Shown: in pieces, positions 1 through 64,000 of the stretch
Numbering within the stretch: position 1 is the first letter of the stretch
Layout: every line of letters starts with the position of its first letter
Assembly (NCBI GenBank): GCA_902609685.1
Contig: CACLSR010000002.1
Span: 124,001-188,000 of the forward strand
Direction: 5' to 3'
DNA length: 64,000 nt
DNA from: an uncultured Pelagibacteraceae bacterium
GTDB taxonomy: Bacteria > Pseudomonadota > Alphaproteobacteria > Pelagibacterales > Pelagibacteraceae
The notes under the pieces: model-generated
What the model was told of the DNA's origin: nothing
What the model saw: only the letters and a program-made list of their open reading frames with translations
Databases searched by the model: none
Translations under genes and position numbers: made by a program

Positions 1-360
<360 letters not shown>

Positions 361-361
<1 letters not shown>

Positions 362-753
362 TGAGTGATGAATTTAAAATAGAAATAGTTAATCCTGAAA
401 AATCTTTCTTATCAAAAGAGGATGTTAGTGAGGTAGTTGTCCCTGCATTTGAAGGAGAAATGGGGATATTAAAAGATCATATTTCTATAATTTCATTTTT
501 AAAACCAGGTATTGTTACCATTCAAGCAAAATCTGGCGAAGAAAAGTATTATGTTGAGGATGGGATTATTGAATTTAAAAATAATACTTTATCTATTTTA
601 ACTAGCTACATCTTAAATTTAAAAGATATTGAGAAAAATGAATTACAGGAATTACTAAAAAATGCAGAGAACGAGTCTAATAAACCTGAAATTAGTGATC
701 AATTGAAATATTTGGCTGATCAAAAAGTTGAAACTTTAAAGTCTATCAATTAA
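361..753 (+). CDS. atpC: ATP synthase F1 subunit epsilon
   Basis: This 130-residue protein is the epsilon subunit, which links the F1 rotor to the c-ring and can inhibit ATP hydrolysis. The N-terminal beta-sandwich is recognisable (SFLSKEDVSEVVVPAFEGEMGILKDH, near residues 15-40, with the usual PxxEGexGIlxxH pattern), followed by a short, weakly conserved helical C-terminus. It starts with ATG overlapping the atpD stop by one base and is the last gene of the atp operon. Its last 8 bases overlap the convergent rppH gene, so there is no room for a terminator between them. Confidence 0.95.
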
Positions 754-1222
754 TTATTGTTTTTATTTTTTCTTTAAGTTCTTTGTATACATGATGTTTG
801 AAATCCACCACTACTTCAGTTATTCTATCTAATTCAATCCATTTCCATTCTAAAAATTCTGGTTTATTTGTTTTAATATTAATATCTTCATCTTTACCGA
901 GGTATCTCATCAAAAACCATTTTTGTTTTTGACCCTTATATTTACCTTTCCAAATAATGCCCAATAAATTTTTTGGTAGCTCATAGGTAATCGTGCCTTC
1001 AATTTCTCTTATAAGTTCTACATTCTTGATACTAGTTTCCTCCTCTAATTCTCTATATGCAGCAGCTAAAAAATCTTCTCCTTCATCTACTCCACCTTGT
1101 GGCATTTGCCAAAAATTTTTTGGATTATCTATTCGTTTTGCTACAAAAACTTTATTCTCCTTGTTAAGGACAACAATTCCCACTCCACTTCTAAGTGGCA
1201 GATTTCTGAATTTTTCTTCCAT
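746..1222 (-). CDS. rppH: RNA pyrophosphohydrolase (Nudix hydrolase RppH/NudH)
   Basis: A 158-residue Nudix hydrolase of the RppH/NudH type, which removes pyrophosphate from 5'-triphosphorylated mRNA to trigger decay and can also cleave dinucleoside polyphosphates. The Nudix box spans about residues 43-65 (G43, E49, R57-E58, E61-E62). The usual Gly near its end is Ser64, a substitution that leaves the metal-binding glutamates intact. The FWQMPQGGVDEGE segment is typical of the RppH subgroup rather than MutT. It is the last gene of the rplU-to-rppH operon, one base after ctpA, and overlaps convergent atpC by 8 bases. Confidence 0.92.
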   Translation of the reverse strand: MEEKFRNLPLRSGVGIVVLNKENKVFVAKRIDNPKNFWQMPQGGVDEGEDFLAAAYRELEEETSIKNVELIREIEGTITYELPKNLLGIIWKGKYKGQKQKWFLMRYLGKDEDINIKTNKPEFLEWKWIELDRITEVVVDFKHHVYKELKEKIKTIIN

Positions 1223-1223
1223 A

Positions 1224-2351
1224 TTAGCCTTTGAGAAGTTTAATGGCGTATTCTAACTGATTGTCGGTTTCAGTTTTGATTCTGAAATCATCATCTTCCT
1301 CATCAATTTCTATATCTGGAGATACACCAACTTCAGAAATAGATTTTCCGGAAGGAAGATAATATTTAGCTACTGTGAGCCTAATTGCTCCATCATTTTT
1401 AAGGGGGATGATAGATTGTACTGACCCTTTACCATAACTATTTTCACCTAATAAAATTGCTCTTTTGTGATCTTTAAGAGCACCCGCAACTATTTCTGAT
1501 GCCGAAGCCGATCCATAGTTAATAAGAACAATCAAGACTTTTCCATTTGTAAGGTCACCTTTTTTTGCAAACCATTTTCTATTTTCGGAAGGTTTTCTAC
1601 TTTTTGTGGATACGATCTCTCCATTATCTAAAAAAAAGTCGGAGATTTTTATTGCTTGAGAAAGTAGTCCGCCAGGATTGTTTCTTAAATCTAAAATGTA
1701 TGAATTAACATCTTTATTTTTTTCTAATTTTTTAATTTCTCTCTCTATTTGTTTGCCACTATTTTCATTAAACGAGGTTAGTCTTAAATAACCTATACTT
1801 TTTTCTAAAATGTCAGCTTTAACGGATTGAATTTGTATAATCTCTCTTACAACATTAAATATAAGAGCTTTTCTCTCCCCACGTCTTCGAATTGTGAGTT
1901 CAATTCCTGATCCAACTGGCCCCCTCATTAAATCAACAGCTTCGCTGAGAGATTTGCCCTGAACTTGAACATCATTAATTTTAACAATATAGTCGCCTGC
2001 TTTAATCCCTGCTCTAGATGCTGGCGTGTCATCTATAGGAGAAATGACTTTTACAACACCTGACTCCATACTCACCTCAATACCAAGACCCCCAAATTCA
2101 CCACTGGTCTCAGTCTGCATCTCATTAAATATTTCTGGAGACATGTATGCCGAGTAAGGGTCAAGAGATTGTAGAAGGCCATTGATCGCAGAATCCATAC
2201 TCTCAGATTGATTAATTTCATCTACATATTCTTTATTGATCTTTTCAAGCACTTCTCCAAATAAATCAATTTTTTTGTAAATATCATTTTCAGCTGAATT
2301 GACATGCTGAAATAGAAAACAAAATAAAAATAATGTTAATACTTTTTTCAT
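1224..2351 (-). CDS. ctpA: Carboxy-terminal processing protease, S41 family
   Basis: A 375-residue periplasmic serine protease of the CtpA/Prc family, which trims C-termini of envelope proteins. A signal peptide occupies about residues 1-20. A PDZ domain follows (about 85-160, with GGLGIEVS and the RAGIKAGDYI motif), then the S41 catalytic domain. The Ser-Lys dyad is visible as Ser283 in the SASASE motif and Lys308 in SYGKGS, 25 residues apart as in characterised CtpA enzymes. The ATG lies one base into the rsfS stop, so translation is coupled. Substrates cannot be inferred from sequence. Confidence 0.94.
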   Translation of the reverse strand: MKKVLTLFLFCFLFQHVNSAENDIYKKIDLFGEVLEKINKEYVDEINQSESMDSAINGLLQSLDPYSAYMSPEIFNEMQTETSGEFGGLGIEVSMESGVVKVISPIDDTPASRAGIKAGDYIVKINDVQVQGKSLSEAVDLMRGPVGSGIELTIRRRGERKALIFNVVREIIQIQSVKADILEKSIGYLRLTSFNENSGKQIEREIKKLEKNKDVNSYILDLRNNPGGLLSQAIKISDFFLDNGEIVSTKSRKPSENRKWFAKKGDLTNGKVLIVLINYGSASASEIVAGALKDHKRAILLGENSYGKGSVQSIIPLKNDGAIRLTVAKYYLPSGKSISEVGVSPDIEIDEEDDDFRIKTETDNQLEYAIKLLKG

Positions 2352-2701
2352 TAGATAATTAATTTTTCTTTAGGTATTAGCTCAGACCACATTTTTTCAA
2401 GTTCATAAAATTTTCTTTTTTCTGGGTGAAAAATATGAACAATTAAGTCTATACCATCAATTAATTTCCATTCACTGCTATCCGCGCCTTCAATTTTTGA
2501 ATTTTTTATGCCATTATCTTTAAATTTTTCCAAAACTTGTTCAGATAAAGACTGGATATGCCTAGATGAAGTGCCACTCGCAATAATCATAAAATCAGCC
2601 ATAGAACTTTTGTCTTTGAGATCTATGCTTATTATGTCTTGAGCCTTGTTAATATCTAATGTTTTGATGATAGAATTTTTAAGATCTGAAATTTTATCCA
2701 T
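2351..2701 (-). CDS. rsfS: Ribosome silencing factor RsfS (Iojap/YbeB family)
   Basis: A 116-residue protein of the RsfS family, which binds ribosomal protein uL14 and blocks subunit joining in starvation. The family core is clear: DLKDKSSMADFMIIASGTSSRHIQ in the N-terminal half and the EGADSSEWKLIDGIDLIVHIF region in the second half, with the conserved Trp. Its neighbour on the 5' side is nadD, the very common nadD-rsfS pairing in bacteria. A single-base overlap with ctpA follows. Confidence 0.95.
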   Translation of the reverse strand: MDKISDLKNSIIKTLDINKAQDIISIDLKDKSSMADFMIIASGTSSRHIQSLSEQVLEKFKDNGIKNSKIEGADSSEWKLIDGIDLIVHIFHPEKRKFYELEKMWSELIPKEKLII

Positions 2702-2718
2702 TAATTAACTTTAGACTA

Positions 2719-3240
2719 TCAAATTTTCCTTAATTGAGAAGACGAAATATTGACTTTATTAAAATAAACAAATTTAAATTTCTCACTTTTAAGGGTTTTA
2801 TATGTCTTTGAATTTAATGATTTTTTCTTATATCCATATCTATCAAAAACTAAAATATTACATTTTTCTGAAATCTGTTTCCATTTATACCATTTATGGA
2901 AATTAACTAAATTATCTGCACCCATTAAGAAAAAAATTTCATTTTTTTTATTTTTGTTGAAGTAATTTATTAGATTTATTGTTTTATTTGATTTAATTTC
3001 ATTTTCATAAAATTTGACTTCAATAAATTTATTTTTTTTAATAATTTTTTTACATCCTTTAATTCTAGATTGCAGGCTTAAAGAACTTTTTTTTTTAAAA
3101 GGATTTTTTTTTGTAATGGCCCATATAATCTTTTCAAGTTTAAATCTTTTTGCTGCTTCTTTAGATATAGCTAGATGACCATTGTGAGCAGGATCAAATG
3201 AACCACCTAAAATTCCAATTCTTTTTTTTTTCAAATTCAA
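2719..3240 (-). CDS. nadD: Nicotinate-nucleotide adenylyltransferase, short C-terminus
   Basis: This 173-residue protein makes deamido-NAD from nicotinate mononucleotide and ATP. The nucleotidyltransferase signature is present (GGSFDPAHNGH near residues 11-21) and so is the second motif, SSSQLR at the very end. Most NadD proteins continue 20-30 residues past that motif; here a TGA comes two residues later, so the C-terminal helix is missing. No ATG precedes the first motif: the likely starts are two TTG codons (3240 or 3234), directly after the proA stop. Function is probably kept because both catalytic motifs remain. Confidence 0.9.
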   Translation of the reverse strand: MNLKKKRIGILGGSFDPAHNGHLAISKEAAKRFKLEKIIWAITKKNPFKKKSSLSLQSRIKGCKKIIKKNKFIEVKFYENEIKSNKTINLINYFNKNKKNEIFFLMGADNLVNFHKWYKWKQISEKCNILVFDRYGYKKKSLNSKTYKTLKSEKFKFVYFNKVNISSSQLRKI

Positions 3241-3241
3241 A

Positions 3242-4491
3242 TTACTTCCTTACTTGGCCTTTGCTAGTGACTTGATATTTATAGGAAATAAGTTGATTAA
3301 GTCCTACGGGACCTCTAGGTGGAAGTGTGTTGGTTGAGATTCCTACCTCACCACCAAACCCAAATTCACCTCCATCTGCAAATTGTGTTGAAGTATTGTG
3401 CATAGCTATTGAGCTTTTTACCTCATTTAAAAATTTTTTTGCTGCTTTTTTGTTTTGAGTAATAATACAATCTGTATGCATGGTTCCGTATTTGTTAATA
3501 TGCGCTATAGCCTCATCTATATTTTTTACTGATTTCACAGATACAACAGGTGACAAATATTCTTTTGACCAATCTTTTATCGAAGCTTTCTGAATTTTTT
3601 TATCATAAAGTTTTTTTATCTTATTATCACCAATAATTTTACATCCATTTTCTTCTAAATTTTTTAAAATTTTATTTCCAAATTTCTTGATTATTTTTTC
3701 GTGTAAAAGAATTGTTTCGGTTGCTCCACATATTGCGGTATTCCTCATTTTAGCATTTTGAACTATTTTATTTGCAATCTTAGGATTGGCATTTTTATCT
3801 ACATAAGAATGACAAACACCTTCTAAATGACCGATTGTTGGAACAGATGACAAATCCTGTACTTTCTTAACTAAACCTTTCCCACCTCTTGGAATTATTA
3901 CATCAATAAATTTACTCATTTTTTGTAGAAGAAAATCAACAACACTTCTTTTTTTAAGTTTTAAAAACTGAACAAAATTTTCATCAACATTATTTTTTTT
4001 TAGTGATTTTCTAAAGAATTTTGTGAGAATAAGATTAGAATAATAAGCTTCAGATCCACCTTTTAAAATGACGGCATTCCCAGACTTAAAACATAACGAT
4101 GCAACATCTGCTGTAACATTGGGTCTACTTTCGTATATAACGCCAATTACACCAATAGGTATAGATACTTTTGATATTATTAAACCATTTGGCCTTTTCC
4201 ATTTTTCTAAAATGACATTTGTAGGATCCCTTAAACTAATAATTTTCTTTATAGAATTGGTTATCGCAATTATTTTTTTGTCATTTAATATTAATCTTTG
4301 GATTAAATTATTTTTAACACCTTTTTTGTAGGCATGCTCAATATCTTTTTTATTTTCATTAATTATTAATTTTTTGTTCTTTAAGATTAGAAGACGATAA
4401 TCTTTTAGAACTTCGTCCTTTTTTTTTGTACTTAACCTTTTATTAGTAGCTTTTTTTGATTTTTTTCCGATATCAATTAGTAACTTTTGCA

Positions 4492-4492
<1 letters not shown>
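3242..4492 (-). CDS. proA: Glutamate-5-semialdehyde dehydrogenase (gamma-glutamyl phosphate reductase)
   Basis: A 416-residue aldehyde-dehydrogenase-fold enzyme that reduces gamma-glutamyl phosphate to glutamate semialdehyde, the second step of proline synthesis. Family marks include the SRPNVTADVASLCFKSGNA segment, the RGGKGL segment and the catalytic-Cys region NTAICGATET, then the GGEFGFGGEVGIST region near the C-terminus. Length is normal. Its ATG overlaps the proB stop by one base, and the two genes form the standard proBA pair inside a longer operon. Confidence 0.96.
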
Positions 4493-6580
<2,088 letters not shown>

Positions 6581-6598
6581 CTATTTTGAGTTGTAATA

Positions 6599-6853
6599 TT
6601 AATTGGGTTTTACTGAAACAAAAGTTCTATCGGATTTTGTTTTTTTAAAAACAACTTTACCTTTTATTACTGAAAAAATTGAGTGATCTTTACCCATACC
6701 CACATTTTCTCCTGGAAATATCTTAGTACCTCTTTGTCTAACAATTATGTTGCCAGGAATAACATTTTGACCACCATATTTTTTTACACCAAGTCTTCTA
6801 CCGGCGCTATCTCTACCGTTCCTTGATGATCCACCAGCTTTTTTCGTAGCCAT
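6599..6853 (-). CDS. rpmA: 50S ribosomal protein L27 (bL27)
   Basis: An 84-residue protein whose N-terminus reaches the peptidyl-transferase centre. The [16 protein letters not shown] start and the [11 protein letters not shown] and [13 protein letters not shown] segments are diagnostic. There is no cleavable N-terminal extension like that of Firmicutes. It lies 11 bases after rplU and 27 bases before obgE in one operon. Confidence 0.98.
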
Positions 6854-6864
6854 ATTTTATTCCT

Positions 6865-7263
6865 TTATTTACCTAATTCCTTTTTTTCAGAATCTTTTTT
6901 TGTTGGTTTGGAAATCTTCTCAGCTTCAGATAAAATCTTACCATCTTTTGAAAAAATCTTATTTATTCTAATCATAGAATATTCTTGTCTATGACCATTT
7001 TTTCTTCTTGAGTTTTGTCTTCTTCTCTTTTTAAAAATAAGTACAGTTCTATTTTTGCTGTTTTTTATTAGGTTTGCCTCAACTTTGGCACCTTGAATTG
7101 TTGGCGAACCAATTTCTATTATTTTATTATCACCATATGCCAATATATCATTGAACTCAATTTTAGTGTCGGATTTTGAATTTGGTAATTTTTCAATTTT
7201 TAAAATTTCACCAGACTTCACTTTATATTGTTTACCACCTGATTGTATAACTGCGTATGACAT
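6865..7263 (-). CDS. rplU: 50S ribosomal protein L21 (bL21) with charged C-terminal tail
   Basis: L21 binds 23S rRNA near L20. The start MSYAVIQSGGKQYKV is the canonical N-terminus. An in-frame TTG at 7287 is rejected because it sits inside the -10 box of the promoter found here. From the ATG at 7263 the protein is about 132 residues. The rRNA-binding Arg/Lys-rich stretch KKRRRQNSRRKNGHRQ is present. A Lys/Glu-rich tail of roughly 20 residues extends beyond the usual ~103-residue bacterial L21; comparable tails are known in alphaproteobacteria. First gene of the operon running to rppH. Confidence 0.95.
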   Translation of the reverse strand: MSYAVIQSGGKQYKVKSGEILKIEKLPNSKSDTKIEFNDILAYGDNKIIEIGSPTIQGAKVEANLIKNSKNRTVLIFKKRRRQNSRRKNGHRQEYSMIRINKIFSKDGKILSEAEKISKPTKKDSEKKELGK

Positions 7264-7285
7264 AAAATAGATTTTTTTATCAGGC

Positions 7286-7313
7286 AATATAGTCAGGGCA
7301 TTTCTTTAGTCAA
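7286..7313 (-). promoter_or_regulatory. Strong sigma-70-type promoter of the rplU operon
   Basis: On the minus strand, TTGACT (7313-7308) and TATATT (7291-7286) are separated by 16 bases. This is close to the bacterial housekeeping consensus. Transcription would begin near 7279, leaving a leader of about 16 bases before the rplU ATG at 7263. The promoter therefore decides the rplU start and probably drives all nine genes down to rppH. Confidence 0.8.
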
Positions 7314-7322
7314 GCTTATTAA

Positions 7323-8042
7323 CTAGAAATTATCCTTTAAATCTCTTAATTTTGAAAAACTTTCTAAATCTTTTGCTTTAAGAAATATATTACATTCTAA
7401 TTCATCAGCTAAAGTGCTTGGTATTGTTGGTAATGCATTTTTAAGTTTCTTGTTAATCTCTAGTATTTTATTTTTTAATTTTAAATTACCAGAGTCATTG
7501 GCAATACAAAAATTTGAGTTTTGTAAAGTGTATTCATGGCCACAATATATTTCTGTATCTTTTGGTAATGATTTAATTTTTTTGAGTGAATTATACATTT
7601 GTTCGTAGGTGCCTTCAAAAATTCTGCCACATCCTAAAGAGAATAGAGTATCACCTGTGAAAATTTTTTTTTCTTTGAAAAAATGAAAAGCGATATGACC
7701 AGATGTATGACCTGGAACATGATAAATTTTTACCTCAAAATTGTCTTGCTTCCATATTTGGTTATCCTCTAGAGATATATCAATCTCAGGTATACGATTT
7801 TTATCTCCAATAAATCCAACCACCATAGAATTATATTTTTTTTTTAATTCAATATTTCCACCAACATGATCGTAATGATGGTGTGTATTAAGTATGAATT
7901 TTAAATTTATTTTTGAGTTATCAAGATAATTAATTATTGGTGCAGACTCACTAGGGTCAATAACACAAGCAGTTTGATTTTCTTCATCAATAATTAAGTA
8001 GCTATAATTATCCTGTAGACATTTAATAATTTCAATTTTCAT
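7323..8042 (-). CDS. gloB: Hydroxyacylglutathione hydrolase (glyoxalase II)
   Basis: A 239-residue metallo-beta-lactamase-fold thioesterase that hydrolyses S-lactoylglutathione in methylglyoxal detoxification. The binuclear metal motif THHHYDH is at residues 53-59 (His54, His56, Asp58, His59); the later VPGHTSGH and CGHEYT motifs supply the remaining ligands. The C-terminal glyoxalase II extension is present, ending with the LRDLKDNF stretch. It follows metW with no intergenic bases and is probably co-transcribed with metXW. Confidence 0.92.
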   Translation of the reverse strand: MKIEIIKCLQDNYSYLIIDEENQTACVIDPSESAPIINYLDNSKINLKFILNTHHHYDHVGGNIELKKKYNSMVVGFIGDKNRIPEIDISLEDNQIWKQDNFEVKIYHVPGHTSGHIAFHFFKEKKIFTGDTLFSLGCGRIFEGTYEQMYNSLKKIKSLPKDTEIYCGHEYTLQNSNFCIANDSGNLKLKNKILEINKKLKNALPTIPSTLADELECNIFLKAKDLESFSKLRDLKDNF

Positions 8043-8639
8043 TTATTTTTCTATTAAAAATATACCAAGTTCTCCAAATAAATTTTTAAAAATAAGATTT
8101 GAGTTATTAATATCAGAAACATTTTCATTAATTAACGCTAAAGATTTAAAAATTTTAAAGTTAATAATCTCAGAAAATCTGACAAAATCTTTTATCGTGC
8201 ACATATGAATGTTTGGTGTGTTATACCAATCATGAGGTAAAGAGTTTGTAATTGGCATTGTTCCTTTAAATAATAAATTTAATCTTACTTTCCAATGCCC
8301 AAAATTTGGAATAGTTACTATAGCTTTGTTGCCAACTCGTAAAAGCTCTCTAATTACAGTCTCAGGATTTATAAAAGCTTGTAAAGTTTGTCCAAGAACA
8401 ACATACTCAAAAGAGTCATTTGGAAATTGCTTTAAATCAAATTCTGCATTCCCTTCAATAACTGTCAGCCCTTTAGCAATACAAATTTGTACTTTTTCTT
8501 TTGAAATTTCAATTCCTCTGATATTAGCGTTTTTATTTGTCTTTAAAAATTCCATCAAAGTTCCATCATCACATCCTACATCAAGAACTTTTGCATCTTT
8601 CTCAATTAAATCTGAAATAATTTTATATTCTGGTTTCAT
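8043..8639 (-). CDS. metW: MetW, methyltransferase-fold partner of MetX
   Basis: A 198-residue protein of the MetW family, needed with MetX for homoserine acylation in several proteobacteria. The SAM-binding fold is visible (VLDVGCDDGTLM, residues ~17-28; FEYVVLGQTLQ). The family-typical segment PNFGHWKVRLNLLFKGTMP with LPHDWYNTPNIHMCT follows. Its ATG overlaps the metX stop by 4 bases, which indicates translational coupling, and gloB follows directly. A role in boosting MetX activity is known for the family; it is inferred here. Confidence 0.93.
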   Translation of the reverse strand: MKPEYKIISDLIEKDAKVLDVGCDDGTLMEFLKTNKNANIRGIEISKEKVQICIAKGLTVIEGNAEFDLKQFPNDSFEYVVLGQTLQAFINPETVIRELLRVGNKAIVTIPNFGHWKVRLNLLFKGTMPITNSLPHDWYNTPNIHMCTIKDFVRFSEIINFKIFKSLALINENVSDINNSNLIFKNLFGELGIFLIEK

Positions 8640-9760
8640 AGATGTTTTTCTGCATAAGATTTATCTAAAAAATTTTTTAGAGCTTTTAAGAAATCAGGAA
8701 CATTAAGCAAAAAAGAATCGTGGCCTTTATCAGACTTAATTTCAACAAAACCTACATTTGCACCAACTGCGTTTAAGGCAATTACAATGTCTTTATTTTC
8801 TTGTGTTGGATAAAGCCAATCTGAGGTAAAAGATATTATAAAAAATTTCGCTTTAGTATTTTTAAAAGCATCAGATAAATTACCATTAAATTGTTTTACT
8901 AAATCAAAATAATCCATTGCTCTAGTAATATACAAATAGCTATTCGCATCGAACCGATCTACAAATACCGAACCTTGGTATCTAAGATAACTTTCAATTT
9001 GAAAGTCAGCATCAAAACCAAATTTTAAATCATCTCTTTCTTGAAGTTTTCTACCAAATTTTTCTTGAAGCCCTTTTTTTGAGAGATAAGTAATATGTGC
9101 AGCCATTCTAGCTACAGCTAATCCTTTATCGGGTACAATATTTTTTGAATTATAATTTCCATCAGACCAATTATGATCTGCCGCAATGGCTTGTCTGCCA
9201 AGTTCATTAAAAGCAATATTTTGCGCAGAATGGCTTGAAGTACAAGCAATTGGTATTGCTGTTTTAGCTTTATCAGGATAATTACTAATAAATTGTAGTA
9301 CTTGCATTCCACCCATTGAACCACCTACAACTGAAAAAAGTTTTTTTATTCCAAAAAAATCTAACAAATTTATTTGTGCATTTACCATGTCATTAATTGT
9401 GATGACTGGGAAATCCGTTCCATAAATTTTTTTGGTTTTGGGATTTTCATGGCTAGGCCCAAAAGACCCCATACACCCGCCTATTACATTTGCACAGATT
9501 ACAAAATACTTATCTGTATCTATCGATTTGCCTGAGCCTACCGCATAAGACCACCAACCATCCTTTTTGGTCACTGGATTTATACCTGTTACAAATTGAT
9601 CACCTGTTAATGCATGAAATACTAAAATTGCGTTATCTTTTTCATTATTGAGTGAGCCATAAGTTTCATACGCTAAAGGAAAATTACTAATAGTCTGGCC
9701 ACAATCCAATTTGAGTGGTTTTTCAACAATCAACGTTTTTATATTTTGTTTTATATCCAT
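8636..9760 (-). CDS. metX: Homoserine O-acyltransferase MetX
   Basis: A 374-residue alpha/beta hydrolase that acylates homoserine, the committed step to methionine. The nucleophile elbow GGSMGG holds Ser148; Asp314 (SDWLYP) and His347 (GHDSF) complete the triad. Family segments GGCMGSFGPS and DFPVITI are present. The acyl donor (acetyl- or succinyl-CoA) cannot be settled by eye in this family. A SAM-II riboswitch and a promoter lie upstream, so expression should fall when SAM is abundant. metW overlaps its end by 4 bases. Confidence 0.93.
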   Translation of the reverse strand: MDIKQNIKTLIVEKPLKLDCGQTISNFPLAYETYGSLNNEKDNAILVFHALTGDQFVTGINPVTKKDGWWSYAVGSGKSIDTDKYFVICANVIGGCMGSFGPSHENPKTKKIYGTDFPVITINDMVNAQINLLDFFGIKKLFSVVGGSMGGMQVLQFISNYPDKAKTAIPIACTSSHSAQNIAFNELGRQAIAADHNWSDGNYNSKNIVPDKGLAVARMAAHITYLSKKGLQEKFGRKLQERDDLKFGFDADFQIESYLRYQGSVFVDRFDANSYLYITRAMDYFDLVKQFNGNLSDAFKNTKAKFFIISFTSDWLYPTQENKDIVIALNAVGANVGFVEIKSDKGHDSFLLNVPDFLKALKNFLDKSYAEKHL

Positions 9761-9795
9761 AATAAAAGCTGAAGGTTGAATTGTGAGAAAAAAAA

Positions 9796-9844
9796 CTTTT
9801 TTAGCGGTTTTTTTAAAGCGCTCGCAATTCAGGTAAATCAGCGC
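9796..9844 (-). ncRNA. SAM-II riboswitch in the metX leader
   Basis: Read on the minus strand, the leader matches the SAM-II (metA/metX) aptamer order. A GCGC arm (9844-9841) is followed by TGATTTACC, then TTGCGAGCGC whose GCGC (9821-9818) closes P1, an A-rich linker, and GCTAAAAAAG (to about 9796) as the 3' pseudoknot segment. SAM-II aptamers lie upstream of metA/metX in alphaproteobacteria and marine metagenomes and reduce expression on SAM binding. The 3' end lies ~35 bases before the metX ATG, so control of translation is likely. The call rests on primary-sequence matching; the pseudoknot pairing was not computed. Confidence 0.82.
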
Positions 9845-9850
9845 ATAAAT

Positions 9851-9879
9851 TTTGTACTAGAAGTTATTGAGTATGTCAA
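9851..9879 (-). promoter_or_regulatory. Promoter of the metX-metW-gloB operon
   Basis: On the minus strand a perfect -35 TTGACA (9879-9874) is followed by 17 bases and a -10-like TACAAA (9856-9851). The predicted start site falls near 9845, directly at the 5' arm of the SAM-II aptamer, so the transcript would begin with the riboswitch. The two elements support each other. Confidence 0.72.
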
Positions 9880-9963
9880 TTTTTAAAAATAATTACACTT
9901 AAACTATATAAAAAAATGTTTTTTTATTTATAAAGAGCATAAAATTTATAAAAGTTGGCTACC

Positions 9964-11037
9964 ATGAAATTTAAGAGATTAAATATTGAAACCTATGAGC
10001 CTGGTAAATCCAGTCTTAAGAGATTTCATCAAGTTGTAAAGTTATCTGCAAATGAGTCAGCCTTAGGTGTCAGCTCAAAGGCTAAAAAGATTTTGTCTAA
10101 TAAAAATTTAAGTTTTTTTAGATACCCAGATGGCAAGTCTAATGCCTTAAGAAGACAAATATCTAAAAAGTTTAAATGCAATGAAGATAGAATTATTTGC
10201 GGTGCTGGATCTGATGAGGTTATTCAAATGCTATGTCAATTATTTTTGAATCCTAGGGATGAAGTTATACTTCCTCAGTATAGTTTTTTAATGTACAGGA
10301 TATATGCTAAAATAGTTGGTGCAAAAGTTATTTTTGCTAAAGAAAATAATTTCAAAGTCTCAATTCCAGAAATTATTAAAAATGTTTCAAAAAAGACAAA
10401 AATTGTTTTTTTAGCAAATCCTAATAATCCAACTGGAACATACCTAACAAGTTCTGAGCTTTTAGAACTTAGAAAAAAATTGAGAAAAAATATTCTGCTA
10501 GTAGTGGATGATGCATATGCAGAATATATGAAAAATAATGATTATAAAAGTGGATTAAAATTATTTAAAAATAAACAAAATGTCTTTATTTTAAGAACAT
10601 TTTCTAAAATATACGGTTTATCCTCTCTAAGAGTAGGGTGGGGATATGGTTCAAAAAAAATTATTAAAGCACTGAATGTTATTAAGCCACCTTTTAATGT
10701 TAATGAGGTAGCACAAAAAGCTGCCATCGAGTCTCTCAAGGATACTAAGTTTATAACTCGTTCAGTTAAACACAATATTATTTATGCCAAAAAATTAAAA
10801 AATTTTCTTAACCAATATGGAATTAATTCAAATAATATATCAGCCAATTTTTTATTATTAAATTTTGAGAAATGTAAATTTAAAGCGAAATATTTTTATG
10901 AAAAATTAAAGATGAAAGGAATTATCTTAAGATCAACGGAAAATGGCTACAATATAAAAAATATGTTACGATTAACCATTGGATCAAAAACAGATAATTT
11001 AAAATTTATGCGAGCAGTAAAAGGAATGTTTAATTAA
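9964..11037 (+). CDS. hisC: Histidinol-phosphate / aromatic aminotransferase (HisC family)
   Basis: A class I/II PLP aminotransferase of about 357 residues. The NPNNPTGT motif and the Schiff-base lysine in RTFSKIYGLSSLRVGWG (Lys215 from this start) are clear, as are the VKLSANES N-terminus and FRYPDG. The first in-frame ATG is at 9964; a TTG three codons upstream is less likely. It overlaps tyrA by one base. That pairing suggests it may transaminate aromatic amino-acid precursors, instead of or besides imidazole-acetol phosphate. Family confident, exact substrate uncertain. Confidence 0.88.
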   Translation: MKFKRLNIETYEPGKSSLKRFHQVVKLSANESALGVSSKAKKILSNKNLSFFRYPDGKSNALRRQISKKFKCNEDRIICGAGSDEVIQMLCQLFLNPRDEVILPQYSFLMYRIYAKIVGAKVIFAKENNFKVSIPEIIKNVSKKTKIVFLANPNNPTGTYLTSSELLELRKKLRKNILLVVDDAYAEYMKNNDYKSGLKLFKNKQNVFILRTFSKIYGLSSLRVGWGYGSKKIIKALNVIKPPFNVNEVAQKAAIESLKDTKFITRSVKHNIIYAKKLKNFLNQYGINSNNISANFLLLNFEKCKFKAKYFYEKLKMKGIILRSTENGYNIKNMLRLTIGSKTDNLKFMRAVKGMFN

Positions 11038-11933
11038 TGAAAAATGTGCTCGTCATCGGCTGCGGTTTGTTAGGATCTTCGTTAGTCAAAAGAATTGCAA
11101 AAAAAAAATTAGCAAAAAAAATTTTCATTTTTGAAAAATCTAAAAAAAATATATCAAAGATCAAAAGACTAAAGTTGCCTGGAACTCTCGTAAATAAACT
11201 ACAAGAGGTAGTTGCAAAATCAAATCTAATTATTTTTTGTACACCAATGAGTGAATACAAAAAGATGATATTAAGATTAAACAATAATTTCAATTCAAAA
11301 CAAATTATTACTGATGTTGGTTCGTCAAAAATAGAATCTTCAGAAATAATTAAAAGAAATTTAAAAAAAAAAATATCCTGGATTCAAAGTCATCCTATAG
11401 CTGGATCAGAAGTAAGTGGGCCTGAGCATGGTAAGGAAAATCTGTTTGAAAATAAGTGGTGTGTGTTGATAAAAAATAAGAAAATAAATATGAAACATTT
11501 AAAATTTTTAAATTCTTTTTGGAAAAAAATGGGTTCAAAAACTGTAATCATGGATGCGGAAAGACACGATAAAATATTTTCAATTACAAGCCATTTACCA
11601 CATTTAATAGCTTACAATTTGGTAAAATCAGCTCAAGATTTTGAGAAAAAGCAAAAATATGACTTAATTAAATATAGCGCAGGTGGATTAAGAGATTTTT
11701 CAAGAATCGCTGCATCAAATGAAATTATGTGGAGAGACATTTTTTTTGATAATAGAAAAAATGTTTCAAGAGCAATTGATATATTTATCAAAAATTTAAG
11801 ATCTTTTAAGACAGATATTAATTCAAAAAATAATAAATCAATTCTTAAAAAATTAATTCAAACAAAAAAAGTTAGGTCTAAAATAATCAAATTAAAACAG
11901 GATGTAAATAAACCTGACTTTGGTAGAGATTAA
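11037..11933 (+). CDS. tyrA: Prephenate/arogenate dehydrogenase
   Basis: A 298-residue NAD(P)-dependent dehydrogenase for tyrosine synthesis. The Rossmann motif GCGLLGSSL is near residues 8-16. Family signatures are TDVGSSK (~95-101), HPIAGSE with the catalytic His, and the SHLPHLIA segment in the helical dimerisation domain. No ACT or chorismate-mutase domain is attached, so any tyrosine feedback site must be in the core. ATG overlaps the aminotransferase stop by one base, which makes a two-gene aromatic unit. Convergent with the NlpC/P60 gene, 4-base overlap. Confidence 0.92.
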   Translation: MKNVLVIGCGLLGSSLVKRIAKKKLAKKIFIFEKSKKNISKIKRLKLPGTLVNKLQEVVAKSNLIIFCTPMSEYKKMILRLNNNFNSKQIITDVGSSKIESSEIIKRNLKKKISWIQSHPIAGSEVSGPEHGKENLFENKWCVLIKNKKINMKHLKFLNSFWKKMGSKTVIMDAERHDKIFSITSHLPHLIAYNLVKSAQDFEKKQKYDLIKYSAGGLRDFSRIAASNEIMWRDIFFDNRKNVSRAIDIFIKNLRSFKTDINSKNNKSILKKLIQTKKVRSKIIKLKQDVNKPDFGRD

Positions 11934-12685
11934 TAATTACCAATATTACTTACTTTTTTAACTTTTAGATTTGCAGTTTTATCAATTAATTTAATTGTTT
12001 GTTTAGTTGGCATTACTACCACCTTCTTTTTTGGTCCATAAGCATGAATAAATTTAGACTTACTTAGACATATACCTACATGTCCTTTCCAAAATATTAT
12101 ATCTCCTTTACTTAAATTTTTACCTTTTTTTCTTTTACAAAACTTTATCTGATCTTTTGTATCTCTTGGAAAAAATATTCTGTTATAATAAAAGTAAATT
12201 TGTATCAAAGCAGAGCAATCAATACCATCAGATGTTTTTCCACCCCATAGATATTTACTACTTTTAAATAATTTCATTATTTTTAAATAATCTTTTTCAA
12301 GATGATCAATTTTGACAATATCACTTTTTTTTATCCATCTGTCTTTTTTAAACTCAATTAGCCTTTTATTTTTGTTTAAAACCGATACGCTAGATGCAAA
12401 GAAAAGATAATTTTTTGTCGGTAAAAACTTATTTCTCTTTTTAATAAATATTTTAGATTTTGTTTTTTTTATCTTAAAAGTCGGCTTAAAATTTTTGTAA
12501 AAATAATTTTTTTTAATATAACCAATATAGTTGTCAAAATTAGTTTTAATCTTAACCCAGTTTTTTTGAGTTTTTAATACCTTAAATTTTTCACCATACA
12601 AGATTTGCGATAAAGTTTCAGAGTTATTAGAAGGTTTTGCATTTATATTTCCAAGTGGAAAATTATAAAAAAAATTATTTTTCAT
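11930..12685 (-). CDS. NlpC/P60 family cell-wall peptidase with SH3-like N-terminus
   Basis: A 251-residue cysteine peptidase likely to cut the gamma-D-Glu to diamino acid bond of muropeptides. Residues ~15-130 look like two bacterial SH3 modules (WVKIKTNFDNYIGYIKK). The NlpC/P60 domain follows, with Cys157 (GIDCSAL), His202 (GHVGI) and His214 (FIHAYG) as a plausible triad. No signal peptide is visible, so it may act in the cytoplasm on imported peptides. Its start overlaps the AmpG-like permease by 11 bases, which supports a role in muropeptide recycling. Lys/Ile-rich and AT-biased like its neighbours. Confidence 0.88.
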   Translation of the reverse strand: MKNNFFYNFPLGNINAKPSNNSETLSQILYGEKFKVLKTQKNWVKIKTNFDNYIGYIKKNYFYKNFKPTFKIKKTKSKIFIKKRNKFLPTKNYLFFASSVSVLNKNKRLIEFKKDRWIKKSDIVKIDHLEKDYLKIMKLFKSSKYLWGGKTSDGIDCSALIQIYFYYNRIFFPRDTKDQIKFCKRKKGKNLSKGDIIFWKGHVGICLSKSKFIHAYGPKKKVVVMPTKQTIKLIDKTANLKVKKVSNIGNY

Positions 12686-14051
12686 TAATCTTTAATTTAT
12701 TTCTTATTATCCATAATATAATTAAAGATGGTATTACCATTATAGCAGTTAAGATAAAAAATACCCCCCAGTCTCCATTAAGCCAATCAACTAGAGCGCC
12801 CGATGATGATGCTAATGTGGTTCTTCCAGCAGTACCTATTGAGGCTAATAGAGCATATTGAGTTGCTGTGTAAGTTCTATCAACTAGCAATGATATGAAT
12901 GCAACAAATGCAACAGTGGCAAAAGCTGCTGCAATGTCGTCAAAGATTACAGCAATTGCAAATAATATTTCAGATTTACCACTCCACGCTAAAAGACTGA
13001 ACAATAGATTTGTGCTCGCCATTAAAATTCCTGCAAAAAACATTGCTTTTAAAACACCAGATCTTATTACAAATAGTCCACCCAGCAGAGTGAAGATGAC
13101 AGTTGTTATCCATCCTAAAGTTTTTGAGTAAATAGCAATATCTGATTTGCTAAAACCAATTTCTTTATAAAAGATAATAGACATACGCCCTAAAAAAGCC
13201 TCTCCAACTTTGAATAAAAAAACAAACCCTAGAATCCCCAAAGCTATTTGGAAGCCATTTTTTTTAAAAAAACTTATTATAGGTCCACTGATTGTTCCAC
13301 TAATCCAAGTTATAGTTTTAGTAAGAAAATTTGAATTTTGAAATTTATCGGCAATTAATTGATCATTTTCTTTCTGATTAATTTGTCTTTCAGTCGAGGC
13401 AGTTTCATTGACAAACATTAACCCAATATTCATTAGAATTATTAAAATTCCTAAGATTAAAAAAGTTAGTTGCCAATAATTTTGAAAACCTAAATTTTCT
13501 AAAAAATCTGCGGAAAACAATGACAAAACTCCGCCTAATTTATATCCGCTCCACCACCCAACGACAGCCATTGCTGCGCCTGCAGCCATTGATTTACCTT
13601 CGTTTTCGCTAATTTGCTCAATCCTTAAAGCATCCACAGTAATATCTTGTGTCGCTGAAGCAATTGCAATCAGTAAACCTACTGATATTACAAGGGCTAA
13701 ATTTTCTGAAGGATCAATTACACTCCACAAAAATAATGAGATTAAGATTAATATCTGCATAAGGACAATCCATCCTCTTCGATGTCCAATTTTTTTTGTT
13801 AGGTATGGTATTTGAATACGATCGATTAAAGGAGCCCATAAATAATTAAATGCATAAACTGCAAATATAAGACCAGCCCAACCAACTGTAGATCTGCTTA
13901 ATCCATCTTCCTTTAACCATAAACTTAAACTACTACCTATCAATACCCAAGGAAAACCAGAGATGGCACCAAGCAATAATATTTTCAACATTCTTTTATC
14001 GAAATAAACTGAAAATGTTTCTGAAAGGGATTGTTTTTTAATTTCTATCAT
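12675..14051 (-). CDS. ampG: AmpG-like muropeptide permease (MFS)
   Basis: A 458-residue major-facilitator protein with about 12-14 hydrophobic segments. It resembles AmpG in the N-terminal GAISGFPWVLIGSSLSLWLKEDGLSRSTVGWAG stretch (around residues 32-64), YAFNYLWAPLIDRI, and the TQDITVDALRIEQ motif. AmpG imports anhydromuropeptides for recycling. Overlap with the downstream NlpC/P60 peptidase fits import followed by peptide trimming. Four bases separate it from trkH upstream. A related acetyl-CoA or other MFS transporter cannot be ruled out by eye. Confidence 0.82.
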   Translation of the reverse strand: MIEIKKQSLSETFSVYFDKRMLKILLLGAISGFPWVLIGSSLSLWLKEDGLSRSTVGWAGLIFAVYAFNYLWAPLIDRIQIPYLTKKIGHRRGWIVLMQILILISLFLWSVIDPSENLALVISVGLLIAIASATQDITVDALRIEQISENEGKSMAAGAAMAVVGWWSGYKLGGVLSLFSADFLENLGFQNYWQLTFLILGILIILMNIGLMFVNETASTERQINQKENDQLIADKFQNSNFLTKTITWISGTISGPIISFFKKNGFQIALGILGFVFLFKVGEAFLGRMSIIFYKEIGFSKSDIAIYSKTLGWITTVIFTLLGGLFVIRSGVLKAMFFAGILMASTNLLFSLLAWSGKSEILFAIAVIFDDIAAAFATVAFVAFISLLVDRTYTATQYALLASIGTAGRTTLASSSGALVDWLNGDWGVFFILTAIMVIPSLIILWIIRNKLKINEK

Positions 14052-14054
14052 TTT

Positions 14055-15494
14055 TTAATTTCTCCAGAATGAAGGTAAAAATAACACTAATATAGCAAAT
14101 AGCTCCAGTCTGCCCAAGATCATACCGATTGTTAAAATCCATTTGGAAAAATCTGGTAATGAGGAGAAATTTCCGTTAGGTCCAATTATTGATCCCAATC
14201 CTGGACCAACATTTGAAATAGAGGTCGCAGCACCTGAAATTGCGGTTATAAAATCAAGTCCATTTAAAGATAATAACGCAGACAATAAAAAAAATATTAT
14301 TAAGTACATGTAAATAAAAGAGATGATTGACGCTATGAATTTATCATCAATTGGATTTTTATCGTATTTCAACACAAAAACGCCTTTAGGGTAAATAATT
14401 TTTTTTAGTTGATTAATTACAAATGAATAAAGAATTTGAAAACGAAATATTTTTATGCCACATGTTGTTGAACCAGCACAGCCACCTATGAACATCAAAG
14501 CTAAAAATAATACTAGAGGAAAGCTCCCCCAATTGTCAAATTGAGCATTGACATAACCGGTTCCAGTTAGAATAGAAATAACGTTAAAGAAAATTGATCT
14601 TAAATCAAATGAACTTGAATTGTTTAAAGTAAGATAAATCGATAAAATGAAAATCGATATAAATATTATCTTAATAAAAGTTTTGATTTGAGAATCTGAT
14701 GTAAAAATAGACCTATTGCCATTCAAAAATTTAATGTACACGATAAATGGCACACTTCCTAAAATAATAAATACCATAGCTGTAGTTTCTATTGCTAAGC
14801 TATTAAAAAAACCAATGGATTGATTATAGTTAGAGAATCCACCAGTTGCTATAGTTGTCATCGAATGTGTAATACTATCAAAAATATTCATTCCAAAAAT
14901 ATTGTAAGTGATTGCACATAGCGCTGTTAATCCAGAGTAAATATAAATCAATCTTAGAGCAATCTCTTTAGACTTTGGAAGAATTTTTTCAGATGAATCA
15001 TTGTTTGAAATTTTGAATAATTGCATTCCTCCAACATTCATTATGGGCATTAATGTAATCGCCATCACTATGACACCAATACCTCCCAACCATTGAAGTA
15101 TTGCTCTCCAAAATAATATCCCTTTAGGCATATTTTCTAAATTTGATATGATTGTTGAACCAGTTGTTGTAATACCTGACATACTTTCAAAAAAGGCATT
15201 TGTGACTGAAAATTCTAAATTAGAGAATATAAATGGTAATGAACCAAATATAGCAATACTTAACCATGCTAATGCAGTTAGAAGGAATGCTTGTTGCAAA
15301 TTAAGTTTTTTTTCATGATCTAGATTGGAGAGAAAAAATAAGGTTCCAAAAATAATTGTAACAATTGCTGCACCAAAAAAAGAAGAGTCTATCTGACCAT
15401 AAATTAATTGTACAATTATTGGAACAAGCATAAAAATACCAAGAATTATTTGAAGAATTCCAAGAGTAAAAAAAACTGTTTTATAATTAGACAT
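14055..15494 (-). CDS. trkH: Trk-type potassium uptake protein TrkH
   Basis: A 479-residue membrane protein with the four-fold P-loop repeat of the Trk/Ktr/HKT family. Selectivity-filter-like segments are SGITTTGST (~residues 105-113), TIATGGFSN, LTGTGYVNA and ISNVGPGLG, each in a pore loop. It is the membrane subunit for K+ uptake. The NAD-binding partner TrkA is not in the window. Transcribed with, or just upstream of, the AmpG-like permease (3-base gap). Confidence 0.93.
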   Translation of the reverse strand: MSNYKTVFFTLGILQIILGIFMLVPIIVQLIYGQIDSSFFGAAIVTIIFGTLFFLSNLDHEKKLNLQQAFLLTALAWLSIAIFGSLPFIFSNLEFSVTNAFFESMSGITTTGSTIISNLENMPKGILFWRAILQWLGGIGVIVMAITLMPIMNVGGMQLFKISNNDSSEKILPKSKEIALRLIYIYSGLTALCAITYNIFGMNIFDSITHSMTTIATGGFSNYNQSIGFFNSLAIETTAMVFIILGSVPFIVYIKFLNGNRSIFTSDSQIKTFIKIIFISIFILSIYLTLNNSSSFDLRSIFFNVISILTGTGYVNAQFDNWGSFPLVLFLALMFIGGCAGSTTCGIKIFRFQILYSFVINQLKKIIYPKGVFVLKYDKNPIDDKFIASIISFIYMYLIIFFLLSALLSLNGLDFITAISGAATSISNVGPGLGSIIGPNGNFSSLPDFSKWILTIGMILGRLELFAILVLFLPSFWRN

Positions 15495-15581
15495 TTTGAA
15501 AGAACATTATTTTATGGTAAATAAATTTCAACTCTATAAGAATTAAGTAGTTCGCTAATTAAAGATTTTGTTGAATTATTC

Positions 15582-17144
15582 ATGATAAAAAAAGAAAACT
15601 TAGAAAAAACAAGCTCTTGGCCAATCGTTGAAGCAAAAAAAATGCTTAGAGAAAGAAAATCTTTTTTAGAAAAAAAAGGTAAAATTACACTACAAACTGG
15701 ATATGGGCCAAGTGGACTTCCTCACATAGGAACATTTGGAGAAGTTGCTAGAACTTCTATGATGGTTAATGCTTTAAAACAATTAACTGATCTTCCAACA
15801 GAAATTATCACTTTTTCTGATGACATGGATGGTCTGAGAAAAGTACCAGACAATGTACCCAATAAAGAATTGTTAGAAAAAAACCTTCATAAACCTTTGA
15901 CAGACGTACCAGATCCCTTTGAAAAATATGATAGTTTTGGTGAACATAATAATGAGAAATTAAAAAAGTTTTTAAACAATTTTAATTTTAAATATAATTT
16001 CAAAAGCTCTACTCAATTGTATAAATCAGGTTTTTTTAATCCAACACTTCAAATTATTTTAGATAATTATGATGGAATAATGAATATCATTATGCCTACT
16101 TTAGGAAAAGAACGTCAAAAAACTTATTGTCCATTTCTTCCTATTTGTCCAGAAACAGGACATGTTTTGGAAATTCCAGTTAAAGAAATTGATAATTCTA
16201 AGTCTAAAATTGTGTTTGATAATAAAGGTAAAGATTTAGAATCAAGCATATTAGATGGTCATTGTAAACTTCAGTGGAAAGTGGATTGGGCCATGAGATG
16301 GTATGCGTTAGATGTTGACTTTGAAATGTACGGAAAAGATCTGATAGAAAGTGCAATATTATCCACTAAAATTATTAAACTAATTGGAAAAAAAAACCCA
16401 TCTGGTTTTGCTTATGAACTCTTTTTGGATGAGAAAGGTGAAAAGATCTCTAAATCAAAAGGAAATGGAATAACAATCGAGCAATGGTTGGAGTACGCCT
16501 CACCAGAAAGTTTATCATTATATATGTATCAAAATCCAAAAAGAGCTAAAAAACTTTATAATGAGATAGTTCCAAAAGCGGTCGATGAATATTTGGAATT
16601 TATTGAAAAAGCTAAAACTCAAGATGAGCTTCAGTTACTGATGAATCCAGTATGGCATGTTCATAATGGTAGTGTTCCAAAAGAAAAAATGATTATGTCA
16701 TTTTCTATGTTATTAAATCTTGTAGAAACAAGTAATGCCGAAAACAAAGAATTATTATGGAAGTTTGTAAAAAAATATAAGGAAAATATTTCTGAAAAAG
16801 ATCACCCCATTTTTGATAATCTAGTTGGTTATGCTATTAAATATTTTAACGATGTAATAAAAGCTAAAAAAAAATATAAAATACCTGATCAAATAGAAAA
16901 AAAAGCACTAGAGGCTCTAATATCAACCTTGGATAAATGTAATGACAAGATGTCTCCTGAGGAAATTCAAACTTTAATCTATTCAACAGGAAAAGAAAAT
17001 GGGTATTCAGAAAATTTGAGAGACTGGTTTAAATTAATTTATGAAGTTGTATTTGGAGTCGAAAATGGCCCTCGAATAGGTTTTTTTATAAGTTTTTTTG
17101 GTGTTAAAGAAACTAAAGATCTTATAATAAATAAAATTAAATAA
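15582..17144 (+). CDS. lysS: Lysyl-tRNA synthetase, class I
   Basis: A 520-residue class I LysRS, the archaeal-type enzyme also standard in alphaproteobacteria and unrelated to the class II LysRS of E. coli. The HIGH-type motif is GPSGLPHIGT (about 44-53), and the KMSKS-type motif is KISKSKGNG. The DDMDGLRKVP segment and the alpha-helical cage C-terminus fit the family. It starts 87 bases from divergent trkH and overlaps pyrD by one base. Confidence 0.95.
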   Translation: MIKKENLEKTSSWPIVEAKKMLRERKSFLEKKGKITLQTGYGPSGLPHIGTFGEVARTSMMVNALKQLTDLPTEIITFSDDMDGLRKVPDNVPNKELLEKNLHKPLTDVPDPFEKYDSFGEHNNEKLKKFLNNFNFKYNFKSSTQLYKSGFFNPTLQIILDNYDGIMNIIMPTLGKERQKTYCPFLPICPETGHVLEIPVKEIDNSKSKIVFDNKGKDLESSILDGHCKLQWKVDWAMRWYALDVDFEMYGKDLIESAILSTKIIKLIGKKNPSGFAYELFLDEKGEKISKSKGNGITIEQWLEYASPESLSLYMYQNPKRAKKLYNEIVPKAVDEYLEFIEKAKTQDELQLLMNPVWHVHNGSVPKEKMIMSFSMLLNLVETSNAENKELLWKFVKKYKENISEKDHPIFDNLVGYAIKYFNDVIKAKKKYKIPDQIEKKALEALISTLDKCNDKMSPEEIQTLIYSTGKENGYSENLRDWFKLIYEVVFGVENGPRIGFFISFFGVKETKDLIINKIK

Positions 17145-18196
17145 TGTTTTCAAATTTAAGATCTCTAATTTTTAAACTTGATCCAGAGATAGCCCATGGT
17201 TTGGCAATAAAGTCATTGAAATTTAATTTTGTGCCAAATGTTTTGGATAAAAATAAAAATAGTCATTTATTTAAGACTAAATTATTTGAAAAAGAGATAG
17301 AAAATCCAATTGGAATGGCAGCAGGATTTGACAAAAATGCTGAGGTTTATAATTCTTTATTTAAATTAGGATTTGGTTTTGTGGAGGTGGGCACAGTTAC
17401 ACCTCTTAAACAATATGGTAACCCCAAGCCAAGAGTTTTTAGATTAGTTGAAGATGAAGCACTAATTAATAGATTGGGTTTTAATAACTTAGGTGCAAAA
17501 AATATTGCTGATAGGATCTCAAGTAATAAACAAATTGGTTTACTTGGAATTAACATAGGTCCTAATAAAGATACAAATGATAGATTGAAGGATTATGTTG
17601 AATGTTTAAAAACCTTCCATGAATTTGCAGACTATATTACGATTAATATTTCATCTCCCAATACTGACGAACTGAGAAATTTTCATGATCAGGAAAAATT
17701 GAATAGTTTATTGAATATAATCAATAGTGAAAAAACAAAACTAAATTCAAAAATTCCAATTGTAGTAAAAGTCTCACCAGATATTAAAGATCAGGAAATA
17801 CCCAAAATTTCTGATGTTCTTTTAAGCAATAATATAAAAGCAGTGATTTTATCAAACACCTCTGATTCTACTCGAGATAAATTAAGTGACATTCAAAAGC
17901 ATCAAAAAGGAGGCTTATCAGGTAAACCAATTGAGGAAAAATCTACGATACTGATTAATAAATTTTATAAAACTCTTGGTAATAAAATTAAAATTATTGG
18001 AGTTGGTGGAGTAGACTCTGGAATAAGTGCATACAATAAGTTTTTGGCTGGAGCGAGTTATGTTCAACTTTATACAGGTATGGTATACAAAGGACCGAAT
18101 ATAGTAAACCTTATTAAAAAAGAGCTTAAGGAATTATTGATAAGAGATGGCGTTAAACATTATAGTGAAATCATAGGGAAAAAAACAACTTCTTAA
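17144..18196 (+). CDS. pyrD: Dihydroorotate dehydrogenase, class 2 (quinone)
   Basis: A 350-residue FMN enzyme that oxidises dihydroorotate with quinones at the inner membrane. The N-terminal helical membrane-association segment (residues 1-40, [12 protein letters not shown]) marks class 2. The catalytic NISSPNT segment with the Ser base, the [14 protein letters not shown] motif and the SNTSDSTR segment are visible. It overlaps lysS by one base. Standard length. Confidence 0.95.
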
Positions 18197-18207
18197 ATTT
18201 TATAAAC

Positions 18208-18236
18208 TTGACGCAATCATTAACTCACTTTATATA
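18208..18236 (+). promoter_or_regulatory. Promoter of rpmB, very short leader
   Basis: TTGACG (18208-18213) is followed by exactly 17 bases and TATATA (18231-18236). The start site should lie near 18243, only about 6 bases before the rpmB ATG at 18249. No Shine-Dalgarno is visible, so the mRNA would be nearly leaderless. Confidence 0.65.
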
Positions 18237-18248
18237 GTCGAAAATATT

Positions 18249-18563
18249 ATGTCAAAAAAATGTGAACTAACCGGCAAAATTCCCCTCAAAGGTCATAATG
18301 TTAGTCATGCTAATAATAAGACAAAGAGAAGATTTTTACCTAATTTAAAAAAAGTAAAATTTACCAGTGAACTTTTAAAAAGAAGCATGAAACTTACTGT
18401 AAGTAATGCTGGTGTAAGATCTGTAGATAAAAAAGGAAGTTTTGACGAGTTTTTAAAGACTGTAAAAAATAAAAATTTATCTCCAAGATTAAAGAAGATG
18501 AAGAAAAGTTTATTAATCAAGTCACCATTTCAAAAAAAACAAGTTCAATCTAAGACAGCTTAA
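18249..18563 (+). CDS. rpmB: 50S ribosomal protein L28 (bL28)
   Basis: A 104-residue L28. Its start, [33 protein letters not shown] (by motif: [19 protein letters not shown]), is diagnostic. The C-terminus is extended by a Lys-rich tail relative to the ~78-residue E. coli protein, as in other alphaproteobacteria. rpmG (L33), often its partner, is not adjacent. A strong promoter lies a few bases upstream. The stop overlaps the next ATG by one base. Confidence 0.96.
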
Positions 18564-19111
18564 TGAATAAAATTTTTTTTATACTCTCATTTTTAATGGG
18601 AGCAGTTGTTTTAGCATCTAATTATTTAGTTCAGTTCCCTATAAAACATTATGGTTTAGAAGAAATATTAACTTATGGAGCTTTTAGCTATCCGATTGCT
18701 TTCTTGATCACAGATTTAGCCAACAGATCTTTTGGTAAGATAGTTGCCAGAAAAATTGTTTATATTGGTTTTGCTATAGGTATTAGCTTTACGCTTTTAT
18801 TCTCAACAAACTTTACAGACTTGATATCTATAAGAATTGCAATTGGATCGGGTACTGCCTTTTTAGTTGCCCAACTTTTAGATGTTCAAATTTTTGATAA
18901 ATTGAGAAAAAAAGAATGGTTTGTTGCACCTTTAACTTCATCCTTGATAGGTTCAACAATTGATACGTTTATATTTTTTTCAATATCTTTTTATGGAACA
19001 GGCATTCCTTGGATCACATTGTCTTTAGGAGATTTAAGTGTAAAAATTTTTGTTGCTTTAATGATGTTAATCCCTTTCAGACTACTGCTGAAAACTCTTA
19101 AACCAGTTTAG
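18563..19111 (+). CDS. VUT/YhhQ-family transporter (probable queuosine-precursor uptake)
   Basis: A 182-residue membrane protein with about six hydrophobic segments. The family marks are TYGAFSYPIAFLITDLANRSFGK (residues ~36-58) and the later SSLIGSTIDTFIFFSISF. E. coli YhhQ of this family takes up queuosine precursors (preQ0/preQ1). That substrate is an inference here, since no queuosine gene is nearby. Coupled to rpmB by a one-base overlap and convergent with the agmatinase gene, 2 bases apart. Confidence 0.85.
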   Translation: MNKIFFILSFLMGAVVLASNYLVQFPIKHYGLEEILTYGAFSYPIAFLITDLANRSFGKIVARKIVYIGFAIGISFTLLFSTNFTDLISIRIAIGSGTAFLVAQLLDVQIFDKLRKKEWFVAPLTSSLIGSTIDTFIFFSISFYGTGIPWITLSLGDLSVKIFVALMMLIPFRLLLKTLKPV

Positions 19112-19113
19112 AT

Positions 19114-20058
19114 TTAATATAAATATTTATAAGATAATATTTTATAAGCTAACTTTGCTACTAGAAAATTGTAGGAATTAAATCCTTTGATCGGTGCGAG
19201 TTCATTTATATCTGCGCCAACGATGTTTGAGTTTTTGGCTGCAATCTTAATTATATCTAAAACTTCATCCCATAATAAACCGCCAGGTTCAGGTGTTCCA
19301 GTTGCAGGCATGATACTCGAATCTAATCCATCTACATCAAAAGTTAGATAAACAGTCTTATTTTGAATTAGTTTTTTAAATTTTTTTAAATTCCATTTTG
19401 CCTTATCTTTTGCCCAAAAAATGTTAATTCTAGATTTATTTTTCTTTAAAAAAGGTATCTCCTCTTTAGAAATATTTCTAATTCCAAATGAGATTATTGA
19501 AACATTTTTATAATCTAAACATCTTCTGATAGCAGATGCGTGTGAAAATTTTTCACCATTATAACTTTCTCTTAAATCTGCATGAGCATCGAAATGTAAG
19601 AGGCAGATATTTTTATGTTTTTTAACAAATGGAACAATACATCCTGGTGTGATTGAATGTTCACCACCAAAAGTCATTGGAAAAAGTTTATTATTAAGAA
19701 TTTCTTTATTTATGTTAGCTATCTTTTTTAAAGCTTTTTTAATATTTTTATCAATCTTAAAAGGTTTCAAAGTTTTAATTCCTATTTTTTTGTAGGGTTC
19801 ACAATTTAATTCTTCATCATATAATTCAACTTGATGTGAAGCTTTAATTATCTCTTTTGGGCCATTTTTAGTCCCACCACCATAACTCACAGTTTTTTCC
19901 AGACCAAAAGGAACAATTACAACTTTTTCTTTGAAATTGAATTTATTATCTATTCCAAGAAACCCTTTTTTATTTGAAAGATATTGCAATGTTTTATCCA
20001 AAAATTTTTGTAAAGTTTTTTCTATCTCTATTTTTCCATTCACCTTTATGATATGCAT
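19114..20058 (-). CDS. speB: Agmatinase/arginase family ureohydrolase
   Basis: About 314 residues, a manganese ureohydrolase. Metal motifs are GGEHS, HFDAHADLR (the DAHxD motif) and FDVDGLDSS (the DxDxxD-like motif); GTPEPGGL near the C-terminus is typical of agmatinase-like members. Agmatine to putrescine plus urea is the usual reaction, but guanidinobutyrase or other activities are possible. The first ATG (20058) makes a 65-base overlap with the preceding gene, unusually long here; a TTG at 20001 would cut this to 8 bases, so the start is uncertain. Third gene of a polyamine operon. Confidence 0.85.
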   Translation of the reverse strand: MHIIKVNGKIEIEKTLQKFLDKTLQYLSNKKGFLGIDNKFNFKEKVVIVPFGLEKTVSYGGGTKNGPKEIIKASHQVELYDEELNCEPYKKIGIKTLKPFKIDKNIKKALKKIANINKEILNNKLFPMTFGGEHSITPGCIVPFVKKHKNICLLHFDAHADLRESYNGEKFSHASAIRRCLDYKNVSIISFGIRNISKEEIPFLKKNKSRINIFWAKDKAKWNLKKFKKLIQNKTVYLTFDVDGLDSSIMPATGTPEPGGLLWDEVLDIIKIAAKNSNIVGADINELAPIKGFNSYNFLVAKLAYKILSYKYLY

Positions 20059-21037
20059 CACTTGCAATCAAAGGTAATACACTTGTTGCCTCAGCAAAAA
20101 CCATTTGTTCTTTCGTGACATCAACTTTACCCCATGAACTTGCCTCTTTCAAAGTTGAACTGCTACACGCACCATCTCTTGAGTCTGCTACAGTAATTTG
20201 CACAGCATATTTATGCATTTCAACATCTTTACCTAAAAGTTCAGCACATATGACTGTATCCTGAATAAAATTTTTTGGCACTCCGCCACCTATCATAAAT
20301 AATCCAGAACCTTTTGATCTAATTTTTATTTCAGTTAATTCTCGAAATTCTCTTATAGAGTCTATTGTAATATGAGATTTCGGGTTCTTTTCTTGATGAA
20401 TTACTAAACCAAAGCCAGCGCTAGAGTCTGTAAAAGCAGGACAGAATATTGGCACATTGTTATCATAAGCAGTTTCAATTAAAGAATCTTTCTTTACTGA
20501 GTTTTTTTTGAGATATTTTCCCATTTCGTGAATAAATTCTCTAGAGGTATAGCTTCTAGGCTCCAAGTTATCAGCTATTTCACAAATTTTCTTATCACAA
20601 ATTTGTAATTCATCTTCGTCGATGTAGGTATCGTATATTCTATCAATATAATTTTTTCTAAGTTCAGTATCATCTTGAAATTGAGAGCCTTGATAATGCT
20701 TAAATCCTAATGCCTCAAAAAAATCCATATCAATTATCGAAGCACCAGTTGCAACGATTGCATCTACCATATTGTATTTGACTAAATCTTTGTAAATATT
20801 CATACAACCAGCTGCTGAGGTCGAACCAGCTAAAGTTAGAAAAATTGTACAATCTTTATCTTTTAACATTTCATTATAGATGTTTGCTGCATTTGCAGTT
20901 TCTCTTGATACAAATGACATTTTCTCCATTGATGAAATAATTTTTCTAGAGTCAAAAGATGTAATGTCTATATGTTCAACTGGATTTTTAAGAAAGTCTT
21001 TTTTACTATTATGTCCTAGATTTTTGTTTTTTGACAT
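19994..21037 (-). CDS. Deoxyhypusine-synthase-like protein
   Basis: A 347-residue member of the deoxyhypusine synthase family. Conserved features include LAGSTSAAG, CPAFTDSSAGFGL, the NAD-binding-type MIGGGVPKNF, DSRDGACSSSTLKEASSWGKV with the catalytic-type Lys304, and AEATSVLPLI. Classical DHS transfers the aminobutyl group of spermidine to eIF5A, which bacteria lack; bacterial homologues have been linked to polyamine (e.g. homospermidine) synthesis. Located between ornithine decarboxylase and an agmatinase-family gene, overlapping the former by one base, it is likely a polyamine aminobutyltransferase. The substrate is not provable from sequence. Confidence 0.85.
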   Translation of the reverse strand: MSKNKNLGHNSKKDFLKNPVEHIDITSFDSRKIISSMEKMSFVSRETANAANIYNEMLKDKDCTIFLTLAGSTSAAGCMNIYKDLVKYNMVDAIVATGASIIDMDFFEALGFKHYQGSQFQDDTELRKNYIDRIYDTYIDEDELQICDKKICEIADNLEPRSYTSREFIHEMGKYLKKNSVKKDSLIETAYDNNVPIFCPAFTDSSAGFGLVIHQEKNPKSHITIDSIREFRELTEIKIRSKGSGLFMIGGGVPKNFIQDTVICAELLGKDVEMHKYAVQITVADSRDGACSSSTLKEASSWGKVDVTKEQMVFAEATSVLPLIASDAYHKGEWKNRDRKNFTKIFG

Positions 21038-22221
21038 TAAGCAACTAAAGTATCTTTGTTGCTGTCTTTGTTATAGAGGCTCATTATAGCATTATCTTCA
21101 ACTTCATAAATTTTATCAGAATAGAAACCATTAAACTGTGTTCTAAAGGTAAGGCCGTATGAACCTAATTGACCAAGTTCTATATAATCATTTTCTTTAA
21201 TATTATTAGGTAAAAGGAATGGACCTTTCATGTAATCCATGCTGTCGCATGTTGGTCCATAAAAATCAAATGCAGTTAGTTTTTTTGAAATAATTTTGTT
21301 TGAATTATCTTTTATCATTTTAGATGGAAACACAATATTCGGTGTTCCTGCATCAAAAAGTGTTCCATAAGTTCCATCATTTATATAAAGTTTTTGTTTT
21401 TTTCTTAAGTTGACCCGAACTATAGTTGAACCACTTTCAGCAACTAAGGCTCTACCTGGTTCACAAATTATTTCTGGTAATTTTTCAATCTTTAAATTTT
21501 CCAAACCTTTCTTAATTTCATCAAAATAACTCTCTAAAGAGGGTGGAATTAAATCTGGATAGATAGTTGGAAAGCCGCCTCCTATATTTAAATAATCAGG
21601 AACAATTTTCGTTTTCTTTATTATATTTGCAATTTCGGAAATTCCTTTTGAGTATGAAATTGGATGCATACATTGCGATCCTACATGAAAACTTAATCCA
21701 ATCTTTTTTGAATGTTGTTTTACTAATCTTAAAAGTCCTGCCGCCTCTGAATTTATAGCACCGAATTTTTTTGATAAGTCAATTTCAGCATGTTCATTTG
21801 ATACAGCCACCCTTACAAATAATTCTAAATCTTTTGCATTGCTGGTGCTCTCAATAATTTTTATCAATTCATCTTTAGTATCAAGTGCAAATGTTTTGAC
21901 TCCATATTTGAAGTATGCTTCACTTATATCTTCTCTACTTTTAATTGTGTGCATGAAAGAGCACTTAGATACTTGATCAAATTTTCTGACTGCTTTTATC
22001 TCCTCCACTGAGGCAACATCAAATTGATTAATACCGCTTTTTAATAAAGTTTTAATTACCTCAGGATGAGGATTTGTTTTAACAGCATATAGAATTTTAC
22101 CTGGAAAGTTTTTTTGAAAAAATTTGGAAGCTGAAAGAATTGATTTCTTTCTAATACAATAAACCGGTTTGTCTGGTCTCAGTTGATTAACTAGTTCTTC
22201 AACCGACTTAAATTTTTGCAT
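21037..22221 (-). CDS. Ornithine/lysine decarboxylase, alanine-racemase fold
   Basis: A 394-residue fold III PLP decarboxylase of the eukaryotic-ODC type. PLP Lys48 lies in YAVKTNP; HVGSQC, GGGFPT, EPGRALV and YGPTCDSMD (active-site Cys and Asp) are all present. These point to ornithine or lysine decarboxylation giving putrescine or cadaverine, not to DAP decarboxylase or the E. coli SpeC fold. It heads the operon with the DHS-like and ureohydrolase genes. A G6 run 8 bases before the ATG can serve as the Shine-Dalgarno. Confidence 0.9.
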   Translation of the reverse strand: MQKFKSVEELVNQLRPDKPVYCIRKKSILSASKFFQKNFPGKILYAVKTNPHPEVIKTLLKSGINQFDVASVEEIKAVRKFDQVSKCSFMHTIKSREDISEAYFKYGVKTFALDTKDELIKIIESTSNAKDLELFVRVAVSNEHAEIDLSKKFGAINSEAAGLLRLVKQHSKKIGLSFHVGSQCMHPISYSKGISEIANIIKKTKIVPDYLNIGGGFPTIYPDLIPPSLESYFDEIKKGLENLKIEKLPEIICEPGRALVAESGSTIVRVNLRKKQKLYINDGTYGTLFDAGTPNIVFPSKMIKDNSNKIISKKLTAFDFYGPTCDSMDYMKGPFLLPNNIKENDYIELGQLGSYGLTFRTQFNGFYSDKIYEVEDNAIMSLYNKDSNKDTLVA

Positions 22222-22235
22222 TTTTCATGCCCCCC
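22208..22235 (-). promoter_or_regulatory. G6 ribosome-binding site and overlapping mini-ORF at the decarboxylase start
   Basis: On the minus strand six G residues (22235-22230), preceded by a T-run, lie 8 bases before the decarboxylase ATG (22221). An out-of-frame ATG at 22228 opens a six-codon ORF ending in TAA at 22208, which overlaps the real start. Such arrangements can modulate initiation, but no regulation is shown by sequence alone. Confidence 0.4.
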
Positions 22236-22341
22236 AAAAAAAATTTAACAAAAAAAAGTCTTTTTATTTAAAAAACTTTAATAAATCGAGCAATTAATTC
22301 AATACTTGCCTAATGTAAAGCAAATAATGACCTATTGAATT

Positions 22342-22932
22342 GTGGAAAAAAATTCCCATATCAAACTCATGAAAAACGAAGGCGCATTACAAAATTTAGC
22401 TGATTTCAACAATAAATCACTATTAATTGTTGATGATGACAATCCATTTAGAGAAAGATTGGCAAGGGCCATGGAAAAAAAGGGTTTTGAAGTTATTCAA
22501 GCTGAAGGTGTGCAAAAAGGAATTGATACAGTCAAAGCAAAAAAACCAGGATTCGCTGTTGTTGATTTGAGACTGGGTGATGGTAATGGTTTGGAAGTTG
22601 TAAAACAAATTCAAACCTCTAATCCTGAAAGTAGAATAATAATGTTAACAGGATATGGAAATATTCCAACTGCTGTTGCAGCAATAAAAGAGGGTGCAAT
22701 CGATTATTTGGCTAAACCTGCAGATGCAGATGATGTTGAAAAAGCTCTTTTAGCTGATCCTGCTAAAAAAGCGGCTCCACCTGAAAATCCAATGTCAGCG
22801 GATAGAGTGAAATGGGAACATATACACAGAGTTTTTGAATTGTGTAACAGAAATGTTTCTGAGACAGCAAGAAGACTAAAAATGCACCGAAGAACTCTTC
22901 AAAGAATTTTATCTAAAAGATCACCTAAATAA
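22342..22932 (+). CDS. regA: RegA/ActR/PrrA-type response regulator
   Basis: A 196-residue regulator. The receiver domain (~residues 25-140) has the acidic pocket DDD (31-33), phospho-acceptor Asp75 (VVDLRLGDG), the Thr switch (MLTGYGNIPTA) and KPAD. A proline-containing linker leads to a Fis-type HTH (NVSETARRLKMHRRTLQRILSKR, near the C-terminus) that is nearly identical across RegA homologues, the global redox regulators of alphaproteobacteria. The start is either GTG 22342 or ATG 22369. No RegB kinase gene adjoins. Overlaps convergent bioY by 8 bases. Confidence 0.93.
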   Translation: MEKNSHIKLMKNEGALQNLADFNNKSLLIVDDDNPFRERLARAMEKKGFEVIQAEGVQKGIDTVKAKKPGFAVVDLRLGDGNGLEVVKQIQTSNPESRIIMLTGYGNIPTAVAAIKEGAIDYLAKPADADDVEKALLADPAKKAAPPENPMSADRVKWEHIHRVFELCNRNVSETARRLKMHRRTLQRILSKRSPK

Positions 22933-23476
22933 GTTTTCTAAATTTAAAAATTTTCTTAGCAATAAGCACAAGTAAAGCTATCTTAAATATTTCAGCTAAT
23001 AGAAAAGGCTTAACACCTAAATCGAATATAGGTTTGTCCCATCCGATTAGTGTCCCTAACCACAAAGTACCAAAAATATAGATTGTTGATACTGCAAGTA
23101 TAAGCTTTGAAAAAATAATTAAAAAATTATCTTTTAATTTTACAAAAGAAGCTAAAAAACAAGCTGAAAGAAATCCAATTAGATAGCCCATTGTTGGACC
23201 TGTAAAATAAGCAAAACCTATTCCTCTTTCTGGGGAGTTTGAAAACACGGGAAGACCTGCAATTCCTTCAATTAAATATAAACCAATTGTCGCAACACCT
23301 ATTTTATATCCAAAGCTTATTCCAATAAAAAGAACTACAAAAGTTTGCATTGTCATTGGAACTGGATAGAAAGGAATTTTAATTTTTGCCGAGACAGCAA
23401 GTAACACTGAACCTAAAAAAATTACAAGTATTGATTTAATTATTTGGGCTTGTGTATTTTGCTTTATAAGTTCCAT
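22925..23476 (-). CDS. bioY: Biotin transporter BioY (ECF S-component)
   Basis: A 183-residue membrane protein with about six hydrophobic segments. BioY marks are IPFYPVPMTMQTF (residues ~30-42), LYLIEGIAGLPVFS and the GPTMGYLIGF segment. BioY binds biotin and can work alone or with an ECF energising module; no bioM/bioN genes are nearby. It implies biotin scavenging. Divergent from polA, convergent with regA. Confidence 0.92.
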   Translation of the reverse strand: MELIKQNTQAQIIKSILVIFLGSVLLAVSAKIKIPFYPVPMTMQTFVVLFIGISFGYKIGVATIGLYLIEGIAGLPVFSNSPERGIGFAYFTGPTMGYLIGFLSACFLASFVKLKDNFLIIFSKLILAVSTIYIFGTLWLGTLIGWDKPIFDLGVKPFLLAEIFKIALLVLIAKKIFKFRKLI

Positions 23477-23522
23477 AAAAAATAATACTCTTATTTCTAT
23501 CTATAATCTATATTAATTTCTA

Positions 23523-26297
23523 ATGGGAAAAATTAAAAAAACAGATCATTTTTATTTAATTGATGGATCAGGTTACATTTTTAGAGCGTATTATGCGTTA
23601 CCACCATTAACGCGTAAAAGTGATGGATTACCGACGGGTGCAGTGAGTGGTTTTTGCAGTATGCTTTTTAAACTTCTAGAGGACTCAAAGTCAAATCAAA
23701 ATTTACAAAAACCAACACATTTTGCAGTTATATTTGACTCTGCTAGAAAAACTTTCAGAAACGAAATTTATAGTGATTATAAAGCTAATAGAGCTGAAGC
23801 ACCTGATGATTTATCTCCTCAATTTGATTATATCAGAAAATCAGTATTAGCTTTTAATTTACCTTCATTGGAATTGATAAATTATGAAGCTGATGACTTA
23901 ATAGCAACGTATGTTGAAATGATTTTAAAAGAAGGTGCAAAAGCAACCATAGTATCCTCAGATAAGGATTTAATGCAATTATATAAAAAAAACGTTCGAA
24001 TTTATGATCCAATGAAAAATAAGTTTATTTCAGAGGAAGATATTAAAAATAAATTTGGTGTAGGTGCAAGTAAGGTAATTGATGTACAGGCTTTAGCTGG
24101 TGATAGCAGTGATAATGTACCAGGAGTTCCTGGAATTGGTGTTAAAACAGCTGCAGAATTAATTAACAAATATGGAGACCTTGAAAAACTTTTAAATTCT
24201 GCTCATGAAATTAAACAAAACAAAAGAAGAGAAACACTCATTGAGAATAAAGATAAGGCTTTAATAAGTAAAAAACTAGTGACATTAAAAAGTGATGCTC
24301 CAGTAAATAAAAACCTAACTGATCTTGAATTAAAAAGTATCGATAAAGATAAACTCTATAAATTTTTGAGGGAGATGGAATTTAATAGATTGTTGAGTTC
24401 AGCTATCTCTGCATATGGAGAACCAAATTTAACAAGTATCAAAAACGAGGTTAAAATTGAAAAAAATCAAAAAGCAATCAATAAAAAAGAATATTATCTA
24501 ATTGAAAATTTGGAACAAATCGACAACTGGATAACTGAAGCTGAGGAGTTAGGTGAAGTTGCAGTAGATACCGAAACAAATTCATTAGATCCTCATCAGG
24601 CAGATCTAGTCGGTGTTTCATTAAGCTCAAAAATTGGAAAAGCTTGTTATATTCCTATCGGTCATAAATCTAACAAATGTATCGAAAAAGATTTAGTTTT
24701 AAAAAAGTTAAAACCTTTACTTGAGGATCCTAGTATTAAAAAAATAGGTCAAAATATAAAATTTGATTTTATAGTTTTTTTCAAACATGGAATTAATATG
24801 ACTTCAATGGAAGATACCATGCTGATGTCCTATGTTCTTGATGCAGGAAAAAATAGACATAATATGGATACATTGTCAGAAATTCATTTAAACCATAAAA
24901 CAATATCTTTTAAAGATTTAGTTGGCACAGGAAAAAAGGAGATTAATTTCAGTGAAGTAGATGTTGAAAAAGCCAAAGATTACGCAGCCGAAGATGCTGA
25001 TATTACATTTAGATTATACAAAAAATTTCAAAAAAGTTTAAAGGATGAAAAAATGATAAATATCTACGAGATATTTGAAAAGCCTTTATTAAAAATTCTT
25101 GCTTTTATGGAAATTGAGGGAGTTAAAATAGATAATAAATTTTTAAAATCATTATCCACTAAATTTGAAAAAAAGATTGTTAAAATTCAAAATGAAGTTT
25201 TTAAAATATCTAAAAAAGAATTTAATATTGCATCACCAAAACAACTTGGGGAAATATTATATAATGATCTTAAAATTGCAGATTTAAAAAAAACAAAAAA
25301 AGGGAGTTTTGCAACAAGCGCTTCGGTTTTAGAAGATTTAGCATTTAAAGGTCATAAGTTTCCCCAATTAGTATTGGATTGGAGACAGGTATCTAAATTG
25401 AAAAATACCTACTCAGATTCCTTGCCGGAACATATCAATCCTAACACACAAAGAGTTCATACCTCTTTTTTATTAGCAGCTACTACAACTGGCAGATTAG
25501 CGTCAAGCGATCCAAACTTACAAAATATTCCGATTAAATCTGAGGATGGTAAAGATATTCGTAAAGCATTTATAGCCAAAAAAGATCATGTTTTAATTTC
25601 TGCAGATTATAATCAAATTGAGATGAGAATTTTAGCTGACTTGGCTGACGTCAAAGGATTAAAAAAAGCTTTTAAAAACAACGAAGATATTCATTCACTC
25701 ACAGCTAGTCAAATTTTTAATGTTGATATAAAAAAAGTAAATCAGGATCAGAGAAGAAAAGCTAAAGCTATAAATTTTGGAATAATATATGGGATTTCAC
25801 AATATGGATTAGCAAAACAAATTAATGTCACAAATCATGAAGCTGAGGAATTCCTTAATGCTTATTTTTTAAAATTTCCTGAAATTAAAATTTATATGGA
25901 CAGAACAATAAAGTTTTGTAGAAAAAGTGGATTTGTGAATAATATTTTTGGAAGACGATCACATTTTATTAATATCAATGATAAAAACTATAATATTAGA
26001 AATTTCCAAGAGCGCGCAGCAATTAATGCTCCAATTCAAGGCTCAGCTGCAGAAATAATGAGATTAGCCATGATAAGACTTGATAAAAAATTAAGTGATC
26101 AAAAAAATCAAAATACAAAAATGTTGTTGCAAATCCATGACGAGTTAATTTTTGAAACTCCTAAAGAAGAAGCAAAAAGAATCAGTAAAATTATAATTGA
26201 TGAAATGTCTAGTGTTGTTAAGAGTGAACAGCATTCTTTTTCCATACCTTTAACAGTTGATCTAAATACCGGAGAAAATTGGGGTACACTTCATTAA
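23523..26297 (+). CDS. polA: DNA polymerase I
   Basis: A 924-residue family A polymerase. Residues 1-~290 form the 5'-3' exonuclease (VIFDSARKTFRNE, SSDKDLMQL, GDSSDNVPGVPGIGVKTA). The 3'-5' exonuclease follows, with its DTET motif intact near residue 350, so proofreading is probably active. The polymerase domain has motif A DYNQIEMRI, motif B RRKAKAINFGIIYG and motif C QIHDELIFE. A TATAAT box (23502-23507) precedes the ATG by 15 bases. Confidence 0.97.
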   Translation: MGKIKKTDHFYLIDGSGYIFRAYYALPPLTRKSDGLPTGAVSGFCSMLFKLLEDSKSNQNLQKPTHFAVIFDSARKTFRNEIYSDYKANRAEAPDDLSPQFDYIRKSVLAFNLPSLELINYEADDLIATYVEMILKEGAKATIVSSDKDLMQLYKKNVRIYDPMKNKFISEEDIKNKFGVGASKVIDVQALAGDSSDNVPGVPGIGVKTAAELINKYGDLEKLLNSAHEIKQNKRRETLIENKDKALISKKLVTLKSDAPVNKNLTDLELKSIDKDKLYKFLREMEFNRLLSSAISAYGEPNLTSIKNEVKIEKNQKAINKKEYYLIENLEQIDNWITEAEELGEVAVDTETNSLDPHQADLVGVSLSSKIGKACYIPIGHKSNKCIEKDLVLKKLKPLLEDPSIKKIGQNIKFDFIVFFKHGINMTSMEDTMLMSYVLDAGKNRHNMDTLSEIHLNHKTISFKDLVGTGKKEINFSEVDVEKAKDYAAEDADITFRLYKKFQKSLKDEKMINIYEIFEKPLLKILAFMEIEGVKIDNKFLKSLSTKFEKKIVKIQNEVFKISKKEFNIASPKQLGEILYNDLKIADLKKTKKGSFATSASVLEDLAFKGHKFPQLVLDWRQVSKLKNTYSDSLPEHINPNTQRVHTSFLLAATTTGRLASSDPNLQNIPIKSEDGKDIRKAFIAKKDHVLISADYNQIEMRILADLADVKGLKKAFKNNEDIHSLTASQIFNVDIKKVNQDQRRKAKAINFGIIYGISQYGLAKQINVTNHEAEEFLNAYFLKFPEIKIYMDRTIKFCRKSGFVNNIFGRRSHFININDKNYNIRNFQERAAINAPIQGSAAEIMRLAMIRLDKKLSDQKNQNTKMLLQIHDELIFETPKEEAKRISKIIIDEMSSVVKSEQHSFSIPLTVDLNTGENWGTLH

Positions 26298-26331
26298 TTT
26301 AATTGCCCAAATTAGAACAATTTAGTATTTT

Positions 26332-26337
26332 TATAAT
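26332..26337 (+). promoter_or_regulatory. Perfect -10 box immediately before chvI (possible leaderless mRNA)
   Basis: A consensus TATAAT ends 5 bases before the ATG at 26343. No good -35 is present 16-18 bases upstream. If used, transcription would begin at or within a base or two of the start codon, giving a leaderless message. Confidence 0.45.
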
Positions 26338-26342
26338 CGAGT

Positions 26343-27050
26343 ATGCAGAAACAAACAATTGCCCTTGTCGATGATGATAGAAATATTTTAACAAGTCTGA
26401 GTATAGCTTTAGAGAAAGAGGGATTTAAAGTTCAAACATATATTGATGGTGAAAGCGCTTTAATTGGCTTAACTAGAACCCCACCGGATCTTGCAATCGT
26501 TGATATTAAAATGCCAAAAATGGATGGAGAAGAGCTACTTAAAAAGCTAAGAAAAAAAACTTCATTACCAGTTATTTTTTTGACCTCTAAAGATGATGAA
26601 ATTGATGAATTGCTTGGATTGAAGTTAGGAGCAGATGATTTCATAAAAAAATCTGGAGGCTTTTCAATTAAAGTGTTGATTGAGAGAATAAGAGTGCAAC
26701 TCAGAAAGAAAGATTCAAAAGAAATTATAGAGGAAAACAAAAGTATAATATCTCATGGTAAATTAAAACTAGATCCTTCACAATTAGAGTGTGAATGGAA
26801 TGGTAAACAATTGCCAGATAAACTTACAACGACCGAATTTTTATTAGTTAAGGAATTAGCAAAAAGACCAGGTATAATCAAAGAAAGAGCTCAGTTGATG
26901 GATATAGCCTACAGAGAAGATACCGATATAGAGGACAGAACAATAGACAGTCATGTGAAAAGAATAAGAAAAAAATTTAAAAAGGTTGATCCTGAATTTT
27001 CAGCTATAGAAACTAGATATGGAAGTGGATATAGGTGGAATGTTAGCTGA
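26343..27050 (+). CDS. chvI: ChvI-like response regulator (OmpR/PhoB family)
   Basis: A 235-residue OmpR-type regulator. The receiver domain has the acidic pocket DDD (10-12), Asp54 ([11 protein letters not shown]) and FLTSKDDE with the Thr/Ser switch, then the winged-helix DNA-binding domain ([21 protein letters not shown]). Sequence and pairing with a ChvG-type kinase match ChvI, which controls envelope and acid-stress genes in alphaproteobacteria. The stop overlaps chvG by one base. Preceded by polA. Confidence 0.9.
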
Positions 27051-28591
27051 TGTTAAGCAACCTTCTTAAAAACTTATCTATATTAAAAAAATTTTTATTT
27101 ATTAATTTTATTTTTTTTACATTTATTGGAATTTTTCTTTTTATTTACTTAAAAAATGTTCAACCAAATTTAATAAAAAAAAAATCATCTAATCACATTG
27201 AAGTGATTAATAATACTATTGATAATATGACAAGACTAAATGTCGAATTTGTAGAAGACGATATCAGGAAATTTCTTTTTTCCACAAGATTTCTTTTTCA
27301 AAATTTAGATAGAGTGATATTTTTTGATAATCAACTAAACTTAATTGGTGATACAGATACCTTAGATCTTGATCCTAGATCGTTTTCACAAAGATTAGAT
27401 ATTGTTGAATTTGAAGTGTTAACTGAAAAAAAAACTAAAGAAATCACTGAGAAAAAAAATATTGATGTTGGAAATAATAACGTTATTTCTCTTAATGATG
27501 TACTTTTAAATTACGCATCTTCTAAAAATTTTGGAACACCTTTTACTTTTACTCAAGAAGAGTTCAATAAATTTAAGCTGACAACAATTAAAAATGTAAT
27601 GCAAAAAGGTAAAAACATTGGATATTTAGCTATTACAGAAAATGCAAATGATGTTAAAGCAGCTATAGATGAAAGAAAGACTTTTGTAATTAGAACGGCT
27701 TTAGCTATTGGTTTAGTAATATTAATTTTCTCCTTTGTTTTAAATAGATATTTCTTAAAACCAATTAAAAATTTAGTAACGTACACTGAAACAATCAGAA
27801 ATAAAGATCCGAAAATTACTAATCTTGATATTTTAAAAAAAAGAAATGATGAACTAGGATTACTCTCAAAATCACTAGATGATATGACAAATGAATTAAC
27901 TAAAAGGATTTCACATGCTGAAAATTTTTCAACAGATTTAGTTCATGAAATAAGAAATCCTCTGGCTTCTCTCAAGAGTGCGTCTGAAATTTTACATGAT
28001 ACGACTGATGTTGAGCAAAGGATTAAATTAATTGATATTTTGAGTCATGATGTTCAAAGAATTGAAAGATTAATTACAGATTATTCACAAATGCTAAAAG
28101 ATGAAGTTGCATTAAGTAGAGAAAAAATTAAAAAACTTGATATTGAGCCAATTATTAAATCAGTCGTAGATGATTTTAATAATATTTATAAATTAAAAAG
28201 AGGAATAAATATTTCTTATTCGAACGATGGAAAAAACAAATATTTGATAAATGGAATAGAAAATAGAATTGAACAAATAGTTGCTAATCTTTTGGATAAC
28301 GCAATATCTTTCAGTGGTGATAATAAAGATGTAATTGTTAAGGTTTCAAAATTAGAAAATGATAAAGTTTCAATCAATATTTTAGATGAAGGACAAGGAT
28401 TTAAAGAAAAAGATACCAATAAAATATTTAAAAGATTTTATAGTAATAGACCTGATAAATTTGGACAACATTCTGGACTTGGTTTAAATATAGTTAAAAA
28501 TTTAGTCGATTTACATAATGCTACAATAAGAGCATCTAACAGATTAGACAAAAAAGGAGCAAGTATGGAAATTATATTTCCAAATGCCTAA
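27050..28591 (+). CDS. chvG: ChvG-like sensor histidine kinase
   Basis: A 513-residue membrane kinase. TM1 is ~14-35, a large periplasmic sensor region ~36-212 follows, TM2 is ~213-232, then HAMP and the HisKA domain with His299 (DLVHEIRNPLAS). The ATPase domain shows LLDNAISFS (N box), DEGQGF (G1), FKRFYSNR and SGLGLNIV (G2). ChvG/ExoS kinases have this architecture. The stimulus cannot be read from sequence. Coupled to chvI by a one-base overlap. Confidence 0.9.
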   Translation: MLSNLLKNLSILKKFLFINFIFFTFIGIFLFIYLKNVQPNLIKKKSSNHIEVINNTIDNMTRLNVEFVEDDIRKFLFSTRFLFQNLDRVIFFDNQLNLIGDTDTLDLDPRSFSQRLDIVEFEVLTEKKTKEITEKKNIDVGNNNVISLNDVLLNYASSKNFGTPFTFTQEEFNKFKLTTIKNVMQKGKNIGYLAITENANDVKAAIDERKTFVIRTALAIGLVILIFSFVLNRYFLKPIKNLVTYTETIRNKDPKITNLDILKKRNDELGLLSKSLDDMTNELTKRISHAENFSTDLVHEIRNPLASLKSASEILHDTTDVEQRIKLIDILSHDVQRIERLITDYSQMLKDEVALSREKIKKLDIEPIIKSVVDDFNNIYKLKRGINISYSNDGKNKYLINGIENRIEQIVANLLDNAISFSGDNKDVIVKVSKLENDKVSINILDEGQGFKEKDTNKIFKRFYSNRPDKFGQHSGLGLNIVKNLVDLHNATIRASNRLDKKGASMEIIFPNA

Positions 28592-28636
28592 AGAGTTATA
28601 TTGATTAATTAATTCTTTATTGCTAGAAGACGCACC

Positions 28637-29923
28637 ATGGAAGATTTCAAAGTTAAAGATTTGACCCAAGCTGAGTTTGGAAGAAAAGAAATTTCAATAG
28701 CAGAGAGTGAAATGCCTGGCTTGATGGCTTTAAGAGAAGAATACTCTGGAAAGTCACCGCTAAAAGGAGCGAAAATTATTGGATGTCTGCACATGACTAT
28801 TCAAACAGCTGTTTTAATTGAAACACTAGTTGCTTTAGGTGCGGAGGTAAGATGGTCATCTTGTAATATTTTTTCGACCCAAGATCATGCAGCAGCTGCA
28901 ATCGCCAAAGCTGGGATTCCAGTATATGCTTGGAAGGGAGAAACTGAAGAGGAATATATTTGGTGTATTAAACAAACTATTGAGGGTAAAAAAGATTGGG
29001 CGCCTAACATGCTTTTAGATGATGGAGGAGACCTCACTGCAATGATGCATCAAGAGTATAAAGAATTACTTAAAAATGTGAAAGGTGTTTCAGAGGAGAC
29101 GACAACAGGCATTAAAGCTCTTAATAAAATGGAAAAAGATAAAACTTTGTTAGTGCCTGCAATAAATGTAAATGATTCTGTCACCAAATCTAAATTTGAC
29201 AATCTCTATGGATGTAGAGAGAGTTTAGTTGATGGCATAAGAAGAGCTACAGATGTTATGATGTCTGGAAAAATTGCTATAGTTGCTGGATTTGGAGATG
29301 TCGGTAAAGGAAGTGCCGCATCTTTAAGACAAAGTGGTGCTAGAGTATTAGTTACAGAAGCTGATCCAATTTGTGCATTACAAGCAGCAATGGAGGGTTA
29401 CGAAGTGGTTTTGATGGAAGAGGCAATTAGCAAAGCTGATATCGTCGTTACAGCAACTGGTAACAAAGATATTGTTACAGCTGATCATATGAGAGAAATG
29501 AAAGATAGAGCAATTTTGTGTAACATAGGACACTTTGATAACGAAATTCAAGTTGAAGCTTTGAAAAATTATAAATGGACTGAAGTAAAACCTCAAGTTC
29601 ACGAGATAGAATTACCAAGTAAAAAAAGGATTATTTTATTAGCAGAAGGTAGATTAGTTAATTTAGGTTGTGCCACAGGTCATCCAAGTTTTGTAATGAG
29701 CGCATCGTTTACTAACCAAGTGATTGCTCAGATAGAGCTTTGGAATAATCATAAAAACTATGAGAACAAAGTTTATGTTTTACCAAAACATTTAGATGAG
29801 AAGGTTGCCACACTTCATCTTAAGAAAGTTGGAGCAAAATTAACCAAATTATCAAAAGAACAGGCCGACTATATAAGTGTCGGAGTCGAAGGTCCTTTTA
29901 AACCTAATGCCTACCGCTATTAA
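28637..29923 (+). CDS. ahcY: Adenosylhomocysteinase
   Basis: A 428-residue NAD-dependent enzyme that splits S-adenosylhomocysteine into homocysteine and adenosine, which relieves inhibition of methyltransferases. [45 protein letters not shown], the NAD-binding [10 protein letters not shown] and the C-terminal FKPNAYRY (the Lys-x(4)-Tyr end that closes the NAD site) are all present. No riboswitch was recognised in the 45-base leader. The 3' end overlaps tsaE by 17 bases. Confidence 0.97.
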
Positions 29924-30356
29924 AAGTGATAAAATAGATTTATCTTCAGAAAAAAAAACAGAGGAACTCGCCAGTACATTTTTAAAAAAAATCAAGCCTG
30001 GATACTTTATTTTTTTATATGGTGAAATCGGGGTAGGAAAAACTACTTTTATTAGATATCTTATTAATCAATTTCAAAAACTTAATAAATTGGAGATAAC
30101 AGAAGTTACGAGTCCCACTTTTAATTTGTTAAATGAGTATCAAATAAATGATTTCAAGATAAATCATTATGATCTATTTAGATTAAAATCTACTGAGGAA
30201 ATTAAAAATTTAGATTTATTTGAGGATAATAAAAACACAATTACTTTAGTAGAATGGCCACAAATAATTAAAGAAAAACCAAAAAATTTGATAGAATTAG
30301 ATTTCGAGTATGGAAAAGATCACAAAACTAGATCTGTTCAAATTAAAGGTTTATAG
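29907..30356 (+). CDS. tsaE: tRNA threonylcarbamoyladenosine synthesis ATPase TsaE
   Basis: An approximately 149-residue P-loop ATPase that works with TsaB/TsaD to make t6A37 in tRNAs. Walker A is GEIGVGKTT, followed by [18 protein letters not shown] and the VEWP motif, all typical of the family. An upstream in-frame GTG (29877) lies deep in ahcY; the ATG at 29907, overlapping ahcY by 17 bases, is preferred. Downstream are amgK and murU, a common proteobacterial order. Confidence 0.92.
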
Positions 30357-30369
30357 CTTCTATTCCTGA

Positions 30370-31308
30370 ATGCCAAAATTAATAAAAATAAAGGGAGATG
30401 CTTCTTTTAGAAGTTTTTTTAGAAAAAAAGTAAATGGTAAATCCTCTATCGTTGTTTATGCCAAAAAAGAAAAATTTAAAAATTTACTTGTATACGATGC
30501 AATAAATAAAATTTTAAACAAGAACAAAATTTTAGCACCACGATTATATACCCAGAAATATGATAAAAATTTCATTGAAATACAAGACTTTGGAAATGAA
30601 ACTGTTTTCAAAACATTAAAAAAAAAGGGCGAAAATAAACTAAGCTATTTTAATCGAATAATTAAATTGTTAATACAAATACAGTCTATCAAACATAGAA
30701 AAGTAAAAAATTTTAGAAATCAAAATTATATAATTCCAAAATATGATAAAAAGATTTTAATAAATGAAGCTAATTTATTTTGTGATTGGTATGCAAAAAA
30801 TAATTTATCAAAATTAAGAAAAAAAAGATTCTGTAAAAAATTTAAAAAGATCATTAAAGAATTAACTTTGAAATTAAAATTAAAAGATAATATTTTCGTC
30901 CACAGAGATTTTCATGTTTCAAATTTAATGTCAGTTAAAAACCAAATAGGTCTTATTGATAGTCAGGACGCATTAATTGGTAACAAAGCTTATGATTTAG
31001 CTTCTTTAATAGATGACGTGAGACTAAAAACTTCTTACTCTTTTAAGGAGAAAATTTTTAAGTTTTATATAAAAAAACAAAAAAACTTGGATATTAAAAA
31101 ATTTAAGAATGATTTTGAAATATTATCAGTTTTAAGAAATCTTAAAATTATTGGAATATTTACCCGCCTAGCATTCAGGGATAGAAAAAAAAATTACTTA
31201 AGATTTATTCCTTATACATGGCAACTGATTAATATGCGAATTGATCAAAATCGGACATTCATTGATTTGAAAAATTTATTAAGTCAAAATTTTAAAAAGA
31301 TTAAATGA
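30370..31308 (+). CDS. amgK: Sugar kinase of the AmgK (aminoglycoside phosphotransferase) family
   Basis: A 312-residue APH-fold kinase. Catalytic HRDFHVSNLM (Brenner motif) and the metal-binding IDSQDALIGNKAYDLASL follow an N-terminal lobe starting GDASFRSFFRK. AmgK phosphorylates N-acetylmuramate and GlcNAc at C1 in peptidoglycan recycling. The tsaE-amgK-murU order strongly supports this role. A generic APH-fold kinase is the alternative. Overlaps murU by 4 bases. Confidence 0.85.
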   Translation: MPKLIKIKGDASFRSFFRKKVNGKSSIVVYAKKEKFKNLLVYDAINKILNKNKILAPRLYTQKYDKNFIEIQDFGNETVFKTLKKKGENKLSYFNRIIKLLIQIQSIKHRKVKNFRNQNYIIPKYDKKILINEANLFCDWYAKNNLSKLRKKRFCKKFKKIIKELTLKLKLKDNIFVHRDFHVSNLMSVKNQIGLIDSQDALIGNKAYDLASLIDDVRLKTSYSFKEKIFKFYIKKQKNLDIKKFKNDFEILSVLRNLKIIGIFTRLAFRDRKKNYLRFIPYTWQLINMRIDQNRTFIDLKNLLSQNFKKIK

Positions 31309-31994
31309 GAATTAAAACAGCTTTAATATTATGCGCAGGCTTCGGATCGAGGTTAAATCCGCTTACTTTAAAGACACCTAAACCTCTTTTGAAATTAAAT
31401 GATAAAACAATGTTAGAAGTCTGCATAAATTTAACTTTGAAATTGGGTGTTCAAAAAATATTTATCAACACATTTCATTTAGGTGATCAAATCTCAAAAT
31501 TTATTGAAAATAAAAAGTTTCCAATAAATATTCAAATAATCAAAGAGGAAAATGAGATACTTAATACAGGTGGAGGAATATTAAATTTGATCAATAATTC
31601 AGATGATAACGATTTTATAATTTTTAACCCTGATACTTTATGGCACAAAGATTATCTTCATGAAATTACTCAAATGCAAAATTTTTATTTTTCTAATAAA
31701 CTAAATAATGTTCTCCTGCTTTCAAATAAAGAATTGAGTTTTGATAAAAATTTTTTAGGTGATTTCACATTGGAAAATAATTTGATAAAAAAAAATGAAA
31801 AAAACGATTTGATATATATTGGTTGTCAAATTCTGAACAAAAGTTTATTTAAAGAATATAGAGTCTCAAATTTTTCTATTACAAAAATATGGGATAATTT
31901 ACGAAAAGAAAATAAATTAAATGGTTTTCAAAGTAAAAAAAAATTTTATCATTTAACAAATTTAGATGTCTTCAAAAAACTAAAAGATCTTTAG
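31305..31994 (+). CDS. murU: Nucleotidyltransferase, MurU-like
   Basis: A 229-residue NDP-sugar pyrophosphorylase. The signature is AGFGSRLNPLTLKTPKPLLKL (by motif: LCAGFGSRL, TPKPLL), then NTFHLG, NTGGG and NPDTLW. MurU makes UDP-MurNAc from MurNAc-1-phosphate and bypasses de novo synthesis. Its position after amgK, with a 4-base overlap, supports MurU over other sugar nucleotidyltransferases. Overlaps convergent gpmA by 23 bases, the longest 3' overlap of the window. Confidence 0.87.
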   Translation: MRIKTALILCAGFGSRLNPLTLKTPKPLLKLNDKTMLEVCINLTLKLGVQKIFINTFHLGDQISKFIENKKFPINIQIIKEENEILNTGGGILNLINNSDDNDFIIFNPDTLWHKDYLHEITQMQNFYFSNKLNNVLLLSNKELSFDKNFLGDFTLENNLIKKNEKNDLIYIGCQILNKSLFKEYRVSNFSITKIWDNLRKENKLNGFQSKKKFYHLTNLDVFKKLKDL

Positions 31995-32685
31995 CTCTTT
32001 CCTTATCAAGATACTCACATTTTGCTATTGCAAAATTTTCTCTAAATTCTATCAACATAGGGTTTCCAGTGGGTATTTCTAAATTAGAAATTTGTTTATT
32101 ATCTAAATTAAATAAATTCTTACATAGAGCCCTAATAGAGTTTCCGTGTGCAGATATTAAAACATTATTTTTTTTTAAATTTTCTTTCACGTGTTCTTCA
32201 AAAAAATTTATAACTCTTTCATAAGTGTCTTTTAAAGACTCAGTGTCAGGTAATAATTCTCTCGGAATTTGTTTATAAGTATCAATATTAAGTGGATGAA
32301 ATGGACTTTCCTTTTTTAGTGGATCTGGTCTTAGATCCCATGATCTTCTAAACTCATAAATTTTATCCTCGCCAATTTTTTTACTCATTTCAACTTTATT
32401 CAAACCAGTTAGTGCTCCGTAATGTCTCTCATTCAATTGCCAAGCTTTAGTAAAATTTTTTTTATCATCTAATTCTTGTTGAATTATTTTAAGAGTATTA
32501 TTTGCTCTTAATTGAAGAGAAGTGTAATAAAAATCAATTTTGATGTTTTTGTTTTTCAATAAAAATCCTGCTTTTTTTGCCTCCAAAATACCTTTTTCGG
32601 TCAAATCAATATCAACCCAACCAGTAAATTTTTTCTCTAAATTCCAAGTACTTTGTCCATGCCTCACTAATATTAAAAAACTCAT
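31972..32685 (-). CDS. gpmA: 2,3-bisphosphoglycerate-dependent phosphoglycerate mutase
   Basis: A 237-residue glycolytic/gluconeogenic mutase. The phosphohistidine motif VRHGQSTWN has His9; FTGWVD, LNERHYGALTGLNK, the DLRPDPL-type segment and the second His in SAHGNS are diagnostic of dPGM rather than of generic histidine phosphatases. Divergent from the VanZ-like gene by 45 bases. Confidence 0.95.
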   Translation of the reverse strand: MSFLILVRHGQSTWNLEKKFTGWVDIDLTEKGILEAKKAGFLLKNKNIKIDFYYTSLQLRANNTLKIIQQELDDKKNFTKAWQLNERHYGALTGLNKVEMSKKIGEDKIYEFRRSWDLRPDPLKKESPFHPLNIDTYKQIPRELLPDTESLKDTYERVINFFEEHVKENLKKNNVLISAHGNSIRALCKNLFNLDNKQISNLEIPTGNPMLIEFRENFAIAKCEYLDKERAKDLLVF

Positions 32686-32730
32686 ATAATTATATTTAAA
32701 TTAAATTTATAAATAAAACTATCAAATTAA

Positions 32731-33129
32731 ATGATAAATTTTTTTTCAAAATTTAAAATATTTTTTTATGTAATTAATTTATTATTAATCATCTTATATT
32801 TATTCCCTGGGAGTTTATTAGGATGTGTTTTTTTTGATAATTGTAAAGTTCAACCACAAATTACATCAGATTTTCTCCAAATATCCTCTAACCACTTTTA
32901 CGCTTTCGGATTGGTTACTATTTTAGGATATTTAACTTTTTTAAATTCAGAAAAATTAAAACTAGTTTTATATTATCTTTTAGTAATTTCAATTTTATTA
33001 GAAGTGTTTCATATATTAATTCCTGAAAGGAGTTTTCAGTGGTCAGATCTGTTTGGAAATTTATTAGGGGTGATAGTTGTAATTTTTGTCAAGAATCTTA
33101 TAAATAAATATGGGATCATTAAAAAATAA
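32731..33129 (+). CDS. VanZ-like membrane protein
   Basis: A 132-residue protein with about four hydrophobic segments (residues ~10-30, 55-70, 78-95, 105-125). The HFYAFGLVTILGYLTF segment, the LEVFHILIPERSFQWSDLFGNLLGV segment (acidic Glu, Arg, Asp, Asn within membrane) match VanZ-like proteins. The family's function is not well defined. Its end overlaps the lytic transglycosylase by 20 bases, which suggests an envelope role. Confidence 0.72.
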   Translation: MINFFSKFKIFFYVINLLLIILYLFPGSLLGCVFFDNCKVQPQITSDFLQISSNHFYAFGLVTILGYLTFLNSEKLKLVLYYLLVISILLEVFHILIPERSFQWSDLFGNLLGVIVVIFVKNLINKYGIIKK

Positions 33130-33709
33130 ATTTGTTATATTATCTATTTTTTTTTTAACAGGATGCTCATCAATTCCATCAAATACTGCAAATAGTTGTT
33201 TAATATTTAATGAGCGTTATCTCTGGTACAAGTACGCAAAAAAAACAGAGCAAAAATGGGGCACTCCTATTTATATTCAATTAGCTATTATAAAAATGGA
33301 GTCAGATTTTGACTGGTTAGCTAAGCCAGCTAGACAAAAAATATTTAAAGTAATCCCTTATAAACGCCCATCAAGTTCATTTGGATATTCTCAGGCAGTA
33401 AAAGGGACTTGGGAACAATATAAAAAAGAAACAGGAAATAAGTTAGCAACAAGGGCTAGATTTAAAGATAGTGTTGATTTCATTGGTTGGTATACTAATA
33501 AATCAGAAACAATTTTAAAAATTTCTAAACAAGACGCTTTTAAACAATATTTGGCCTATCATGAGGGCTGGGGAAATTTTAAGCATTATAAAAAAAATAA
33601 AAAAGTTATTGGATTAGCTAAAAAAGTTGAGAAACAATCTAATATTTATAAAAAACAATTATTAAGTTGCAGCAATTCTTTAAATAAAAATAAATATATT
33701 ATTTTTTAG
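33110..33709 (+). CDS. Lytic transglycosylase SLT-domain lipoprotein
   Basis: A 199-residue predicted lipoprotein. Signal with lipobox LTGC puts the acylated Cys at residue 19. The SLT/lysozyme-like domain follows, with catalytic Glu64 in MESDFDW, SSSFGYSQAVKGTWEQY (substrate-groove motif) and AYHEGWGNF. It should cleave the glycan backbone to anhydromuropeptides, at the outer membrane by the residues after Cys (SS). It would supply substrate for AmpG-type recycling. Convergent with the RND pump, 11-base overlap. Confidence 0.87.
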   Translation: MGSLKNKFVILSIFFLTGCSSIPSNTANSCLIFNERYLWYKYAKKTEQKWGTPIYIQLAIIKMESDFDWLAKPARQKIFKVIPYKRPSSSFGYSQAVKGTWEQYKKETGNKLATRARFKDSVDFIGWYTNKSETILKISKQDAFKQYLAYHEGWGNFKHYKKNKKVIGLAKKVEKQSNIYKKQLLSCSNSLNKNKYIIF

Positions 33710-36700
33710 AGAGTTCTTTTTTTAACTCCAGGTCTATTACATCAATCCTTTTGGTGTTTTTTGCTAAAGCTAAATACATAGATGGAGTAACGTATAATGT
33801 GAAAAAAGTTGAAATTATCATACCACCCAGGATGGTTGCTCCCACAGCTAATCTTGATCCTTCACCTGCACCTGGGCCAATATTCCCTATAACCAAAGGT
33901 ATCATTGCGATCATTGTACTTAATGATGTCATAATGATAGGTCTAAATCTTACTGCACAAGCCTCTTTCACAGCTAATTCAATACTTTTTCCTGTTGTCC
34001 TTATTCGATTGGCATAATCAACAATTAAAATACTATTTTTAGTCGAGATGCCAATAAGAATTATCAAAGCGATCTGAGAAAAAATATTAACTGAACTATT
34101 CAAAAATAAAATAAATACTAAACCACCAAAAATTGCCAAAGGAACAGTTAAAACTATAATGAATGGATGAATGAATGAGTTAAATGTTGCTGCCATCACC
34201 AAGTAAGCCGTGAGCAATGCGAGAGCAAAAATTATAAATAACTCATTACTAGTCTCTTTAATTTCCTCTGATTTACCTTTCCAGGTAATTTGATTTTTTG
34301 GAGCTATATCTGCCATGATATTCTCAAAGAATTTTATCGCCTCGGTTAAGGTGTATCCCTCATTAATATTTGCAGATATCGTGACTGCTCGTTGTCTATT
34401 GTACCTTGCAAGTTGTTTTGCCGAACCTTCCTCTTTAAAACTAACTAAATTTGATAAAGAGATTAATTTTCCATTTGTTTCAGAACGAACAAATATTTTA
34501 GAAACTCCTTCTTTATTTCTCCTATCGGATAAATATTGCTGAACTACAATTGGGTATTCTTTACCTAATTTATTGAAGGTTGTAATTTTTTTTCCGCCAT
34601 AAAGGGTTTCAAGTGTTTCTCCTATTGCTTTTGTTGAAACACCTAAATCTTTAGCTTTATTTTTATTGATAACTAATTTCACTTCAGGTTTGTTTCGATT
34701 GTAATCAGACTCAATTCTTGAGAGACTTTTGTTAGACCTTAATTTTCTAATTACTCTTTTTTGAATTTCTTCAAGTTCCTCATAGGTACTTCCATAAATA
34801 ACCATTTGTACTGGCTTATTATAATTAGATACCCTGATTGATTGTGGAGATATTGGAAATGCAAGAGCTTGAGGTAATGTAACAATTTTTCCAATAGCTT
34901 CTCTTAAAACGACTTGTTGTCCTTTTTTCCTATTTTTCCAGTCATCTAAAAGTGCAATTATAATAAAACTATTATATGAGTTTGCAGAACTACCAAAACC
35001 AGGTACTCTCATGATAAATCTTGAGTATGGACTATCTTCAGCTTGTAAAAGTGGAATTAATCTAGCTTCAACTTTTTGTGCTTGTTCTTGTGTGTACTCA
35101 AAAGAGCTTCCTTCATCTGTTGCGCCAATAATTAAATAAGCACCACGATCTTCCATCGGCAATAATTCTTTTTTAGAGAAACTAAACAATAGTACAGAGC
35201 AAATAATTATAAATATAATAAAAGAGCCCACTGATTTTGTTTTGTGAGCAATTACATCTAAAGTCTCTCTATAGAATTTTGAAAATCCTAAAAATATTTT
35301 TTCAAATTTTTGAATAAAAATCCTTTTTGAAGTCTTTTTATTTAAAAATTTACTTGCGAGCATTGGCGACAAGGTAAGAGCAACAAATGATGAGACAACT
35401 ATTGAAAATGATAATGCAATTGCTGTTTCTCTAAATAAAGTTCCTGAAATTCCCTCGATGAATATCAGTGGTAAAAATACAGCTACTAGAATTAATGTTG
35501 TTGCTATGATTGCAAATGAAATTTGTTTAGATCCTTTATAAGCAGCAACTAGTGGAGTTTCCCCATTTTCAATTCTTCGATATATCGCATCGGTCATAAT
35601 CACCGAGTCATCAGTAATTATTCCAATCGCTAAAATAAAACTTAAAAGAACAAATATATTTATGGACAATCCAAAAATATAAAGACCTAAAAAAGATGCT
35701 ATTAAGCTTACTGGAAGAGCGATTGCTGGAACGACTACAGCTTTAAGATTCCCGAGAAATAAATAAATTATTAGTACTACTAATATAAAAGCAATCAAAA
35801 GTGTTTTATATACCTCTTCAATAGCAGCCTCCACGTAGTTTGCCCTATTAAAAGAAACTCTTAAATCTAGTTCACTTGGTAAAGATTTTTTAACTTCTAC
35901 TATCTTTTTTTTGATTTCATTCGAGAGCTCAACTGTCGAGGCCCCACTTCTCGCGTAAATACCAATACCCACTGTCCTTAAATTAACCTGATCTTTTGTT
36001 TGAGCTTTAAAAAGCGTTTTTTCTGAAACAGGTCCAAATTCAATATCAGCAACATCAGATAACAAAATTACTTTATTATTCGTTTTTTTTATTGGTAACT
36101 GTTTAATCGAATTTATATCGTTGTATGATTTATCTAAATTTAATGTTAGGTCAATGTTATCTGCCTCAAGAGTACCAGCTGGAAGACTTATATTTTCTCC
36201 ACGCATTGCAAGTTCGACTTCCTTAATAGTTAAATCATTTGCAGCAAGTTTAATTGGATCTATCCAAACTCTGATACTTAATTCTCTTAGACCACCAACA
36301 AGTATCCTTCCAACATTTTTAATACTAGAAAACTGATCCACTAAATATCTTTCTGCATAGTCACCTAATTCAAGATCACTCCAAGTTGCAGATGATAACG
36401 ACAACCACATAGTCGTAGTAAAACCAGCTGCCCTTTTTAATATTTGAGGAGGATCAGATTCTGATGGTAAATTATCTACAACTCTCGCAACTCTCTCTCT
36501 TATATCGTTCGCAGCATTGTCTAAATCAATGCTAGTATCAAACTCTACATTGATTGTACTTCTTCCATTCTCAGATTTTGAGTCTATATTTTTTATGCCT
36601 TCAGCACCTCCAATAACATCTTCAACGACTTGAGTAACTTCTTGATCCACAATTGATGCTGATGCAGATTTATAATCTACTTGGACCTGGACTACAGGTG

Positions 36701-36827
36701 GTTGTATTCCATTAGGTAATTCTCTAACTGGTAATTTCCAAAATACAAATAACCCAAAAATAATTAAGATTAAAGACATTACCCAAGAAACGGCTGGTCT
36801 TTTTATGCTTAGTTCAGTAATAAACAT
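33699..36827 (-). CDS. RND-family efflux pump inner-membrane protein (HAE1/AcrB type)
   Basis: A 1042-residue transporter with the RND layout: TM1 near residue 15, a large periplasmic loop, a block of six TM segments (~335-540) with the proton-relay motif GIITDDSVIMTDAIYRR, a second periplasmic loop, and a final TM block with GISTKNSILIVDYANRIR and the RPIIMTS segment. It is full length. The periplasmic adaptor gene abuts it directly. No outer-membrane channel gene is nearby. Substrates are unknown: the family spans drugs, lipids and other amphiphiles. Confidence 0.93.
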   Translation of the reverse strand: MFITELSIKRPAVSWVMSLILIIFGLFVFWKLPVRELPNGIQPPVVQVQVDYKSASASIVDQEVTQVVEDVIGGAEGIKNIDSKSENGRSTINVEFDTSIDLDNAANDIRERVARVVDNLPSESDPPQILKRAAGFTTTMWLSLSSATWSDLELGDYAERYLVDQFSSIKNVGRILVGGLRELSIRVWIDPIKLAANDLTIKEVELAMRGENISLPAGTLEADNIDLTLNLDKSYNDINSIKQLPIKKTNNKVILLSDVADIEFGPVSEKTLFKAQTKDQVNLRTVGIGIYARSGASTVELSNEIKKKIVEVKKSLPSELDLRVSFNRANYVEAAIEEVYKTLLIAFILVVLIIYLFLGNLKAVVVPAIALPVSLIASFLGLYIFGLSINIFVLLSFILAIGIITDDSVIMTDAIYRRIENGETPLVAAYKGSKQISFAIIATTLILVAVFLPLIFIEGISGTLFRETAIALSFSIVVSSFVALTLSPMLASKFLNKKTSKRIFIQKFEKIFLGFSKFYRETLDVIAHKTKSVGSFIIFIIICSVLLFSFSKKELLPMEDRGAYLIIGATDEGSSFEYTQEQAQKVEARLIPLLQAEDSPYSRFIMRVPGFGSSANSYNSFIIIALLDDWKNRKKGQQVVLREAIGKIVTLPQALAFPISPQSIRVSNYNKPVQMVIYGSTYEELEEIQKRVIRKLRSNKSLSRIESDYNRNKPEVKLVINKNKAKDLGVSTKAIGETLETLYGGKKITTFNKLGKEYPIVVQQYLSDRRNKEGVSKIFVRSETNGKLISLSNLVSFKEEGSAKQLARYNRQRAVTISANINEGYTLTEAIKFFENIMADIAPKNQITWKGKSEEIKETSNELFIIFALALLTAYLVMAATFNSFIHPFIIVLTVPLAIFGGLVFILFLNSSVNIFSQIALIILIGISTKNSILIVDYANRIRTTGKSIELAVKEACAVRFRPIIMTSLSTMIAMIPLVIGNIGPGAGEGSRLAVGATILGGMIISTFFTLYVTPSMYLALAKNTKRIDVIDLELKKELSKK

Positions 36828-37697
36828 TTACTTAGTAATAGGTTTTATTTTTCCTCTAGGTCTTACTTTTTTTAATCCTTCAGCAACTATTATCTCACCT
36901 TCACTTAATCCAGAAATTACCTCGATGTTTTTATTACTTCTTAGACCTGTTTTAACCTCAGTTTTATTTGCAACATTTTCGCCATTTATTTTGTAAACAT
37001 AGGATTTGTCGCCTTCAATCATCACACTTGTATCAGGTACACTTAATGAGTTTCTTAGATTAAATTTAACGCTTACTTCTAAAAGAGATCCTGAGATTAG
37101 TTCAAGATCATTATTTTGCACTTTAATTCTGGATAATATACTTCTTGTATCAGCGTTAATCCTACTCGATACAAAATCAACTTCACCTGAAAAAGTTTTA
37201 TCTTTAAAACTAGATAATTTTACGTCAACTGGAAGACCTTTTTTAATAGATGCCGAATAATTCTCTGGAATTTTAATGTCTGAGTAAATAGTTGAATTGT
37301 CATCTAATGTTATGATGAATATATTATTAGATACAAGAATATCTTCCGTAAGACCAGTATAACCAAGTACTCCGCTGAATGGAGCTATAATATTTCCACT
37401 TTTTAACTTGATTAATACATCTCCTTTTTTAACAAAGTCTTTTAATTTTAAATCTTCAAAAAGATCATCTTTTTTTATTTTAAATGTTTCAGATTTTTTT
37501 GAGATTGCAGTACCAAAGGTCTCTATTGTTTCGGCAAATTCCTTTTTTACCACTTCGGTGACAATTATTCCTGGAGGGGGTCTTTTACTAAATTTTTTTT
37601 TAAAATGATTTCCAATCATTGTTCTACCAATAATTACCGCTGCAATGATTAGAAAGAATATTAAAATAATTGATATAGTTTTAGTCGATCTTTTCAT
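36828..37697 (-). CDS. RND periplasmic adaptor (membrane fusion protein) without alpha-hairpin
   Basis: A 289-residue adaptor. An N-terminal TM anchor (~8-26) is followed by the lipoyl-like domain, beta-barrel and membrane-proximal domain (ENYSASIKKGLPVDVKL, INADTRSILSRIKVQN, NSLSVPDTSVMIEGDKSYVY, VKTGLRSNKNIEVISGLSEGE by family pattern). In MexA/AcrA a long helical hairpin splits the two lipoyl halves. Here the halves, VKKGDVLIKL and IIAPFSGVLGY, are separated by only a few residues, so the hairpin that contacts TolC is missing. Length (289 against ~380) agrees. Confidence 0.88.
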   Translation of the reverse strand: MKRSTKTISIILIFFLIIAAVIIGRTMIGNHFKKKFSKRPPPGIIVTEVVKKEFAETIETFGTAISKKSETFKIKKDDLFEDLKLKDFVKKGDVLIKLKSGNIIAPFSGVLGYTGLTEDILVSNNIFIITLDDNSTIYSDIKIPENYSASIKKGLPVDVKLSSFKDKTFSGEVDFVSSRINADTRSILSRIKVQNNDLELISGSLLEVSVKFNLRNSLSVPDTSVMIEGDKSYVYKINGENVANKTEVKTGLRSNKNIEVISGLSEGEIIVAEGLKKVRPRGKIKPITK

Positions 37698-37701
37698 TTT
37701 T

Positions 37702-38517
37702 TTAAATTAACCCGTATTCAGCCCAAGAGCCATCATAAATACAGGGTCGATATTTATCATTTATTAAAGAATAAGCTAGTGCCAAAACACACGCGGTGAC
37801 CCCGGATCCACATGAAAAGACAATATTTTTATCATTTAAGTTTTTTAAAGAAGATTGAAAAATTTTTTCAAGCTCTTGTTTATTTCTAAAAGTTCTATCT
37901 TGATTAAGACAAGAGCCAAATGGTATGCATACAGAATTTTTAATATTCCCACTTTTTAATCCCTCTCTAGGCTCAGGAACCTTTCCTTCAAATCTTTCTT
38001 TGCTTCTAGCATCAACAACCTTAAAATTTTGGGTTTCTATATTTTGATTAATTGAATCTTTGTTTTTAACTAATTCCTGATTTTCAAAACTTTTGTAGTC
38101 TGACTTCATAACTTTAGATAAATTATTTGTTACTTTTCTTTTTTCGTACATCCATTTTTTTAAACCCCCATTTAAAACATGAACTAGTTTAGGATCATGA
38201 CCATAATAGATAAAATTAAACCAACAGCGACATGAGCTAACAACATCAGAATTATCATAAATAATAATCATATCCTCATTTTTGATTCCCATCTTTGAGA
38301 CTATTTTTTCCCATTCATTTTTATTCACTAACATATGTGGAAGATTTGTATTTTTGTCCGAATTATCATTTAGGTCAAAAAAAATGGATTCCGGGATATG
38401 TTGAGTTTTATACTCTTCAAAACCATTTCTTTTCGTTTGTGGCATGTGCCACGAGCAATCAATTATTTTTACTTTGTCTTTATTATTTTCGAGCCAATCA
38501 GTTTCTACTAATGACAT
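37702..38517 (-). CDS. sseA: 3-mercaptopyruvate/thiosulfate sulfurtransferase, two rhodanese domains
   Basis: A 271-residue tandem rhodanese protein. The N-terminal domain is structural; the C-terminal active loop is CGSGVTAC with catalytic Cys236. The CGSGVT pattern is typical of mercaptopyruvate sulfurtransferases rather than thiosulfate-specific rhodaneses (CRKGVT-type). It transfers sulfane sulfur from 3-mercaptopyruvate. Its ATG overlaps the msrA stop by one base and the adaptor gene follows 4 bases later, so it is in the RND operon. Confidence 0.9.
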   Translation of the reverse strand: MSLVETDWLENNKDKVKIIDCSWHMPQTKRNGFEEYKTQHIPESIFFDLNDNSDKNTNLPHMLVNKNEWEKIVSKMGIKNEDMIIIYDNSDVVSSCRCWFNFIYYGHDPKLVHVLNGGLKKWMYEKRKVTNNLSKVMKSDYKSFENQELVKNKDSINQNIETQNFKVVDARSKERFEGKVPEPREGLKSGNIKNSVCIPFGSCLNQDRTFRNKQELEKIFQSSLKNLNDKNIVFSCGSGVTACVLALAYSLINDKYRPCIYDGSWAEYGLI

Positions 38518-38960
38518 TATCTCTTTTCTAAATATTTTTGATGATATTCCTCAGCAATACAATAGTTTTTTAGTAGGGAAATTTTTGTTACTACTTTCCC
38601 TGATAACTTTTTATTGACCTGGTCCAGAACATCTTCTGCAATTTTTTTTTGATTGTCATTCAAATAAAAGATTTCACTTCTATATTGTGTACCAAAATCT
38701 GGTCCTTGAGAATTTAGTGTAGTTGGGTCATGAATTTCAAAAAAAATTTTTAAAATTTCTTCATAAGTAATTACCTTTTCATCAAAATCAATTTTAACAA
38801 CTTCAGCATGATTTGTACTCCCTGTGCAAACTTCTTTATAGGTCGTTTGTGAGCTATTACCTCCGCAATAGCCAACTTCAGTTTTGATAACACCATTAAT
38901 TTTGCTGAATTTGATTTCAGGTCCCCAAAAACATCCAAGTGCTAAAACTGCTATTTCCAT
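38517..38960 (-). CDS. msrA: Peptide methionine sulfoxide reductase MsrA
   Basis: A 147-residue MsrA that repairs methionine S-sulfoxide. The active-site motif GCFWGPE has catalytic Cys10; VGYCGG, YKEVCTGSTNHAEVV and FFEIHDPTTLNSQGPDFGTQYRS-type segments (by motif HDPTT, QGPD, GTQYRS) are intact. It is short at the C-terminus and ends near QKYLEKR; the resolving Cys is probably in the NYCIAEEYHQ stretch. First gene of the msrA-sseA-adaptor-RND operon, 35 bases from the divergent DMT transporter. Confidence 0.94.
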   Translation of the reverse strand: MEIAVLALGCFWGPEIKFSKINGVIKTEVGYCGGNSSQTTYKEVCTGSTNHAEVVKIDFDEKVITYEEILKIFFEIHDPTTLNSQGPDFGTQYRSEIFYLNDNQKKIAEDVLDQVNKKLSGKVVTKISLLKNYCIAEEYHQKYLEKR

Positions 38961-38995
38961 TGATTATGATTTAAATTAATTTACAAATTATTCGT

Positions 38996-39880
38996 ATGCT
39001 TAGTAAAAATCAATTGGGATTTTTGTACATGTTTATGTCTGTTTGTGCATTTTCACTAATGGATATAATTGTCAAGTGGTCAGTCGATTATCCAATTGGA
39101 CAGGTCTTATTTTTTAGAGGATTTTTTGGGATACTATTTTATTTTTTCATTATACCAAGAGATAGACTTCACAATTTTTATCAAACCACAAGACCAGGCT
39201 TGCATGCTCTAAGGTGCTTGTCGGGTTTAATCGCTTTAGTAGCAATTTTTATTGCTTTAAGAAAATTACCCCTCGCAACTGTGGTAAGTATTTCTTTTGC
39301 TGCTCCAATTTTTACAACTATATTTTCAATTTTTTTATTAAGTGAAAAAGTTGGAATTTATAGATGGTTAGCTGTGATAGTTGGTTTTATAGGAATATTA
39401 GTAATCACTGAACCAGGGATAAGTGAACTTAACATTTATTATATTTTTCCTATAATATTTTGTCTTGGTCTATCTTATGTAGCGATATCAATAAGACAGT
39501 TATCGACTACAGAACCAGTTTGGTTAATTTCATTCTATTTTTCCTTATCAATAACCTTATTGAGTTTTTTAACTATTCCACAAGGATGGGTTATGCCCAA
39601 TTTACAGGATTTTATTTTATTATCTTTTGTTGGCATTTTTGGAGGCGTTGCAAATTTATGGTTAGGTCAGTCATATAAATATTCAGAGGTTTCTTTGGTA
39701 ACTCCTTTAAAATATTTAGCTCTTTTGTTTGCAATAATTTTTGGATATTTCATTTGGGGTGAGGTTCCAACAATCAAAACTCTTCTTGGGGCCTCTTTGG
39801 TAATTATTTCAACATTAATTATTTTTAGAAGAGAAATTTACAATAAAAAAATAATCACTTCTAAAACAATGAATGACTAA
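38996..39880 (+). CDS. EamA/DMT-family transporter
   Basis: A 294-residue membrane protein with about ten hydrophobic segments in two EamA repeats. The first repeat includes VLFFRGFFGILFYF and RCLSGLIALVAIFIALRKLPLATVVSISFAAPIFTT-type pattern; the second includes GGVANLWLGQSYKYSEVSLVTPLKYLALLFA. These match drug/metabolite exporters of the RhaT/EamA kind. The substrate cannot be named. The stop overlaps alkA by 8 bases. Confidence 0.88.
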   Translation: MLSKNQLGFLYMFMSVCAFSLMDIIVKWSVDYPIGQVLFFRGFFGILFYFFIIPRDRLHNFYQTTRPGLHALRCLSGLIALVAIFIALRKLPLATVVSISFAAPIFTTIFSIFLLSEKVGIYRWLAVIVGFIGILVITEPGISELNIYYIFPIIFCLGLSYVAISIRQLSTTEPVWLISFYFSLSITLLSFLTIPQGWVMPNLQDFILLSFVGIFGGVANLWLGQSYKYSEVSLVTPLKYLALLFAIIFGYFIWGEVPTIKTLLGASLVIISTLIIFRREIYNKKIITSKTMND

Positions 39881-40508
39881 AGTTCCAAAATATTGGAATA
39901 AAGCTAAAAGATATTTATCCAAAAGGGATAAAATAATGTCAAGATTAATTAAAAATTATCGAAGCCCCAATGAAACGATTCTTACATCAAGAAAGGATAT
40001 TTTTTTTTCATTGTGCAAAAGTATTATTGGTCAGCAAATAAGTGTTGCTGCAGCAAATTCAGTTTTTTTAAAATTTAAGAAAAAATGTAAAAATAAAATT
40101 AATCCTAAAACTGTATCTAAATTGACCTCAACACAACTTAGAAATTGTGGATTAAGTAGGCAAAAAGTTTTAGGAATAAAAAGCTTGGCAAAACAAATCA
40201 TTAATAAATCCTTCAATCCTAAATTAATAAAGAATATGAGTGATGAGGAAGCTATAGTTTATTTATCTAATTTAAGACAAATAGGTAGATGGTCGGCTGA
40301 AATGATTTTACTTTTTACTTATAATAGATCTGACATTTGGCCTATACAAGATATTGGGCTTTTGAGAGCAATTTCTAAAAATTATAATAAAAAATATTTT
40401 CCACCGGAAAAATTTGTGTCTTTACTTCAAAAAAGATTTTCACCTTATTGCTCAGTAGCTACATGGTATTTGTGGAGAAGTATAGATCCTGAGCCTATTC
40501 AGTACTAA
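39873..40508 (+). CDS. alkA: DNA-3-methyladenine glycosylase II (AlkA-like, HhH-GPD)
   Basis: A 211-residue base-excision repair glycosylase. The helix-hairpin-helix reads LRQIGRWSAEM (~135-144), with catalytic Asp160 in WPIQDIGLLRA. The FSLCKSIIGQQISVAAA helix and NCGLSRQKVLGIKSLA match AlkA/MAG. It lacks the Fe-S cysteine cluster of Nth/MutY and the long N-terminal domain of E. coli AlkA. Overlaps DMT transporter by 8 bases and convergent DUF1330 gene by 14. Confidence 0.9.
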   Translation: MTKVPKYWNKAKRYLSKRDKIMSRLIKNYRSPNETILTSRKDIFFSLCKSIIGQQISVAAANSVFLKFKKKCKNKINPKTVSKLTSTQLRNCGLSRQKVLGIKSLAKQIINKSFNPKLIKNMSDEEAIVYLSNLRQIGRWSAEMILLFTYNRSDIWPIQDIGLLRAISKNYNKKYFPPEKFVSLLQKRFSPYCSVATWYLWRSIDPEPIQY

Positions 40509-40791
40509 ATCCCTCAACGATTTGCATGTGTCTTATAGTGGTCTTTTTGGCTAAATCCCAACCAGCTTGATATTCTTTAGATTGATGACATTTTAAAGCT
40601 TGCTCGTAATTTGGAAATTCCCAAACCACAGTTCTTAAAAAATCATCACCATCGAAAGTTGTATGTTTGCCACCTCTAACCAAAGGTAAACCACCATAAC
40701 TTTTAATAATTGGAGTTACTGTCTCTGCATACTTTTTTAAATTTTCTTGGTCATTAACTTTAGTATACAAACTTATCCAATAAGCCTTCAT
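40495..40791 (-). CDS. DUF1330 family protein
   Basis: A 98-residue ferredoxin-like alpha+beta-barrel protein of the DUF1330 family. The AYWISLYTKVND start, the YGGLPLVRGGKHTTFDGDDF core and WEFPNYEQALKCHQSKEYQ are the family hallmarks. No enzymatic role is established for the family. A single gene unit, divergent from the phosphoribosyltransferase gene by 28 bases, with an UCUCC/GGAG-type ribosome-binding site visible as GGAGAAATC before the ATG. Confidence 0.85.
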   Translation of the reverse strand: MKAYWISLYTKVNDQENLKKYAETVTPIIKSYGGLPLVRGGKHTTFDGDDFLRTVVWEFPNYEQALKCHQSKEYQAGWDLAKKTTIRHMQIVEGFSTE

Positions 40792-40819
40792 GATTTCTCC
40801 TTTTTAATTATTTTTAATT

Positions 40820-41362
40820 ATGATAATAAATTTCATGGCAGAGAAATTAATTATCAGTTTTGATGAATATACTCAAATTGTTGAAAAGTTAGCAATACAA
40901 ATTCATGAAAAATATAAACCAACTGTATTAATTGGTATTATGAGAGGGGCAGCTCCTATTATTGATATTTTATCAAGAATTTTGAAATTACCAATCGCAT
41001 ATATTGTTATTCAAAGTTATTCAGGTAAAGGTTTAGAGGATCAACAGGGCCAATTGATGTTTGCAAGAGAAATAAGTTCTTTGGCAAATAATAAAGATTT
41101 TAACAAGGTTCTTCTAATAGATGATCTCTCCGATACTGGTTTAACGCTTAATAAAAGCATTGAGTGGTTGAAAAATTATGGCCCAACTAAAGATTATATA
41201 AAAGAGGTAAAAACTGCTTGTTTATGGAAAAAGAAATCATCAACTTTTGAACCTGATTTTTGTCCTATCAGATTAGATTCAGATCCTTGGATTGTTCAAC
41301 CTACAGAACATTATGAAGAATTGTCTATTGAGGAGATCGTGAAAAAAAATAAACAGGGCTAG
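40820..41362 (+). CDS. Purine phosphoribosyltransferase (Gpt/XPRT-like)
   Basis: An approximately 180-residue type I phosphoribosyltransferase. The PRPP-binding motif VLLIDDLSDTGLTL (~93-106) and the GIMRGAAPI loop are clear; CLWKKKSS and DPWIVQPTEHYE resemble xanthine/hypoxanthine-guanine PRTases. Start may be ATG 40820 or the ATG at 40835 (MAEKLI). The convergent purine permease supports purine salvage. A stem-loop terminator overlaps its stop codon. Confidence 0.82.
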   Translation: MIINFMAEKLIISFDEYTQIVEKLAIQIHEKYKPTVLIGIMRGAAPIIDILSRILKLPIAYIVIQSYSGKGLEDQQGQLMFAREISSLANNKDFNKVLLIDDLSDTGLTLNKSIEWLKNYGPTKDYIKEVKTACLWKKKSSTFEPDFCPIRLDSDPWIVQPTEHYEELSIEEIVKKNKQG

Positions 41363-41379
41363 TATAAACTAGCCCTGTT
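41352..41379 (-). terminator. Rho-independent terminator at the convergent PRTase/permease junction
   Basis: A perfect 12-base inverted repeat (AACAGGGCTAGT 41352-41363 and its complement 41368-41379) with a 4-base loop. On the minus strand it is followed by a T-rich run (TATTTTTTTT), so it terminates the purine permease transcript. The stem includes the stop codon of the plus-strand PRTase gene (41360-41362), which may use it as a 3' stabiliser. Confidence 0.88.
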
Positions 41380-41389
41380 CAATTAATAT

Positions 41390-42700
41390 TTAAGCAACTG
41401 CAAAACTTACAACACTCAAAATTGCTATTACCCATATAGCTGGTGAAGTAGTTGAAAATTTACCAGTAAATATCTTGATCAATGCGTATGATACAAAAGC
41501 TAGAGCAATACCATTACTGATACTATAAGTTAAAGGCATAGCGATCATCGCAAGAATTGCTGGAGCAGATTCTGAAACATCATTCCACTCTATGTCAGTA
41601 ATATTTCTTATAAATAGAACTGAAACAAAAAGTAAAGCAGCACCATCAATTTGTTTTGGTAAACTAGTCGCTAAGGGTGCAAAAAATATACATGCTAAAA
41701 ATAATATACCAATAACCAAAGAGGTCATTCCAGTTTTTCCACCAGCTTTTACCCCAGCCCCAGACTCAACGTAACTAGTTACAGTTGTAGTTCCCATTAC
41801 AGCTCCTGCAACAGTACTAACGCTGTCTGATAACATTGCTTTATTGATGTCTTTAACTTTTCCATCTTTGCCAACTTTTCCAGCTACATTGGCAACTGAA
41901 GTTAAAGTTCCTGCAGTATCAAAAAAGTCAACAAACAATAGAGTAAATATGACTGTAGACATTCCAGCTGTCATAGCTGCAGATAAATCAAACTCAAAAA
42001 GATAAGTCATTGAAGGTGGAGCACTTGCGATACCATTAAACTTTGCAAGACCCGTAGCCCAAGCAATTATACTAAATACTAAAATACCAATAATGATATT
42101 ACCTTTGATGTTCATCTTATCTAAAACAATTATTGCAATAAAAGTTGCGCATCCCAATAAAACAAGTGGATCACTTAAATTTCCAAGCTGTACTAATGTT
42201 ACAGGATTATCAACAACTACCTCCATTATCTGAAGACCAATAATTGCTAAGAACAAACCAATTCCTGCGCCAATTCCTAACTTTAAACTCTTAGGGATAG
42301 AGTTGATAAGCCATGCTCTTATTGGTGTTAATGATATAATTAAAAATAATACTCCAGCAACTAATACAGCACCCAAAGCTTGTTGCGGTGTATATCCCAT
42401 ACCTGCACAAACTCCAAAAGCTACAAAAGCATTAATTCCCATTCCTGGCGCAAGACCAATCGGCCAAGTTTTTCCATGAAATGCCATTATGAAACAAGCC
42501 AAAGCAGTTGCTAGAATAGTTGCAGTGTAAACTGCGCCGAAATCAAAGAAACCTTTTTCGGGTCCAGCAAATTCACCTGATAAAATAAACGGATTTAAAA
42601 ACATAATGTAGGCCATGGTTAAAAAAGTAGTAGTCCCGGCTATTACTTCTGTTTTAAAATCTGTTTTGTGTTTTTTGTATTCAAAATATTTGTCTAACAT
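41390..42700 (-). CDS. Purine permease, AzgA-like NCS2 family
   Basis: A 436-residue transporter with about 13 hydrophobic segments. AzgA-type marks: the N-terminal GTTTFLTMAYIMFLNPFIL stretch, PIGLAPGMGINAFVAFG, FVDFFDTAGTLTSVANVAG and TTTVTSYVESGAGVKAGGKTGMTSL-type segment. These fit guanine/hypoxanthine/adenine uptake rather than uracil/xanthine UraA-like members. Preceded by an AGGAGG-type site. Converges on a purine phosphoribosyltransferase. Confidence 0.9.
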   Translation of the reverse strand: MLDKYFEYKKHKTDFKTEVIAGTTTFLTMAYIMFLNPFILSGEFAGPEKGFFDFGAVYTATILATALACFIMAFHGKTWPIGLAPGMGINAFVAFGVCAGMGYTPQQALGAVLVAGVLFLIISLTPIRAWLINSIPKSLKLGIGAGIGLFLAIIGLQIMEVVVDNPVTLVQLGNLSDPLVLLGCATFIAIIVLDKMNIKGNIIIGILVFSIIAWATGLAKFNGIASAPPSMTYLFEFDLSAAMTAGMSTVIFTLLFVDFFDTAGTLTSVANVAGKVGKDGKVKDINKAMLSDSVSTVAGAVMGTTTVTSYVESGAGVKAGGKTGMTSLVIGILFLACIFFAPLATSLPKQIDGAALLFVSVLFIRNITDIEWNDVSESAPAILAMIAMPLTYSISNGIALAFVSYALIKIFTGKFSTTSPAIWVIAILSVVSFAVA

Positions 42701-42824
42701 TATTCCTCCTATTCTGACTAAATAGATGATTCTTTTGATAAATACTTAGCCAAATCTAATTTTATCAACATAATTCAACTAAGAAGTTTATATTTTGGTC
42801 ATATTTAGAAGATAGAATATAAAA

Positions 42825-43130
42825 ATGAGAAATTTTAAATTAATCGTGTTGTTACTTAGTTTCTTCTTAATGGTTACCGCATGCCAGACCGTACAAGAAA
42901 AAACTGATAAAATTGTTGAGCAAGAAAATAAAAGATTGAGTAAATACATAGGTCAATTATCCAGTGAACTTAAAATTGATCTAGGAAATCCTGATGAAGA
43001 TTTTAAGAACGAAAAAGGAAATCAAGTTCTTGTTTATAAAACAAAAAAATATGGTATTTCTTGTGAAAGAAAATTTGAGGTAGACACTAACTCAGTCGTG
43101 ATTGGATTTTTATCAAAAGGATGTTTTTAG
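42825..43130 (+). CDS. Small lipoprotein of unknown function
   Basis: A 101-residue predicted lipoprotein. The signal segment ends with lipobox VTAC, acylated Cys at residue 20. The mature part has a short helical stretch (KTDKIVEQENKRLSKY) and then a beta-rich region with two Cys residues (positions ~79 and near the last residue, KGCF) that could form a disulfide. I do not recognise the family. A monocistronic gene between purine permease and hsp20. Confidence 0.75.
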   Translation: MRNFKLIVLLLSFFLMVTACQTVQEKTDKIVEQENKRLSKYIGQLSSELKIDLGNPDEDFKNEKGNQVLVYKTKKYGISCERKFEVDTNSVVIGFLSKGCF

Positions 43131-43171
43131 TTTACCTGCGGAGCTAGTTACCCCGCAAGCAAGGCTTTAAA

Positions 43172-43618
43172 TTATCTAATTTCGATTAGTTTTTTCTTCT
43201 TATGCTCTGGTACAATTCTCTCGCAAGATATTGTTAAAAGTCCATCTTTGAGTTCAGCACCATTTACTTTAACATCATCAGCAATTGTAAATGATCTAGC
43301 AAATTGTCTTTGAGATATTCCTTTATGAATGATCTCTCCATCAGCATTTTTATCTTCAGATTTATCAACTTGTTTTGTTCTTACAGTTAATAAATTATCT
43401 TCGAACTCAACCTCAACATCTTTTTTGTTGAATCCTGCTAAAGCAACTTCAATAGCGTAGTTATCTTTACCAGTCTTTCTGATGTTGTATGGTGGGTAAT
43501 TGGATTGCATTGTCATTGCACCATTTCCCAACATATTCTCAAATTGATCAAACATGTCGTCGAACCCAATCGAGAATGGTCTTAATGAGTTAAATATAGA
43601 TAGATCCTTACTTGTCAT
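43172..43618 (-). CDS. ibpA: Small heat-shock protein, Hsp20/IbpA family
   Basis: A 148-residue alpha-crystallin-type holdase. The core domain (~35-135) includes PPYNIRKTGKDNYAIEVALAGFNKKDVEV by pattern (YNIxK, ALAGF), RQFARSFTIADDV and DGLLTISCERIVPE, with the IEI/IEIR C-terminal tail. The ATG at 43618 follows a strong Shine-Dalgarno, AAGGAGG; a TTG at 43639 is rejected as it lies in the leader hairpin. A sigma-32-like promoter and a ROSE-like RNA thermometer lie upstream, so heat induction is expected at two levels. Confidence 0.94.
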   Translation of the reverse strand: MTSKDLSIFNSLRPFSIGFDDMFDQFENMLGNGAMTMQSNYPPYNIRKTGKDNYAIEVALAGFNKKDVEVEFEDNLLTVRTKQVDKSEDKNADGEIIHKGISQRQFARSFTIADDVKVNGAELKDGLLTISCERIVPEHKKKKLIEIR

Positions 43619-43622
43619 ATAT

Positions 43623-43640
43623 CCTCCTTTGTTAAGCAAG
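43623..43640 (-). ncRNA. ROSE-like RNA thermometer hairpin over the hsp20 Shine-Dalgarno
   Basis: In the hsp20 leader, UUGCU (43639-43635) can pair with AGGAG (43628-43624) across a 6-nt loop, with one G-G mismatch. This U-U/C-G-C-U against AGGA(G) pairing with a central G-G is the conserved core of ROSE thermometers found before hsp20 genes in alpha- and gammaproteobacteria. C43640-G43623 extends the stem. Only this 3' hairpin was worked out; upstream stems were not convincing by eye. Confidence 0.55.
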
Positions 43641-43677
43641 TTTATTTATAAGCCCCATTAGGCGACCTACCTTACTT

Positions 43678-43705
43678 ATATAGGAACGATTAAAGTTTTT
43701 TCAAG
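43678..43705 (-). promoter_or_regulatory. Sigma-32-like heat-shock promoter of hsp20
   Basis: On the minus strand CTTGAAA (43705-43699), a perfect sigma-32 -35 element, is followed by 14 bases and CCTATAT (43684-43678), close to the CCCCATNT -10. The start site would be near 43671, giving a leader of about 53 bases. The groES promoter has the same spacing and near-identical boxes. Confidence 0.72.
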
Positions 43706-43714
43706 ATGGAGAAA

Positions 43715-45790
43715 TTAAATTTTTTTTGAAATTTTTAGTGCAAAAGCATAGTCCAAAGCTATTTCTTCTATAGCACCATCTCTACCTGATTTTCCACCAT
43801 GACCTGCATCCATTTCTGTTTTTAGAAGTAATAAATTATTATCTGTTTTTAAGTCTCTTAGCTTGGCAGTAAATTTAGCAGGCTCATCAAATAATACTCT
43901 ATTATCACTTAAACTAGTGGTAATTAACATATGAGGGTAGTCCATTTTTTTTATATTATTATAAGGTGCATAAGAGAATATATAATCAAAGTGATCTTTA
44001 TTATCTTTGGCATTACCAAACTCATCAAATTCACCAACTGTTAATGGTAGAGAATGATCAAGGTTAGTAGTTAAAGAGTCAACAAATGGAACCGCCATTA
44101 TAATTCCTAAAAATAATTTTGGAGATTGGTTTACCACTGCTCCCATTAATAATCCACCTGCAGATCCACCCATACCAATTATGTTTCCAGTAGAAGAGTA
44201 TTTATTTTCAATTAAATATTTAGCTGCATAAATATAATCCTCAAAAGTATTTTTTTTGTTTGTTAATTTTCCTTCTTTCCACCATTTCATACCTTTTTCC
44301 ATTCCACCTCTAATATGAGCTGTAGCCCAGATGATATCTCTGTTGACCAAACTCAAACGTGTAGATGAAAAACTAGGGCTCATTGAATTTCCATATGAAC
44401 CATAACCGTACAATAAGACATTTGCAGTTCCATCAATCTTGGTTTTCTTATGTCTTGTTATTGTTAAAGGAACCATTCTTCCATCATGAGATTTATATTC
44501 AATTCTCTCTACGATATAATCTTCTGAATTATGGCCTGATGGAATTTCTTGTTCTTTAACTAATTTTTTAGATTTATCTGAGAGATTATATGAATAAACT
44601 CTTGAAGGAGTTTTCGGCGATGAATATCCAAGGTAAATTTCGTCTGTGTTTCGATCTTTTTGTTTGAGAGAAATATTTGGTACGTACACTTTTTCATTTG
44701 AAAAAATTAATTCTTCCTCAAAATTTGTTGATATATTTCTAATGAATAACTTATCTAATGCATTAGAAGTTTCTGATCGAATTATCCAATTTTTTAAAAA
44801 TACACAACCACCAATTAAAACTTCATTTTTTGAAGGTACAAAAGGTTTCCAATTTTGGTTCTCTAAGCTTGAAGAGATATCAATCTTAAAATCTTCAGCA
44901 TTATTATTTGTATGATTGTAAAAATTTTTAGCCCAAGAATTTATAGAGTATAAAATTCCTCTTTGTCTTTTAATGATTAATTTTGGTTTTGGAGTTATTT
45001 CATCAACACCAAAGTAGTATTGCTCTGATGTGTTGTGATCAGAAGTTGTTATTAGATAATATTTTTCATCAGAAGTTAAGCTTATTCCAACTGTAAAAGC
45101 TTCACTTTTTTCTTCAAAGACCAAATAATCCTCACTTAAATGGTCTCCAATTTTATGTCTATATATTTTTCGGGCACGATGATTTTCATCTAATTTTGAG
45201 TAAAAAATATATTTATCGTCTAGACTAAAAGTAATACTACCAGATGTGTCCATTATTTCTTTTGTGACCAACTTATTTGTTGAAATATCTCTTATGAAGA
45301 TTTTGTAATACTCTGATCCTTTGGTATCGAGAGAATATGCAAGTAATGTATCGTTATGGCTTACTTCTAAATCTCCCACTCCAAAATATTCAACGCCTAA
45401 TTTTTCTTTTTCTTTATCTCCGTTCCAAATTTCTTCAACATTATCTGTATTAATTTTTTTACGTAGTTTGATAGAATAATTCCCTTTTGTCGTGGTTTTT
45501 GTCCAATAATCATAAGTATGGTCTCTAAAAGGAAGAGACTCATCATCTAATTTTATTCTCCCCTTTATTTCATCAAAAAGTTTTTTCTGTAAGTCTTTAG
45601 TATCTTTAAGATGGTGGTCAGTATAATTGTTTTCTTCAATCAAGTATTTTTTTACTTCTGGATTTAATTTATTTTTATCTTTTAAGACTTCAAGAATATC
45701 TTTTTGATGTATCCAGCTGTAATTATCTTCCCAACTTGTGTTGTGACAAGATTTTATTTCCAGTTTTTTTCTAAGTTGTGGTACCTTCAT
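43715..45790 (-). CDS. ptrB: Oligopeptidase B (prolyl oligopeptidase family S9A)
   Basis: About 691 residues. The N-terminal half forms a seven-bladed propeller; the C-terminal alpha/beta hydrolase domain has the nucleophile in GMGGSAGG (Ser ~543) and the catalytic His in DAGHGGKSGR (~664). The GGMEKGMKWW segment (RGG(E/M)xG) is typical. It cleaves after basic residues in peptides shorter than ~30 aa. No signal peptide, so cytosolic. The ATG at 45790 is preferred over a TTG two codons earlier. Only 17 bases separate it from the divergent J-domain gene. Confidence 0.93.
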   Translation of the reverse strand: MKVPQLRKKLEIKSCHNTSWEDNYSWIHQKDILEVLKDKNKLNPEVKKYLIEENNYTDHHLKDTKDLQKKLFDEIKGRIKLDDESLPFRDHTYDYWTKTTTKGNYSIKLRKKINTDNVEEIWNGDKEKEKLGVEYFGVGDLEVSHNDTLLAYSLDTKGSEYYKIFIRDISTNKLVTKEIMDTSGSITFSLDDKYIFYSKLDENHRARKIYRHKIGDHLSEDYLVFEEKSEAFTVGISLTSDEKYYLITTSDHNTSEQYYFGVDEITPKPKLIIKRQRGILYSINSWAKNFYNHTNNNAEDFKIDISSSLENQNWKPFVPSKNEVLIGGCVFLKNWIIRSETSNALDKLFIRNISTNFEEELIFSNEKVYVPNISLKQKDRNTDEIYLGYSSPKTPSRVYSYNLSDKSKKLVKEQEIPSGHNSEDYIVERIEYKSHDGRMVPLTITRHKKTKIDGTANVLLYGYGSYGNSMSPSFSSTRLSLVNRDIIWATAHIRGGMEKGMKWWKEGKLTNKKNTFEDYIYAAKYLIENKYSSTGNIIGMGGSAGGLLMGAVVNQSPKLFLGIIMAVPFVDSLTTNLDHSLPLTVGEFDEFGNAKDNKDHFDYIFSYAPYNNIKKMDYPHMLITTSLSDNRVLFDEPAKFTAKLRDLKTDNNLLLLKTEMDAGHGGKSGRDGAIEEIALDYAFALKISKKI

Positions 45791-45807
45791 AAACAAAGAA
45801 GAATTAT

Positions 45808-46311
45808 ATGAATATCATAATTTATACATTAGTCATTTTGACTATTTTATACTTTCTATTGAAATTTATAACTAAGATTTCCTCAAAAAAAATATCAAAA
45901 GGTCTAAGGATTTTATTAATAATTGGATTCATTGTATTAGCAATTTTATTTGCTATCGGTGGGCGTTTTTTATTAACGTTACCTTTTACACTGGCTAGTC
46001 TTGCATTGTTAAAATTAAAAGGCCTTTCTATTTTTCAATTAATATCGCTTTATAGATTAATTCAAACATTGAGAAGATCAGGAAGATTTTCTTTTAATCA
46101 ATCGAACTTAAACAACTCATCTTCAATATCAGTTGCTGAAGCATATAAAATATTAAATTTAGACGTGAATGATAAAATTACCAAAGAAGACGTTAACAAA
46201 GCTTATGTAAAAATACAAAAAAAGATACATCCAGATATATCTCCAGAAACCTCAAGACTTTCTGCAATTGTAAATGAGGCCAAAGAAATTGTTCTCAAAG
46301 ATTTAAGTTAA
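45808..46311 (+). CDS. Membrane-anchored J-domain (DnaJ-like) protein
   Basis: A 167-residue protein. Two hydrophobic segments (~3-20 and ~33-65) precede a linker and a C-terminal J-like domain (~108-167) with the HPD tripeptide in KKIHPDISPE and the EAYKILNLD start. The layout resembles TIM14/Pam18-like and bacterial DnaJ-like membrane proteins that recruit Hsp70 to the membrane. Neither dnaK nor dnaJ is in the window. Overlaps convergent glycosyltransferase gene by 4 bases. Confidence 0.82.
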   Translation: MNIIIYTLVILTILYFLLKFITKISSKKISKGLRILLIIGFIVLAILFAIGGRFLLTLPFTLASLALLKLKGLSIFQLISLYRLIQTLRRSGRFSFNQSNLNNSSSISVAEAYKILNLDVNDKITKEDVNKAYVKIQKKIHPDISPETSRLSAIVNEAKEIVLKDLS

Positions 46312-47246
46312 TCTTTAAATTTATTAATTACATTTATCACTTCACTCACAGAAATTAGATTCGGGTCTGCATTAGTTCCATGAGTAATCTCATCGATATT
46401 ATATCCTTTGGGTATAATTCTATAATAATTATTACTATAGTCTGTATAAGCCCTTGGAGCATCTAATAAAAATACCAAGCTTTTTTTTCCAGTCTGTGAA
46501 GTAATATGTGACCCAAAGGAGTCATTACCTACATACATATTTGCAGAACATATGTAGGGAATCACATCGTAAATATTTTTATCACTTAGAGTTAGGAAAT
46601 TATTTTTTTTAAGATTGTTTATAATTTCAGTTTCAATATCCTTTTCATTTGGGCCACATAAAATAAAAAAAAAATAATCTCCTGTTTCATTAAGGCTATT
46701 AATTAAATTGGCAAAGTTTTTCGCTCCCCATCTTGTTGTTGGTCCTGATGATCCTGCACCAATCACGATTTTATAGCTATTATTATTTAATTCTTTTTGA
46801 ACTTTTACTACTCTTTCCTCTTTAACAAAAAATTTTGCTTCAGTATTACAATTACTTGTTTTAAGAAATTTTTCAGTAAATTTTTTTGCAGTATTAATTA
46901 AATGCAAATTTTTTTTTTTGAAGAAACTATAAGAATAAATGTTTTTTATGCCAGCAAATTTAGCCGCAAAATATATTCTTAAACTTGGATAGTAAATTAA
47001 TAGATTTTCAAAATTGAATTTTTTGAGAATTCTGCTTAGCTGGAAAATATCAAAAAATTTTTTATTATATTGATTTAAGTAGTAGACATTTTCTATAAAC
47101 GGGTCATCAGCTAGTGCATCTTTTAAATTTTTACATAATGTAATGATGGTAACAGGTCCATATTTTCTTGCAATTTGATGACAATAAGAGAGATGGAGTA
47201 AATTAGCGCCTAAGCCAGTATAACTTAAATAAATACCTGTTTTCAT
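46308..47246 (-). CDS. Glycosyltransferase family 9-like protein
   Basis: A 312-residue protein with the GT-B fold of heptosyltransferase-like enzymes: GLGANLLHLSYCHQIARKYG at the N-terminus, then GAGSSGPTTRWGAKNFANLI, FFILCGPNE and the C-terminal VGNDSFGSHITSQTGKKSLVFL (donor-binding stretch by family pattern VGNDSG.H). It likely adds a sugar to a surface glycan or LPS core. Coupled to the epimerase gene by a 4-base overlap. The acceptor is unknown. Confidence 0.82.
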   Translation of the reverse strand: MKTGIYLSYTGLGANLLHLSYCHQIARKYGPVTIITLCKNLKDALADDPFIENVYYLNQYNKKFFDIFQLSRILKKFNFENLLIYYPSLRIYFAAKFAGIKNIYSYSFFKKKNLHLINTAKKFTEKFLKTSNCNTEAKFFVKEERVVKVQKELNNNSYKIVIGAGSSGPTTRWGAKNFANLINSLNETGDYFFFILCGPNEKDIETEIINNLKKNNFLTLSDKNIYDVIPYICSANMYVGNDSFGSHITSQTGKKSLVFLLDAPRAYTDYSNNYYRIIPKGYNIDEITHGTNADPNLISVSEVINVINKFKD

Positions 47247-48178
47247 AAATTCTTGTACATTTCTTGAATTAATTTTTTACCAAATATTTTAAATTTGAAT
47301 TTAAATTTATTTTTAAGGTACAAAGAATTTTTACTAGACCCAATTAAATATTTTTTTTCATTTTTTCTAAAGAATTTGCTATTTATAGTATAATACTTTT
47401 CATAATTAAGACCATTTAAACTATAAGCCCTTTTAATAATTTCTTTACCAGAAATTTTATTTCCAGCAGATATAAAAAAATCTTTGGTTTTTAATTTTGA
47501 TGTCAGCAATACAGCCTTAACGATTTCAGTTATCCACGAATAATCTCTAAAAGTATCTATGTTTCCAACTGTAATTTTTTTTTTATTTTTTGCTCCCAAA
47601 CAAACTTTTTTAATAAAAAAGTCTCGATCTCTCAAAGGAGACTCTACTTGCATAAAAACTAAGTTTGACGCATTTACTCCGAGTTTTCTATATTTTTTAA
47701 TTAAATTAAATACCTTTTGCTGAGTTTTTATATAAGGGTTTTTATTAGATGAGAATGTAGAATTTATGTTTACAAACCCACTAATTGAAGAAAATATATA
47801 ACCTGAATTTGCTTTATAAAATTTTATATCTAATTTTTTTTTTTTCAAAAAAACTAAAAAATTTTTAGTTCCATTATAATGAGAGTCAAATGTTTCTTTT
47901 TTATTTTCTAAACTCTTTGTCAAAGAACTTTGTCCACTGAAATAAAAAATTTTCTTTGGCTTATATTTTTTTACGATTTTCTCTATTTCATCTTTTTTAT
48001 TGGTATTAAGTTTTTCAAATTTAATCTTATTTCGAATTTTGAGATATTTATAATTATTAAAATTTTTATTTAATGATCTAGAGGTAACAATCACTATTTG
48101 TTTATTCTTTAAAAGTTCAGCTGACAGATATGCACCCAATACACCTGAACCAATGATTAAGTTTACTCTTTTATTCAT
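47243..48178 (-). CDS. NAD-dependent epimerase/dehydratase (extended SDR)
   Basis: A 311-residue extended short-chain dehydrogenase. GSGVLGAYLSAEL (~11-23) is the dinucleotide motif; the catalytic Tyr-x3-Lys pattern may be YIKTQQK after the SGYIFSS segment, and the RDRDFFIKK and RDYSWITEIV motifs resemble GDP-mannose dehydratase/4-keto reductase relatives. Likely a nucleotide-sugar enzyme serving the coupled glycosyltransferase. Strongly Lys/Asn/Phe-rich. The substrate is unknown. Confidence 0.8.
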   Translation of the reverse strand: MNKRVNLIIGSGVLGAYLSAELLKNKQIVIVTSRSLNKNFNNYKYLKIRNKIKFEKLNTNKKDEIEKIVKKYKPKKIFYFSGQSSLTKSLENKKETFDSHYNGTKNFLVFLKKKKLDIKFYKANSGYIFSSISGFVNINSTFSSNKNPYIKTQQKVFNLIKKYRKLGVNASNLVFMQVESPLRDRDFFIKKVCLGAKNKKKITVGNIDTFRDYSWITEIVKAVLLTSKLKTKDFFISAGNKISGKEIIKRAYSLNGLNYEKYYTINSKFFRKNEKKYLIGSSKNSLYLKNKFKFKFKIFGKKLIQEMYKNL

Positions 48179-48212
48179 TTTTTTTTGAATTATTATATGT
48201 TTTAAAAAATAT

Positions 48213-49097
48213 ATGACTTTAATAAAAGGTATTTATGCAGCTTCAATGTCAGTTCTAAACCATGATTTAAGCTTAAATATTGAAAAAACCATATCACATG
48301 CAGAAAATTTAATTGATCAAGGTTGTCATGGCACAGCAATATTTGGAAGCACTGGCCAAGCGCAATTAATTCCCATCGTTGAAAAGATTAAATTACTTAA
48401 TCATCTTTCAGAAAGTAAACACAAAGAAAAACATTTAATTGGGACAGGTTTAAATTCTTTGAATGAAACAATTAATTTGATGAAAATTTCAGTTTCTCTA
48501 AACTTTAAAAAATTTTTAATTATGCCACCAGCTTATTATAAATATCAAGATAAGGATGTAGTAAACTTTTACACAAAAATTATTGATGCAATACCGGAGT
48601 CTAAAATTATTCTTTATAATTTTGAAAAATTGTGTGGATATAAATTTAGTATTGAATGTGTGGAAAAATTGGTTCAAAAATTTCCTGATCAAATTGTAGG
48701 CGTTAAAGATAGTTCATACAATTTATTTGAAGAGTTAAAGTTGGAAAATTTTTCAGTTATGCCAGGTTCAGAGTCAAAATTACTTAAAGGATTAGAAAAT
48801 GGTTGTTCAGGTATTATCACTGCAACTTGCAACGCTACATCTCAATTAGCTAGAAAAGTTTACGATGATTTTAAAGAAAAGAAAGATCATTCCTTAAACC
48901 AAAAATTAGTTAAAGTCAGAAATACTTTTGAAAAATATAATTTAATTTCAGCTCTTCATACTTTGTTTTCAAAAGAGAACAAAATTTATGGAAATCTTTT
49001 GCCACCTTTAAGTCTACTTAGCGAGGCTGATGAGAGAAATCTTTTGCAGAGTTTAAAAGATTTAAATTTTGAAACAAAATCACAATTGGCAGCTTGA
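48213..49097 (+). CDS. DapA/NAL-family aldolase, not clearly DapA
   Basis: A 294-residue (beta/alpha)8 Schiff-base aldolase. Lys165 (GVKDSS) and Tyr135 (ILYNF) are the catalytic pair. The GTTGE phosphate/carboxylate loop of dihydrodipicolinate synthase reads GSTGQ here (residues 45-49), which argues against a simple DapA assignment. Other family members act on 4-hydroxy-2-oxo acids or sialic acid. It is 1 base upstream of a cyclopropane-fatty-acid synthase, which gives no obvious pathway link. Confidence 0.8.
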   Translation: MTLIKGIYAASMSVLNHDLSLNIEKTISHAENLIDQGCHGTAIFGSTGQAQLIPIVEKIKLLNHLSESKHKEKHLIGTGLNSLNETINLMKISVSLNFKKFLIMPPAYYKYQDKDVVNFYTKIIDAIPESKIILYNFEKLCGYKFSIECVEKLVQKFPDQIVGVKDSSYNLFEELKLENFSVMPGSESKLLKGLENGCSGIITATCNATSQLARKVYDDFKEKKDHSLNQKLVKVRNTFEKYNLISALHTLFSKENKIYGNLLPPLSLLSEADERNLLQSLKDLNFETKSQLAA

Positions 49098-49098
49098 A

Positions 49099-50286
49099 AT
49101 GTATTTAGCGAGATTTCTTAATAAAGTATTTAAAAAAGGAGGGTTTATCCTAACGGATGCTGACTCCAAGAATTATATTATCGGTCAGCCAACTGACGAT
49201 CCTATTAAATTAAAAATTCTAAATAAGAAACTTCATTATAAATTACTATTCCATCCAGATCTTTACTTTGGGGAGGCATACACGAATGGAGATATAGTTA
49301 TTGAAAATGGATCTCTGACAGATTTTTTAGATTTAGCATTGATGAATATTGGAAGAAAAGAGTTAAACATTTTTAGTTATCTTTTAAATAAACTTAGAGG
49401 GTCATACAGATATCTTACCAATTTCAACTTTATCAAAAAATCTAAAATGAATGTTTCACATCATTATGATATCAAAGACGATCTATATGATCTGTTTTTA
49501 GATCCTAAAAGACAATATTCGTGTGCTTATTTTAAAAATGAAAATGATAGTCTTGAAACTGCACAGAATAATAAGATTCAACATATAATTAAAAAATTAA
49601 ATATTCAACCCGACCAAAAAGTTTTAGATATAGGATGTGGCTGGGGATCGTTAGCAATTGATATTGCTAAAAATGCTAAGTGTGAAGTTACAGGAATAAC
49701 CCTATCAGAAAATCAACTAAACTATTGTAATCAAAAAGCAAAAGAAATGAATTTACAAAATCAAGTAAAATTTAAACTGATGGATTATAGAGAGTTGGAT
49801 GAGAAATTTGATAGAATAGTGAGTGTTGGCATGTTTGAACATGTTGGAAGGAAATTTTATAAAAAGTTTTTTAAACAAATTGAAAAATTATTGAAAGATG
49901 ATGGTGTCTCGTTAATTCACACTATTGGGTCTGTTAACCCACCAAGAGATCCTCATCCTTGGATTACAAAATATATTTTTCCTGGTGGTTATACACCAAG
50001 CTTAAGTGAAGTAACGAATCCTATTGAAAAAGCTGGCTTAATTGTAACCGACATTGAAGTTTTAAGACTTCATTATGCTTATACTTTAAGACACTGGAAA
50101 GAAAACTGTTTAAAAAATAAAGATAAAATAATGCAAATGTTCGATGAAAAATTTTTTAGAATGTGGGAGTTTTATCTCGCTGGCTGTGAAATGGCATTTA
50201 AGTGGGGTGATCAAGTTGTTTATCAATTTCAACTCACTAAAAATTATAGATCAACCCCTGTGACTAGAGACTATATTTATCAATAA
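49099..50286 (+). CDS. cfa: Cyclopropane-fatty-acyl-phospholipid synthase family methyltransferase
   Basis: About 395 residues. The N-terminal lipid-binding part (~1-120, with GEAYTNGDIVIENGSLTDFL by pattern) precedes the SAM-dependent domain: SHHYDIKDDLYDLFLD, QYSCAYF, VLDIGCGWGSLA, MFEHVGRKFY. It methylenates unsaturated phospholipid acyl chains using SAM. The ATG one base after the preceding stop is chosen; an upstream TTG (49069) lies inside that gene. A strict cfa or a related fatty-acid methyltransferase cannot be told apart by eye. Confidence 0.92.
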   Translation: MYLARFLNKVFKKGGFILTDADSKNYIIGQPTDDPIKLKILNKKLHYKLLFHPDLYFGEAYTNGDIVIENGSLTDFLDLALMNIGRKELNIFSYLLNKLRGSYRYLTNFNFIKKSKMNVSHHYDIKDDLYDLFLDPKRQYSCAYFKNENDSLETAQNNKIQHIIKKLNIQPDQKVLDIGCGWGSLAIDIAKNAKCEVTGITLSENQLNYCNQKAKEMNLQNQVKFKLMDYRELDEKFDRIVSVGMFEHVGRKFYKKFFKQIEKLLKDDGVSLIHTIGSVNPPRDPHPWITKYIFPGGYTPSLSEVTNPIEKAGLIVTDIEVLRLHYAYTLRHWKENCLKNKDKIMQMFDEKFFRMWEFYLAGCEMAFKWGDQVVYQFQLTKNYRSTPVTRDYIYQ

Positions 50287-50315
50287 ATTATTGATAGAAT
50301 CGTTTCTTCTCAGAA

Positions 50316-51512
50316 ATGAAAAAAAAACAAAAAAAATCAAAAAAAAAGGGAAAAGTATTAAAAAAAGCCAAGTCCTATAAGTTTCAAAGAAAAGGTAAAA
50401 AAACTAAAAGGGTTGTTAAAAGATTTAAAAAAAAAAGAGTTATCAAAAAAAGGAAAAAGAAGGTTAAAAAATTAAAAAAAACTAATCATTTAAAACAAAT
50501 TAAAAAAACTCAAAACGAAAGTATAGTTTTAAAATTAGTTAAATTACAGCTATCCCTAAAACCTCAATTCAATTTTAAATTTAATTTTAGTTTAGAAAAA
50601 CATATTCAAGGTTTCTTTGACAAAATTTCAGAGACAATTTCAAGTTATAAAGTTTTAAAACGTGATGAAAAAAGAAGAATTAAGATAGAAAAAATTGAAA
50701 GAGAGAGGATAGAAAAAATTGAGTTGGCTAAACAAAAAGAGGAAGAACAAGCTCTCAGAGTTAAACTAAAAGAACAAACACTTAAAGAAGAAGCTAGATT
50801 AGAAAAACAACGAGTAAAAGATATAAAATTATTCCTAAGAAAAGAGCAAGCACTTTTGAGAATTGAGCAAGCTGAAAAACAAAAACAGTTTTTAAAACAA
50901 TTAAGACTAGATAAACAAATTGAAAAATTTAGAATTAGAGAAGTCAAGGAACTAGAAAAACTTGAGAAAATTTCTTTAAAAGAAAAAAGAGAAGACTATG
51001 CAGGTTTACAAGAAAGAATTGATAAACTTAAGGAAAAATATCGATTACTTCGAGATCAAAAAATTAAAGAAAGGGTTGAAGCATTAGGGGTCAAACTTCA
51101 AGGTGATGAAGATAGAGAAACCTTATTAGAAAAAGAAAAAGAATATACTTTAGCAAGACAAAAAATTGAATTTGCATTAGAAAGTTTTTACAGAAGTGCA
51201 AGTAGCCTTGTATTTCAGTTAAATAAAAGACATATCACCCGCGACATGTCTATTTTTCGTTGTATAGACAGAAGATTTGAAACAGGTGAAGTTTTTATTA
51301 AATGGGATGAGTCACAAGATGATGACTGGTTATTATTAATTTATATTAAAAATAATTCTCCAGATGAAGGAATTGTTATTGAAGATAAAACTAATCCTGA
51401 AAAAAATCTTTCACATGAGTTTAGAAATGTAGATATCTTTAAAGCCTCAGATACAATGGTAGACTCTTTAACGCAACTCATTGCAAGGAAAAGAGCCAAA
51501 AATAATAATTAA
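50316..51512 (+). CDS. Lys-rich coiled-coil protein of unknown function
   Basis: A 398-residue protein I do not recognise. Residues 1-60 are 60% Lys/Arg (36 of 60), with histone-H1-like KK/RK runs and no signal peptide. Residues ~90-280 are a charged Glu/Lys/Arg/Leu heptad region, almost certainly a long coiled coil. A globular C-terminal part (~285-390) has mixed hydrophobic/acidic content (ECF-less, FIKWDESQDDDWLLLIYIKN). The tail suggests nucleic-acid or membrane-phosphate binding, the coil oligomerisation. Followed after 30 bases by a small membrane protein, possibly a partner. Confidence 0.7.
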   Translation: MKKKQKKSKKKGKVLKKAKSYKFQRKGKKTKRVVKRFKKKRVIKKRKKKVKKLKKTNHLKQIKKTQNESIVLKLVKLQLSLKPQFNFKFNFSLEKHIQGFFDKISETISSYKVLKRDEKRRIKIEKIERERIEKIELAKQKEEEQALRVKLKEQTLKEEARLEKQRVKDIKLFLRKEQALLRIEQAEKQKQFLKQLRLDKQIEKFRIREVKELEKLEKISLKEKREDYAGLQERIDKLKEKYRLLRDQKIKERVEALGVKLQGDEDRETLLEKEKEYTLARQKIEFALESFYRSASSLVFQLNKRHITRDMSIFRCIDRRFETGEVFIKWDESQDDDWLLLIYIKNNSPDEGIVIEDKTNPEKNLSHEFRNVDIFKASDTMVDSLTQLIARKRAKNNN

Positions 51513-51542
51513 ACATTTATATTAAATTAGGTATTATCTGTA

Positions 51543-51836
51543 ATGATTTTAGGATCTGCCTTTTTAATAATTTTATATTTAATTTTCAGATACATTATTG
51601 CGTGGATCACATATTTTAATAACTTAGATCCAAGACTCGGTGATAGTACATGGAGGTTTACGTATGATTATCCAGTAGTCGGTGAGAGAGATATCTCTGA
51701 TTTAGATGATAAGGACTTTGTTAGATTAAGAAGAAAAAAGAATAAAATTATTTTATTAATGTACTCAATAGTCTTAGTGATGTTTGTATCTTCTATGTCT
51801 CTATTAAGTAAATTTTTATTATTTTTTACAAGTTAG
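51543..51836 (+). CDS. Small two-helix membrane protein, unknown
   Basis: A 97-residue protein with a hydrophobic segment at each end (~2-20 and ~68-95) and a 45-residue hydrophilic middle part carrying YPVVGERDISDLDD and RLRRKKNK. The basic stretch before the second segment favours a cytoplasmic loop. No family recognised. It follows the Lys-rich coiled-coil gene and overlaps the convergent DCC gene by 11 bases. Confidence 0.65.
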   Translation: MILGSAFLIILYLIFRYIIAWITYFNNLDPRLGDSTWRFTYDYPVVGERDISDLDDKDFVRLRRKKNKIILLMYSIVLVMFVSSMSLLSKFLLFFTS

Positions 51837-52182
51837 ATTTTTTAAGTTGCTTTTTATTTTTCAAGTAAAGAAAAAAAGCTACTATTTCATATACAATTGT
51901 AAATATATTAAAGATGATTGGTAATTTAAAAAATTTATAAAGAAATTTATATTTTGGCATTTTTTTCCATAATAATAAAAAAGCTTCTGCACCTCCAATA
52001 ACTTTTTCACCATCTTTGACATGCAGTCTTCTCAAAAGTTGTTTACTATCTTTAGAGGTTTCTTGTTCAGCTAATTCATTATCTGTAATATCAACCCAAT
52101 CAATTTCCTCTATTTCTTCCTTCTTATAGAGATCAATTTCTGCCTTACAAATTTTACAAGAATTATTAAAATAAACTTTCAT
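51826..52182 (-). CDS. DCC (DUF393) family thiol-disulfide-like protein
   Basis: A 118-residue protein. The N-terminal YFNNSCKICKAEIDLY holds the CxxC (Cys9, Cys12); EIDWVDIT and GGAEAFLLLW follow, and a C-terminal hydrophobic segment (~88-108) may associate with the membrane. DUF393/DCC proteins have a thioredoxin-like fold, with the CxxC proposed as redox active. No operon partner. Divergent from tldD. Confidence 0.85.
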   Translation of the reverse strand: MKVYFNNSCKICKAEIDLYKKEEIEEIDWVDITDNELAEQETSKDSKQLLRRLHVKDGEKVIGGAEAFLLLWKKMPKYKFLYKFFKLPIIFNIFTIVYEIVAFFLYLKNKKQLKKSNL

Positions 52183-52204
52183 AATTAGATGTTTTATTAC
52201 TAAT

Positions 52205-52232
52205 TTGTCCCATATATGTACATGCGTAAAAT
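52205..52232 (+). promoter_or_regulatory. Probable promoter of the tldD-tldE operon
   Basis: TTGTCC (52205-52210), a 16-base spacer and TAAAAT (52227-52232) lie in the divergent gap between the DCC gene and tldD. The start site would be near 52239, leaving a ~29-base leader. A moderate match only. Confidence 0.4.
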
Positions 52233-52267
52233 ACTCTAGTTGAAAAATCTTTGAAACAATCTATTTA

Positions 52268-53689
52268 ATGTCTTCTATGAGTAATTTCTTTGAAAAATCT
52301 GACCTATCAAGAAGTGAGGCTGAAAATATTATTTCGGATACTCTTCAAAAATGTGATGATGGTGAGTTGTACTTAGAAAATTCTAAATCTGAGTCAATTT
52401 TACTAGATGATAATAAGATAAAAAACTCTAGTTATAATTCAGATTTAGGATTTGGGTTTAGAGCTATCTCCGATGAAGTAGTTGCTTATTCTCACTCTAA
52501 CGAAATTTCAAAAAACTCCTTAAAGCAATCTTCAGAAAATTTAAAATCGACACTTAAATCTGTCAAAGGCACCTATAATCATGAAATTCCTAAATCTAAT
52601 AAGAAATATTATGAAAACATCAACCCTATTGAACAAAAATCTCTTAATGAAAAAATTAAAATACTTAATGAAGTAAATAATTATTTGCGTTCAAAAGATG
52701 ACAACATTAAACAAGTTACTGCTAATTTTTTGGGAGAACAAAAATCGGTTGAAATAATTAGATCTGGTGGAGAAACTTTGACTGATGTTCGTCCTTTAAT
52801 AAGATTTAATGTATCCGTTATGCTTGAGAAAAATGGGAGAAAAGAGACGGGTGTGTATGGTGTTGGGGGAAGACAATCTTATGACTCTTATTTAAAAGAT
52901 GATAACTGGAAAAGCGTTTGTGATGAGGCTTTGAGAATAGCTTCGGTAAATTTAGAGAGTAAACCTGCACCAGCTGGTGAAATGAAAGTTGTGCTAGGAC
53001 CTGGTTGGCCGGCAATATTAATTCATGAGGCTGTTGGTCATGGTTTAGAAGGAGATTTTAACAGAAAAAAAACCTCAGCTTTTCATAATTTAATGGGCCA
53101 AAAAGTTGCAAGTGAGGGAGTTACAATTGTTGATGATGGTACTATTGATAACAGAAGAGGTAGTCTTACGATTGATGATGAGGGAACCCCGACAGAAAAA
53201 ACTGTTTTAATTGAGAATGGGATTTTAAAAAATTTTATGCAAGATCGTCTAAACGCTCGTTTAATGAAAACCAAATCTACTGGTAGTGGAAGAAGAGAAA
53301 ACTATAGACATATTGTTCTTCCAAGAATGAGAAATACGATGATGCTGAGTGGTAACCAGACTCAAGACGAGATGATTAAAGCTGTTGACAAAGGTATTTT
53401 TGCTGTGAGTTTTGGTGGCGGACAGGTTGATATTACCTCTGGAAAATTTGTATTCAATTGTACTGAAGCTTATGAGATTGTTAATGGTAAAATTGGATCT
53501 CCAATTAAAGGCGCGACACTTATTGGAGATGGCCCTTCAATTTTAAAAGAAGTTTCTATGGTTGGGAATGACATGATGATGGATCCTGGTATTGGAACAT
53601 GTGGAAAAGCTGGCCAAGGTGTTCCCGTAGGCGTTGCTCAACCATCTATACTAATTAATAAGATGACTGTTGGTGGCACAAAACTTTAA
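52268..53689 (+). CDS. tldD: Metalloprotease TldD
   Basis: A 473-residue catalytic subunit of the TldD/TldE heterodimer. The zinc motif HEAVGH sits in ILIHEAVGHGLEGD, followed by the DDEGTP and NFMQDRLNAR-type segments and GGGQVDI near the C-terminus. The complex degrades unfolded peptides and matures modified peptides such as microcin B17. The partner gene follows directly (no gap). No peptide-toxin cluster is visible in the window. Confidence 0.94.
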   Translation: MSSMSNFFEKSDLSRSEAENIISDTLQKCDDGELYLENSKSESILLDDNKIKNSSYNSDLGFGFRAISDEVVAYSHSNEISKNSLKQSSENLKSTLKSVKGTYNHEIPKSNKKYYENINPIEQKSLNEKIKILNEVNNYLRSKDDNIKQVTANFLGEQKSVEIIRSGGETLTDVRPLIRFNVSVMLEKNGRKETGVYGVGGRQSYDSYLKDDNWKSVCDEALRIASVNLESKPAPAGEMKVVLGPGWPAILIHEAVGHGLEGDFNRKKTSAFHNLMGQKVASEGVTIVDDGTIDNRRGSLTIDDEGTPTEKTVLIENGILKNFMQDRLNARLMKTKSTGSGRRENYRHIVLPRMRNTMMLSGNQTQDEMIKAVDKGIFAVSFGGGQVDITSGKFVFNCTEAYEIVNGKIGSPIKGATLIGDGPSILKEVSMVGNDMMMDPGIGTCGKAGQGVPVGVAQPSILINKMTVGGTKL

Positions 53690-55006
53690 ATGGTCAAAGA
53701 TCAAGAATTTTTAGAAAAAAAAGCATCATATTGTCTGGGTTTAGCTAAGAAATTAGGCGCAACCGAGTCCAGTGTGATTGTTAATAACTCTGTATCTGAA
53801 ACTGTTAATTTTAGAAATAAAAAACTAGACGAGTCTAATAGATCAGATGATCTTGGAATAAGCATTACCACTTACATTGGAAAAAAAAAGTCATCAATAT
53901 CTTCCTCTAATTTACTTGATGATAACCTAAATATTTTGATTGAAAAATGTGTTGAGACAACAAAAAATACTCCTGAAGATGAATTTAATTCATTACCAGA
54001 TAAAGATTTATTGGCCAAAGAGGTTAAGGATTTGAATCTTTATGACGATACTCATATAGAAAATGATCAAAAAATAGATTATTTAAAAAAGTTAGAGTCT
54101 GCTGCTTCCAATGATAAAAAGATTGTTAATACAGAATCTAGTTTTACTCAAAATAAATCAAATTTTATTTTAGCCAATAGTGGAGGTTTTTGTGCTGGCT
54201 ACAAAACATCTTCATTTACAGCTTCGAGCGTTACAGTTGCAAAAGATGAAAAAAGTATGGAGAGAGATTATGAATATTCTAGTAAATGTTTTCTGAAAGA
54301 CTTGGATGACGCAAGAGAATTAGGTAAACAAGCTGCTGATCAAACAATTAGAAAATTAAGCCCCAAAAAAATAGGTAGTGAAAAAATTGCTATAATTTTT
54401 GACAAAAGAATAGCTAAAGGAATGTTAAGTACCTTTGCAAGTGCGATTTCATCATCAGCGATATCAAGAGGAACCTCTTTTTTAAAAGATAAAGTAAACC
54501 AAAAAATATTTTCTGATACAATTAATGTGCTAGATAAACCAGATATACTTAAAGGTTTAGGCTCAAGAAATTTTGATAGCGAGGGGGTTAAAACTGATAC
54601 TCTTAAATTAGTAGACCAAGGAATTTTAAAACATTATTTGATTGATACTTACAATGGAAAAAAATTAAACCTTAAATCAAATGGAAGATGTGGAGGGACA
54701 AGCAATCTTTATTTTGAAAATGGAAATATTAGTTTTAAAGATTTATTGAATTCAAAATCAAAAAGTCTCTATATTACAGAAACTATAGGACACGGAAGCA
54801 ATATTGTAACTGGTGATTATTCTGTAGGTGCAACAGGTTTTTTAGTGGAAAACGGAGAGTTTAAGTATCCTATAAATGAAATTACTATTGCAGGTAATTT
54901 TAAAGACATGTTTAAGAATATTACTCTCGCAAATGATTTAGAGTTTAAATATTCAACCAATTCACCAACCATGATGATTGAGGGAATGGTTGTTGCTGGT
55001 AAATGA
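53690..55006 (+). CDS. pmbA: TldE/PmbA, regulatory subunit of the TldD/E protease
   Basis: A 438-residue paralogue of TldD that lacks the HExxxH motif and forms the non-catalytic half of the heterodimer. Family segments: AKKLGATESSVIV, RGTSFLKDKVNQKIF, KHYLIDTYNGKKL and GYSVGATGFLVENGE-like (TGDYSVGATGFLVE). It directly follows tldD and overlaps the oxidoreductase gene by 4 bases, so three genes form one operon. Confidence 0.93.
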   Translation: MVKDQEFLEKKASYCLGLAKKLGATESSVIVNNSVSETVNFRNKKLDESNRSDDLGISITTYIGKKKSSISSSNLLDDNLNILIEKCVETTKNTPEDEFNSLPDKDLLAKEVKDLNLYDDTHIENDQKIDYLKKLESAASNDKKIVNTESSFTQNKSNFILANSGGFCAGYKTSSFTASSVTVAKDEKSMERDYEYSSKCFLKDLDDARELGKQAADQTIRKLSPKKIGSEKIAIIFDKRIAKGMLSTFASAISSSAISRGTSFLKDKVNQKIFSDTINVLDKPDILKGLGSRNFDSEGVKTDTLKLVDQGILKHYLIDTYNGKKLNLKSNGRCGGTSNLYFENGNISFKDLLNSKSKSLYITETIGHGSNIVTGDYSVGATGFLVENGEFKYPINEITIAGNFKDMFKNITLANDLEFKYSTNSPTMMIEGMVVAGK

Positions 55007-55974
55007 GTGAATTTTGCGTAATCGGCTCAGGTATTTCTGGAGCTACAATTGCGAATCTTCTTAATAAAAAAAATTCAGTAATCCTATTTGATAAAGCGAG
55101 AGGTCCAGGAGGACGTGCATCTTTCAAAAGAATGAAAGGTAATATAGGCTTTGATCATGGCACTCAATACTTTTCGCCAAAAACCCCAGAATTTAAAAAA
55201 TTTACCAAAGATTTAATTAAAAAAAGAATTCTAAAGGTTTGGGGTGGTAAACACATTTTTCTTAACTCCAAAAAAAAAGAAAATAAAAAACATCTGAAAA
55301 TTATAGGTAAAAATGGAAATAATGATATTAGCAAGTACTTATTAAAAAAAATCAATTGTAACTATCAAAGTGAATTAAAAAAAATTCATTATAAAAATAA
55401 ACTTTGGCACTTATCATTTACTGATGGAAAATTGAGATCTTTTAAAAGTATTATTTTGACCTGTCCTTTTCCACAATTAAAAAAACTCTCTAAAAGATTC
55501 ATAAATAATTCTTTTTTAAAAAAATCAATTAAAATGGATGCAAATATAACTACTATGATTGCTATAAAAAAAAACAAGAAATCAAATAGTAGCTATCTTT
55601 TTGAAGATCCAATTCTTGGTTGGGCTGGTAATGAAAATTCAAAAAAAAGATTTAAATCAAAATATGATTTATGGACCCTTCAAAGTACATTTAAGTGGGC
55701 AAATAAAAAAATTAATCAAAATAAAAATAATAAGAAAGAGAATTCAAAAATTATGATTGATAAGTTCTTTCAACTTTCAAATATTAAAAAAACGAAAATA
55801 AACTTCTCTCTTAATCATGGTTGGAAATATTCTTCCAATTCAAAACCTTTCAAAATTAAAAGTTATTGGGATCCAAAGAAAAAAATAGGTGTCTGTGGTG
55901 ATTGGTTTGTAGGACCAAGACTAGAGTCGGGATGGATGAGTGCACAGGACTTATTTAAGAAAATTTCAAGATAA
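55003..55974 (+). CDS. FAD/NAD(P)-dependent amine-oxidase-like oxidoreductase
   Basis: A 323-residue flavoprotein with the N-terminal GSGISGATIANLL (~5-17), then FDKARGPGGRAS, the FDHGTQYF signature and the C-terminal ICGDWFVGPRLESGWMSA-type FAD closing motif. These match the renalase-like or NAD(P)/FAD-dependent family often annotated as amine oxidase-like. Substrate not known. Overlaps tldE by 4 bases, likely co-translated. Convergent with the next gene, 1 base apart. Confidence 0.85.
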   Translation: MSEFCVIGSGISGATIANLLNKKNSVILFDKARGPGGRASFKRMKGNIGFDHGTQYFSPKTPEFKKFTKDLIKKRILKVWGGKHIFLNSKKKENKKHLKIIGKNGNNDISKYLLKKINCNYQSELKKIHYKNKLWHLSFTDGKLRSFKSIILTCPFPQLKKLSKRFINNSFLKKSIKMDANITTMIAIKKNKKSNSSYLFEDPILGWAGNENSKKRFKSKYDLWTLQSTFKWANKKINQNKNNKKENSKIMIDKFFQLSNIKKTKINFSLNHGWKYSSNSKPFKIKSYWDPKKKIGVCGDWFVGPRLESGWMSAQDLFKKISR

Positions 55975-55975
55975 A

Positions 55976-56656
55976 TTATTCAAAGCTTTTTAATCTGTAC
56001 TCCCAATTACCCATCCTGGAATAAGTCACTTTTAAAATTCTTAAATTTTCTTGATCGTACCAAATATTAAAGTCTAATCGTTTATCTTTAGGAATATTCA
56101 TATCTTTAGATTTAAGTGTAAAATGATCAGCATCATAAATTTTTCCATAAAGATCAATTTTTTCTTTTCCTATAAAAGTAACAACCTGTTCTTTAATACT
56201 TCCAGATATTGGGCTTATTTGAGATCCTGCTTGTAAGATTTTATGATTCCACCAATTTCCAATAACGTTATTAGTTGTTGCTTCGCCGTTGAATGAGGAG
56301 CCCTTGATATCATATTTTTTACTTTTTTTATTTAATTCTAAATTTACAAATTTTTCTTTATCATTTTGAAGAGTTTTAGAGATAAAAGATATCAGCTGAT
56401 CTTTGATATATTTTTCTTCACCATATGACTCCACTTGAAAAATTGTAGCTCCTAATAGATCAACAGAAAATTTAAATTGATTTGTAATAATAGTTTCTTC
56501 ACCATTTCTCTCAAAAAAATAATAATTGTATCCAATTAATTCACCATTTCTAAATATCTCCATTTCAATTTTGTTATATTTATTGTAGTGACCCATATGT
56601 GCCATGGAAATAACTGGAAAAATTACAATAAACAAAATGGCTATAAATTTTTTCAT
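55976..56656 (-). CDS. Secreted protein, DUF6134-like
   Basis: A 226-residue protein with a signal peptide (~1-19, VISMAHMGH). The mature part is beta-rich (EMEIFRNGELIGYNYYFFERNGEET, QYFKFSVDLLGATIFQVESYGEE-like, NVIGNWWNHKIL, DADHFTLKS, FNIWYDQENLRILKVTYSRMGNWEY by pattern). Similar proteins are DUF6134/DUF3108-like periplasmic beta-sheet proteins. The role is unknown. Single gene, divergent from YczE-like by 50 bases. Confidence 0.7.
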   Translation of the reverse strand: MKKFIAILFIVIFPVISMAHMGHYNKYNKIEMEIFRNGELIGYNYYFFERNGEETIITNQFKFSVDLLGATIFQVESYGEEKYIKDQLISFISKTLQNDKEKFVNLELNKKSKKYDIKGSSFNGEATTNNVIGNWWNHKILQAGSQISPISGSIKEQVVTFIGKEKIDLYGKIYDADHFTLKSKDMNIPKDKRLDFNIWYDQENLRILKVTYSRMGNWEYRLKSFE

Positions 56657-56706
56657 TTGGCAATTACATTAGTGGACTTTATCTATAATAGAAATAACTT
56701 ATTAAG

Positions 56707-57354
56707 ATGTTTTTAAAAATAAAGAAAATACCAAAAGTTAATTGGAGTTCTGACAAGCCATATAATTTTAAACCAAAATTTTCTACTTTCTTTTTTTTAT
56801 GTTTTGGTCTGACGTTGTTTGGTCTTGGTGAAGGGTTATTGATTGTTTCCTTTACAGGCGCTTCTCCGTGGAGTGTTTTAGCTCAAGGTATTTCCTTAAA
56901 TGTTAACTTAAGTATTGGAACAATTACTCTTTTAATAAGTATTGCTGTTTTAATTTTTTGGATACCTCTGGGCCAAAAACCAGGAATGGGCACAATATTT
57001 AATGCCTTAATTATAGCCTTTATGATTGATCTTTGTATTAAGTTTGTACCAACCCCATCTAATTATCTTAATCAATTAATTTTAGCAGTAATTTCTGTAA
57101 TGATGGTTGGAATAGGTGGGGGCATTTATTTAGTTTCTAATCTTGGTGCAGGACCAAGAGATGGATTAATGATTGGTTTACAAAAAGTAACTAACTTACC
57201 AGTGGCAGCCGTTAGAGCTTTTTTAGAAATTTCTGTTGTAAGTATTGGTTGGTATTTAGGTGGAACAGTAGGGGTTGGAACTCTTTTATTCGCTTTTGGT
57301 ATTGGACCTTGCGTTGCTCTAGGTTTATTTTTAGTTGATAAAATTTTTGATTAG
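56707..57354 (+). CDS. YczE/YyaS-like membrane protein
   Basis: A 215-residue protein with about five hydrophobic segments. Family features: GLGEGLLIVSFTGASPWSVLAQGIS, IGTITLLISI, KPGMGTIFNALIIAFMIDL and SNLGAGPRDGLMIGL, matching the YczE/YitT-like integral membrane family. The function is not established (the Bacillus relative YczE affects lipopeptide production indirectly). Overlaps convergent typA by 4 bases. Confidence 0.8.
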   Translation: MFLKIKKIPKVNWSSDKPYNFKPKFSTFFFLCFGLTLFGLGEGLLIVSFTGASPWSVLAQGISLNVNLSIGTITLLISIAVLIFWIPLGQKPGMGTIFNALIIAFMIDLCIKFVPTPSNYLNQLILAVISVMMVGIGGGIYLVSNLGAGPRDGLMIGLQKVTNLPVAAVRAFLEISVVSIGWYLGGTVGVGTLLFAFGIGPCVALGLFLVDKIFD

Positions 57355-59177
57355 GCAGCAGCGCCTGATTTTTCACTTCTTTTTCTTTCATGAGGATCAA
57401 GAATAGCTTTTCTTAATCTACAAGACTCTGGAGTAATTTCTAAAGCCTCATCTGTATTTAACATACTTAATTGTTCAGCAATCGACATTTTTCTTACAGG
57501 AGTTAAGACAACATTTTCATCAGTACCCTGCGTTCTCATATTGGTTAATTTTTTTCCCTTCATGACATTAATAATCATATCTCCTGGCTTAGGTGATAGA
57601 CCTACGATCATTCCCGGATAAACAGGATCGTTATGAGTTACAAACATTTCTCCTCTTGCCTGTAAATTAAAGATCGCAAAAGCAACTGCTTTTCCTTGTT
57701 CCATAGAAATTAGAGCACCATTTCTTCTGCCTTCCATTTCACCTTCAAATGGACCATATTCATGAAAAATTCTATTGATGACACCGTTTCCTTTTGTCAG
57801 CGTTAAAAATCTACTTGTATATCCCATCAAACCTCTTGTTGGTGCATGAAATATAAGTCTCTTTTTATTTTTACCAGTATCTTTTAATTCTATTAATTTA
57901 CCTTTTCTTCTATTCATTGAATCAATTATTTTTGATGAATGTTCCTCATCAAGATCCATAGTAATTTCTTCTATTGGCTCAAGTTTATTTCCGTTTTCAT
58001 CTTTTTTATAAAGAACTTTTGGAGGGCTCACGGTCATCTCAAAACCTTCTCTTCTCATTTGAGTAAGTAAAATTTCCAACATTAATTCACCACGACCACT
58101 AACCACAAAAGAGTCATTTCCCTCATTTTCAGTAAATGTAATTCCAACATTATTTTGTGCCTCTTGAACTAATCGATCTCTAATCTGTGTACTTGTAAGT
58201 TTTTTACCTTCTGTGCCAGCCAAAGGTGATGTATTTACAGTGATGGTAATTGACATAGTTGGAGGATCTATAGGAGTAGCTTCTATTGGATCGTTAACTT
58301 CAAGATCACAAATAGTATCTGCAACGTTAGCTTTTTCTAAACCTGCAACAACTACAATATCTCCAGCTTCACCAACCTCAATTGGAACTTTTTTTGTACC
58401 TTCGTATCTAAAAATTTTAGTTAATCTACCTTCATCAACTTTCTCTCCATTTAAGTTGATTGCTTTTATTGCTTGATTAGCTTTTGCGGTTCCTTGTGAA
58501 ATTCGACCAACTAAACTTCTTCCTAAGAAACTGTCAGCATAAAGAAGTGTAGAGAGCATAGCAAAAGGTTTTGATTTGTCTAATTCAGCTGGTTTAACAT
58601 GTTCTATAATTTTATCTAAAAGTGGATTAAGATTTTCTCTTGGGCCATCAACTTCTAAATCAGCCCACCCGGATCTTCCACTGGCATATAAAACTGGGAA
58701 ATCTAGTTGTTCTTCATTAGCATCTAAACTTACAAATAAGTCGAATGTTTCATCTAAAACTTCATTAGCTCTTTGATCTGATTTATCTAATTTATTTATA
58801 ACCACAATTGGCTTTAATCCTTGTTTTAAAGCTTTTGCTAAAACGAATTTTGTTTGAGGCATCACACCTTCAGCAGAGTCTATTAATAATAATGCTCCAT
58901 CAGCCATACTAAGCACTCTTTCAACTTCAGCAGCAAAATCTCTGTGGCCAGGGGTATCAATTATATTTATTCTAGAATCTTTCCAATTAATCGAGGCAGG
59001 TTTAGCTAATATTGTAATTCCTCTCTCTTTTTCTAATTCACCAGAGTCCATCAGCCTTTCATCAACAACCTCATTTTCTCTAAATGAACCACTTTGCTTC
59101 ATTAAATTATCAATTAGGGTTGTCTTACCATGATCAACATGGGCAATTATGGTGATGTTTCTTATAGTATTATTCAT
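57351..59177 (-). CDS. typA: Ribosome-associated GTPase TypA/BipA
   Basis: A 608-residue translational GTPase. G1 AHVDHGKTT, G3 DTPGHRDF and G4 NKLDKSD lie in the first ~150 residues; EF-G-like domains II, III and V follow, with the BipA-specific C-terminal domain (RTQGTDENVVLTP, ITPESCRLRKAILDPHER). It acts in 50S assembly and low-temperature or stress growth. An 84-base spacer separates it from a microORF upstream on the same strand. Confidence 0.96.
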   Translation of the reverse strand: MNNTIRNITIIAHVDHGKTTLIDNLMKQSGSFRENEVVDERLMDSGELEKERGITILAKPASINWKDSRINIIDTPGHRDFAAEVERVLSMADGALLLIDSAEGVMPQTKFVLAKALKQGLKPIVVINKLDKSDQRANEVLDETFDLFVSLDANEEQLDFPVLYASGRSGWADLEVDGPRENLNPLLDKIIEHVKPAELDKSKPFAMLSTLLYADSFLGRSLVGRISQGTAKANQAIKAINLNGEKVDEGRLTKIFRYEGTKKVPIEVGEAGDIVVVAGLEKANVADTICDLEVNDPIEATPIDPPTMSITITVNTSPLAGTEGKKLTSTQIRDRLVQEAQNNVGITFTENEGNDSFVVSGRGELMLEILLTQMRREGFEMTVSPPKVLYKKDENGNKLEPIEEITMDLDEEHSSKIIDSMNRRKGKLIELKDTGKNKKRLIFHAPTRGLMGYTSRFLTLTKGNGVINRIFHEYGPFEGEMEGRRNGALISMEQGKAVAFAIFNLQARGEMFVTHNDPVYPGMIVGLSPKPGDMIINVMKGKKLTNMRTQGTDENVVLTPVRKMSIAEQLSMLNTDEALEITPESCRLRKAILDPHERKRSEKSGAAA

Positions 59178-59262
59178 AAATCTGGGTTCTTATACATATT
59201 TAAACACTTTTGAAAACTTAAAAAAACTCATACTAGGCTTGAATTAATTGAGTATTTTTTTT

Positions 59263-59379
59263 TTAATTTGTATTTTTTCGCTTTTCGCGTTTAAGTTTTC
59301 TTTTTTCTTTAAAACTTAATTTAGGTTTTTTTTTAATACTAGAGTCTTTAAATGATTTTCCACTATACCTTTTCGACAT
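59263..59379 (-). CDS. 38-residue basic microORF of unknown function
   Basis: ATG at 59379, TAA ending at 59263, encoding a 38-residue protein starting MSKRYSGKSF and ending KREKRKNTN. It holds 16 Lys/Arg and few acidic residues, and its length is clean between the groEL terminator and typA. The frame fills most of a ~290-base gap, which is otherwise rare in this compact window. There is no clear Shine-Dalgarno. A TAATAT (~19 bases upstream) could be a -10. Family not recognised; conservation has not been tested. Confidence 0.5.
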   Translation of the reverse strand: MSKRYSGKSFKDSSIKKKPKLSFKEKRKLKREKRKNTN

Positions 59380-59411
59380 AATAATAGTTCTATATTACAA
59401 ATTTTTTTAAG

Positions 59412-59441
59412 AAAAAAAAAGGGCAGTAAAAACTGCCCTTT
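59412..59441 (-). terminator. Rho-independent terminator of the groES-groEL operon
   Basis: On the minus strand, AAAGGGCAGT (59441-59432), a 4-base loop, ACTGCCCTTT (59427-59418) and a run of T (59417-59412). A 10-bp perfect stem with a T-tract, 27 bases after the groEL stop. Confidence 0.95.
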
Positions 59442-59467
59442 AAGAATTTTGATCAGGAGTTATTGGG

Positions 59468-61147
<1,680 letters not shown>

Positions 61148-61152
61148 TTATA

Positions 61153-61443
61153 TTATTTACTTGAAATACCCATAATGTCAGACTCTTTCATTATGCTGTA
61201 TTCTTTACCATCAATTTTGACTTCAGTTCCTGACCATTTGCCAAATAAAACTTTGTCTCCAACTTTAACATCCATTGGAATTTTTTTTCCATCTTCAGTT
61301 TTTGCACCACCACCAACAGCAACAACTTTTCCTTCTTGAGGCTTCTCTTGTGCAGTATCTGGTATGATTATTCCTCCAGCAGTTTTTTCGCTGCTATCTA
61401 AAACTTCTATTAAAACTCTGTCATGTAACGGTCTAAATTTCAT
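61153..61443 (-). CDS. groS: Co-chaperonin GroES (Hsp10)
   Basis: A 96-residue protein: [37 protein letters not shown]-type start (by motif [16 protein letters not shown], mobile loop ~16-33) and [14 protein letters not shown]. The leader has an AGGAGA ribosome-binding site and a sigma-32-like promoter. First gene of groESL. No CIRCE element was seen. Confidence 0.98.
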
Positions 61444-61470
61444 ATATTCTCCTATATAAATATGGAGTTC

Positions 61471-61498
61471 ATATAGAGATTGGTAATACTATTTCAAG
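61471..61498 (-). promoter_or_regulatory. Sigma-32-like heat-shock promoter of groES-groEL
   Basis: Minus strand: CTTGAAA (61498-61492), exactly 14 bases, TCTATAT (61477-61471). The start site would be near 61464. Both boxes and the spacer match the hsp20 promoter in this window. Confidence 0.75.
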
Positions 61499-61567
61499 AT
61501 ATACTTGATATTTAGTTTATTAAAAAAGGTAGGAAATTGTGGATTTTTTGGGTTATAGATTATTTTG

Positions 61568-62386
61568 ATGACTAAAAATTTAGACAAAGATGGTTTCTGC
61601 TCCATCGTTGATAATTATCAGCTTTTTTATATCGATTTATGGGGTGTTATTCATAATGGAATAAACCTTCACAAAGAAGCAATCAACGTTTTAAAAGAAA
61701 TCACAAAAAAAGGCAAAGAATACATTTTGCTTACAAATGCTCCAAGACCTAATGATATTGTTAAATCCTTTTTAGAAAAAATGGGCATGGAAAAAGAAAT
61801 TAGAGACCATGTTTTTACATCTGGTCAAGCATCACTAAATTATCTTAAAAAAAATTTATCTACCAAAAAATTTTTTCATGTTGGGCCACCACGTGATTTT
61901 GATTTGTTTAATGACTTCGCAAAAATGAGGTCAGACAATATTGATGATGGGGAGTATATATTGTGTACTGGGTTATTTGAAAAATTTGAAAAAGATTTGA
62001 ATTATTACAAAAATTTATTTGAAAAAAATTTAGATAAAGAGATGGTTTGTACTAATCCTGACTTAATTGTGGATAGAGGTGACAAAAGAGAACTTTGTGC
62101 AGGATCAGTCGCTATGGTTTTTGAAAAAATGGGTGGTAAAGTAGTATATTTTGGTAAACCGTATCCTGAGGTTTATAATTTATCAATTAATAATAAAGGT
62201 AAAAAAATTCTTTCTGTTGGTGATAATTTAAATACTGATATTAAAGGTGCAAATCTTTTAAATTATGACTCGTTAATTATTTCAAATGGTATTCATAAAA
62301 ATGAAATCAAAGAAAAAGGAATTGAAGCAACTGCGAAATCTTATGAAACAATCTGTAACTATATACAATCAGATTTAAAATGGTGA
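61568..62386 (+). CDS. HAD-superfamily (IIA) sugar/nucleotide phosphatase, TIGR01459-like
   Basis: About 272 residues. Motif I FYIDLWGVIHNG (the DxWG variant of the family), LLTNAPRP (motif II), and KPYPEVY with the GDNLNTDIKGA motif IV fit the NagD-like class IIA HADs. The alphaproteobacterial relatives are annotated as TIGR01459 of unknown substrate and lie next to ribF. ATG 61568 is preferred over TTG 61565. Overlaps ribF by 7 bases, which hints at a role near flavin metabolism, but this is unproven. Confidence 0.87.
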   Translation: MTKNLDKDGFCSIVDNYQLFYIDLWGVIHNGINLHKEAINVLKEITKKGKEYILLTNAPRPNDIVKSFLEKMGMEKEIRDHVFTSGQASLNYLKKNLSTKKFFHVGPPRDFDLFNDFAKMRSDNIDDGEYILCTGLFEKFEKDLNYYKNLFEKNLDKEMVCTNPDLIVDRGDKRELCAGSVAMVFEKMGGKVVYFGKPYPEVYNLSINNKGKKILSVGDNLNTDIKGANLLNYDSLIISNGIHKNEIKEKGIEATAKSYETICNYIQSDLKW

Positions 62387-63309
62387 AAATGATATTATAT
62401 AATAATTTTAATATAAAAAAAAATCATAAAAATTCGATTATTTTAATTGGTAATTTTGATGGTCTCCATCTAGGACATCAAAAATTATTTAGAATAGCAA
62501 AAAAATATAAAAAAAAATATTCTTCAAAGATCGGTGTTTTGACCTTTGAGCCGATGCCAAAAATGTTTTTTAACTCCAATTTAAAAAATTTTAGATTATC
62601 TAATTTAAATCAAAAAATTGAAAATTTAAGTAAGCTTAATGTTGATTTTGTTATCACTAAGAAATTTAATCGTAAATTTTCAAAAACAAAATCAATTTCT
62701 TTTATAAAAGAAACTTTAGGTAGAAAACTTAGTCCTAAATTTATTTTTGTAAGTAATAATTTTAGATTTGGAAACAAAAGAGAAGGAAACGTAAAACAAT
62801 TAATACATCACGAGAAATTATGTAATTATAAAATTATTAAACCACAACCTTTATTAATCAAAAAAAAAATTATTTCATCATCATTATTAAGAAAATATTT
62901 GCAGAGCGGAAAACTTAATAAAGTTAATAAACTTTTAAATAGAAAATGGTCAATTTATGGAAAAGTTCAAAAAGGTAGACAACTAGGAAAAAAGATTGGT
63001 TTTCCAACAGCCAACATAGATATCAAAGATTATGTTTTAGCAAAACCAGGTGTTTATGCTGTCAAAGCTAAGAAAATTAAAAGTTCAAAATATATTAAAG
63101 GAATAGCCAATTTAGGATATCGACCTACATTTAACGGAAAAAAAATATTATTAGAAGTTCATTTATTTAATTTTTCTGGAAATTTATATAATAAGTATTT
63201 AAGAGTAGAATTTTTAAAATTTATAAGAGCAGAAAAAAAATTCAAAAATATAGATCAATTAAAAAAACAAATTAAAATTGATTTAGTAACTGCAAAAAAA
63301 GCAAAATGA
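62380..63309 (+). CDS. ribF: Bifunctional riboflavin kinase/FAD synthetase
   Basis: A 309-residue enzyme that makes FMN and then FAD. The N-terminal nucleotidyltransferase domain has [13 protein letters not shown] (~28-40) and SSSLLR ([10 protein letters not shown]); the C-terminal kinase domain (~185-300) has [20 protein letters not shown] and NLGYRPTF, ending in [11 protein letters not shown]. Overlaps both neighbours by a few bases: upstream HAD gene and ileS (4 bases). Confidence 0.94.
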
Positions 63310-64000
63310 GTAAAAACCAAATTAATTTACCTAAAACAGCTTTTTCAATGAAAGCTAATTTACCAATTAGAGAGCCAGAAATTCTAAAATTTTGGAAAAA
63401 AATTGATCTTTACAAAGAGTTAAGGAATTCAAGAAAAGGAGAAGAAAAATTTGTTCTCCATGATGGTCCTCCATATGCAAATGGAAATATACATATGGGT
63501 ACTGCGTTAAATAAAATATTAAAAGATATTATCGTAAAGTTTCATCAAATGGATGGCAAAGACTCTGTTTATGTTCCAGGTTGGGATTGCCATGGTTTAC
63601 CTATTGAATGGAAAATTGAGGAACAATACAAAAAAAATAAAAAAAATAAAAATGATGTTCCGATTGTAGAATTTAGAAAAGAATGCCGAACGTTTGCTGA
63701 AAAATGGATAGAGGTTCACAAAGACCAATTTAAAAGATTAGGTGTTGTTGGTGATTGGGAAAACTATTATTCAACAATGAGTTATGATGCAGAGGCACAA
63801 ATTGTAAGAGAACTTGGAAAATTTTTAAAAGAAGGAAGTCTTTATAGAGGATTTAAACCAGTTTTATGGTCAACTGTAGAAAAAACTGCCTTAGCTGATG
63901 CCGAGGTTGAATATCAAGACCATAAATCTGATACGATCTATGCTTGTTTTTCAGTTAAATCATCAAAAATAAAAGAACTTAATGATTGTGATATTGTTAT
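63306..64000 (+). CDS. ileS: Isoleucyl-tRNA synthetase, N-terminal part (cut by window end)
   Basis: ATG at 63306 overlaps the ribF stop by 4 bases; the frame is open to the window end. The ~231 residues present include the HIGH-type signature [13 protein letters not shown] and [10 protein letters not shown]. They match the IleRS N-terminus and start of the editing insertion. The ribF-ileS order is common in proteobacteria. The remaining ~700 residues lie outside the window. Confidence 0.96.

Follow-up and report, generated by a model that had tools for sequence, protein, structure and literature searches.

A probable short two-hairpin ROSE-like RNA thermometer in the hsp20 leader of SAR11 bacteria

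ROSE-like elements and the SAR11 hsp20 leader

In the available extracts of PMC3669281 and PMC11342760, ROSE-like elements are characterized by their position, in classical members, in the leader of a small heat-shock protein (sHsp) gene, by a U(U/C)GCU motif imperfectly paired with the Shine-Dalgarno (SD) sequence in the 3'-proximal hairpin, by a bulged or G-G-opposed G within the SD helix, by one or more stable 5' hairpins, and by opening and translation that depend on temperature. The ROSE-like leader of Pseudomonas ibpA, as extracted from PMC3669281, measures about 60 nt and consists of two hairpins, of which hairpin I is stable, with a function described there as 'not fully understood', and hairpin II sets U(U/C)GCU against the SD. 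ROSE-like elements of ABC transporter genes carry UUGCU and a bulged G beside a U-G wobble, but precede other genes and no sHsp (PMC11342760, extract). The same extract gives a crystal structure of such an element, with a bulged G, and an older NMR structure with a G-G pair (PMC11342760). In addition, extracts of PMC12857270 describe ROSE-G, in which CUGCU presents a bulged G facing a bulged G.

The leader described here belongs to a SAR11 (Pelagibacteraceae) genome of 1.19 Mb in 20 contigs, and the whole 64,000-nt stretch of it that was analysed is termed the window. A locus with a 95%-identical Hsp20 occurs in 'Candidatus Pelagibacter ubique'. The features, all on the minus strand, are as follows.

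43699..43705, minus: -35 element CTTGAAA of sigma-32 type, from the sequence and kept in relatives
43677..43684, minus: -10 element CCTATATA, from the sequence and kept in relatives
43648..43670, minus: hairpin I, GUAGG-UC-[G]-CC-UAAU-GG-GG-CUUAU, with bulged G at 43663; the stem covaries and the tip is nearly fixed
43641..43647, minus: A/U linker separating the two hairpins, of variable length in relatives
43634..43640, minus: ROSE arm CUUGCUU, the anti-Shine-Dalgarno, with UUGCU at 43639-43635, from sequence and conservation
43623..43629, minus: SD AAGGAGG, pairing with the ROSE arm in hairpin II, from anchored counts and SD energy
43607..43618, minus: start codon and codons 2-4, ATG ACA AGT AAG, with codons 2-4 conserved at the nucleotide level
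43172..43618, minus: hsp20, sHsp of 148 aa (PF00011, 63.8 bits, cut-off 20.8, E 1.7e-17)

From 43640 along the minus strand, the leader reads CTTGCTTAACAAAGGAGGATATATG. The sequence-only reading that first proposed a ROSE-like element here had UUGCU facing AGGAG across a 6-nt loop, and both its letters and its coordinates are correct: the loop UAACAA spans 43634-43629, AGGAG 43628-43624 and ATG 43618-43616. At the other end of the gene, a GCGGGG..CUCCGC stem lacking a U-run (43138-43156, minus) lies 3' of hsp20 between convergent ORFs and is a possible terminator; the convergent ORF of 101 aa (42825-43130, plus) begins like a lipoprotein and matched nothing in Pfam at E 0.001.

With the Pseudomonas ibpA leader as extracted from PMC3669281, the SAR11 leader shares the length of about 60 nt, the two hairpins with a stable hairpin I, the sHsp gene and a hairpin II that opposes U(U/C)GCU to the SD, whereas SAR11 leaders are AT-rich, have a core without a G-C clamp on both sides and frozen codons 2-4, and come from a marine host. 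UUGCU and the bulged G are also held in common with the ABC transporter elements. The E. coli ibpA leader (L291) offers a CTTGAAA..CCCATTTT promoter and UCGCU before the SD, as in SAR11. Unlike the SAR11 leaders, it is a full match to Rfam ROSE_2 (100.4 bits, serving as the positive control), and it is longer, with additional structure.

Comparison with the Rfam ROSE models, a check put forward in the sequence-only reading, went against formal membership. At gathering cut-offs the whole window returned no Rfam match, and at a permissive threshold ROSE_3 (RF02523) aligned over its full length and at the correct place, the leader, but with 12.4 bits against a cut-off of 43. ROSE_3 or ROSE_2 (RF01832) was found at the leader in five of 34 loci scanned (L106, 25.8 bits; L165, 27.6; L163, 23.3; L175, 23.0; L180, 22.8), the best scores being 27.6 for ROSE_3 and 22.8 for ROSE_2 (cut-off 65); the remaining 29 had no match to either model, and none of the 34 reached a cut-off. 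What is shared with ROSE_3 is the succession of an unpaired-G hairpin with a GCC..GGG tip, an SD hairpin and AUG, and the window and five relatives align to the whole model. Scoring below the Rfam cut-offs, the SAR11 leaders are classed as ROSE-like on their architecture and not as Rfam members. A match to SpF36_sRNA (E 1.3) fell on the opposite strand and was taken as chance.

In the open-access literature searched, mostly at listing level, the SAR11 hsp20 leader is not named as a ROSE element. Extracts of PMC6429828 (2019) mention 'a possible RNA thermometer' in SAR11 HIMB5, which may be the hsp20 leader, and a word search of the PMC2704228 text, as far as available, returned no 'heat shock', 'hsp', 'thermometer', 'chaperone' or 'ibpA'. 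The SAR11 hsp20 leaders are best read as a new clade of ROSE-type thermometers that Rfam misses.

Promoter, Shine-Dalgarno sequence and the two hairpins

The sigma-32 promoter consensus consists of CTTGAAA, a spacer and CCCATNT. In the window, CTTGAAA and CCTATATA are separated by 14 nt, the -10 element ends 6 nt 5' of hairpin I, and the pattern CTTGAA-N12-19-CCNANAT has this hsp20 promoter as its only match on either strand; RpoH itself is encoded in the genome (TIGR02392, 363.6 bits). Conservation was followed in 172 of 173 unique upstream stretches, those in which hairpin I could be recognised; here the -10 box agreed at 6 or more of 8 positions in 140, the -35 box at 6 or more of 7 in 161, and both in 135, compared with 20 of 3440 shuffled upstream sequences. 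Of the 135 with both boxes, 134 have a 14-nt spacer, and in 117 the -10 box ends 6 nt from hairpin I. The commonest -10 elements in relatives are CCCATATA (44/172) and ACCATATA (35/172). The sigma-32-like promoter claimed just upstream of the leader agrees with the class in its CTTGAAA, spacer and CCTATATA and in the presence of RpoH, and its activity is predicted. Transcription probably starts near the foot of hairpin I, which would give a leader of about 52-58 nt.

The contrast drawn in the sequence-only reading between an unusually strong SD and its weakly equipped neighbours also stands. Among the 61 ATG-started ORFs of at least 100 aa that were called by script in the window, hsp20 has the strongest predicted anti-SD energy (-11.8 kcal/mol, against a median of -0.4), and AGGAG precedes three ORFs and GGAGG two.

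Hairpin I is supported by covariation. In 97 realigned leaders of 100 searched (omitting L158, the same place as L138, together with L196 and L198, the two lowest true scorers with model R1, described below), 98.8% of the cells of its main stem are paired and seven of nine pairs have changed on both sides. For the whole 15-pair structure, 93.4% of cells are paired, with eight pairs and 62 cells changed on both sides, while slid-partner controls gave 42-60% paired, 0-5 pairs and 0-27 cells. Two leaders are of separate note: L196, with the lowest true R1 score (28.4 bits), has no GCC..GGG tip in hairpin I, and L198 bears an additional hairpin-like insert between hairpin I and the SD hairpin.

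For hairpin II, TYGCT..GGAG..ATG was present in 212 of 216 hsp20 loci, that is, in 212 of 213 readable leaders; of the four exceptions, no leader is present in L004 or L041, a contig end truncates L204, and the divergent copy L199 reads TGTCT. The 216 loci include duplicates in which the same place was fetched twice, and there are 165 unique family leaders, whose arm reads UUGCU in 161 and UCGCU in 4. FourU thermometers present UUUU opposite the AGGA of the SD. That class was rejected on motif comparison only, the SD-facing run being UUGCU and not UUUU, as was ROSE-G, UU or UC preceding GCU in all these leaders.

Because the SD hairpin of the CCUUGCU leaders is out of register in alignment A3, this hairpin was recounted by anchors; the anchors require YYGCT and GGAG, so that the G is present in every anchored leader by construction. 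The bulged-G register (CUY[G]CU against AGGAG) has a core of five pairs, formed in 165, 165, 165, 165 and 163 of 165 leaders; beyond this core, the adjoining outer pair forms in only 49 and the adjoining inner pair in 135. For the G-G register the counts are 128 for the outermost C-G pair, 161 for the U-A pair beside the G, 135 for the inner pair and 163-165 for the rest. In the CCUUGCU leaders, which have an extra C (n = 29), the facing base is always G, whereas this G is absent in 37 of the 136 leaders with A in place of the extra C; the inner flank of the core is U-A in 133 and A-A in 29 of the 165. The bulged-G register thus fits the relatives better than the G-G-opposed one, and the central G-G mismatch proposed earlier holds in part, being preferred by the energy model for the window but not by the relatives. 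The suggested inspection of both arms had a similarly divided outcome: UUGCU and AGGAG are conserved, but covariation is mute on their pairing because they hardly vary.

Distribution within and beyond the family

Model R1 was built from 27 family leaders, the window's included, and its matches within the family are consequently not independent. In the window's genome it scored 77.4 bits at hsp20, and further ROSE copies there were rejected, the next matches reaching 14.7-19.7 bits (E 0.38-8.8). The Pelagibacterales sample comprised 147 genomes, 94 of them Pelagibacteraceae and 90 of those with hsp20; a match at the hsp20 start was obtained in all 90 (E <=2.9e-9, all positions compared by eye). 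Three of the four Pelagibacteraceae without hsp20 had no R1 match, and the fourth (G212) had two weak ones (E 0.0015 and 0.0075). A second, weak match away from hsp20 occurred in seven of the 90 genomes, namely G168 (C4:18841-18908), G141 (C3:144702-144765), G290, G251, G227, G410 and G273, with 25.1-32.8 bits and E 7.5e-5 to 0.0094; these may be additional ROSE-like leaders or chance matches.

The second family of the order has a divergent hsp20 and, in the loci printed (L200-L211), the leader TTAATCGCTTAAGGAGGATTAA with another upstream hairpin; R1 matches four of its genomes at E <=0.01. As a separate observation, TTAATCGCTTAAGGAGGATTAA forms a symmetric stem around the SD, a second ROSE-like design within the same order. 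In an independent sample of the class, R1 matched 18 of 188 genomes outside the family at E <=0.1. Seven of the 22 loci outside the family, including the five best-scoring, have hsp20 downstream, and six of these seven matches reach the gene start, that at L280 ending 53 nt short; for the other 15, tblastn (E 0.01) found no hsp20 in the fetched stretch. One genome (G098, contig C13) carries a pair of hsp20 copies with equal scores, separated by about 5 kb, through duplication or as an assembly artefact.

A thermometer was also considered for groES (start 61443, minus), where the leader ACTCCATATTTATATAGGAG can enclose its SD in a CUCC/GGAG hairpin, and was rejected, few of the 30 printed groES leaders keeping the pairing. 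The groES leaders do keep a CTTGAAA..CTATATG-like promoter.

Altogether, the central proposal of a ROSE-like element before hsp20 was upheld by the 216 loci, the covariation of hairpin I, the near-invariant anti-SD core, the weak but correctly placed Rfam matches, and the recovery by R1 of hsp20 leaders from other Alphaproteobacteria. The sequence and structural traits of the class as extracted from PMC3669281 and PMC11342760 are present: an sHsp gene (PF00011), the U(U/C)GCU arm against the SD in 212 of 213 leaders, a G bulged or opposed by G amid core pairs kept in 163-165 of 165, and a stable 5' hairpin.

Modelled folding of the leader, possible competing pairings and the hairpin I tip

The SAR11 hsp20 leader is probably a short two-hairpin ROSE-type RNA thermometer, and we infer from its architecture both a temperature response and translational control. 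Transcription from the RpoH (sigma-32) promoter would begin near the foot of hairpin I, which would form the stable 5' fold. At ordinary temperature the CUYGCU arm would hold the strong SD in a weak hairpin containing a bulged or G-G-opposed G, and warming, or 30S binding aided by the strong SD, would open hairpin II so that Hsp20 could be made.

When modelled without its ORF, the window leader folds as first drawn at 15, 25 and 37 C, with an SD unpaired fraction of 0.19-0.24; the drawn fold was recovered, but no opening appeared in this range. For the isolated SD hairpin, the predicted half-opening temperature has a SAR11 median of 60 C (95 unique segments), with 59 C for the window's segment, which L034 shares, and 42 C for L042; elsewhere it is 65 C (median of 46 other leaders), 48 C (11 second-family leaders) and 71 C for E. 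coli ibpA. As this E. coli element is a working thermometer, absolute temperatures from the model are not reliable; AT content may account for the lower SAR11 values.

Constraint at the nucleotide level extends into codons 2-4. In 128 unique hsp20 genes of 148 aa, 111 columns other than Met and Trp reach an amino-acid identity of 95% or more; among these, codons 3 and 4 alone are written with one codon throughout, codon 2 ranks third, and the median share of the main codon is 78%. Ser3 is AGT in 127 of 127 and Lys4 AAG in 126 of 126, although neither is the favoured codon elsewhere in hsp20, where AGT accounts for 71 of 1138 Ser codons and AAG for 355 of 1713 Lys codons. Likewise, 142 unique MT(S/G)(K/R) starts have ACA in 141, AGT for all 140 Ser and AAG for all 140 Lys. 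In the GroES control (15 genes of the commonest length, of 30 loci), the Lys codons 2 and 4 mix AAA and AAG (8/7 and 12/3) and codons 5-12 vary, but codon 3 (Phe) is TTT in all 15 counted, with TTC in two of the 30 starts printed.

The stretch AAGUAAG around codons 3-4 is complementary to the ROSE arm CUUGCUU over seven pairs, and both arm types keep seven continuous pairs with the ORF, CUUGCUU with AAGUAAG and CCUUGCU with AGUAAGG. The leader might accordingly be bistable, a double lock in which the arm pairs with either the SD or codons 3-4; codon pairing would enclose the SD and AUG in a loop of some 20 nt, initiation could be hindered in both states, and the pairing would belong to the RNA element in clades with an MTSKD start. 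This reading is tentative and on balance doubtful, with predictions that depend on how much ORF is included. For the window with 15 nt of ORF, the energy model gives the arm a pairing probability of 0.94-0.99 with codons 3-4 and at most 0.05 with the SD between 15 and 37 C, and with 39 nt a probability of 0.46-0.85 with the codons. Masking of the SD by UUGCU, as in the sequence-only reading, therefore describes the fold without ORF, where the SD is mostly paired, but is not the predicted minimum once the ORF is included and codons 3-4 become the arm's partner. Over 130 unique leaders the mean probability of arm-codon pairing is 0.73-0.75 with 15 nt of ORF and 0.59-0.68 with 24 nt, but falls to 0.16-0.27 with 36 nt, where arm-SD pairing rises to 0.40-0.50. 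Folds that include the ORF show hairpin I, except that its 5' strand pairs with codons 5-7 with 21 or 27 nt of ORF, and with 39 nt at 25 and 37 C.

Synonymous recoding gives a similarly mixed picture. None of 200 recodings of the window reached the observed arm-ORF probability, and among 20 representatives nine have a probability equalled by at most 6% of recodings, two of them with a low value in itself (L175, 0.03; L187, 0.10), while 11 do not. Leaders with other N-termini are predicted to pair the arm with other early codons in L176, L178, L181 and L195 (0.79-0.98), the first three lying above at least 97.5% of recodings; however, most other N-termini match the helix with codons 3-4 poorly, and in L132 the complementarity is lost. 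Further against the double lock, the g2, g3, g4 and g6 representatives have arm-ORF probabilities of at most 0.01 with 33 nt, L059 from the window's own genus has 0.38, inside its recoding range, the real codons of MTSKD starts rank only 10th-16th of 96 synonymous versions with ties counted, and GroES codon 3 (Phe TTT) is likewise invariant in the 15 genes counted. Arm-codon pairing is the best candidate for the constraint on codons 2-4. A possible hairpin within the ORF was also seen at codons 4-9 of L157, L163 and L168 (genera g4, g3 and g2), with arms that look covarying (AAGGAUC/GAUCUUU, AAGGAUU/AAUCUUU and AAGGACA/UGUCUUU); the window's genus mostly has ATA at codon 8.

The tip of hairpin I raises another possibility. 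It was scanned as X[G]CY, a loop of 3-8 and RGX', closed by at least four pairs, no more than 85 nt before the arm. Among non-redundant leaders, a bulged-G tip occurs in 71 of 75 from SAR11 and 38 of 43 from outside the family, compared with means of 0.7 and 1.8 (maxima 3 and 5) in dinucleotide shuffles. The 43 go back to 53 loci, which include E. coli and five loci of other classes in the phylum; 46 of the 53 fitted the ROSE-arm pattern. The commonest form, in most leaders, is YGCC..GG, and the E. coli ibpA tip (L291), CGCCUGAUGGG, recurs letter for letter in some SAR11 leaders (L053, L092). Its conservation in SAR11 and other ROSE leaders suggests that it does more than prop up the leader. 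By analogy with E. coli IbpA, which binds its own leader via R93 and also needs Y34 and R97/K98 (PMC10474464, extract), hairpin I might be a putative binding site through which Hsp20, when free of aggregates, represses its own synthesis, with the thermometer on top. In line with this, R104, Y41 and R108, which align with R93, Y34 and R97, are invariant in 128 of 128 SAR11 Hsp20 sequences; however, where E. coli IbpA needs the charge of K98, 127 of 128 have Ser109, such residues may be kept for chaperone reasons, and the tip could simply nucleate folding. We consider Hsp20 binding rather unlikely.

That the locus has only a strong SD, with upstream pairing by chance, is very improbable: an energy model will find a partner for the SD in many leaders, but this arm is kept in nearly every readable leader while neighbouring bases vary, hairpin I covaries, and the genome's single significant site is at hsp20.

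Returning to the ROSE-type thermometer, a more speculative and rather improbable extension is that it reaches into the ORF, the arm being shared by the SD and codons 3-4 as exclusive partners in most Pelagibacteraceae leaders examined, hence the frozen ACA AGT AAG; with the fixed bulged-G tip as a possible Hsp20 dock, the leader would be a three-part switch and not a simple zipper. If so, translation would be set by whichever pairing wins as the first codons emerge and the temperature changes.

For ROSE elements, the SAR11 leader set is a natural experiment on a large scale: it speaks for the bulged-G register and directs further work to the fixed hairpin I tip and to frozen codons 2-4. According to extracts of PMC13198564, SAR11 are the most abundant heterotrophic bacteria of the marine plankton, and reduced-genome oligotrophs have few transcriptional regulators. 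The presence of the element in all 90 sampled family genomes with hsp20 suggests that these bacteria control their heat response directly at translation, in an ocean that is warming.
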